Below are positions 1 to 32,220 of a stretch of DNA of 32,220 bases, piece by piece. The stretch is from NCBI GenBank assembly GCA_017397685.1, contig JAFQID010000022.1, positions 1 through 32,220 of the forward strand. Reading direction: 5' to 3'. Every line of letters begins with the position of its first letter. Within the stretch, counting starts at the first letter, position 1. Origin of the DNA: Bacilli bacterium. GTDB lineage: Bacteria > Bacillota_I > Bacilli_A > RF39 > UBA660. The notes below the pieces were generated by a model. It had not been told where the DNA came from and ran no database searches. It worked only from the letters and a program-made list of their open reading frames with translations. A program made the translations under genes and the position numbers.

Positions 1-1
1 A

Positions 2-1570
2 TATAATACAGGGTGGTGTACGGCTGGAGAATCGACAGCTAAAAGTCAATTATCTATGGGAGATTTTTATGTTTATTATACGCTAGATGAAAATAATGAG
101 TATAAAGTACCAAGAGTTGCGATAAGAATGGAAGGAAATGATATTGGAGAGATAAGAGGGATAGCTAAAGATCAAAACATAGAATCAGATATGGAAATGA
201 TAGTTGAAGAGAAGTTAAAAGAGTTTCCAGATAGAGATAAGTATTATAAAAAAGTTAATGATATGAAGATGCTTACTTTGATATATAATAAGCATAAAAA
301 TAAAGAAGAACTTACGAAAGAAGAACTTAAGTTTTTGTATGAAATAGAAAATGAAATAATAAGTTTTGGATATGATATAGATCCTAGAATTAAAGAAATA
401 AAAAGAAGTAGAAATATAAAATATGATTTATCTTGTGTATTTGATTGTACACAAGAGCAGGTTGCTTTATCAGAGGAGGAATTAACAAAGGATACAATAT
501 GTTTATATGCTAGTTTATATAAATATAATAATCTTAATAAATATAATAAGGTTAGAAATGTTGATGAATTAGTGTTAGCCAAGTATATAAAAGGTTCGTT
601 ATATTTACCTTGGTTAAGAAGTGCAGAAGGATTATTATTACCGGAGTATATAGGTGAAGATTTGCGTTTATCTAGTTTAACTAGTGCAGTGGGATTAAAA
701 TTACCTAAGAGTATAGGAAGAGATTTATATTTATCTAGTTTAACAAGTGCAGAAGGATTAAAATTACCACAAAGTATAGGTGGATATTTATACTTATCAA
801 GTTTAAGGAGTGCGGAAGGATTAGAATTACCACAAATTATTAAATATGGTTTAGATTTATCTAGTTTAATAAGTGCTAAAGAATTAAAGTTGCCAAAAAT
901 TATTGAAGGAAATTTAGAATTGACTAGTTTAATAAGTGCAGAAGGATTAGAATTACCTCAAAATATGGAAGGAAAATTAGATTTATCCAGTTTAAAAAGC
1001 GCTAAAGGACTAGTATTACCAAAAAGTGTTGGTGGGAGTTTATATTTAAGAGAGTTAACAAGTGCTAATGGTTTAATATTACCTGAGAGTGTAGGAGGAG
1101 ATTTATATTTATCTAGTTTAAAAAGCGCTAAAGGACTAGTATTACCAAAAAGTGTTGGTGGGAGCTTATATTTGAAAGAGTTAACAAGTGCAGAGGGGTT
1201 AATATTACCGGAAAGTATAGGAGATGGTTTATATTTATCTAATTTGACAAGTGCTGAAGGATTAAAACTACCACGTATTATTGAAGGAGATTTAGATTTG
1301 TCTGGTTTAACAAGTACTGAGGGATTAATACTTCCAGAAAGTATAGAAGGAAATTTATATTTAAATAATTTAACAAATGCGGAAGGTTTTGTTTTTCCGC
1401 AATCTATTGGTTTGTTTGGTCACGGAATATTACAAATTAGATCTATAGGTGTTGAGGAAATTAATAATTTAAATATACCTGATAATATAAATTATAGTAT
1501 TATGTTTAAAAATGCTGTTGTTTCTTATAGAGATATTGATCAATATAAAAGTGAGAAAAAAATAATATAA
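2..1570 (+). CDS. 21-residue-repeat (LRR-like) protein, 5' partial
   Basis: The first ATG in frame is at 56, but the frame stays open to the window edge. The residues before that ATG read ...GWCTAGESTAKSQLS and then continue into MGDFYVYYT. I recognise this as a conserved N-terminal segment that accompanies repeat proteins in gut Firmicutes, although I cannot name the family with certainty. The real start is therefore upstream and this entry is partial. After a charged, largely helical region there are about thirteen tandem 21-residue units (about 611-1410) of the type SLTSAEGLKLPQSIGGYLYLS, with leucines spaced as in leucine-rich or beta-solenoid repeats, which usually mediate protein binding. 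No signal peptide or membrane segment is seen in the visible part. The gene ends at a bidirectional terminator shared with the convergent gene. Function unknown. Confidence 0.75.
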   Translation, partial: YNTGWCTAGESTAKSQLSMGDFYVYYTLDENNEYKVPRVAIRMEGNDIGEIRGIAKDQNIESDMEMIVEEKLKEFPDRDKYYKKVNDMKMLTLIYNKHKNKEELTKEELKFLYEIENEIISFGYDIDPRIKEIKRSRNIKYDLSCVFDCTQEQVALSEEELTKDTICLYASLYKYNNLNKYNKVRNVDELVLAKYIKGSLYLPWLRSAEGLLLPEYIGEDLRLSSLTSAVGLKLPKSIGRDLYLSSLTSAEGLKLPQSIGGYLYLSSLRSAEGLELPQIIKYGLDLSSLISAKELKLPKIIEGNLELTSLISAEGLELPQNMEGKLDLSSLKSAKGLVLPKSVGGSLYLRELTSANGLILPESVGGDLYLSSLKSAKGLVLPKSVGGSLYLKELTSAEGLILPESIGDGLYLSNLTSAEGLKLPRIIEGDLDLSGLTSTEGLILPESIEGNLYLNNLTNAEGFVFPQSIGLFGHGILQIRSIGVEEINNLNIPDNINYSIMFKNAVVSYRDIDQYKSEKKII

Positions 1571-1573
1571 TAT

Positions 1574-1605
1574 AAAACAAAGTGAAAATCAGTCACTTTG
1601 TTTTT
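1574..1605. terminator. Bidirectional intrinsic terminator
   Basis: A 12-bp perfect stem (AAAACAAAGTGA at 1574-1585 with TCACTTTGTTTT at 1593-1604) around a 7-nt loop, with T-runs in both directions. It lies between convergent genes, and its 3' arm touches the stop codon of the minus-strand gene. Confidence 0.85.
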
Positions 1606-2221
1606 AAAATCTTATTTGATTATTAATTTTCTTTATTAGTGCTTCATATTCTTTTTGATCGTTTACGTTTGCGATTTCGTTTTCATTTATTAATGAAAAG
1701 TTTTCTAGTAGTGGTGTTTTATCTTCTGTTTTTATATTGTTTATTTTTTTGTATATTGACCAGCCAGCTCTATTTATTTTTTTGCCTGTTTCTATTTCTT
1801 TTTTTCTTAGTTTATCAACATTGTATTTGAATTTAGTATGATTTATTACTTTTATTGCTACTATTGATTCTTGAGTTCCAAAGAATAGTATATCATCAGT
1901 TGGCTTATTTATTATTTTTTCTATTATTGAATCGTAGTAGTAAGTATCTCCATAAAGGAAAGTAACTGGTTCACCAAGGTATTTATAATAAAACATATTA
2001 AATAGTTTGCAGTCATATATTAATGGAAGTCTTGTTGCTCCGGGAGTTTCATATAGTTCATTATCTGATACTATAAATATTTCTTCTGCTTTATTTTCTT
2101 TTAGTTGTCTAACTAATCTTTCTAGTAGGTTTTCTTTTCCTATTTTTATTAGGTGTTTTGTTGTGTGTTTATATTTTCTCCATCTTGTTGCTGGTCCGCC
2201 AGCCATTATAATATATTTCAT
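1604..2221 (-). CDS. NTP-transferase (MobA-like) family nucleotidyltransferase
   Basis: A 205-residue protein whose N-terminus has the hydrophobic strand plus glycine motif of sugar-phosphate and related nucleotidyltransferases (YIIMAGGPATRW, then a KH-TTKHLIKIG segment in place of the usual proline-lysine). FLYGDTYYYD near residue 90 is the likely metal- and nucleotide-binding acidic site. Such enzymes make an NDP- or CMP-activated precursor. Its ATG follows the stop of the glycerophosphotransferase gene by 3 nt, with a GAGG ribosome binding site inside the end of that gene, so the two are co-transcribed. This suggests it activates a building block for the same surface polymer. The substrate cannot be read from sequence. 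It is short for the family (many have 230-290 residues) but has its own start and terminator. Confidence 0.7.
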   Translation of the reverse strand: MKYIIMAGGPATRWRKYKHTTKHLIKIGKENLLERLVRQLKENKAEEIFIVSDNELYETPGATRLPLIYDCKLFNMFYYKYLGEPVTFLYGDTYYYDSIIEKIINKPTDDILFFGTQESIVAIKVINHTKFKYNVDKLRKKEIETGKKINRAGWSIYKKINNIKTEDKTPLLENFSLINENEIANVNDQKEYEALIKKINNQIRF

Positions 2222-2224
2222 TTT

Positions 2225-3343
2225 TTACCTCTTTTCTTTAACGTGGTTCATAATGAAGTCAACGATTAATTTTGTTGATTGTCCGAGCTTTTGCGGTAAG
2301 TATTTTTTTATGAAGTTTTCTAATGCTTTTATGTCATAGTTATCTTTATTTATTATATCAAATATTGGCTCAATTGTTTCAAATGAACATGTTGGCATTG
2401 ATTTTTTAGGATCTAGGTTTAGTCCATTTTTTGTCATATATTCTTCATAATCATATAAATAATAAAGAGTCTTCTTTTTTAGTATTGCAGCTTCTAATGA
2501 TATAGAGCCGTAGTCTGCAATTATATAATCACATACATGTAAAAGGTCAGCAACATCAAATTCTTTTAAGCTAAGCAAGTATATTCCTTCTTTGTTTATC
2601 TCTAGTTTTTGATTAGGATGGCAAGTTATAATAAGTGCGAAATCTTTTGGATTATATTTATTTATAAGAATTTGTGGTCCTTTTACGTCATATGTTCTAA
2701 ATGTTGGTGCGTAGTATACAATTTTTTTGTTTTTAAGTTCTGGGTATTTTGTAAAAAATTTCTTTTTTGCATTTTCTTCATTTTGAAGAATGTAATCTAT
2801 TCTAGGAAGGCCATAGTTGAGTAATACATCTTTTTTAACATTAAATCCTTCTTCATAGAACTTATCAAATGCTTCTCCACCTGCGATGATAGCGTCATAG
2901 TTTTTGTGCATACAAAGTAGTTTAGCACTTTTACTACTTCTACCTGAGATTGTATCTAATGTTTGATATCCTGATTTTTTTATTTTACCAATTGAGTGCC
3001 ATATTTGAAGAACTTTAAGAGTCTTTTTATGTTTTAATATACACACTGGTATGCAATAAGAATCTATAATTGCCATTTTTGATGTTGCTAGATGATACAT
3101 TTGTCTTAGTATTTCAAATGCGTATAATAATTTATCTTTTAAATTTTTTCCAATTCTTTTGCATAGGAAAACCATTTCTATATTTTTATCTCTTTTTTCT
3201 ATTTCTTTTTTTATCATTTCAAAGTCTATGTGTATGTAGTCTGTTTGTCTACTTATGAATACTATTTTATTATTATTAGTCGGAAATAGTTTTAAAATTG
3301 CGTATATTGTTTTTAGAATTAGTTTAAATACTTTTATTATCAT
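2225..3343 (-). CDS. CDP-glycerol glycerophosphotransferase family protein (TagB/TagF-like)
   Basis: A 372-residue protein with the family hallmarks: IWHSIGKIKKSGYQT around residue 115, YAPTFR around residue 212, and DYIIADYGSISLEAAILKKK near residue 280 (the CDP-binding SxxxxE region). An N-terminal hydrophobic/amphipathic stretch (about residues 1-20) would hold it at the inner membrane face, as in TagB and TagF. These enzymes transfer glycerol phosphate, or related polyol phosphates, from CDP-glycerol to a lipid-linked carrier in teichoic-acid-type polymer synthesis. It is the first gene of a two-gene minus-strand operon, starts at an ATG behind GGAG, and has a good promoter at 3380-3408. 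The divergent ATP-grasp gene and the TagG/TagH-type exporter downstream fit a wall-polymer role. Acceptor and exact donor are unknown. Confidence 0.85.
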   Translation of the reverse strand: MIIKVFKLILKTIYAILKLFPTNNNKIVFISRQTDYIHIDFEMIKKEIEKRDKNIEMVFLCKRIGKNLKDKLLYAFEILRQMYHLATSKMAIIDSYCIPVCILKHKKTLKVLQIWHSIGKIKKSGYQTLDTISGRSSKSAKLLCMHKNYDAIIAGGEAFDKFYEEGFNVKKDVLLNYGLPRIDYILQNEENAKKKFFTKYPELKNKKIVYYAPTFRTYDVKGPQILINKYNPKDFALIITCHPNQKLEINKEGIYLLSLKEFDVADLLHVCDYIIADYGSISLEAAILKKKTLYYLYDYEEYMTKNGLNLDPKKSMPTCSFETIEPIFDIINKDNYDIKALENFIKKYLPQKLGQSTKLIVDFIMNHVKEKR

Positions 3344-3379
3344 AATTACTCCATAAAATTAATTTTAATTAACAACTAT

Positions 3380-3408
3380 ATTTTAACATATATGAAAGAT
3401 TTTTACAA
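3380..3408 (-). promoter_or_regulatory. Sigma-A-type promoter of the glycerophosphotransferase operon
   Basis: Read on the minus strand: TTGTAA (3408-3403), a 17-nt spacer, TAAAAT (3385-3380), with a TG just upstream of the -10. It sits back to back with the plus-strand promoter at 3415-3442. Confidence 0.65.
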
Positions 3409-3414
3409 AAAGAA

Positions 3415-3442
3415 TTGTTATTGGATAAAAATTTGTTATAAT
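3415..3442 (+). promoter_or_regulatory. Sigma-A-type promoter of the first ATP-grasp gene
   Basis: TTGTTA (3415-3420), a 16-nt spacer and TATAAT (3437-3442) with an extended TG motif at 3434-3435. It lies inside an apparent upstream extension of the reading frame, which is why the start at 3461 is preferred. Confidence 0.7.
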
Positions 3443-3460
3443 TTTTATGGAGGATATATT

Positions 3461-4756
3461 ATGAAAAAGTTAAAAAAGATTATTAAAAGACAAGGTATTT
3501 TAAAAGATATGAAGCTTAGTAGTATATTTAAGATAATTTGTAAGAAGAATTATTATTATAATAAAAAGATTGTTTTTTCTATTAAAGAAGTTTGTGATTT
3601 TATAGGAATTAGTGTACCTAAGGAGTTTGATGATATTAAAAGGGTTCCTTTTAATAAAACTAATTTGTTTGATGAACTTGAAAATAAAGAAAAGATTTTT
3701 GAAAGCATTGTTAGGGAAAGAAAGTATGATATAGAATATTTTACTAAACAGTTTTTAAATATTAAAAATTTTAGAGAAAAGTATGATTATCAAGAGTGTT
3801 TTGAAAAAGATGATGTAATGTTTTTAAAGATGTTTATTGAATGGTATTATATGTATGAGGATTATGGGTTTAATTATAATGATTATTATGATTATGAAAT
3901 ATATAATAAGAGTGTAAGTGAACTTGATGGATTTTTAAATAGTAAGTATAGAAGTAGGGTTTTTATTGCTTGTAATGATAAGAATTATACTTTTCCTTTT
4001 AAGAATAAGGCTGAGTTTAATAAAACTTTTAGTAAATTTATTTCTAGAGACTGGATTGATGCGACTAACTCTAGTGAAGAAGAGTTTTTAAAGTTTGTTA
4101 AAAAGCATCCTAAGTTTTTTGCTAAACCTATATATGGAACAGGTGGTGAAGGTGCTGGTATAAAGGAATATAAAGATAATTTTGATGAACTTTATGAGTA
4201 TTGTAAAAAATACAAGTGTATATGTGAGGAAGTTGTTAAGCAACATAAGGATATGGCTAAATTTAATAAGGATACTTTAAATACTCTTAGAGTATATACT
4301 TTGGTACCGCTTAACGGAAAGCCTTTTGTTACAGTTGCAAATGCTAGGTTTGGTAGAAAAGGAAATGCAGTTGACAATTTTCATATGGGTGGGGTTTGCA
4401 CTGAAATTGATGTTGAAACTGAGATTATTAATTCTGATTCTATTAATAGAGTTCATTTAAGGTTTGAAAAGCATCCTGATAGTAAAGTGGTTTTTAAAGG
4501 CACTAAGATTCCTGGCTGGGAAGCTGTGGTTAAAGCTGTGTGCGAAGCTGCTTTATATGTTCCTGAGGTTAGACATGTAGGATGGGATATTGCGATTAAT
4601 AGTGATGGAACAGCAGAGTTTATTGAGGGTAATGGCTGGCCAAATTTTGATATTACACAGGCTGCTAGCCAAGTTGGTAAGAAACATAGATACGAAAAAT
4701 ATATAGATGAACTTTGGGAACTTAGAAAGAAGAATAAGAAAAAAGATGAAAGATAA
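3461..4756 (+). CDS. Sugar-transfer-associated ATP-grasp protein (paralogue 1)
   Basis: A 431-residue protein. The start at 3461 has a GGAGG site 5-10 nt upstream; an in-frame ATG at 3392 lies upstream of the promoter and is rejected. The C-terminal half is an ATP-grasp domain of the sugar-transfer-associated type: FAKPIYGTGGEGAGI (nucleotide-binding lysine and glycine loop), ICEEVVKQH, DTLNTLRVYT, EKHPDSKVVFKGTKIPGW, VGWDIAINSDG and the metal-binding IEGNG. ATP-grasp ligases join a carboxylate to an amine or similar nucleophile through an acyl phosphate. In this family they lie beside glycosyltransferase and polymer genes, but few substrates are known. The N-terminal 180 residues are lysine/tyrosine-rich and unlike the other paralogues. 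Three more paralogues follow downstream, after a relic-filled gap. Confidence 0.85.
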   Translation: MKKLKKIIKRQGILKDMKLSSIFKIICKKNYYYNKKIVFSIKEVCDFIGISVPKEFDDIKRVPFNKTNLFDELENKEKIFESIVRERKYDIEYFTKQFLNIKNFREKYDYQECFEKDDVMFLKMFIEWYYMYEDYGFNYNDYYDYEIYNKSVSELDGFLNSKYRSRVFIACNDKNYTFPFKNKAEFNKTFSKFISRDWIDATNSSEEEFLKFVKKHPKFFAKPIYGTGGEGAGIKEYKDNFDELYEYCKKYKCICEEVVKQHKDMAKFNKDTLNTLRVYTLVPLNGKPFVTVANARFGRKGNAVDNFHMGGVCTEIDVETEIINSDSINRVHLRFEKHPDSKVVFKGTKIPGWEAVVKAVCEAALYVPEVRHVGWDIAINSDGTAEFIEGNGWPNFDITQAASQVGKKHRYEKYIDELWELRKKNKKKDER

Positions 4757-4850
4757 TTTTATTAACGTTGTATTTTACAATAGTAAATAAAATCTTTTTA
4801 TTTGTATTTATTCTATTAAACTTTTTGTTTGTTTACTTTAAGGTTACCAT

Positions 4851-5067
4851 CGCAAGAACACTATATAGAATGAGGCAATTATTTTTAACATTTAGTAGTC
4901 AAAAAGTGTCAACATTGTTGAGAATTTTGATAAATTTACGGAAATTTTAATATAAAAGATAGCAAAAAATTAATGTATATATATATTCTGTTGGGATGAT
5001 TGGATTATATCAAGAGAATACGAATTAATTTGATTAGATGTTAGCATATCTAAAAAATATTTAAATT
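4851..5067 (+). pseudogene. Decayed DUF1016 (YhcG-type) nuclease gene remnant
   Basis: Two blocks match the intact DUF1016 gene at 30723-31610. Block 1 (4851 to about 4930) encodes RTLYRMRQLFLTFSSQKVST, matching RTLFRMRQFYNVFSNEKVST of the intact protein (around 30926-31000). Block 2 (about 4985-5067) matches the 3' end of the gene, its TGA stop and the following 35 nt (around 31562-31646). The roughly 560 bp that separate these blocks in the intact copy have been reduced to about 55 bp. An open frame at 4768-4950 covers block 1, but it runs on unrelated sequence at both ends and has no ribosome binding site, so I do not call it a gene. Confidence 0.7.
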
Positions 5068-5190
5068 ATATATATTTTATTAATAAGTGATATGTAGGTA
5101 TGTAAAAGATAATTATTAGTAATTTGATAGTTAATTTTTACATACTTTTTATTGATTAAAATTTAAAAATAACGATTTGCTTTTACTATT
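5055..5190. repeat. Structured repeat element, copy 1
   Basis: About 135 nt resembling 30505-30640. The core holds a hairpin: GTATGTAAAA (5098-5107) pairs with TTTTACATAC (5136-5145), followed by a short T-run. In the other copy the equivalent arms are GTATATAAAA and TTTTATATAC, so the pair changed on both sides. Here the element lies just after the remnant of the DUF1016 gene end; in the other copy it lies upstream of the intact DUF1016 gene. The T-run suggests a terminator, but its duplication with the nuclease genes suggests it belongs to the same mobile or duplicated module. Confidence 0.6.
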
Positions 5191-5223
5191 CAACTTATGT
5201 AATATGTTTTTTGAGGTGGTTTA

Positions 5224-5395
5224 ATGAATAAGAAAATAGTCAGTAATTTGAATGTTATTTAAAGAAGGTATAGAACACAGAAGCATTGAAATAGTTAAAA
5301 ATATGTTAAATGAGAATGCTGATAATTTATTTATTAGTAAAATTACAGGATTAACTATTGAAGAAATAGAGAAGTTATATAATATATATATTTAA
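5224..5395 (+). pseudogene. Rpn-family (PD-(D/E)XK transposase-like) gene remnant
   Basis: A start codon with a good GAGGTGG site (5212-5218) opens MNKKIVSNLNVI and then stops. A shifted frame from 5252 encodes 47 residues, beginning MLFKEGIEHRSIEIVKNMLN and ending ITGLTIEEIEKLYNIYI. That is the typical C-terminus of Rpn/PD-(D/E)XK nuclease family proteins (KEGxExGxxEIAKNxL...GLSIEEIxKL). The catalytic middle is missing, so this looks like a start and an end joined by deletion, followed by a real terminator. It pairs with the DUF1016 remnant just upstream, mirroring the DUF1016-Rpn order at 30723-32220. It might still make a 47-residue peptide, but a function is doubtful. Confidence 0.6.
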
Positions 5396-5420
5396 CTTGA
5401 TAAGCAATTATCAGGTTTTT
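5396..5420 (+). terminator. Intrinsic terminator after the Rpn remnant
   Basis: CTTGATAA (5396-5403) pairs with TTATCAGG (5408-5415) around the loop GCAA, followed by TTTTT. It directly abuts the stop codon of the Rpn fragment. Confidence 0.8.
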
Positions 5421-5444
5421 CTTTACGTTTTATTTTACTAATGA

Positions 5445-5474
5445 TTTACTTTATGTTATGGTTTATTATATAAT
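5445..5474 (+). promoter_or_regulatory. Sigma-A-type promoter of the ATP-grasp/CapA operon
   Basis: TTTACT (5445-5450), an 18-nt spacer and TATAAT (5469-5474), 24 nt before the start of the next gene. Confidence 0.55.
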
Positions 5475-5498
5475 TAATATGTGAATTAAGAGGTTTAT

Positions 5499-6533
5499 AT
5501 GAATAAAATAAAAAGAATTGTTAGGCTTTGTGCTGTATGGATTATTAAAATATTATTTGGTAAGAAACATTTTAAGGTGTCTTTTATTAAGAGGTTATAC
5601 TTTGCGATTAATGGTGGGTTTATGGCTGATCAAGTTGTTTTGTATGATTTAAATAATAAAAAAAAGAATGATTATTTATCTGAGTTTGATTGGTATAAGT
5701 CTAGATATATTAATGGTAGTTATGGAAGAGTTCTTGATAATAAGGTTGTGTGTAGTGATTTATTAAAAGAGTATGTTAAAGTACCTAATGTTTTTTATAT
5801 TAAAAAAGATGAGTTTATTTTTTCTTATGATGGCAAGGAATGTAGTTATGATAGAATTATTAACTCTTTAAAGAAAGAAGGTAAGTTATTTATTAAACCT
5901 ATTAGTGCGGGTAAAGGCAAAGGGGTTAATAGACTTAGTTATGATAATGATATGTTTTATATTGATGAGAAAGAGATTAGTTTTGATGATTTAATTTTAT
6001 TTCTTAAGAATAGAAAGTCTTGGTTTATATGTGAGAATATAAAACAAAGTAGTTTTTTAGATAAAATTTATGATAAGACTAGTAATACGATGAGAATTAT
6101 TAGTGTTAGAGATAAAAATAGTAATAAGTGTGAGGTTATTAATGCTGTTTTAAGAATAGGTACTAAAGAGACTATCCCCGTTGATAATGGTTCTAGGGGA
6201 GGACTTGTTTGTAAGATTGATATAGAAAGTGGTAAATTATCTAGTGCAAAATCTATTCAAAAAATATGTGATTTTGAGAAACATCCTGATTCTGGTAGTG
6301 TAATTGAAGGAAAGATTATTCCTAATTGGGATAAAATAAAAAAAGAAATAGTTAGTTTGATGGAAAAACTTCCATATATTTATTTTATTGCATGGGATGT
6401 ACTGCTTACTGATGATGGTATATGTATTATAGAGGCTAATTCTTCGTCTGGAGTTAATATTGTTCAGATGTGGGGTGGTCAAAGAAATGAAAAATTAGGA
6501 GAGTTTTATAGAACTCATAATATTATAAGATAG
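5499..6533 (+). CDS. Sugar-transfer-associated ATP-grasp protein (paralogue 2)
   Basis: A 344-residue protein starting behind AAGAGG. Visible ATP-grasp elements: LFIKPISAGKGKGVNRL (ATP-binding lysine and glycine loop) near residue 130, FICENIKQ, SNTMRIISVR, EKHPDSGSVIEGKIIPNW, FIAWDVLLTDDG and the metal-binding IIEANSSSG. This paralogue has EAN and AWD where the other three have EGN and GWD, so it is the most divergent at the active site. The N-terminus (residues 1-40) is basic with a hydrophobic patch and may contact the membrane. It is the first gene of a plus-strand operon (gaps of 10 nt or overlaps) with paralogues 3 and 4 and CapA. A role in amide or ester decoration of a surface polymer is inferred. 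Confidence 0.82.
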   Translation: MNKIKRIVRLCAVWIIKILFGKKHFKVSFIKRLYFAINGGFMADQVVLYDLNNKKKNDYLSEFDWYKSRYINGSYGRVLDNKVVCSDLLKEYVKVPNVFYIKKDEFIFSYDGKECSYDRIINSLKKEGKLFIKPISAGKGKGVNRLSYDNDMFYIDEKEISFDDLILFLKNRKSWFICENIKQSSFLDKIYDKTSNTMRIISVRDKNSNKCEVINAVLRIGTKETIPVDNGSRGGLVCKIDIESGKLSSAKSIQKICDFEKHPDSGSVIEGKIIPNWDKIKKEIVSLMEKLPYIYFIAWDVLLTDDGICIIEANSSSGVNIVQMWGGQRNEKLGEFYRTHNIIR

Positions 6534-6543
6534 GAGATAAGGT

Positions 6544-7653
6544 ATGATAGAAAAAATTAGAGTTTTTATGAAGAAGTGTTATGAAAAGTGTAATTTTAGT
6601 AAGATAATTTTATATTTTATATCTTTAGTTATATTGGTTATTTCAAGAAAATATAAAGGTTTTATCAATGAGGCTAATGAAGCAATTAATGATCATGTTA
6701 AGGATAAAAGTAATATTAGTAAGATTAAAAGAGAACTTATTTTGTTTAGGGTGATTTATAAGATAAGACCTAATGAGTATTTTTTGTATGATTTTAGTAG
6801 TAGAAGTTATAGTGATAGAGATAAATATATTACTAGAGAAATGACTAATGGTTATTATAAACTTATTAATAATTTTGATGCACTTAAGATTTTTAATGAT
6901 AAATATTTATCTTATAAAGTTTTTAAGGATTTGTTTAATAGGGATATGTTTTATTATAAGGATGAAGAAGATAAGGAAGAGTTTATTAATTTTGTTAAGA
7001 AGAATAATAGTTTTGTTTTAAAACCAGTTGATGGACATGGTGGGGTTGGAATTAGATTTTTAAGTTTATCTGATTATAAGAGTGTTTTGGAGTTATATGA
7101 TAGTGTTAAGGAATTTTCTCCGTTTGTGGTTGAGGAAATTGTTAATCAAAGTTTGGATATGGCAAGTTTTCATCCTGAATCTTTGAATACTGTAAGGGTT
7201 GTTACTTTTCAAAATTATGGGCATATGTCTATTGTTTGGGCTTTTTTAAGAGTTGGGCAGGGTGATAGTAATGTTGATAATATGACTAGCGGTGGTCTTG
7301 GTGCGCTTGTTGATAATGAAACTGGAATTGTTATAAGTGATGCGATTGATTATAAGGGTAGTAAGGTTGTTAGTCATCCTGATAGTAATGTTGTGTTTAA
7401 AGGTTTTAAGATTCCTGACTGGGAAGGACTTAAAAGTATTTTAGCCAAGCTTAGTGCTAAGGTGCCATCTGCTCACTGTATAGGATGGGATATGGCTCAT
7501 ACTGATAAGGGGTGGGTACTTATTGAAGGTAATGGTAGAGCGCAAGTTGTTACTATTCAAGTACTTAATGATAAGGGTTATAAACCTTTATTTGAAAAAA
7601 TGGCATATTTATGTAATGTAGATTGTGGGGATGAAAATGATGAAGAAGAGTAA
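6544..7653 (+). CDS. Sugar-transfer-associated ATP-grasp protein (paralogue 3)
   Basis: A 369-residue protein, 10 nt after paralogue 2, with GGAGATAAGG before the ATG. A hydrophobic segment (ILYFISLVILVIS, about residues 22-34) could be a membrane anchor. ATP-grasp motifs: FVLKPVDGHGGVGIRF, VVEEIVNQSLDMASFHPESL, LNTVRVVTF, VSHPDSNVVFKGFKIPDW, CIGWDMAHTDKGW and LIEGNGRAQVV. The Asp/Asn metal ligands expected of the fold appear intact, so it should be active. Its end overlaps the start region of the CapA-like gene, which implies translational coupling. Confidence 0.83.
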   Translation: MIEKIRVFMKKCYEKCNFSKIILYFISLVILVISRKYKGFINEANEAINDHVKDKSNISKIKRELILFRVIYKIRPNEYFLYDFSSRSYSDRDKYITREMTNGYYKLINNFDALKIFNDKYLSYKVFKDLFNRDMFYYKDEEDKEEFINFVKKNNSFVLKPVDGHGGVGIRFLSLSDYKSVLELYDSVKEFSPFVVEEIVNQSLDMASFHPESLNTVRVVTFQNYGHMSIVWAFLRVGQGDSNVDNMTSGGLGALVDNETGIVISDAIDYKGSKVVSHPDSNVVFKGFKIPDWEGLKSILAKLSAKVPSAHCIGWDMAHTDKGWVLIEGNGRAQVVTIQVLNDKGYKPLFEKMAYLCNVDCGDENDEEE

Positions 7654-8830
7654 TAAATTATCTATTGGTTTTACAGGAGATATTGCTTTTGATGAATATA
7701 CTTCTAATTATTATGATAATCCTGATAAGATTGATAAAAGGTTATTAAGTTTTTTAGGAAGTAATGATTATAATGTTATTGATTTAGAGTCTCCGGTTAC
7801 TTTATCAAATGAAACAGAAAAAGAAGCTCTTTTTCATAAATTAGAACCTAAGCATTTAGATTATATTAAGAAAATTATTAAGTGTCCTATTGCTGATTTG
7901 GCTAATAATCATATGATGGATTATGGTTATGTTGGGCTTAATGATACTTTGAAATATCTTAAAATAAAGAATATACCTTATATTGGAGCTGGTAAAAATT
8001 TACGTGATGCTTCTAATTACATTATTTTGGGTGATGATGTTAAAGTTGGAGTTATTGCGGTAGAATATAAGGATTATTATATTGCCTCTAGTGAAAATGC
8101 TGGACCTTTTCATGAATCTTGTTTGAATGTTTTAAAGGAAAGAGTTTTTGAACTTAAAAATAAAGTAGACTGGATAGTAGTTGTATATCATGGAGGAGAA
8201 GAGTTTTTAAGGGTACCTATGCCTTATACTAAGAAATTACTTTATAAGATTTTAGATTTTGGGGTAGATATAATAGTTGCTCATCATCCACATGTTGTAG
8301 AGGGATATGAAAAAGTTGGTAAAAAAATGATTTTTTATTCACTTGGTAATTTTATATTTGATACTGATTTTCAAAGAGCACAAAAATATACTGATGAGGG
8401 TGTTTTACTTTCTATTAAGTTTAGTAAAAATGATTATTCTTTTGAAAATAAGTGTCTTAAGATAGATAGAAAGAATGAAAAAATTGTTTTGAGTGATGTA
8501 AATAATAATTTTAAAGAAATTGATAAAAAGAATTATAGTAAGCTTTGGAGAAAAGAGGCTCTTAGAATTAGAGAAATATCTAATAATAAAAGAAAACTAA
8601 GACAAACTAGGATTTCAAAGTATCTTGGTGAAGGGGAGAATAAGGTTGTTTCTTTTAGTTATTTTGAATCTTTGCTTGAGGGAAAAGATATAAAGGTAGA
8701 AGCGGTACATGTTGGATTATTAAAGAAAATTAAAAATCATAGATATGTAAAACTTTTAAGGGAGTGTTTTGTTAATAAAAAGTATAGATATTATGTTTAT
8801 GCTAAAATAATTAATATTTTTAAAAAGTAA
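7637..8830 (+). CDS. CapA-like (PGA_cap) metallophosphatase family protein
   Basis: About 397 residues. The frame opens at GTG 7625, but a GGGG tract at 7627-7630 makes ATG 7637 or 7640 better; either overlaps the previous gene by under 20 nt. Motifs of the CapA branch of calcineurin-like phosphatases: FTGDIAFDE, VIDLESPVT, ADLANNHMMDYG, VVVYHGGEEF, VAHHPHVVEGYE and YSLGNFIFD. The D, N, H metal ligands are all present. CapA proteins belong to poly-gamma-glutamate capsule synthesis/anchoring operons, but many members sit in other polysaccharide loci. No capB or capC is visible, so classical polyglutamate synthesis is not shown. Unusually, there is no N-terminal membrane helix, so it may act in the cytoplasm. 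The last 80 residues are basic. It is embedded between two ATP-grasp ligases. Confidence 0.83.
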   Translation: MMKKSNKLSIGFTGDIAFDEYTSNYYDNPDKIDKRLLSFLGSNDYNVIDLESPVTLSNETEKEALFHKLEPKHLDYIKKIIKCPIADLANNHMMDYGYVGLNDTLKYLKIKNIPYIGAGKNLRDASNYIILGDDVKVGVIAVEYKDYYIASSENAGPFHESCLNVLKERVFELKNKVDWIVVVYHGGEEFLRVPMPYTKKLLYKILDFGVDIIVAHHPHVVEGYEKVGKKMIFYSLGNFIFDTDFQRAQKYTDEGVLLSIKFSKNDYSFENKCLKIDRKNEKIVLSDVNNNFKEIDKKNYSKLWRKEALRIREISNNKRKLRQTRISKYLGEGENKVVSFSYFESLLEGKDIKVEAVHVGLLKKIKNHRYVKLLRECFVNKKYRYYVYAKIINIFKK

Positions 8831-8840
8831 TGGAGTAGTT

Positions 8841-9926
8841 ATGAAAAAAAAGTTAAAGAGGATTTTTAATAATTTGTATCCTTTTATAGTTAGTAAAAAA
8901 ACAAAGAAAAAAATAAATGATATTTGGGATAAAACTAGTGATGAAGATAAGAAGTTAATTTATGATATTTATGTTAAATATAATAAAAAAAGCAAGGATT
9001 TGAAGAGTGTTTTAAGGTTATTAAAAGATATTCGTTATATGAAGAATAAGTATGGTTTTAAATATGAGGAATATTTTATGTATGGTTTTAGATATAAAAT
9101 ATTATATTTAAGAAAGACTTTTATTGCTGGTGGTGATATGAAAGAGTATATTGCTTTTTTGAATCCACCTATGGAAAAGAAAGTTTTAAGAGATAAGTAC
9201 TTTTGTTATTTGAATTATAAGGATTATTATAAAAGAGATATTATTAAACTTGAAAGTGAAGATGATTATAAAAGTTTTTCTTCTTTTATAAGTAAACATA
9301 AAAGTTTTGTTGTTAAACCTTATAATAAGGCTTTTGGAACTGGTGTAAGATTAATTAATAGTGTTAATTATAAAGATAAAAAGGTACTTTTTAATGAACT
9401 ATTAGGTGATGGGTCAGTTGTTTTGGAAGAAGTTATTGTACAAGATGAAAGAATGAAAGTTTTACATCCGGGGTCTGTTAATACTATTAGAATGATACCT
9501 TTTATTAAAGAAGATGGTGAGGTTATAATTCATTTTCCTTTTATTAAGATTGGTGTTAATAATTCTTTTGTTGATAATGGTGGTGCGGGTGGTATTCTTG
9601 CTTTAATTGATGAAAAAACTGGAAAGATAATTACTGATGGTATTGATGAAGTTTGTAATAAATATAAGTATCATCCAAATTCAAATATTAAACTAAAAGG
9701 ATTTCAAATACCTCTGTGGGATGATGCTGTTAAACTAGCTAAAAGTCTAGCTCCTTTAAATAACAAACTTAAGTATATTGGATGGGATTTTGCTTTATCT
9801 AAGGATGGATGGATTATTGTTGAGGGTAATGGAGCAACTCAGTTTATAGCACAGCAGATGGCTGATGGTAAAGGAAAGAAAAAGGAATTTGAGTCTTTGA
9901 TAGAGTATAAAATAAAAAAGAAGTGA
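8841..9926 (+). CDS. Sugar-transfer-associated ATP-grasp protein (paralogue 4)
   Basis: A 361-residue protein, 10 nt after the CapA-like gene with GGAG before the ATG. ATP-grasp motifs: FVVKPYNKAFGTGVRLI, VLEEVIVQDERMKVLHPGSV, NTIRMIPFIKEDG, YKYHPNSNIKLKGFQIPLW, YIGWDFALSKDGW and IVEGNGATQFI. The usual acidic residue of HPDS is an asparagine (HPNS) here. The N-terminal 100 residues are lysine/tyrosine-rich. It is the last gene of the operon starting at 5499; the exporter genes that follow have their own promoter. Four such ligases in one locus suggest successive carboxylate-amine couplings on one polymer (inference). Confidence 0.83.
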   Translation: MKKKLKRIFNNLYPFIVSKKTKKKINDIWDKTSDEDKKLIYDIYVKYNKKSKDLKSVLRLLKDIRYMKNKYGFKYEEYFMYGFRYKILYLRKTFIAGGDMKEYIAFLNPPMEKKVLRDKYFCYLNYKDYYKRDIIKLESEDDYKSFSSFISKHKSFVVKPYNKAFGTGVRLINSVNYKDKKVLFNELLGDGSVVLEEVIVQDERMKVLHPGSVNTIRMIPFIKEDGEVIIHFPFIKIGVNNSFVDNGGAGGILALIDEKTGKIITDGIDEVCNKYKYHPNSNIKLKGFQIPLWDDAVKLAKSLAPLNNKLKYIGWDFALSKDGWIIVEGNGATQFIAQQMADGKGKKKEFESLIEYKIKKK

Positions 9927-9928
9927 AT

Positions 9929-9957
9929 TTGATTATTATTTTGTATTATGTTAAAAT
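9929..9957 (+). promoter_or_regulatory. Promoter of the ABC exporter pair
   Basis: TTGATT (9929-9934), a 17-nt spacer and TAAAAT (9952-9957), with TG at 9949-9950, in the short gap before the permease gene. Confidence 0.6.
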
Positions 9958-9981
9958 TTTATTTGAAAGGAATTAGAAGAA

Positions 9982-10767
9982 GTGAAAAGATTTTTTAATG
10001 ATGTAAAAAAATATTGGAAGTATATAATGTATGCGACTAAGTCAGAACTTAAAAATGAAATTATTAATTCGTATTTAGGTTGGTTATGGCTTATTTTAGA
10101 GCCACTTGCTTTTATGCTTATATATACTTTTATTGCAACTGTTGTATTTAATTCAAATGTGCCTTATTTTCCAGTATTTGTGTTTGTAGGACTTACTTGC
10201 TGGAATTTCTTTAATAAGATGATTGTTGCGAGTGTAAAATTAGTTTCAAGTAATAGGGATACTGTTACTAAGGTGTATTTACCTAAGTTTGTTTTATTAT
10301 TTGTTAAAATGGGTGTTAATATATTTAAAATGTTAGTTTCTTTATGTATGGTATTTATTTTTATGTTATTTTATAGGGTGCCTTTAACATGGAATCTTTT
10401 ATATATTATTCCTATTTTGATAATACTTATTGTTATTACTTTTGGTTTTTCAAGTATTATAATGCATTATGGTGTATTTATGGAAGATTTGGTTAATTTA
10501 ACAAATATTTTTATGAAATTACTATTTTATATGACAGGTATTTTTTATGATATTGCTAGTAGGATAGAGGGAGTTTATAGATTTATTTTACTTGATGTTA
10601 ATCCTATTGCTAATATTATTTATAATATGAGAAGAGTGGTTATTTATGGAATAGGGCCAAGTAATATATCATTATTTATATGGTTTGTTTTAGGTCTAGG
10701 AGTATGCGCTATTGGTATTAGAACTATATATAAATATGAGAATACTTATGTAAAGGTGATGAGATAA
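9982..10767 (+). CDS. ABC-2 type permease of a polysaccharide/teichoic acid exporter (TagG-like)
   Basis: A 261-residue protein starting at a GTG with GAAAGG upstream. It has an amphipathic N-terminus followed by about six hydrophobic segments (near residues 30-55, 60-82, 105-130, 138-165, 170-195, 225-250). The layout, including WLWLILEPLAFMLIYTFI in the first helix and LDVNPIANIIYNMRRVV before the last, is typical of the TagG/Wzm/KpsM permeases that carry lipid-linked polymers across the membrane. It overlaps the ATPase gene by 1 nt. In context it should export the polymer built by the neighbouring glycerophosphotransferase and decorated by the ATP-grasp enzymes. Length is normal for the family. 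Confidence 0.88.
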   Translation: MKRFFNDVKKYWKYIMYATKSELKNEIINSYLGWLWLILEPLAFMLIYTFIATVVFNSNVPYFPVFVFVGLTCWNFFNKMIVASVKLVSSNRDTVTKVYLPKFVLLFVKMGVNIFKMLVSLCMVFIFMLFYRVPLTWNLLYIIPILIILIVITFGFSSIIMHYGVFMEDLVNLTNIFMKLLFYMTGIFYDIASRIEGVYRFILLDVNPIANIIYNMRRVVIYGIGPSNISLFIWFVLGLGVCAIGIRTIYKYENTYVKVMR

Positions 10768-11507
10768 TGAAAAAGAAGGAAGTATCAATTAGTGTAAAAG
10801 ATTTACATATTTATTATAGAGATATGAGAAGATTTTCTTTAAAGAAAAGTGGTCTTAAAGGAAAAGGAACTGGTAGAATAGTAAAGGCTGTTAATGGAGT
10901 TTCATTTGATATTAATGAAGGTGAAATAGTAGGAATATGTGGTAAGAATGGTAGTGGTAAGTCTACTTTGCTTAGAGCTATTTCTGGAATATTTTCTGCG
11001 GATAAGGGAAGTATTGATTTACATGGTCATAGTATATCTTTGTTATCAATAGGTGTTGGTTTTCAAAGAAGTTTAACAGGATATGAAAATATATTTTTAT
11101 CAGGTATGCTTCTTGGATATTCTAAAGATGAAATAGAGAAGAAAGTTGATAGTATTATAGAGTTTTCTGAACTTAAGGATTTTATTTATAAGCCTGTTAG
11201 AAGTTATTCTTCTGGTATGTATTCTAAACTTGCGTTTTCTATTACGGCTATTTTAGAAACTGATATTATGCTTATTGATGAGGTTTTAAGTGTAGGAGAT
11301 ATACATTTTAAACAAAAAAGTTATAATAAGATGAAAGAACTTATTAGTGATGATAAGAGAACGGTTATTATTGTTTCACATAATAGTAAAACTTTAATTG
11401 ATTTATGTGATAAGGTAATATGGCTTCATGAAGGTGAAATTAAAAAGATCGGAAAACCTGATGTTATTATGGCTGAGTATGAAGAGTTTATGAAAAATGA
11501 GGGATAG
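10767..11507 (+). CDS. ABC transporter ATPase of a polysaccharide/teichoic acid exporter (TagH/Wzt-like)
   Basis: A 246-residue protein. Walker A GKNGSGKST (near residue 67), signature YSSGMYSKLAFSI, Walker B DIMLIDEVLSVGD and H-loop IIVSHNSKTL are all intact. The LSVGD form of Walker B and the N-terminal insertion before the nucleotide-binding core (KGKGTGRIVKAVNGVSF) are typical of the TagH/KpsT/Wzt group that powers polysaccharide or teichoic acid export. It lacks the long C-terminal domain of TagH and of carbohydrate-recognising Wzt, so it is a minimal version. It is translationally coupled to the permease (ATAATGA overlap) and ends at an intrinsic terminator whose stem begins in the stop codon. 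Confidence 0.9.
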   Translation: MKKKEVSISVKDLHIYYRDMRRFSLKKSGLKGKGTGRIVKAVNGVSFDINEGEIVGICGKNGSGKSTLLRAISGIFSADKGSIDLHGHSISLLSIGVGFQRSLTGYENIFLSGMLLGYSKDEIEKKVDSIIEFSELKDFIYKPVRSYSSGMYSKLAFSITAILETDIMLIDEVLSVGDIHFKQKSYNKMKELISDDKRTVIIVSHNSKTLIDLCDKVIWLHEGEIKKIGKPDVIMAEYEEFMKNEG

Positions 11508-11526
11508 TTACTTTTGTAACTTTTTT
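11507..11526 (+). terminator. Intrinsic terminator of the exporter operon
   Basis: GTTAC (11507-11511), loop TTTT, GTAAC (11516-11520), then a T-run. The stem is short but begins at the last base of the stop codon. Confidence 0.65.
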
Positions 11527-11547
11527 CTTTTTATTATAAAATATGCG

Positions 11548-11578
11548 ATTAATTTATAACGAAGGTTTATAAATTAAT
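11548..11578. repeat. Perfect 12-bp inverted repeat
   Basis: ATTAATTTATAA (11548-11559) and TTATAAATTAAT (11567-11578) are exact reverse complements around the loop CGAAGGT. There is no T-run, so it is not an obvious terminator. It could be an operator or the edge of an inserted element. Confidence 0.5.
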
Positions 11579-11636
11579 ATATCTATTTACTTTTAGAAAG
11601 GAAAAATAAAATAAACTTTAATAATAAAGTGAGTGA

Positions 11637-11791
11637 GCAAGAAAATATGTTAGTTCATATTTAATTGATGAACCAGGATATTTAAAAAATGTATTAAAAG
11701 AATATAATAAATATAAAAAATCCTCTTAATTAATTTAAGGGGATTTAAAATTCAAAAAACGGATAACGCAACTAATAAAAGTTGCGTCTCC
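11637..11791. other. Gap with a possible gene relic and two further hairpins
   Basis: The stretch 11508-11959 holds no convincing gene. A frame from about 11641 encodes a short peptide containing SSYLIDEPGYLKNVLKEYNK and ends at 11729; it is bounded by a stop upstream and has no start or ribosome binding site, so it may be a relic. Its stop lies in a 12-bp stem (11718-11729 with 11735-11746, one G-T pair) that has a T-run on the minus strand and could terminate minus-strand transcription. A second stem, ACGCAACT with AGTTGCGT (within 11765-11787) around a 6-nt loop, is flanked by GGA and TCC that can extend the pairing. It has no T-run. I see nothing else up to the -10 box at 11935-11940. Confidence 0.4.
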
Positions 11792-11959
11792 AGGACTCAT
11801 ATAACATATCATATTAATATGCATAAATATGTATTAATATTTATTTTTGTGTAGAGTAGTGTATAAAGAGTTTATTAAACAAAAAAACTATTAGTTATAA
11901 TTTACTTTTTCTTTTATATTTAAAGATTTTGTTTTATAATTGTTTTTAGGTGATGATAA

Positions 11960-12544
11960 ATGAATTTGTATGATTTTGATGATACTATATATGATGGTGA
12001 TACTAATAAAGATATAATTAAGTTTTTTATTAAGAAGTTTCCTTTTAAGGTTATGAGGAGTCTTATGAAAGCTAAGAAACTTAATAAATTATATTTAAAA
12101 GGTGAGATAGAGTTTGAAAGAGTTAAGGAAGTAATGCTTGGTTTTTTATTTGAAATAGATAATATAGAAATGTATATTAAAAGGTTTGTAAATAAGAATA
12201 TTAAGAAAATTAAACCTTGGTATTTAAAAAATAAAAGTGATAATGATATTATTGTTAGTGCTTCTTATGAAATATGGCTTAGGCCTTTTTGCGATAAACT
12301 TAAAATTAAGTATTTGATAGCTACTAAAACTAATAGTGAGGGAAAGATTGTTGGTAAGAATTGTAAAGGAGTAGAAAAGGTTAATAAAATTAAATATCAT
12401 TTGCCTAATGCTAAGTTTGTTAATAGTTATAGTGATAGTTCTAGTGATATACCTATGCTTGAGTTATCAGAGAATGCTTATGTTGTTGAGGGTAATAATT
12501 TAGTTAAGTATTATTCTGGGTATAATTTTAAAAATAATAAATAG
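11960..12544 (+). CDS. HAD-IB family phosphatase
   Basis: A 194-residue HAD-superfamily hydrolase of the phosphoserine-phosphatase-like subclass IB. Motif I is YDFDDTIYDGD, with the nucleophile Asp near residue 5 and the acid/base Asp two residues on. A helical cap follows, motif II is IIVSASYEIW (Ser near residue 99), a lysine lies in the KGVEKVNKI region, and motif III is SYSDSSSDIPML. It should be a cytoplasmic small-molecule or lipid-head phosphatase; the substrate is not evident. It has its own -10 TATAAT at 11935-11940, an AGGTGATG site before the ATG, and a strong terminator. It lies after the polymer locus but appears to be an independent transcription unit. Confidence 0.82.
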   Translation: MNLYDFDDTIYDGDTNKDIIKFFIKKFPFKVMRSLMKAKKLNKLYLKGEIEFERVKEVMLGFLFEIDNIEMYIKRFVNKNIKKIKPWYLKNKSDNDIIVSASYEIWLRPFCDKLKIKYLIATKTNSEGKIVGKNCKGVEKVNKIKYHLPNAKFVNSYSDSSSDIPMLELSENAYVVEGNNLVKYYSGYNFKNNK

Positions 12545-12570
12545 TCAACCAAAAATGGTTGACATTTTTT
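12544..12570 (+). terminator. Intrinsic terminator after the HAD gene
   Basis: GTCAACC (12544-12550) pairs with GGTTGAC (12557-12563) around AAAAAT, followed by a run of T. The stem starts at the last base of the stop codon. Confidence 0.85.
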
Positions 12571-12587
12571 GATTTGTAGTGTATATT
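12559..12587 (+). promoter_or_regulatory. rpsP promoter overlapping the upstream terminator
   Basis: A consensus TTGACA (12559-12564), a 17-nt spacer and TATATT (12582-12587), 23 nt before the rpsP start. The -35 lies within the 3' arm of the preceding terminator hairpin. Confidence 0.8.
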
Positions 12588-12609
12588 ATTGATAACGAAG
12601 GAGGATATT

Positions 12610-12879
12610 ATGGCAGTTAAAATTAGACTTAAAAGAATGGGTTCTAAGAAAAGACCTTGCTACCGTGTTGTAGTTGCTGATTCAAGAGCAAGAAGAGATG
12701 GTAGTGTTATTGATTCTATTGGTACTTATATGCCACTTGAAGCTAATAAAGTTAATATTAATAATGAACTTGCGCTTGAATGGCTTAAGAAAGGTGCACA
12801 GCCTACTGATACAGCTAAGAATATACTTAGTGAGGCTGGGGTTATGAAAGAATTTCATGACAGCAAATATAGTAAATAA
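12610..12879 (+). CDS. rpsP: 30S ribosomal protein S16
   Basis: An 89-residue protein beginning [20 protein letters not shown], the S16 signature, followed by [11 protein letters not shown] and IGTYMP. S16 binds 16S rRNA in the body of the small subunit and is needed for its assembly. The frame can be extended to a TTG at 12589, but the AGGAGG site lies at about 12599-12604, so 12610 is the start. The gene overlaps khpA by 1 nt. In many Firmicutes this pair continues into rimM and trmD; here khpA is followed by a terminator instead. Confidence 0.97.
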
Positions 12880-13121
12880 TGAGTTTAGTAGAATTTACTG
12901 AAACTATTGTTAAAAGATTAGTTAGTGAAGCGGATCTTGTTAAGGTACAAAGATTTGAAAGTGATGAGGAAATTACTATTGAAGTACTTGTTGCTGAGGT
13001 GGATATGGGAAAAGTAATAGGTAAAAAAGGTAAAATAGCTAATTCTATAAAAACTTTGGTTCAAGCTAAGGCTTATAACGATGGTGAGAAAAAAGTTAGA
13101 GTTAATATTGACTCATTTTAA
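12879..13121 (+). CDS. khpA: KH-domain RNA-binding protein KhpA (YlqC)
   Basis: An 80-residue single KH domain protein with the RNA-binding GxxG loop in VIGKKGKIANSIKTLVQA (about residues 47-64). KhpA works with KhpB (Jag/EloR) as a small RNA chaperone affecting cell elongation and division in Firmicutes. Position directly after rpsP with a TAATG overlap is the classic arrangement, so it is translated from the rpsP message. Length matches the usual 75-85 residues. The operon ends at the hairpin at 13121-13147. Confidence 0.93.
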   Translation: MSLVEFTETIVKRLVSEADLVKVQRFESDEEITIEVLVAEVDMGKVIGKKGKIANSIKTLVQAKAYNDGEKKVRVNIDSF

Positions 13122-13147
13122 AAGATTACTGCGATGTAATCTTTTTT
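13121..13147. terminator. Bidirectional terminator between khpA and the ger operon
   Basis: AAAGATTAC (13121-13129) pairs with GTAATCTTT (13136-13144) around TGCGAT, with T-runs on both sides. The stem includes the stop codon of the convergent gerAB gene. Confidence 0.8.
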
Positions 13148-14229
13148 GTTTTGAGTTTATATATTATTAATGATATAAGACATATTATTATAGAGAATAA
13201 ATAACATATTGTTGGCATTATTACCATTTTGAAACTAGTGTTTATTAAGCTTTTGTTAAATATTATATTTGGAAATATTATTGCGATTAAACCTATTATG
13301 TATAAGATTATATTTAGTGTTTTTTCTTTTTTTATTTTGAATGTATCTTTTATTTGATTTATCATGAACAAAAACATTGCTGATGTTCCAACAATTACGT
13401 ATAGGAACCAAAGAATTATACCTACATTTTCTATTGATATAATGAATGAAGAAACATTTATTCTTTTTAGTACTGAATATAATGGATAACTAAGTAAGTT
13501 CATTAAGTCTATTCCAAGTATTCCTATTGTTGAAAACATTATTATGAAATGTATTAAAAATGATATAAAGTATACTTTCATAAAACTTTTGTTAAACTTT
13601 TCTTTGTTTACTATTTTATTTTTGTTTACAATGTTTATGTAAAAGCATGGAAGTGAAAAGAATACTGAGAATATGAAAGCTGATAAGAGTATATTTCCTT
13701 CTGGAACAGTTAGTATTGGGAGTAATCTAATTAATGATATTTCAGGTAAAAGTGCTAGTGTATCTAGTACAAAAACTATTAAGCAAATATAAAATGACAT
13801 AACTGACACTCTAGTTAATGTTTCTGTTTTTTTAGTAGCAATATAAGTTATAAGAAATATGATAAATGTATTTAAATATATTGGTGGTGTGTCTATAAGA
13901 TACTGACTTGAGAGAAATTTTGCTAATCTATAGTTTAGTGTTGAGGATAATAGAAATGTAGTAATTATGAATAATATATTTAATGGTATTGAAAACTTTC
14001 CATATAGTTTTTTTAGTTTGTTTGCAAATGATTCTTCTGGAAGAGTGCTAAAGAATTTCAATAATATATAGCAATATAAAAGACTTAAGAGAAATCCAAG
14101 TATTAAAGATATAACAACTGATGTGTTTGCTTTAAAAATTATATATGAAGAAGATATTCCCCAGTAAGTACTTCCACTTAATGCTAGTAATAGAGATGTT
14201 ACGCTAAAACTATTAATTTGCTCTTTCAT
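13126..14229 (-). CDS. Spore germination permease, GerAB/GerKB family
   Basis: A 367-residue integral membrane protein with about ten hydrophobic segments, of the GerAB branch of the amino acid-polyamine-organocation transporter superfamily. The B subunit of the germinant receptor sits in the inner spore membrane and forms the germinant-binding pocket. Recognisable features are the N-terminal INSFSVTSLLLALSGSTYWG helix and the glycine/proline-poor helices typical of the family. Its start overlaps the end of the GerAC gene by 4 nt, so it is the last gene of the operon. Length matches the family norm of about 360-370 residues. The ligand cannot be predicted. Confidence 0.88.
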   Translation of the reverse strand: MKEQINSFSVTSLLLALSGSTYWGISSSYIIFKANTSVVISLILGFLLSLLYCYILLKFFSTLPEESFANKLKKLYGKFSIPLNILFIITTFLLSSTLNYRLAKFLSSQYLIDTPPIYLNTFIIFLITYIATKKTETLTRVSVMSFYICLIVFVLDTLALLPEISLIRLLPILTVPEGNILLSAFIFSVFFSLPCFYINIVNKNKIVNKEKFNKSFMKVYFISFLIHFIIMFSTIGILGIDLMNLLSYPLYSVLKRINVSSFIISIENVGIILWFLYVIVGTSAMFLFMINQIKDTFKIKKEKTLNIILYIIGLIAIIFPNIIFNKSLINTSFKMVIMPTICYLFSIIICLISLIIYKLKTKKITSQ

Positions 14230-15326
14230 TGTTTTTCTCCTTCCATGTTAAATCTTGCTTCTCCTTTACTAATAATATTTAATGTTAGTTTTGTTTTAAT
14301 ATCTATATCTTTTAGTTTTTGATCCCAGTTATTTTTTTTGAAATTGAAATAACTATAATCGAATTTATAAATATGGTTTCCTATACCTAGAAAGTCATTT
14401 TCATTTTCTTTTGCCTTTTTTATTAAATTATTTATATTATCTTGTAATGTTTTATATGCTAAATCATTTATATATTTTTCTGCGTCTTTATCTGTTAGGG
14501 GTTTTTCACATTCATAACTACCTAGTGATCCTCCTAAGGTAGTATCTATATTAAATGTATTATTTTTCCATGAAAATTTTGTTTTTATATCATCTAATGA
14601 TAATGAAAACTTTTTGTTATCACAGTTAATATCTATTATGGTTTCTTTTGCGTTATTTGTAAGTATGTTATATGTTATTGATTCTTTTTCATTTAGGGTT
14701 AGTTTTTTATTTTTATAGTTGTATGTAATTAAGTTTTCTAAAATAATATCTTTCTTTTTTTCTTTATCTTTAAATGTTATTACTGGATATACTACATTTT
14801 TTCCTTGATCTAGTGATTCTAGTAATAGATTAAAGAATTTTAGTTCGACTGATGAAGAATAGACATCTTCATTGAATGAAAGAAGTGAGTCTAAATACAT
14901 TGATGATACTTCTGAGTTTGTTTGTGATTCTAAAATGTCTTTTGGATTTAAATCGTTTGTTGTATAAACAAAGAAGTTCATTTTACTTTTTGGATCTCTA
15001 ATGAAGTAGTCTTGATAGTTTATTTGTTTTTCTATTATTTCTGGTGATATTATTATTGCTTTTAAGTGTGATATAAATATTTTTTTGTTTGCTAGTTTTG
15101 ATATTTTTCCGATAGCTTTATCTATGCTTTCTGCATTTGCTTCAAATAAAATCATTTTGTTTTGAGCTTCTTTGCTTTGCTGGTCTATTATTTGAAGTGT
15201 TACTGTAAATTCGTTGTTTTTGTAGTCGAGTGCCATGCCAGTTGCGACAGCAAGTTCATTTATTTCTACGTAGTCTGAACAACCTGTTAGAAGTAGTAGT
15301 GTAAAAAATAATATTATTTTTTTCAT
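14226..15326 (-). CDS. Spore germination lipoprotein, Ger(x)C family
   Basis: A 366-residue protein with a lipoprotein signal: a short hydrophobic segment (IILFFTLLLLTGC) with lipobox LTGC, cysteine near residue 16. The mature N-terminus, DYVEINELAVATGMALDYKN, is the Ger(x)C family signature. GerAC subunits are anchored outside the inner spore membrane and complete the A-B-C germinant receptor. The C-terminal portion (FLGIGNHIYKF through IKTKLTLNIISKGE) matches the conserved third domain. It overlaps GerAA and GerAB by 4 nt each, so the three genes are translationally coupled. It is the middle gene here, whereas the C gene is last in the Bacillus subtilis gerA operon. Confidence 0.9.
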   Translation of the reverse strand: MKKIILFFTLLLLTGCSDYVEINELAVATGMALDYKNNEFTVTLQIIDQQSKEAQNKMILFEANAESIDKAIGKISKLANKKIFISHLKAIIISPEIIEKQINYQDYFIRDPKSKMNFFVYTTNDLNPKDILESQTNSEVSSMYLDSLLSFNEDVYSSSVELKFFNLLLESLDQGKNVVYPVITFKDKEKKKDIILENLITYNYKNKKLTLNEKESITYNILTNNAKETIIDINCDNKKFSLSLDDIKTKFSWKNNTFNIDTTLGGSLGSYECEKPLTDKDAEKYINDLAYKTLQDNINNLIKKAKENENDFLGIGNHIYKFDYSYFNFKKNNWDQKLKDIDIKTKLTLNIISKGEARFNMEGEKQ

Positions 15327-16717
15327 ATTTCACCTTTATATGTATTTTGTGCGATTAAGCCTTTTTTTATTAGTTTTTTTCTGTTTTTTATATTTAATTT
15401 TGGAGAAAGTGGTAGCATAAATGGTTTACCAAATGATTTTACCGAGCATAAATTAGTCATCATGAAAACAAAACCAATTATTATTCCAATCATACCTGCG
15501 ATTGATGCGAGTATCATTAGGGCATATCTATATACTCTAAAGAATGATTGAACATCATGATAAATAAAGAATAAGCTACATATTGCGGATATAGCTATTA
15601 CTATTACCATAATTGGTGAGACTACTCCTGCGTTTACGGCTGCATCACCTAGTACTAGTGCTCCTAGTATGGATAGAGCGGTACCTCTTGATGGAGGTGT
15701 TAGAGCATCTCCTTCGTAAAGTATTTCAAACGTAAATATTAAAACCGCTGCTTCTATAATTGCGGGAAATGGTACACTTTGTCTTTGTGTTGCAAAGTTT
15801 ATAAGAAGGCTTGTTGGGAGCATTTGCTGGTCATATGTTATTAATGATAGATAAATCGCTGGAGCGAAAATACTTACAAAAAATGCTAGTATTCTAATTA
15901 TTTTTGCGAAGTTAGCGAATGCTTTTTTTTGAAAGTTATCTTCATCGCTAAAGAAAAAGTCTAAAAAGAATGTTGGAATAATCATTACATTGTTTGAGTT
16001 TTCACACATAATGATTATTTTTCCTTCTAGTATATTTTTAGTTGCCAGATCTGGTTTTTCTGTTATTTTTACTGTTGGGAACATTGTTTTGTTTTCTTTA
16101 TCAAGTAGTTCTTTTATGTAATATATATCTAGTATCATATCTGTTTGTATTTTATCAAGGTGTATTTTTACATTTTCTAATAGTTCTTTATCGACTAGAT
16201 TTTCCATATATATTAATGAAACTTTTGTGTTTGTTTCTGTTCCAATTATATGATCTTCTACGTAAAGGTTTTCACTTTTTATTCTTTTTCTTATTAAACC
16301 TAGGTTTGTGTTATAGTTTTCATTGAATGAATCTTTTGGACCTTTTATTGTAGGTTCACTTGTTGGTTCGGTTACGCCTCTATCAAGATTTGCTTTTGTT
16401 TCAAATGCTAGTATATTTTCTTCATAAATTAATATTGTAAAACCATTAAATAAATAGTTAAATACTTCATCTTCTTTAATATCTACTAGACTTACTGATG
16501 GGATATAGTTATATATTTCTTCTTTTATTTGATTAAGTATGTTTTTTGAAAAACTTTTTTTTGAAAGGTATTTTAAAATAAAGTCGTTTGCTTGTTCGGA
16601 AGATGAAACTGATTGTAAGTTAAAAACATAAAGAGTTTTATTTTTATATTTTATATCTCTTATTTGAAGGTCTGGCATTTTATCTTTATTATTTTTTAAC
16701 TTTTCTATTATTTCCAT
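15323..16717 (-). CDS. Spore germination protein, GerAA family
   Basis: A 464-residue A subunit of a germinant receptor. The N-terminal cytoplasmic region (about 1-260) has the family segments DHIIGTETNTKVSLIYMENL and LDRGVTEPTSEPTIKGPKDSF, followed by NLGLIRKRIKS. The C-terminal region has about five membrane helices, with RQSVPFPAIIEA, LTPPSRGTALSILGALVLGD and AVNAGVVSPIMVIVI. These proteins form the channel-like part of the receptor that releases ions during spore germination. It is the first gene of the operon. The ATG at 16717 has no clear Shine-Dalgarno site, unlike nearly all neighbours, so translation may be weak or the start may differ. It is divergent from cotE. Confidence 0.92.
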   Translation of the reverse strand: MEIIEKLKNNKDKMPDLQIRDIKYKNKTLYVFNLQSVSSSEQANDFILKYLSKKSFSKNILNQIKEEIYNYIPSVSLVDIKEDEVFNYLFNGFTILIYEENILAFETKANLDRGVTEPTSEPTIKGPKDSFNENYNTNLGLIRKRIKSENLYVEDHIIGTETNTKVSLIYMENLVDKELLENVKIHLDKIQTDMILDIYYIKELLDKENKTMFPTVKITEKPDLATKNILEGKIIIMCENSNNVMIIPTFFLDFFFSDEDNFQKKAFANFAKIIRILAFFVSIFAPAIYLSLITYDQQMLPTSLLINFATQRQSVPFPAIIEAAVLIFTFEILYEGDALTPPSRGTALSILGALVLGDAAVNAGVVSPIMVIVIAISAICSLFFIYHDVQSFFRVYRYALMILASIAGMIGIIIGFVFMMTNLCSVKSFGKPFMLPLSPKLNIKNRKKLIKKGLIAQNTYKGEI

Positions 16718-16782
16718 ATTTATATTGTTTACTATTTTTTTGTTTCTATTCTAATACTTTTGGTACATAAATATCTTAATTG

Positions 16783-16790
16783 CATACTTT
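16783..16790 (+). promoter_or_regulatory. Possible sporulation (sigma-E-like) -10 of cotE
   Basis: CATACTTT resembles the CATACA-type -10 of sigma-E promoters and lies 20 nt before the cotE start. The upstream -35 match is poor, so this is tentative. It is supported mainly by the sporulation role of the gene. Confidence 0.3.
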
Positions 16791-16809
16791 ATTATAGGAG
16801 GCGTTTGTC

Positions 16810-17352
16810 ATGTTTAATAATTATAAAGAAATTGTTACTAAAGCTGTTATTGGTAAGGGTAAAAAAATATATAAAAATGATTATGAACTTACTATAGATA
16901 GTAATGTTGATACTGTGCTTGGGTGTTGGGTTATTAATCATAATATGAGTGGAAGAGTAGAAGGAGATAAGATAAGAATTAAAGGATCTTATGATATTAA
17001 TATTTGGTATAGTTATGATAATAATACTAAAACTAATGTAGTTAGCCAGAAAATTTATTATGATGAGGTTGTGAGAGTTAGGGTTCGAGAAAATAGTGAA
17101 CTTAGTGATAATAATGAAATAATAATTAGAGCTTTAAAAAATCCAGCTTGCATTGATGTTGAGGCTATTGGTAATAAGATTAAATACACAATTTCTAAAG
17201 AACTTGGAATAGAGATAGTTGGTGATACTAAGGTAAAAATAGCGGTATCGAACTCTAATGATGATTATGAAATTATAGAGGATGATGAGGAAGTTTTAAA
17301 TGAAATTGATAAAAGTGTTAATGAAAATTATTTAGAAGATAAAAATGAATAA
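16810..17352 (+). CDS. cotE: Outer spore coat protein CotE
   Basis: A 180-residue protein (CotE of Bacillus subtilis has 181). The N-terminus, YKEIVTKAVIGKGKK, then DTVLGCWVINHNMSG and GSYDINIWYSYDNNTKTNVV, is clearly the CotE family. The C-terminal end is highly acidic (YEIIEDDEEVLNEID and EDKNE), as in CotE, where it recruits outer coat proteins. CotE forms the layer on the forespore surface that directs assembly of the outer coat. It has a perfect AGGAGG site 8 nt before the ATG. In Bacillus subtilis cotE is close to miaB; here miaB lies about 6 kb downstream with unrelated genes between. Its presence is the strongest sign of a Bacilli-type endospore former. Confidence 0.92.
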   Translation: MFNNYKEIVTKAVIGKGKKIYKNDYELTIDSNVDTVLGCWVINHNMSGRVEGDKIRIKGSYDINIWYSYDNNTKTNVVSQKIYYDEVVRVRVRENSELSDNNEIIIRALKNPACIDVEAIGNKIKYTISKELGIEIVGDTKVKIAVSNSNDDYEIIEDDEEVLNEIDKSVNENYLEDKNE

Positions 17353-17457
17353 TTTTCTTTTTTTAATAAACAAAGTTCTATTTTTGTTAAGACTTAATTT
17401 CTATATACTATTTTAGTGGAAACTTTGAACCTGAAATCAATAATTGGATGAGTTTTG

Positions 17458-17486
17458 TTGATTTAAACTGTATTTTTTGCTATAAT
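17458..17486 (+). promoter_or_regulatory. Strong sigma-A-type promoter
   Basis: TTGATT (17458-17463), a 17-nt spacer and TATAAT (17481-17486), 27 nt before the HAD gene. Confidence 0.75.
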
Positions 17487-17512
17487 ACATTTTGATTTTA
17501 GGGGTGGAAGAA

Positions 17513-18007
17513 ATGAAAATAGTATTTTTAGATTTTGATGGTGTTTTAAATTCGCTTAAGTTTATGGAAAATGAAAGTAAAAATGGAAAAATGAAGAAAG
17601 ATGGTTTTTATTTTTGTTTAAAAGATTTTGATGTTAAGAAAGTAATGCTTGTTAGAGAATTATGTGAAAAGACTGACAGTAAAATTGTTGTTACTTCTTC
17701 TTGGAAGAAAATGAAAAAATATCCTTTGATTAAAGGTTGTTTAATTGTTATGGGGCTTCCAATAATTGGTGAAACAAATGATTATGGCAGTAAAAGAGGT
17801 AAAGAGATAAAAGAATATTTACTTGCTAATGAGTGTGAAGATTATATAGTTGTTGATGATGAGATATTTAAAGATTATGATAAGGAAATATTATCAAGGC
17901 TTGTTAAAACATCTTTTTATGAGGATGGGTTTGAGGAAAAACACTTGACTGAAGCGATTAATTTGTTAGATGGTAATGAGTTGGTTAGGAAATATGGAAA
18001 AAAGTAA
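17513..18007 (+). CDS. HAD-domain protein of the type found in RNA-repair (Swiss Army Knife) proteins
   Basis: A 164-residue protein. ATG 17513 follows GGGGTGG; an in-frame upstream start at 17492 lies before that site and is rejected. Motif I is IVFLDFDGVLNS (nucleophile Asp near residue 8), motif II is KIVVTSSWKKM, then ETNDYGSKRGKEIKEYL and the motif III-like YIVVDDE. The SSW and RGxEI...YL pattern matches the small HAD domain first described in Swiss Army Knife RNA repair proteins, but here it stands alone. It may be a nucleotide or polynucleotide phosphatase (inference). It has a strong own promoter and overlaps the next gene by 14 nt, so the two are coupled. Confidence 0.75.
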   Translation: MKIVFLDFDGVLNSLKFMENESKNGKMKKDGFYFCLKDFDVKKVMLVRELCEKTDSKIVVTSSWKKMKKYPLIKGCLIVMGLPIIGETNDYGSKRGKEIKEYLLANECEDYIVVDDEIFKDYDKEILSRLVKTSFYEDGFEEKHLTEAINLLDGNELVRKYGKK

Positions 18008-18761
18008 AGAAAAATTATTAGTTTTGTTAAGGAAATATATTAATATTATTTCTAATGATTTTAATATAGATATTAAAGATTTTGAGATTCTTGAAGATAA
18101 AATTATTATAGAAGATACTGGCAGTATTTCTTTATTTGTAAGAGATGGAAAAATTTATCTACCTTTACTTGCTTATGAAGTTATAGATGATTTTAAAAAG
18201 AATCCTAATTATGGTACTAATAAGGAACATAAGTGTTATGATGATGGAAATTTGATTTGTAATGATAATACTTTTTTAGATTATATTAATCATGTTATTG
18301 TTGGTGGACTTGACGCAGAAGAGTATTTTGCTGAATCTTTACTTCATGAAACTTTACATTTATGTGGTAGTAAGGGATGTTTTGCAATTAGAGAGGGAAT
18401 GACTGAACTTTTAACAAGAGAACTTGCTCTTAAATATAATTTGTTAACTAGTGGGTGTGGATATTATAAAGAAATAGAAATTGCTAATAGATTAAAATCT
18501 TTGTTTGGTGAAAATGTTTTTTATAAAATAATTTTTATGAATGAAAATGAGTTATATGAGTTTTTAGTTGCTTCTTTGGGTTTGGATGCTGCTGAGTTTT
18601 ATGTTTTGATAAGAGATAAAATGGAAGAAGAGTTTTATAGTAAATATTATCAATATAAGTTTGATAATCCTTATGATAAAGCTTTTAAATATTCTGAAAT
18701 TGATTATAAAGAAGTTTATGATTTAATAGATTTGTATGAATCTAAAATTAAAAAAATCTAG
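17994..18761 (+). CDS. Uncharacterised HExxH (zincin-like) protein
   Basis: A 255-residue protein. The frame opens earlier, but ATG 17994 with AGGA upstream is the best start and gives a 14-nt overlap with the HAD gene. I do not recognise a named family. The one clear motif is FAESLLHETLHLCG (about residues 116-129), an HExxH zinc-protease-like site, followed about 15 residues on by REGMTELLTREL, whose glutamates could supply the third metal ligand. No signal peptide or membrane helix is present, so it should be cytoplasmic. The N-terminal third is a mixed lysine-rich region; the C-terminal half is acidic and helical. It ends in a bidirectional terminator. It may be a protease or only a zinc-binding protein. 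Confidence 0.65.
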   Translation: MEKSKEKLLVLLRKYINIISNDFNIDIKDFEILEDKIIIEDTGSISLFVRDGKIYLPLLAYEVIDDFKKNPNYGTNKEHKCYDDGNLICNDNTFLDYINHVIVGGLDAEEYFAESLLHETLHLCGSKGCFAIREGMTELLTRELALKYNLLTSGCGYYKEIEIANRLKSLFGENVFYKIIFMNENELYEFLVASLGLDAAEFYVLIRDKMEEEFYSKYYQYKFDNPYDKAFKYSEIDYKEVYDLIDLYESKIKKI

Positions 18762-18777
18762 GTTTTCTAGATTTTTT
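18750..18777. terminator. Bidirectional intrinsic terminator
   Basis: AAAAAATCTAG (18751-18761) pairs with CTAGATTTTTT (18767-18777) around GTTTT, between two convergent genes. Both stop codons lie in or at the stem. Confidence 0.85.
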
Positions 18778-19102
18778 GATTTTGCAAAGTTTTTGTGTTT
18801 GTATTTTTAAATAATTCAAAATCATTTTGACTTTCTTCATCTCCATGTTTTTTTAGTGCTATTTCAATATTATCAATTATTTTTTGATTGCTTTCTGTAG
18901 ATCTTAGAGAATGTATTTTGTTGTTTAATAAATAACCCATAAGATTATCTATTTTTTTAAATTTAAAAGTATTTATATTAAATGAAAAGTAGTGTGAACC
19001 GGCCTCATTTTCTTTAGATAATAAAATTAAATCACTTAAGTTTGAAGTGGTTTCTTTTTCTACTACTGGATAGTAAATACGTATTGTTTCTTCGTTTGAC
19101 AT
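18767..19102 (-). CDS. Hypothetical protein, 111 residues
   Basis: I do not recognise this protein. It has a good start (AAAGGAGAA before the ATG) and a consensus promoter, so it is very likely real. It is soluble and charged with no signal peptide. A central segment, HYFSFNINTFKFKKIDNLMG, resembles in pattern the C-terminal segment YYFFDPVSGVFKEVKNLLSF of the divergent transglutaminase-like protein, hinting at a shared module. The last 25 residues are polar and rich in N, K, T and Q and are probably disordered. No function can be assigned. Confidence 0.6.
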   Translation of the reverse strand: MSNEETIRIYYPVVEKETTSNLSDLILLSKENEAGSHYFSFNINTFKFKKIDNLMGYLLNNKIHSLRSTESNQKIIDNIEIALKKHGDEESQNDFELFKNTNTKTLQNQKI

Positions 19103-19125
19103 ATTTTTCTCCTTTATATATTTAT

Positions 19126-19154
19126 ATTTTATAATTTTTATGTATGTTTGTCAA
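19126..19154 (-). promoter_or_regulatory. Consensus promoter of the 111-residue gene
   Basis: On the minus strand: TTGACA (19154-19149), a 17-nt spacer and TAAAAT (19131-19126). Confidence 0.75.
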
Positions 19155-19184
19155 TTTACTTGCGTATTTAGAATATGTTATAAT
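19155..19184 (+). promoter_or_regulatory. Extended -10 promoter of the transglutaminase-like gene
   Basis: TTTACT (19155-19160), an 18-nt spacer and TATAAT (19179-19184) preceded by TG. Its -35 directly abuts the -35 of the divergent promoter. Confidence 0.65.
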
Positions 19185-19201
19185 TTTTATGGTGAATGTT
19201 T

Positions 19202-20659
19202 ATGAATAATGATGTTAATTATTTAATTAATAAGATTGTTAATTCTATAGATAAGTCATGGAATAAAAATGAAATTATTAGATATGTTTATATTTCTCTT
19301 GGTAAAGAACTCTGTAAGGATGTTAAGTTTTTTTATTCTCTTGATAAGAAGATGGAAGATTATAGTTATACTTTTGATAGTTTAAGAGAATTATATGAAC
19401 CAAAGAATGTTGAAACTTATAAGGTCATATGTAAATCTGCGGCGATGGTTTTAAAAAGTATTTTTGATAGATTGGGAATAGAAAGTAGTTTGATTAAAAC
19501 TGTTAGTGGGAATCCGTTTATTGATAAAGAAAGTTTTGAACTTTTAACAGTTTATCACTGGTTTATTTGTGTTTCTGGTGAAAAAGATAAGAAATATTTT
19601 ATGACTTTGGTTCCAGATCTCATGAATATACAGTTTAATTTACCAACTGAGCATTTTGCGAATAATATTGAATATAAAAGAGAAGTTGATGGCATGATTG
19701 TACAAGTATATGAGGGGGAAGAGATAAAAGCATCTATTATGAGTGATGAAGAAATTAAATTAATAGATGAAAAGATAGGTTATATTAAACCTTATTATAT
19801 TACTGATGATAATGGTAATCGTAAGAAGGTTAGTGAGTATGATGATGTATTTTTTAAATATATGTTAGATTTTATAAGAAAAGATGGTTATATGTTTGAA
19901 AGGGCTTATGATACTGATTTTTTTAAGAATGCTTTATCTTTTAAGATAGATGGTAAATGTATTGAAGAATATTTAAATAGTGGTGAAATTGATGATGCGA
20001 AAATAGAGTTATGGCTTGATTATTTAAAAGATATGGTTAATGATCAGTTTGATATTAATGATAAGGAATATAGAGATTCTATTGGTAAAATAAATGGTTT
20101 AAGAAGTTATATTAAGGATAAAAAATATAGGAAATATGGTATTGTTCTTGGAAGACTTGCGATGAGTTTTGTTGATAGTAAGTATAAAATTAATGATGAT
20201 GGATTTTGCAGTACTGAGTATATTAAAAATAAGTTTGAATATTTATTTCCTTTGATGTTTGGATGTAATGATAATGATAATTTACCTATTACAAGTAAGT
20301 TTAAGGGTTTTGGTGAAAAGCTTGATTTTGTTGATTTGGTGCTTGAAAATATGTTTATTGAACTTAAGGAAAAGAATGCTAATAGGGGACTAAAGTATGA
20401 CCCGAGGGAAACTTTAATTAGAAATAGAATACAAAGATTTAGTATTTATGATAAGGTTAATGATAATTATAAGATATTATTTTCAATAGATAAAAGTAAT
20501 AATTATTATTTTTTTGATCCTGTTAGTGGAGTGTTTAAGGAAGTTAAGAATCTTCTTAGTTTTATTAGTGAAGGTTTTATTATTATTAGTGATGAGCTTA
20601 GAAGAAAAATGAGACAGATTGAGGATATTGATGATGTAAGAAGCACTATGGAGGTATAA
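19202..20659 (+). CDS. Transglutaminase-like fold protein of unknown role
   Basis: A 485-residue protein; ATG 19202 is 7 nt after GGTG and is preferred over ATG 19196. The N-terminal region (about 1-170) has the order expected of a transglutaminase-like cysteine domain: TYKVICKSAAMVLKSIFDRL (candidate Cys), VYHWFICV (candidate His) and TLVPDLMNIQFNLPTEHF (candidate Asp). I infer this from pattern only. The middle is helical and charged, and the C-terminal 60 residues contain the YYFFDPVSG segment that resembles the divergent 111-residue protein. There is no signal peptide, so it should be cytoplasmic. It is followed immediately (0 nt) by the Nudix gene, whose ribosome binding site lies inside this gene, so the two are co-transcribed. 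The substrate is unknown. Confidence 0.65.
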   Translation: MNNDVNYLINKIVNSIDKSWNKNEIIRYVYISLGKELCKDVKFFYSLDKKMEDYSYTFDSLRELYEPKNVETYKVICKSAAMVLKSIFDRLGIESSLIKTVSGNPFIDKESFELLTVYHWFICVSGEKDKKYFMTLVPDLMNIQFNLPTEHFANNIEYKREVDGMIVQVYEGEEIKASIMSDEEIKLIDEKIGYIKPYYITDDNGNRKKVSEYDDVFFKYMLDFIRKDGYMFERAYDTDFFKNALSFKIDGKCIEEYLNSGEIDDAKIELWLDYLKDMVNDQFDINDKEYRDSIGKINGLRSYIKDKKYRKYGIVLGRLAMSFVDSKYKINDDGFCSTEYIKNKFEYLFPLMFGCNDNDNLPITSKFKGFGEKLDFVDLVLENMFIELKEKNANRGLKYDPRETLIRNRIQRFSIYDKVNDNYKILFSIDKSNNYYFFDPVSGVFKEVKNLLSFISEGFIIISDELRRKMRQIEDIDDVRSTMEV

Positions 20660-21076
20660 ATGGAAGTTATAAAAGTTGGTATTGGAGTTATAATAAGAAA
20701 AGATGATATGATTTTACTTGGTCATAGAAAAGAGGATTATAAAGATACAGGAGGTATATTTGAACCAGATAGTTGGTGTCTTCCTGGTGGTAAGCAAGAG
20801 TATGATGAAACTATATTTGAGTGTGCTTTTAGGGAAGTTAAGGAAGAGTGTAATTTAAGTATAAGTGATTTAGAAGTGTTTGGTGCGATGGATGATATTG
20901 AGCCTAATAAACATTTTGTAACTATTTGGGTTGTTGCTAATGGTTATAGTGGTGAAGTAAAGGTTATGGAAGAAGATAAGATTGATGAATGGAGATGGTT
21001 TTATTTGGATGATTTACCAAGTAATATTTATAGTCCTTCTAGAAAGTTTATTGAAAGTTTTGTTAATAGAAAATAA
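20660..21076 (+). CDS. Nudix hydrolase
   Basis: A 138-residue protein with a Nudix box that starts GGKQEYDETIFECAF and continues REVKEECNL (about residues 38-61). It fits GX5EX7REUXEE, except that the usual glycine near the end is Asn. The N-terminal strand KVGIGVIIRKDDMILLGHRK and the WCLPGG before the box are typical. Such enzymes cleave nucleoside diphosphates linked to another group (oxidised or sugar nucleotides). The substrate is not predictable, although WCLPGGKQEYDE and the FVTIWVVA strand are common in small dNTP/NDP-sugar hydrolases. It starts directly after the stop of the upstream gene with GGAGG. Confidence 0.9.
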   Translation: MEVIKVGIGVIIRKDDMILLGHRKEDYKDTGGIFEPDSWCLPGGKQEYDETIFECAFREVKEECNLSISDLEVFGAMDDIEPNKHFVTIWVVANGYSGEVKVMEEDKIDEWRWFYLDDLPSNIYSPSRKFIESFVNRK

Positions 21077-21166
21077 AAAATATTTTATAGTGATGAAAAT
21101 TGGAAAATCAAAGTAGTAGTATCTGTGTTACAGTTAATTAAAAATCAATTATATAGGAGGTAATTT

Positions 21167-23116
21167 ATGTTTGAACTTGTTAGTGATTATAAGCCTAGTG
21201 GGGATCAGCCTGAGGCTATTGAAAAATTAGTTTCTGGTATAAAATCTGGTGAAGCTCATCAGGTTCTTTTGGGTGCGACAGGAACTGGTAAAACTTTTAC
21301 AATAGCTAATGTTATTAAAGAAGTTAATAAGCCTACTTTAGTACTTGCTCATAATAAGACACTTGCTGGGCAGTTATATAGTGAGCTTAAAGAGTTATTT
21401 CCAAATAATAGGGTTGAGTATTTTGTATCTTATTATGATTATTATCAACCTGAGGCGTATGTTCCGAGTAAGGATTTGTATATTGAAAAGGATAGTTCTA
21501 TTAATGATGAGATTGATGAATTAAGACATTCTGCGACTAGTGCTTTGATTAATAGAAGAGATACTATTGTTGTGTCTAGTGTATCATGTATATATAATAT
21601 TGGTGAAAAAGAAGAGTATGAGAATAAGATGCTTAATATAACTCTTGGAGATGTTATTGATAGAGATGTTATACTTGAAAAACTTATTGGTATGCAGTAT
21701 GAGAGAAATGAGTTTGATTTTAAACGTGGTACGTTTAGAAGTAAGGGGGATACTATTGAAATAATACCTGTTTATGAAAGAAAACAGGGTATTAGAGTTG
21801 AACTTTTTGGTGATGAAGTTGATAGGATTAGTTTATTTGATCCTTTGACTGGGCATATTACTAGTAGTAAAAAAACGATTAATATTTTTCCGGCTAGTCA
21901 TTTTGTTACTAGTGATGAGAAGATGGAAAAGGCTATTAAAAATATAGAGAAAGAACTTGAAGAAAGATTAGAAGAGTTTAATCGTGAGGGTAAGTTTTTA
22001 GAATACCAGAGACTTAAAGAAAGAACTATGTATGATCTTGAGATGCTTAAGGAAACTGGTTTTTGCCATGGGGTTGAAAATTACAGTGCACACCTTGCTC
22101 TTCGTGAAAGTGGTGCAACTCCGAATACTTTGATTGACTTTTTTCCAGATGATTTTCTTATGGTTATTGATGAAAGTCATGTTACTTTACCACAAGTTAG
22201 AGCTATGTATAATGGTGATAGGATGAGAAAACAAACTTTAGTTGACTATGGTTTTAGACTTCCTAGTGCGCTTGATAATAGACCACTTAAGTTTGAGGAG
22301 TTTAATGAAAAGCTTAATCAGGTTATATATGTTTCTGCGACTCCTGGAGATTATGAACTTTCTTTAAGTAAAAAGGTAGTTGAACAAATTATTAGACCTA
22401 CTGGACTATTAGATCCGATTATAGATGTTAGAATTACTAAGAACCAAATAGATGATATTATTAATGAAATTAATATGAGGATAGAGAAAAATGAAAGAGT
22501 TTTAATTACTACCCTTACTATTAGAATGAGTGAGGAACTTACTTCTTATTTGAAAGAACTTGGTTATAAGGTTACTTATTTGCATAGTGAGATTAAAACT
22601 TTAGAAAGACTTAATATAATTCGTAATCTTAGGCTTGGTAAGATTGATATTGTTGTTGGAATTAATCTTCTTCGTGAGGGACTTGATATTCCTGAGGTTT
22701 CTCTTGTTGTTATAATGGATGCGGATAAGCAAGGTTTTCTTAGAAGTGATAGAAGTTTAATTCAAACTATTGGTAGAGCCGCTAGAAATGCAAATGGGAT
22801 GGTTATTATGTATGCTGATGAGGTTAGTGGAGCGATGAGGGTAGCAATAGATGAAACTAATAGAAGAAGAAGAGTACAGGAAGAGTTTAATATGGTTCAT
22901 GGTATTGTACCTAAAACTATTGTTAAAAATATTGCTGAAGAAGTGACTATTGATGTTACTGATAAGAAAGATGAAGGAAAGAAAAAATATAGTAAGAAGG
23001 AACTTAATGATATTATTAGAAAACTTGAAATTGAAATGAGAGAGGCAGCATCAAATCTTGATTTTGAAAGAGCTACTGAACTAAGAGATATTATTTTTGA
23101 ACTTAAGAGTGAGTAA
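21167..23116 (+). CDS. uvrB: Excinuclease ABC subunit B
   Basis: A 649-residue protein, normal for UvrB. N-terminus: [20 protein letters not shown]. Walker [17 protein letters not shown]. The beta-hairpin region is [22 protein letters not shown]. The DExx box is [12 protein letters not shown], and the helicase C motifs are [18 protein letters not shown] and [13 protein letters not shown]. The UVR domain (about residues 615-648) that contacts UvrC closes the protein. UvrB verifies DNA damage handed over by UvrA and recruits UvrC in nucleotide excision repair. uvrA is not in this window, although it often adjoins uvrB. It has an AGGAGG site and a terminator. Confidence 0.98.
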
Positions 23117-23120
23117 TGTT

Positions 23121-23157
23121 AAAGTACATGAAAGAGCATATATTTTATGTACTTTTT
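23121..23157 (+). terminator. Intrinsic terminator of uvrB
   Basis: AAAGTACAT (23121-23129) pairs with ATGTACTTT (23147-23155), then more T. The 17-nt loop is long, but the stem is perfect. Confidence 0.7.
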
Positions 23158-23224
23158 AGTTTGGTATTTAATTATTTGTTAAAATAGTATATAATTATTT
23201 ATATATTTTTGAAGGAGAGTTTTT

Positions 23225-24655
23225 ATGAATAAGCCTAATATGTTTGATGCGAAAAAGAGAAATGGACATAAACCTGTTTATTATGATTATGAAAATATAG
23301 ATTATGATTTTGGTTTAGGGAAGAAGTATTTTGTTAGAACTTATGGTTGTCAAATGAATGAACATGATTCTGAGAGAATTAAAGGTCTTCTTAGAAGATG
23401 CGGATATAGTGAAAGTGATAGTTATGAAAGTGCTGATATTGTTATTTTAAATACTTGTGCGATTCGTGAGAATGCTCATGATAAAGTATTTGGTTTTTTA
23501 GGTGCTTTAAAGTCTTTGAAGAGAAAAAAAAGTGATTTAATTATTGGGCTTTGTGGGTGTATGGCTCAGGAAGAGAGTGTTGTTGATTCTATTCTTTCTA
23601 AATATAAGTTTGTTGATTTTGTTTGTGGAACACATAATATAGATAAAATACCTTCTATTATAAATGAAGTGATTAAAAGTAATAAGATGCAGGTTGAGGT
23701 ACTTAGTTATGAGGGCGATGTATATGAGGGGATTCCTGTTATTCGTGATAGTAAGTATAGTGCTTGGGTAGATATAATATATGGATGTGATAAGTTTTGT
23801 ACATATTGCATAGTTCCTTATACTCGCGGAACTCAAAGAAGTAGAAAGTATGAGGAAATTGTTAAAGAGGTTAAGGAACTTGTTAAATTAGGATATAAGG
23901 AAGTGACTTTGCTTGGACAAAATGTTAATGCTTATGGTAAGGATTTATATGATAATTATAATCTTGCTAACTTGCTTAATGATGTTGCGGATACTGGTAT
24001 AGAAAGGGTTAGATTTGTGACTAGTCATCCATGGGATTTTACTGATGAGATGATAGAAGTAATTGCTGGGAGAGATAATGTTATGCCATATATTCATCTT
24101 CCTGTTCAAAGTGGAAGTAATAAAATACTTAAACTTATGAATAGAAGATATACTAAGGAAGAGTATTTAACTCTTTATAATAAACTTAGAAATAGTGTTA
24201 AGAATGCGAGTATAACTACTGATATTATTGTTGGTTTTCCTGGTGAGACTGAGGAAGATTTTAATGAAACTTTAGAACTTGTTAATGAATGTAAGTTTGA
24301 TGGAGCGTTTACTTTTGCTTTTTCGCCTCGTGAAAATACGCCTGCGAGTTATTTAAAAGAAACGGTTAGTGAGGATGAAAAACTTGATAGACTTCATAGA
24401 CTTAACGCACTTGTTAATAAATATAGTAATGAAGCTAATAAAAGATTAGAGGGAACTGTTGTTAAGTGTCTTGTTACTGGAGAAAGTGAAAAAGATGATA
24501 GTAAGGTATGTGGATATACTGAAAATATGAAACTTGTTAATATAGTTGCTGATAAGAGTGCTATTGGTAAAATAATAGATGTTAAGATTACTAGTGCTAA
24601 GAGTTTTTCTTTGGATGGTGAATATATTAAAACACATGAGCTTGTTAATAATTAA
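23225..24655 (+). CDS. miaB: tRNA-2-methylthio-N6-dimethylallyladenosine synthase MiaB
   Basis: A 476-residue methylthiotransferase. The N-terminal domain has YFVRTYGCQMNEHDSERI with the first cluster cysteine, LNTCAIRENA and GLCGCMAQ. The radical SAM motif is YGCDKFCTYCIVPYTRGTQR (CxxxCxxC). VTLLGQNVNAYG and HLPVQSGSNKILKLMNR follow, and a TRAM domain closes the protein (about residues 410-472). MiaB adds a methylthio group to i6A37 of tRNAs reading UNN codons. The sequence around RGTQRSR and the presence of the TRAM domain support MiaB rather than MtaB. It starts with AAGGAGAG upstream and is followed by a weak hairpin terminator. Confidence 0.95.
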   Translation: MNKPNMFDAKKRNGHKPVYYDYENIDYDFGLGKKYFVRTYGCQMNEHDSERIKGLLRRCGYSESDSYESADIVILNTCAIRENAHDKVFGFLGALKSLKRKKSDLIIGLCGCMAQEESVVDSILSKYKFVDFVCGTHNIDKIPSIINEVIKSNKMQVEVLSYEGDVYEGIPVIRDSKYSAWVDIIYGCDKFCTYCIVPYTRGTQRSRKYEEIVKEVKELVKLGYKEVTLLGQNVNAYGKDLYDNYNLANLLNDVADTGIERVRFVTSHPWDFTDEMIEVIAGRDNVMPYIHLPVQSGSNKILKLMNRRYTKEEYLTLYNKLRNSVKNASITTDIIVGFPGETEEDFNETLELVNECKFDGAFTFAFSPRENTPASYLKETVSEDEKLDRLHRLNALVNKYSNEANKRLEGTVVKCLVTGESEKDDSKVCGYTENMKLVNIVADKSAIGKIIDVKITSAKSFSLDGEYIKTHELVNN

Positions 24656-24680
24656 ACAATATGTCTTTTCATATTGTTTT
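24654..24680 (+). terminator. Probable terminator of miaB
   Basis: AAACAATATG (24654-24663) pairs with CATATTGTTT (24670-24679) around TCTTTT, starting in the stop codon. The T-run is short. Confidence 0.6.
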
Positions 24681-24699
24681 AATATAGTAGGAGTATTTT

Positions 24700-25326
24700 G
24701 TGAAAATTAATGATACTAGTTTTATAAAATTGTTTGCTTTAATTACTATGATTATTGATCATATTGGTGTAGTTTTTTTTCCTAGTAATTTAATATTTAG
24801 AATTATTGGGAGAGTGTCTTTTCCTCTATTTGCATATTCTACTTTTATTGGTTATAAAAAAACAAGTGATTTAAAAAAATATATGTTTAGAATACTTGTT
24901 TTTGGAGTTATTACTCAGCCGATTTATATGACTCTATTTAATAAGGGTATATTTGATTTTAATATTATGTTTACATTGTTTTTTGAACTTTGTTTACTTT
25001 ATTTATTTGATAAGAAAAAGTATTTGATTATTCCGTTTGTTTATGTTTTATTATATTTTTTAAATATTAATTATTCTTATCAAATTATGTTTTTGGTACC
25101 TATATTTTATTATTTAAGTAATAATTTAATATACTATAGTTTGTCTTTTTTACTTATGAATGTTATATTGCTTTTGAATAGTGAGTTTCTTAATATTTTT
25201 TCTATTTTTGCACTTCCTTTTATGTTTATTAAAACTAATATTAAAATATATATTAATAAATGGTTTTATTATGTAATGTATCCAGGGCATTTATTAATTT
25301 TGTATTTGATAAAGGTATTGTTGTGA
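24700..25326 (+). CDS. TraX-like integral membrane protein
   Basis: A 208-residue protein with about seven or eight hydrophobic helices. The start is a GTG with TAGGAG upstream. N-terminus: FIKLFALITMIIDHIGVVFF, then IIGRVSFPLFAYSTFIGY. The MIIDHIG and GRVSFPLFAY patterns are the hallmark of the TraX family, first known as the F-pilin acetylase but widespread as chromosomal membrane proteins in Firmicutes, where the role is probably acylation of surface molecules. Nothing nearby is conjugative, so a conjugation role is not supported. The promoter of the next operon lies at its 3' end. Confidence 0.82.
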   Translation: MKINDTSFIKLFALITMIIDHIGVVFFPSNLIFRIIGRVSFPLFAYSTFIGYKKTSDLKKYMFRILVFGVITQPIYMTLFNKGIFDFNIMFTLFFELCLLYLFDKKKYLIIPFVYVLLYFLNINYSYQIMFLVPIFYYLSNNLIYYSLSFLLMNVILLLNSEFLNIFSIFALPFMFIKTNIKIYINKWFYYVMYPGHLLILYLIKVLL

Positions 25327-25332
25327 TATAAT
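25324..25332 (+). promoter_or_regulatory. Extended -10 promoter of the HAD-MBL-priA operon
   Basis: TG at 25324-25325 plus TATAAT (25327-25332), 18 nt before the next start. A weak TTGATA lies 15 nt upstream of the -10. Confidence 0.5.
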
Positions 25333-25350
25333 TAAAGAAGGAGGATGTTT

Positions 25351-25857
25351 ATGGAAAAGAAAAGATTATATATTGATTTTGATGGGGTTGTTTTAGATAC
25401 TATTTCTATGTTATATAAAGCTTTTGATGAAACTGGTATAAATCCTGATGATAAGGTTAAGGTCGCTGAGTTTTATGAGGAGTTTGATTTTGAAACTATT
25501 GTTAATGATGATTTAATTATTAATAATTCTATTGATAATATTAGAAAACTTGTTGATAGTAATCTTTTTGAGATTAGTTTTCTTACTCATATTCATTCGC
25601 TTGATGAAGGGGTTATTAAAGTTAAATATGTAAGAAAATATTTTAAAGATATATCTGTAATACTTGCACCTAGAGAGATATCTAAGACTATGATTGTTCA
25701 TAGTGAGGGAGCTATTTTAGTTGATGATTATTCTGGTAATTTAAAAGAGTGGGAAGAAGCTGGAGGAATTGCGATTAGATTTAATCAAAAACTTGATAGT
25801 AAAGGGTATAATACTATTAATGATTTATCTAAACTGATTGATATGTTTAAGGAGTGA
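25351..25857 (+). CDS. HAD-like hydrolase (nucleotidase-type)
   Basis: A 168-residue protein. ATG 25351 is preferred because AGGAGG (25339-25344) lies 6 nt upstream; the in-frame ATG at 25345 abuts that site. Motif I is LYIDFDGVVLDTI (nucleophile Asp near residue 9), motif II FEISFLTHIHS, and motif III AILVDDYSGNLKEWEEAGG with the GIAIRFN strand. The VDDYSxNLxxWxxxGG pattern resembles 5'-nucleotidase/YorS-like HAD proteins, so a nucleotide or sugar phosphatase is likely; the substrate is unknown. It is followed by the MBL gene with 2 nt between them and is the first gene of an operon leading to priA. Confidence 0.78.
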   Translation: MEKKRLYIDFDGVVLDTISMLYKAFDETGINPDDKVKVAEFYEEFDFETIVNDDLIINNSIDNIRKLVDSNLFEISFLTHIHSLDEGVIKVKYVRKYFKDISVILAPREISKTMIVHSEGAILVDDYSGNLKEWEEAGGIAIRFNQKLDSKGYNTINDLSKLIDMFKE

Positions 25858-25859
25858 AT

Positions 25860-26390
25860 ATGAAAGTTGAAAAAATAGTTAATGGATTTTTAGATGAAAA
25901 CTGTTATATAATTAGTAATAATGAAAAAGAGTGTCTTATAGTTGATCCTGGTAGTGAAGGAGAGAAAATAGTTAGTTTTATAAGAATGAATGGATATAAA
26001 GTTATTGGTATTTTAATAACACATTATCATTTTGATCATGTTGGTGAGCTTGATTTTGTAAAGAATGCTTTTATGATAGATACTGTTATTGATTATAAAA
26101 ATAAGGGAAAGATTAGTCTTGGAGGTTTTGAGTTTCAAGTAATTGAGAATTTTGGACATACTATGGACAGCGCGAGTTTTTATTTTGATAATAATAATAT
26201 ATTGTTTAGTGGAGATTTTATTTTTAAGGAAACTATTGGTAATTATGAAAAAAATCATGAACTTGATATGGCTAACTCTTTAAAAGTATTTAAGTATATG
26301 AATGAAAATGTAATTATTTATCCTGGGCATGGGGATGAAACTAATGTTAAGCATGAACTTGAGTTTAATCCTTTTTTAAGAGGTTTATAA
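25860..26390 (+). CDS. Metallo-beta-lactamase fold hydrolase (glyoxalase II-like)
   Basis: A 176-residue protein. The true start is ATG 25860 behind AAGGAG (25849-25854), rather than the in-frame GTG 25854 inside that site. Zinc ligands of the glyoxalase II type are all visible: ITHYHFDHVGE (HxHxDH), NFGHTMDS, LFSGDFIFK and IIYPGHGDET. It is shorter than true glyoxalase II (about 250 residues) because the substrate-binding C-terminal domain is missing, as in the common bacterial YcbL-like single-domain proteins. It probably hydrolyses a thioester or similar small molecule in the cytoplasm. It overlaps priA by 1 nt. Confidence 0.88.
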   Translation: MKVEKIVNGFLDENCYIISNNEKECLIVDPGSEGEKIVSFIRMNGYKVIGILITHYHFDHVGELDFVKNAFMIDTVIDYKNKGKISLGGFEFQVIENFGHTMDSASFYFDNNNILFSGDFIFKETIGNYEKNHELDMANSLKVFKYMNENVIIYPGHGDETNVKHELEFNPFLRGL

Positions 26391-28567
26391 TGATTGCAAG
26401 TGTTTTAGTAGAGTATAATACTAAAGCTTTAAATAAGGTGTTTGATTATATAATACCAGATGTAATTAAAAATGAAATTAGGGTTGGACATAAAGTAATA
26501 GTACCTTTTGCTAGTAAGGTTATAGAGGGATTTGTTTTAAATATTCATGATAATTATGATAAGGATACTAATTATAGAGAAGTTATTGATATATCTCAGC
26601 GAGAGTTTTATTTAAATGAAGAGTTATTATCTTTGGGTAATGAGATGAGTGAGGAACTTGTTTGTAGTAAGATAAGTGCTTATCAAACTATGCTTCCTAA
26701 GGCATATAAGGCTAGTATTAAAACTAATTTAAGTAAGAAGTATATTAGTTATGTTATGCTTAATGAAAGTGTTGATATAGATAAGTATATACTTATGAAT
26801 AAAAGAAATAAAAGAGAGTGTGAGATACTTTTAAGTTTAAAAGATGGAAGAAAAGTTAAGAGTGAGTTTCCAAGTGCAAGTATAAATAAGTTAATAGAAA
26901 AAAATATTATATATTTGGTTAAGGAAGAAGTAAGTAGATTAAATACTTCTGATTTTGTATGTAATGAAAATGTTGTTTTAAATAAAGAGCAGTTGGAAGT
27001 TTATAATACAATATTAGGGGTTAATGAAAATAATATTTTTCTTTTACATGGTGTGACTGGTAGTGGTAAGACAGAAATTTATATTAAGTTAATAGATGAC
27101 ATGTTAAAAAAGGGAAAGAGAGCAATAGTTTTAGTTCCTGAGATTTCTCTTACTCCTCAAATTATATCTAAGTTTAAGTCTAGGTTTGGAGATATACTAG
27201 CGGTTTTGCATTCAGGACTAAGTGATGGTGAGAGATATGATGAGTATAGAAAGATTATGTCTGGAGATATATCTATAGTAGTTGGAGCTAGGAGTGCTGT
27301 TTTTGCTCCGCTTGATAATATTGGTCTTATAATTGTTGATGAGTGTCAAAGTACTACTTATAAACAAGAGAGTAATCCTAAGTATAATGCGATTGATATA
27401 GCTATTAAAAGATGCAATTATCATAATGCTAAGTGTGTTTTAGGTAGTGCAACTCCTTTGCTTGAACAATATGCTAGGGGCTTAAAAGGCGTTTATAAAT
27501 TAGTTAGTCTTGATAAGAGAGTTAGTGGTAATAATCCAAGCACTGTTATTGTAGATATGATGGAAGAAGTTAAAAAAAGAAATTTTGTTATTAGTAGTGT
27601 TTTGGATGAAGAAATAAAAAAATGTTTAAGTGATGGAAGACAAGCTATTATTTTACTTAATAGAAGAGGTTATTCAACTTTTGTTAGCTGCAGTAGTTGT
27701 GGATTTGTTTATAAATGTCCTAATTGTGATATTTCTTTAACTTATTATAAAAGTTCTAATAGTTTATCTTGTCATTACTGTGGGTATAGAACTTCTTTTA
27801 AAGAAGAATGTCCTAAGTGCAAGGAAAAGGCTATTAATAATCTTGGACTTGGTACTGAAAAGTTAGAAGCTTTACTCAAAGAAAAATACGAGGGAGCAAG
27901 AGTTCTTAGAATGGATCATGATACGACTAGGGGTAAGAATGCTCATCATAAAATGGTAGAGGATTTTAAGAATAAAAATTATGATATATTAGTTGGAACT
28001 CAAATGATTTCTAAAGGACATAATTTTAATAATGTTACGGTTGTTGGTATTATAAATATAGATGCTTCACTTAATATTCCTGATTTTAGAAGTAGTGAGA
28101 GAACTTTTGAACTTCTTATGCAGACTGGCGGGAGAGCATCTAGATATGATTTACCTGGTAAGGTTATTGTTCAAACATATAATCCAGATAATTTTATTTT
28201 TGATTATTTTAAAAAGTGTGATTATAAAGGATTTTTTAAACATGAAATGAGTATTAGGAAGAAACTAGGGTATACTCCATATTATTATTTATGTTTGATT
28301 AAAATAGTTAGTAATAGTTATGAAAAATCAAGGGATGAAGCTAGTAAAATAAAGAAATATTTAGATAATAAACTTAGTGAAGAGTTTATTATACTAGGAC
28401 CTAGCGTTGGAAATATTGTAAGAGTTAATAATAAATATAATTTTAGTATTATTATTAAATATAAGAAAATAAATAATTTACTTGAAGTTTTGAATGATTT
28501 AAGTTATACTTATATTAATAATAAGGTGAGTATTGATATAGATATTAATCCTTATAATTTATTTTAA
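26390..28567 (+). CDS. priA: Primosomal helicase PriA
   Basis: A 725-residue protein, slightly short for PriA (usually 730-810). It has an N-terminal 3'-DNA-binding domain (about 1-105), Walker A LLHGVTGSGKTEIYI, motif IV-VI elements RMDHDTTRGKN and LMQTGGRASRYDLPGKVI, and a zinc region with paired cysteines (CSSCGFVYKCPNC, CHYCG, CPKC). PriA reloads the replicative helicase at stalled forks. The motif II box reads IIVDECQSTTYKQ, where most PriA proteins have DEEH followed by xSYKQ, and the following YHARD is YNAID. The catalytic Asp-Glu pair is kept. It starts in a TAATG overlap with the MBL gene. Confidence 0.95.
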   Translation: MIASVLVEYNTKALNKVFDYIIPDVIKNEIRVGHKVIVPFASKVIEGFVLNIHDNYDKDTNYREVIDISQREFYLNEELLSLGNEMSEELVCSKISAYQTMLPKAYKASIKTNLSKKYISYVMLNESVDIDKYILMNKRNKRECEILLSLKDGRKVKSEFPSASINKLIEKNIIYLVKEEVSRLNTSDFVCNENVVLNKEQLEVYNTILGVNENNIFLLHGVTGSGKTEIYIKLIDDMLKKGKRAIVLVPEISLTPQIISKFKSRFGDILAVLHSGLSDGERYDEYRKIMSGDISIVVGARSAVFAPLDNIGLIIVDECQSTTYKQESNPKYNAIDIAIKRCNYHNAKCVLGSATPLLEQYARGLKGVYKLVSLDKRVSGNNPSTVIVDMMEEVKKRNFVISSVLDEEIKKCLSDGRQAIILLNRRGYSTFVSCSSCGFVYKCPNCDISLTYYKSSNSLSCHYCGYRTSFKEECPKCKEKAINNLGLGTEKLEALLKEKYEGARVLRMDHDTTRGKNAHHKMVEDFKNKNYDILVGTQMISKGHNFNNVTVVGIINIDASLNIPDFRSSERTFELLMQTGGRASRYDLPGKVIVQTYNPDNFIFDYFKKCDYKGFFKHEMSIRKKLGYTPYYYLCLIKIVSNSYEKSRDEASKIKKYLDNKLSEEFIILGPSVGNIVRVNNKYNFSIIIKYKKINNLLEVLNDLSYTYINNKVSIDIDINPYNLF

Positions 28568-28587
28568 GTGAAAGGTATGTGATTGTA

Positions 28588-30210
28588 ATGCATATTGATA
28601 AGATGATTAAAAAAGAGATAATTGGTGTTATATTAACTACGATTATTTTATTAACTGTTTTTATAGGAGTTTCTTATGCTTCATTCTTTTCAGTTGATGA
28701 GGGTGAAGAGTTAGTAATAGAAGTAGGAGATATAGATGTTACTTTTTGTAAAGATGTAAGTTGTGGTGAAGCTTATTCAAACTATGGAAAAGTAATAGGT
28801 CTTCAAACAGTTGATGGAGTAAGTACACCAAGTGCGATATACCCTTATGAAACTACAGCGGAGGCACTAGAGAGCACACCATATATATTTAATGTAGAAA
28901 ATACTGGTCAAATGAAAGTGTATTTTAATGCATTTTTAGTTGAAGATACTGATTTTGTTCCAAGTGATAGTTATTCAAGTTATACATCTATTACAGAACT
29001 ATATAGTAATCATGTGAAGATAGGGGTATCGGAATGCACTGGAGGTAATATAAATACTACTGATGTAGATGTATTTACTTTTGGAGAATTAACAAATGGA
29101 AAAATAATTGATAATGTAGAAATAAATACTGGAGAAGATAAGACATACTGTGTATGGACTTGGCTTGATAATAGTGCTCCTAATGAAGTACAAGAGACAT
29201 ATTTTGTAGCTAATTTAAACTTTACTGCTGAGTATGTGCCTGCTGAACCTATGTCTTTATATGAGAAAATACTTGCTGATAATCCGACAATAAAAGATGA
29301 TAATGCTGACCTTTTTGAAAATGTTGCTGATGAAGAGAGTGAATCGGGATTATTTAGGACAACAGATTTAACAAAAACAGAAGATGTAGATGGAGATGGA
29401 ACAGGAGAAGAAGTCCTATACTTTAGAGGAGCGGTAACAAATAACTATGTAGTATTCGCGGGATATTGCTGGAGAATAGTTAGAACAAATGAAAGTGGAG
29501 AAAGTATAAAACTAAGGTATGGAGGAGAACCAACAACCTCGGGTGATAACTATGTATGTCCTAAAACAGGAACTAAAGTAAAAATAAATAATACAGATTA
29601 TTCGTTTAGTTATAATGCGCAATATGATGATTCTAAATATGTAAAATGGGTACATGAAGATGGAATGGATAGTAATGCAAAAACACAAGTAGAAACATGG
29701 TATACAAATGAAATAGAAACACAAGGAGAAGCAATAACGAACTTAATAATAGATGAGCCATATTGTAATGATACATCAGTTGGAAGCACAAGTAGTTCAT
29801 CGACATATTATGGAGCATATACAAGACTAGATACAAATAAAAGTCCTCAATTTAAATGTCCAAATGCATCTGATAAATACACAGTAGATGCAACAAAAGG
29901 AAATGGAAAGCTTTCTAAACCGGTAGCATTATTAACAGCTGATGAAGTAGCATATGCTGGTGGTGTTAATGGTACTAGTAATTACACTTATTACTTATAC
30001 ATAAGTGCTCATTATTGGACAATGAGCCCCAGCCACTGGACTGGCTCTTATGCGTATGAGTTTCGCTTGAACTCTGCGGGCTACCCCGACCGCTACTACG
30101 TGTCCACTACTTACGGCTTGCTGCCCTCAGTTTCCCTTAGTAGCGAGGCAATGGTAGCAGATGGAGGAACTGGAGAGTACAATAATCCATATATAATTGT
30201 TGCAAACTAG
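28588..30210 (+). CDS. Membrane-anchored surface protein with a candidate hypervariable C-terminal region
   Basis: About 540 residues (start at ATG 28588; an in-frame GTG at 28579 is possible). A basic start and a hydrophobic segment (IIGVILTTIILLTVFIGVSY, about residues 10-29) form a signal or anchor. The next region, SFFSVDEGEELVIEVGDI, recalls SipW-dependent secreted proteins (TasA-like), with a beta-rich domain to about residue 230. The second half has YFRGAVTNNYVVFAGYCWRI, KPVALLTADEVAYAGG and YWTMSPSHWTG, and ends LPSVSLSSEAMVADG. This architecture recurs in surface proteins of gut Firmicutes and resembles C-type-lectin/FGE-like folds. Residues about 478-521 are encoded by an abrupt GC-rich island (see the next entry). 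Codon use is otherwise A-ending (ATA, ACA, GGA, GTA), unlike the T-ending codons of the housekeeping genes, suggesting a different history. Ligand unknown. Confidence 0.75.
   Translation: MHIDKMIKKEIIGVILTTIILLTVFIGVSYASFFSVDEGEELVIEVGDIDVTFCKDVSCGEAYSNYGKVIGLQTVDGVSTPSAIYPYETTAEALESTPYIFNVENTGQMKVYFNAFLVEDTDFVPSDSYSSYTSITELYSNHVKIGVSECTGGNINTTDVDVFTFGELTNGKIIDNVEINTGEDKTYCVWTWLDNSAPNEVQETYFVANLNFTAEYVPAEPMSLYEKILADNPTIKDDNADLFENVADEESESGLFRTTDLTKTEDVDGDGTGEEVLYFRGAVTNNYVVFAGYCWRIVRTNESGESIKLRYGGEPTTSGDNYVCPKTGTKVKINNTDYSFSYNAQYDDSKYVKWVHEDGMDSNAKTQVETWYTNEIETQGEAITNLIIDEPYCNDTSVGSTSSSSTYYGAYTRLDTNKSPQFKCPNASDKYTVDATKGNGKLSKPVALLTADEVAYAGGVNGTSNYTYYLYISAHYWTMSPSHWTGSYAYEFRLNSAGYPDRYYVSTTYGLLPSVSLSSEAMVADGGTGEYNNPYIIVAN
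30022..30150 (+). other. GC-rich candidate variable region (DGR VR-like)
   Basis: GC is about 56% over 30021-30150 (73 of 130 by hand count) inside a gene and genome that are far more AT-rich, with sharp edges on both sides. Many codons end in C (AGC, CCC, CAC, CGC, TAC, GAC, GGC, TCC) at surface-type positions, as produced when AAC-type template codons are mutated at adenines in diversity-generating retroelements. It lies at the 3' end of the gene, the normal place for a variable region. No template repeat or reverse transcriptase gene is present in this window, so the assignment rests on composition, position and protein type. Confidence 0.5.
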
Positions 30211-30230
30211 GTTCGAATCGCGTAAAGATG

Positions 30231-30267
30231 TCATTGACCCCTGAATGACCATGCCCTGTTGGGCATG
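30231..30267. other. GC-rich hairpin downstream of the variable-region gene
   Basis: CATGCCC (30250-30256) and GGGCATG (30261-30267) form a 7-bp stem with loop TGTT. Just before it is a weaker stem, TCATT (30231-30235) with AATGA (30244-30248). The 70 nt from 30211 are about 50% GC. There is no T-run, so it is not a standard terminator. A short hairpin downstream of the variable region is a known cis-element of some retroelement targets. Confidence 0.45.
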
Positions 30268-30504
30268 TATGGACACTAGGTTTTGCAAATATGAATAATA
30301 GAAAAGTTAATTAATTTGGTTCTAAATAATCTGGTGTGAAGTAAGGAAGATGAAAATCTTGGTTCAATAAAATTTAGTGTGAAATGGAGATGTAAAATTC
30401 ATCTCTGTTTTTATATGTTAGAATTATAATAAATAATAACAAAAATATAAAGAAAAGGTGGTATGAATGAAAGATTATTATGATTAAGTCAAAAGGAAAT
30501 TAAA

Positions 30505-30640
30505 ATATTAAAATTGTATATATATTTGAATTATGAATGATATGTAGGTATATAAAAGATAATTATTAGTGGTTTGATAATTAATTTTTATATACTTTTT
30601 GTTTGTTTGAAAGTTAGAATTAGTGATTTGAATTATATAT
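30505..30640. repeat. Structured repeat element, copy 2
   Basis: Resembles 5055-5190. The arms are GTATATAAAA (30548-30557) and TTTTATATAC (30586-30595), followed by TTTTT. The rest of the gap 30211-30704 holds the hairpin above and, at about 30457-30500, a ribosome binding site (AAGGTGG) before ATGAATGAAAGATTATTATG, which stops after six codons; this may be the start of a decayed gene. I see no other gene in this stretch. Confidence 0.6.
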
Positions 30641-30722
30641 TTCTTTTATGTATTATGTCTTTGGATGTGAAGTAATTATATATATTTAAAAACAATAGAA
30701 AGATATGATGGAAAGGAAATAT

Positions 30723-31610
30723 ATGAATTATTATAATGAAATAAAAAATAAACTAATAGATAATGAAGTATTTTCAAGAGTAAAAGATTATTCAAAAGAA
30801 AGACATAAAGTAATTACTTATTATGAAATAGGAAGATTACTTAATGAAGCAGGTGGAAAATATGGAGATAATATAATAGATGAATATTCTAAAAAATTAG
30901 TTCAAGAAGTAGGCAAAAAATATAATAGAAGAACTCTATTTAGAATGAGGCAATTCTATAATGTATTTAGTAATGAAAAAGTGTCTACACTGTGGACACT
31001 TTTGACTTGGAGCCATATTAGATTATTATTTGGCTTAAATTATAATTCTATAAATTATTATATTCAAGTTATAATAAGCAAACATATTTCAGTTAGAGAA
31101 TTAGAATATAAAATAAAATCTAAAGAGTATGAAAGATTATCAGAAGATACTAAAAATAAACTAATAACTAAAGATAGTCTCGAAATAAAAGATTTTGTAT
31201 CTAATCCCATTTTAATTAAAAATAAAAATAATATAGATTTAGTTAGTGAAAAGGCATTACAAAATTTAATTCTAGAAGATATAGAATCTTTTATGAAAGA
31301 ATTGGGTAATTCTTTTAGTTTTATAGGAAGTGAGTATAAAATTAGAATAGGTAACACTTATAATTATATAGATTTATTATTATTTAATTACGAATATAAT
31401 TGCTTTGTAGTTATAGAATTAAAAGTAACTGCCCTTAAAAAAGAATATATTGGACAGATAGAAGTATATATGAATTATATTGATGAAAATATAAAGAAGA
31501 TTAATCAAGATAAAACTATAGGGATTATAATTTGTAAGCATGATAATAAATATATAATAGAGTATTGTTCAGATGATAGGATTATATCAAGAGAATATGA
31601 ATTAATTTGA
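30723..31610 (+). CDS. DUF1016 (YhcG-type) PD-(D/E)XK nuclease family protein
   Basis: About 295 residues. The frame opens at ATG 30705, but GAAAGGA at 30711-30717 favours ATG 30723, giving MNYYNEIKNKLIDNEVFSRV, a typical family start. The N-terminal helical domain (to about residue 140) has YYEIGRLLNEAGGKYGDNII, RTLFRMRQFYNVFSNEKV and the WTLLTWSHIRLLFGL core. The C-terminal nuclease domain has NYIDLLLFNYEYNCFVVIEL followed by K (Asp and ExK catalytic residues), then GQIEVYMNYID (QxxxY). Such proteins are predicted nucleases of unclear biology, often next to restriction or mobile genes. Its decayed relative lies at 4851-5067. A-rich codon use supports recent transfer. An Rpn-type gene follows. 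Confidence 0.88.
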   Translation: MNYYNEIKNKLIDNEVFSRVKDYSKERHKVITYYEIGRLLNEAGGKYGDNIIDEYSKKLVQEVGKKYNRRTLFRMRQFYNVFSNEKVSTLWTLLTWSHIRLLFGLNYNSINYYIQVIISKHISVRELEYKIKSKEYERLSEDTKNKLITKDSLEIKDFVSNPILIKNKNNIDLVSEKALQNLILEDIESFMKELGNSFSFIGSEYKIRIGNTYNYIDLLLFNYEYNCFVVIELKVTALKKEYIGQIEVYMNYIDENIKKINQDKTIGIIICKHDNKYIIEYCSDDRIISREYELI

Positions 31611-31700
31611 TTAGATATTAGCAAATATAAAAAATATTAAATATAGTCTTTGATTTTAATGATGTAGAGTTAATTATTAATGGAAATGAAAGAATTTTTT

Positions 31701-31729
31701 AATGTAAATTTGATTATTTACATTTTTTT
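31701..31729 (+). terminator. Intrinsic terminator after the DUF1016 gene
   Basis: AATGTAAAT (31701-31709) pairs with ATTTACATT (31716-31724), followed by a T-run. It lies 90 nt after the stop codon. Confidence 0.8.
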
Positions 31730-31904
31730 ATTTGTTTTTTTAAAATTATATGATTTTTAGTTTTTTATGAAAAAAAGTAATATAATTGTTGAAGAGTTGT
31801 TAGTTAATAATTTTATTTTTTAAGTTTTTTTGTTATTATTTTTATATTTTGGTGATTTGATAGGTTGTTTTTTGTTTGTTATACTCCTTTTTGTTGGAGG
31901 AGAT

Positions 31905-32220
31905 ATGGATAATTTTAGAGTTAAAAATATACATTCATGTAGACTTGATGGGGTGTTTAAAAGTGTTATTGGATGTGAAAAAGGAAAGAATATATTAAAG
32001 GCTATACTTGAAGAAATATTAGAGATTAAGATAGATAAGATTGAATTATTAAATACTGAGCTTAATAAGAAAAATGTTAAGGAGCAAAGTAAGAGAGTAG
32101 ATTGTTTAATTAAAACTAAGGATAAGCTTATTGATGTGGAAGTTAATAGTTCACCTAGTAAATCTATTAGAAATAGAAATTATAGGTTTATTATGACAAA
32201 ACATATTAGTCAGTTTACTA
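31905..32220 (+). CDS. Rpn family / PD-(D/E)XK nuclease transposase-like protein, 3' partial
   Basis: Open from ATG 31905 (GGAGGAG 5 nt upstream) to the window edge, about 105 residues visible. CRLDGVFKSVIGCEKGKNIL, then ILEEILEIKIDKIELLNTEL, KRVDCLIKTKDKLIDVEVNS and NYRFIMTKHISQ follow the order of the Rpn/PDDEXK_2 family: FKxVFG, Asp, then E-x-(N/Q) in place of the usual EMQ. These proteins are linked to recombination-promoting nuclease or transposase-like activity. CTCC at 31884-31887 could pair with GGAG of the ribosome binding site. The upstream gap 31611-31904 holds a terminator, a TATAAT at 31781-31786 without a clear -35, and T-rich sequence. A remnant of a related gene lies at 5224-5395. 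Confidence 0.75.
   Translation, partial: MDNFRVKNIHSCRLDGVFKSVIGCEKGKNILKAILEEILEIKIDKIELLNTELNKKNVKEQSKRVDCLIKTKDKLIDVEVNSSPSKSIRNRNYRFIMTKHISQFT

Follow-up and report, generated by a model that had tools for sequence, protein, structure and literature searches.

Several bacteria are known in which the targets of a diversity-generating retroelement (DGR) lie away from its machinery. In Treponema denticola, genes bearing variable regions (VRs) are found far from the core of reverse transcriptase (RT) and template repeat (TR), with seven targets in one strain, some of which may be leftovers of earlier DGRs (PMC4891356). In Thiohalocapsa PB-PSB1 the genome contains multiple DGR loci, some complete and others degenerate, and diversification in trans has been proposed for its remote targets (PMC10907252). 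In cyanobacteria, VR-containing C-terminal lectin domains are dispersed and fused to differing N-terminal domains (PMC7517822). Among the domains that DGRs are known to target is DUF6273, whose fold resembles that of C-type lectins (PMC10743442, PMC11792537); in Faecalibacterium phages its VR occupies the C-terminal end, and in tentaclins the VR lies at the surface of the fold (PMC11792537, PMC10743442). The literature on Treponema, cyanobacteria, and Thiohalocapsa already covers remote targets, genomes with more than one DGR copy, and degenerate loci, and the gene described here is well supported as a further example.

Comparison with each of these systems shows both likeness and difference. 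As in T. denticola, the VR-bearing gene is remote from the RT/TR core, but it belongs to another target family and another phylum, and its VR fits neither assembled TR at non-adenine sites, whereas the remote VRs of T. denticola fit a single TR well (PMC4891356). Thiohalocapsa PB-PSB1 likewise combines complete and degenerate loci with remote targets; it has 15 defence-type targets at nine loci in a large genome (PMC10907252), whereas here we find 26 copies of a surface-anchored domain, 8 of them with hairpins, in 1.27 Mb. The dispersed lectin domains of cyanobacteria recall the domain architecture seen here, but those proteins are mostly cytosolic with regulatory domains (PMC7517822), and ours is membrane-anchored and extracellular. 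The gut-phage targets share the DUF6273 family and differ in being receptor-binding proteins encoded beside the RT (PMC11792537, PMC10743442), whereas the present target is a cellular surface protein encoded away from it. More notable in this genome are the number of related domains for so small a size and the hairpin module that they share.

The window, by which we mean the whole 32,220-nucleotide stretch analysed, is contig C19 of a 1.27-Mb assembly in 49 contigs that is ~94% complete. Its target gene (28579 with a GTG start or 28588 with an ATG start, to 30210, plus strand) is an open frame for a 543-residue protein with an N-terminal membrane anchor, in agreement with the membrane-anchored surface protein originally predicted. 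That prediction also described a sharply bounded island of ~56% GC rich in NNC codons, and this was borne out. The island at 30022-30150 has a GC content of 0.566, compared with 0.323 for the gene without it and 26.6% for the window as a whole, and its boundaries are sharp on both sides; the highest value for any other separate 129-bp stretch in the window is 0.457. Half of the codons in 30025-30138 end in C (19 of 38), against 4.7% in the remaining gene (binomial p about 1e-15). This segment (30025-30138, plus strand; GC 0.57), encoding SPSHWTGSYAYEFRLNSAGYPDRYYVSTTYGLLPSVSL, is assigned as the VR from its codon-for-codon alignment with the TRs of contigs C23 and C13. We refer to the TR of C23 as TR1 and to that of C13, which is closer to the window VR, as TR2. 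The 3' end of the VR (30115-30138, plus strand), GGCTTGCTGCCCTCAGTTTCCCTT compared with GGCTTGCTTCCGGCAATTTCCTTA in TR2, would by position and similarity correspond to the site of initiation of mutagenic homing (IMH).

The N-terminal part of the protein (residues 1-224; 28579-29250, plus strand) comprises a signal/anchor and an extracellular domain, and was delimited by matches to stand-alone proteins. Residues 2-225 alone are matched in at least 10 same-genus genomes by a separate protein of about 220-235 residues, which occurs in species without the DGR. The gene for the stand-alone homologue is near lepA in 7 of 7 genomes inspected and adjoins it in 6. A clean empty site in the relatives was considered and rejected, since these homologues sit by lepA and not by priA. 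On the simplest reading of the matches, an anchored protein that already existed acquired the variable domain, the gene neighbourhoods of the two forms being different.

The C-terminal target domain (29242-30207, plus strand), common to a family of paralogues, is assigned as DUF6273 or C-type-lectin-like from AlphaFold2, Foldseek, and the Pfam matches of its relatives. AlphaFold2 modelled the C-terminal 322 residues with a mean pLDDT of 87.8, and among named entries Foldseek best matched the domain to phage DUF6273 proteins and to an IgA peptidase. Pfam DUF6273 is matched in 7 of 20 aligned relatives of the target protein; Pfam and NCBIfam searches of the window protein itself returned no family above the cut-off. 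Direct matches to C-type lectins are weak, and the lectin fold is assigned indirectly, via DUF6273. The placement of the VR at the 3' end of a gene, within a C-type-lectin-like or comparable domain, is that of a DGR target.

Neither RT, accessory protein, nor TR had been seen originally; this is correct for the window and incorrect for the genome, in which contigs C23 and C13 carry them. Four RVT_1 proteins are encoded in the assembly. On the minus strand of C23 there follow in order a target gene, its VR (2966-2854), the TR (2567-2455), Avd (2191-1832), and the RT (1857-337), so that the DGR-type RT that the prediction had suggested looking for elsewhere in the genome was indeed found, beside a TR and Avd. 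TR and VR of C23 differ at 15 of 113 nucleotides, and all 15 mismatches fall on template adenines; with 33 adenines among the 113 template bases, such a result would arise by chance with a probability of about 6e-10. The accessory protein is recognised as Avd by Pfam (bAvd, 43.5 bits, above the cut-off), NCBIfam (DivGenRetAVD, 3e-10), and PHROGs (Avd of DGR). The 506-residue RT (L039, 337-1857) scores 69.8 bits with RVT_1 and 1.5e-83 with the PHROGs RT, and has the DGR-type motif LPIGNMTSQ, recognised by eye. It ends in a C-terminal MutS_I domain (PF01624) of MSL type; MSL, with the MutS_I Pfam family, has been described among the accessory proteins of DGRs (PMC10053308). The fusion of RT and MutS_I also occurs in relatives, and in one genome (G042) MutS_I is a separate protein beside Avd (L162, 806-1177). 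C23 thus combines a DGR-type RT, an adenine-only TR/VR pair, and the accessory proteins Avd and MSL.

C13 (L040, 6082-9200) holds a second, decayed copy, in which the RT ends at 313 residues with its C-terminal part missing and the TR seems to lack one base; its target gene and its hairpins remain intact. Just past the RT in both copies lies a gene of the PDDEXK_2 (PF12784) nuclease/transposase family (L040, 6082-6951; end of L039), a possible agent of DGR dispersal. The two other RTs were rejected as DGR enzymes, being classed by PADLOC as the defence types UG26 (C35; L041, 2177-3376) and UG17 with a SLATT membrane partner (C49; L042, 6706-8638).

The window VR was compared with both TRs at adenine and other sites. 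Against TR2, changes affect 19 of the 33 adenines and 21 of the remaining 77 positions (p = 0.0027); against TR1 the figures are 20 of 33 and 30 of 78 (p = 0.027). Opposite the 13 AAY codons of TR1, the window has NNY in all 13 and NNC in 10 (p about 1e-11). The C-terminal domain of the window gene is encoded at 26 places in the genome, the window gene included. Ten other paralogues show an adenine excess against TR1 or TR2 at p about 0.001 or lower. Ten paralogues of low GC (L018, L025, L030-L034, and L036-L038) show none (p 0.05 to 0.85), indicating that the exposed positions are not variable by nature. The original proposal of a DGR variable region with its partner elsewhere is supported by the complete and decayed DGRs on other contigs, by the codon-for-codon homology of the VRs, and by a hairpin element in common, and we regard it as very probable that the island is the VR of a gene that a cellular DGR targets remotely.

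With 26 copies of this domain present, the diversified 3' end may instead have come from another DGR-diversified paralogue by gene conversion or duplication, with no homing at the window locus. Paralogues C32b and the C23 target gene, which are 89.5% identical over 1.6 kb, and copies such as L019, which have TR2-like VRs and no hairpins, are consistent with such exchange. However, the assembly contains no donor with the backbone of the window VR, for which the closest DNA match outside itself reaches 69% across 219 bases, and the window retains the hairpin element expected of a direct homing target; we consider this origin unlikely.

This element, a pair of inverted repeats at 30230-30267 that was overlooked in the earlier reading, starts 20 bases past the stop codon of the target gene. 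The first repeat (30230-30249, plus strand), found by DNA folding and aligned in eight targets, has a 6-bp stem and an 8-nucleotide loop; the second (30250-30267, plus strand), CATGCCC-TGTT-GGGCATG, has arms that are invariant in the eight targets of the genome. Together the two hairpins fold as DNA at -10.8 kcal/mol (z -3.1), with 1 of 200 shuffles equally good. In the form CATGCCC-N3-4-GGGCATG, the second repeat follows the stop codon in 8 of the 26 targets, both RT-adjoining targets among them, and six of the eight have no adjacent TR or RT. Retrohoming in BPP-1 requires a hairpin/cruciform downstream of the VR, which in phage DGRs lies 4-34 bp past it (PMC3240598). By analogy, the second repeat is likely to be the counterpart of this structure, although at about 90 bp from the window VR it is more distant than in phages. 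The remote targets resemble the C23 locus up to a point just before the TR, indicating that the target end and hairpins are common to them and the TR is not.

Genomes of relatives served as controls. Relatives of the C23 RT were detected in 28 of 147 relatives' genomes and in 0 of 17 from the same genus. In all 14 measurable homologous domains from same-genus genomes with no detected DGR RT, the VR equivalent has a GC content of 0.24-0.37 and 0-5% NNC codons, and hairpins are absent, indicating that the island goes with the DGR and not with the protein family. Eighty RT relatives from named genomes, mainly those of uncultured Bacilli, were put through an automatic TR/VR scan, which gave a match for 43, nearly all of these matches being adenine-only pairs; the match at L098 was rejected as low-complexity AT sequence. 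These data bear on whether the island could be an ordinary GC-rich segment, arising from protein composition or a horizontally transferred gene fragment with no DGR involved. GC-rich islands can mark foreign DNA, and the position of the gene is not strictly conserved among relatives. Yet the same genome has a DGR with homologous VRs and hairpins, and the homologous protein segments are AT-rich in species lacking a DGR, which makes this explanation highly improbable.

A TR matching the window VR at non-adenine sites was not found in the assembled genome by a DNA search with the VR, by the homing-end pattern, or by a query in which adenines were placed in the window VR at the expected template positions. 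The near-copy differing only at adenines that the original prediction proposed to look for did not turn up; TR2 comes closest, with the non-adenine differences given above. Judged by these backbone differences, neither assembled TR is the direct template of the window VR. The adenine-substituted query also found no template for it among 147 relatives; the best outside match, in G042 of another genus, is the TR of a DGR there and was rejected as the template of the window gene. In viral contigs, an 18-base pattern gave two unrelated matches only, and no relatives of the target domain were found. A TR serving as direct template would have the backbone CCCAGC-AAC-TGGACTGGCTCT...CTGCCCTCAATTTCC; either it falls in the 5-6% that the assembly lacks or it has been lost. 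The absence of a TR is weak evidence, because the assembly is ~94% complete and in 49 contigs.

If that TR has been lost, the VR would be a fossil, once written by a DGR and now static. The lack of a matching TR in the assembly, the decay already seen in one of the two DGR copies (the shortened RT and short TR of C13), and the several paralogues that keep a GC-rich VR and have lost the hairpins all fit such a history. On the other hand, the window VR is the most GC-rich among the eight hairpin-bearing targets and has drifted little toward the AT-rich composition around it, and the stems of its hairpins are intact. We consider a fossil VR a substantial possibility, somewhat short of even. Of the 24 positions at the VR's 3' end, 5 are non-adenine sites that do not match TR2, suggesting that present homing from TR2 may be poor, and whether the window VR is still active at present is in our estimation evenly balanced. 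The rival readings overlap the main one, in that a fossil VR is also a DGR product.

For the island as the VR of a remote DGR target, we infer from sequence that retrohoming wrote it, and did so in trans. The RT and Avd acting on the window gene would be those encoded on C23. They would copy TR RNA into cDNA with misincorporation at template adenines, and the cDNA would take the place of the homologous sequence at the 3' end of the gene, altering exposed residues of the C-type-lectin-like (DUF6273) domain on the membrane-anchored protein. Target domain, VR, and hairpin element would have spread together through the genome, here joined to an N-terminal domain that is stand-alone in relatives. 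We tentatively suggest, as a broader and rather speculative possibility, that a reduced-genome, gut-type bacterium uses one or two DGRs to diversify in trans a genome-wide array of surface receptors. The lectin domain would move onto unrelated anchored proteins as a single cassette together with its VR, homing end, and hairpins, and several TRs with distinct backbones would serve distinct subsets of targets. Eight hairpin-bearing targets in 1.27 Mb would allow one to ask whether the hairpin module defines a target in trans and how such modules become joined to new surface proteins. More generally, in an AT-rich genome a sharp island of GC accompanied by NNC codons can flag a DGR target whose retroelement is tens of kilobases or contigs distant.

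Other genes of the window were noted in passing. Directly 3' of the target gene is a YhcG/DUF1016 PDDEXK nuclease gene (30705-31610). A protein with numerous repeats of the LTSAEGLxLPxSIGGDLYLSSL type is encoded at 56-1570. Between 3392 and 9926, four related open reading frames (at 3392, 5499, 6544, and 8841) have segments in common, such as HPDSxVxxKGxxIPxW, with another frame at 7625, and this cluster looks like a sugar-phosphate or capsule-type locus.
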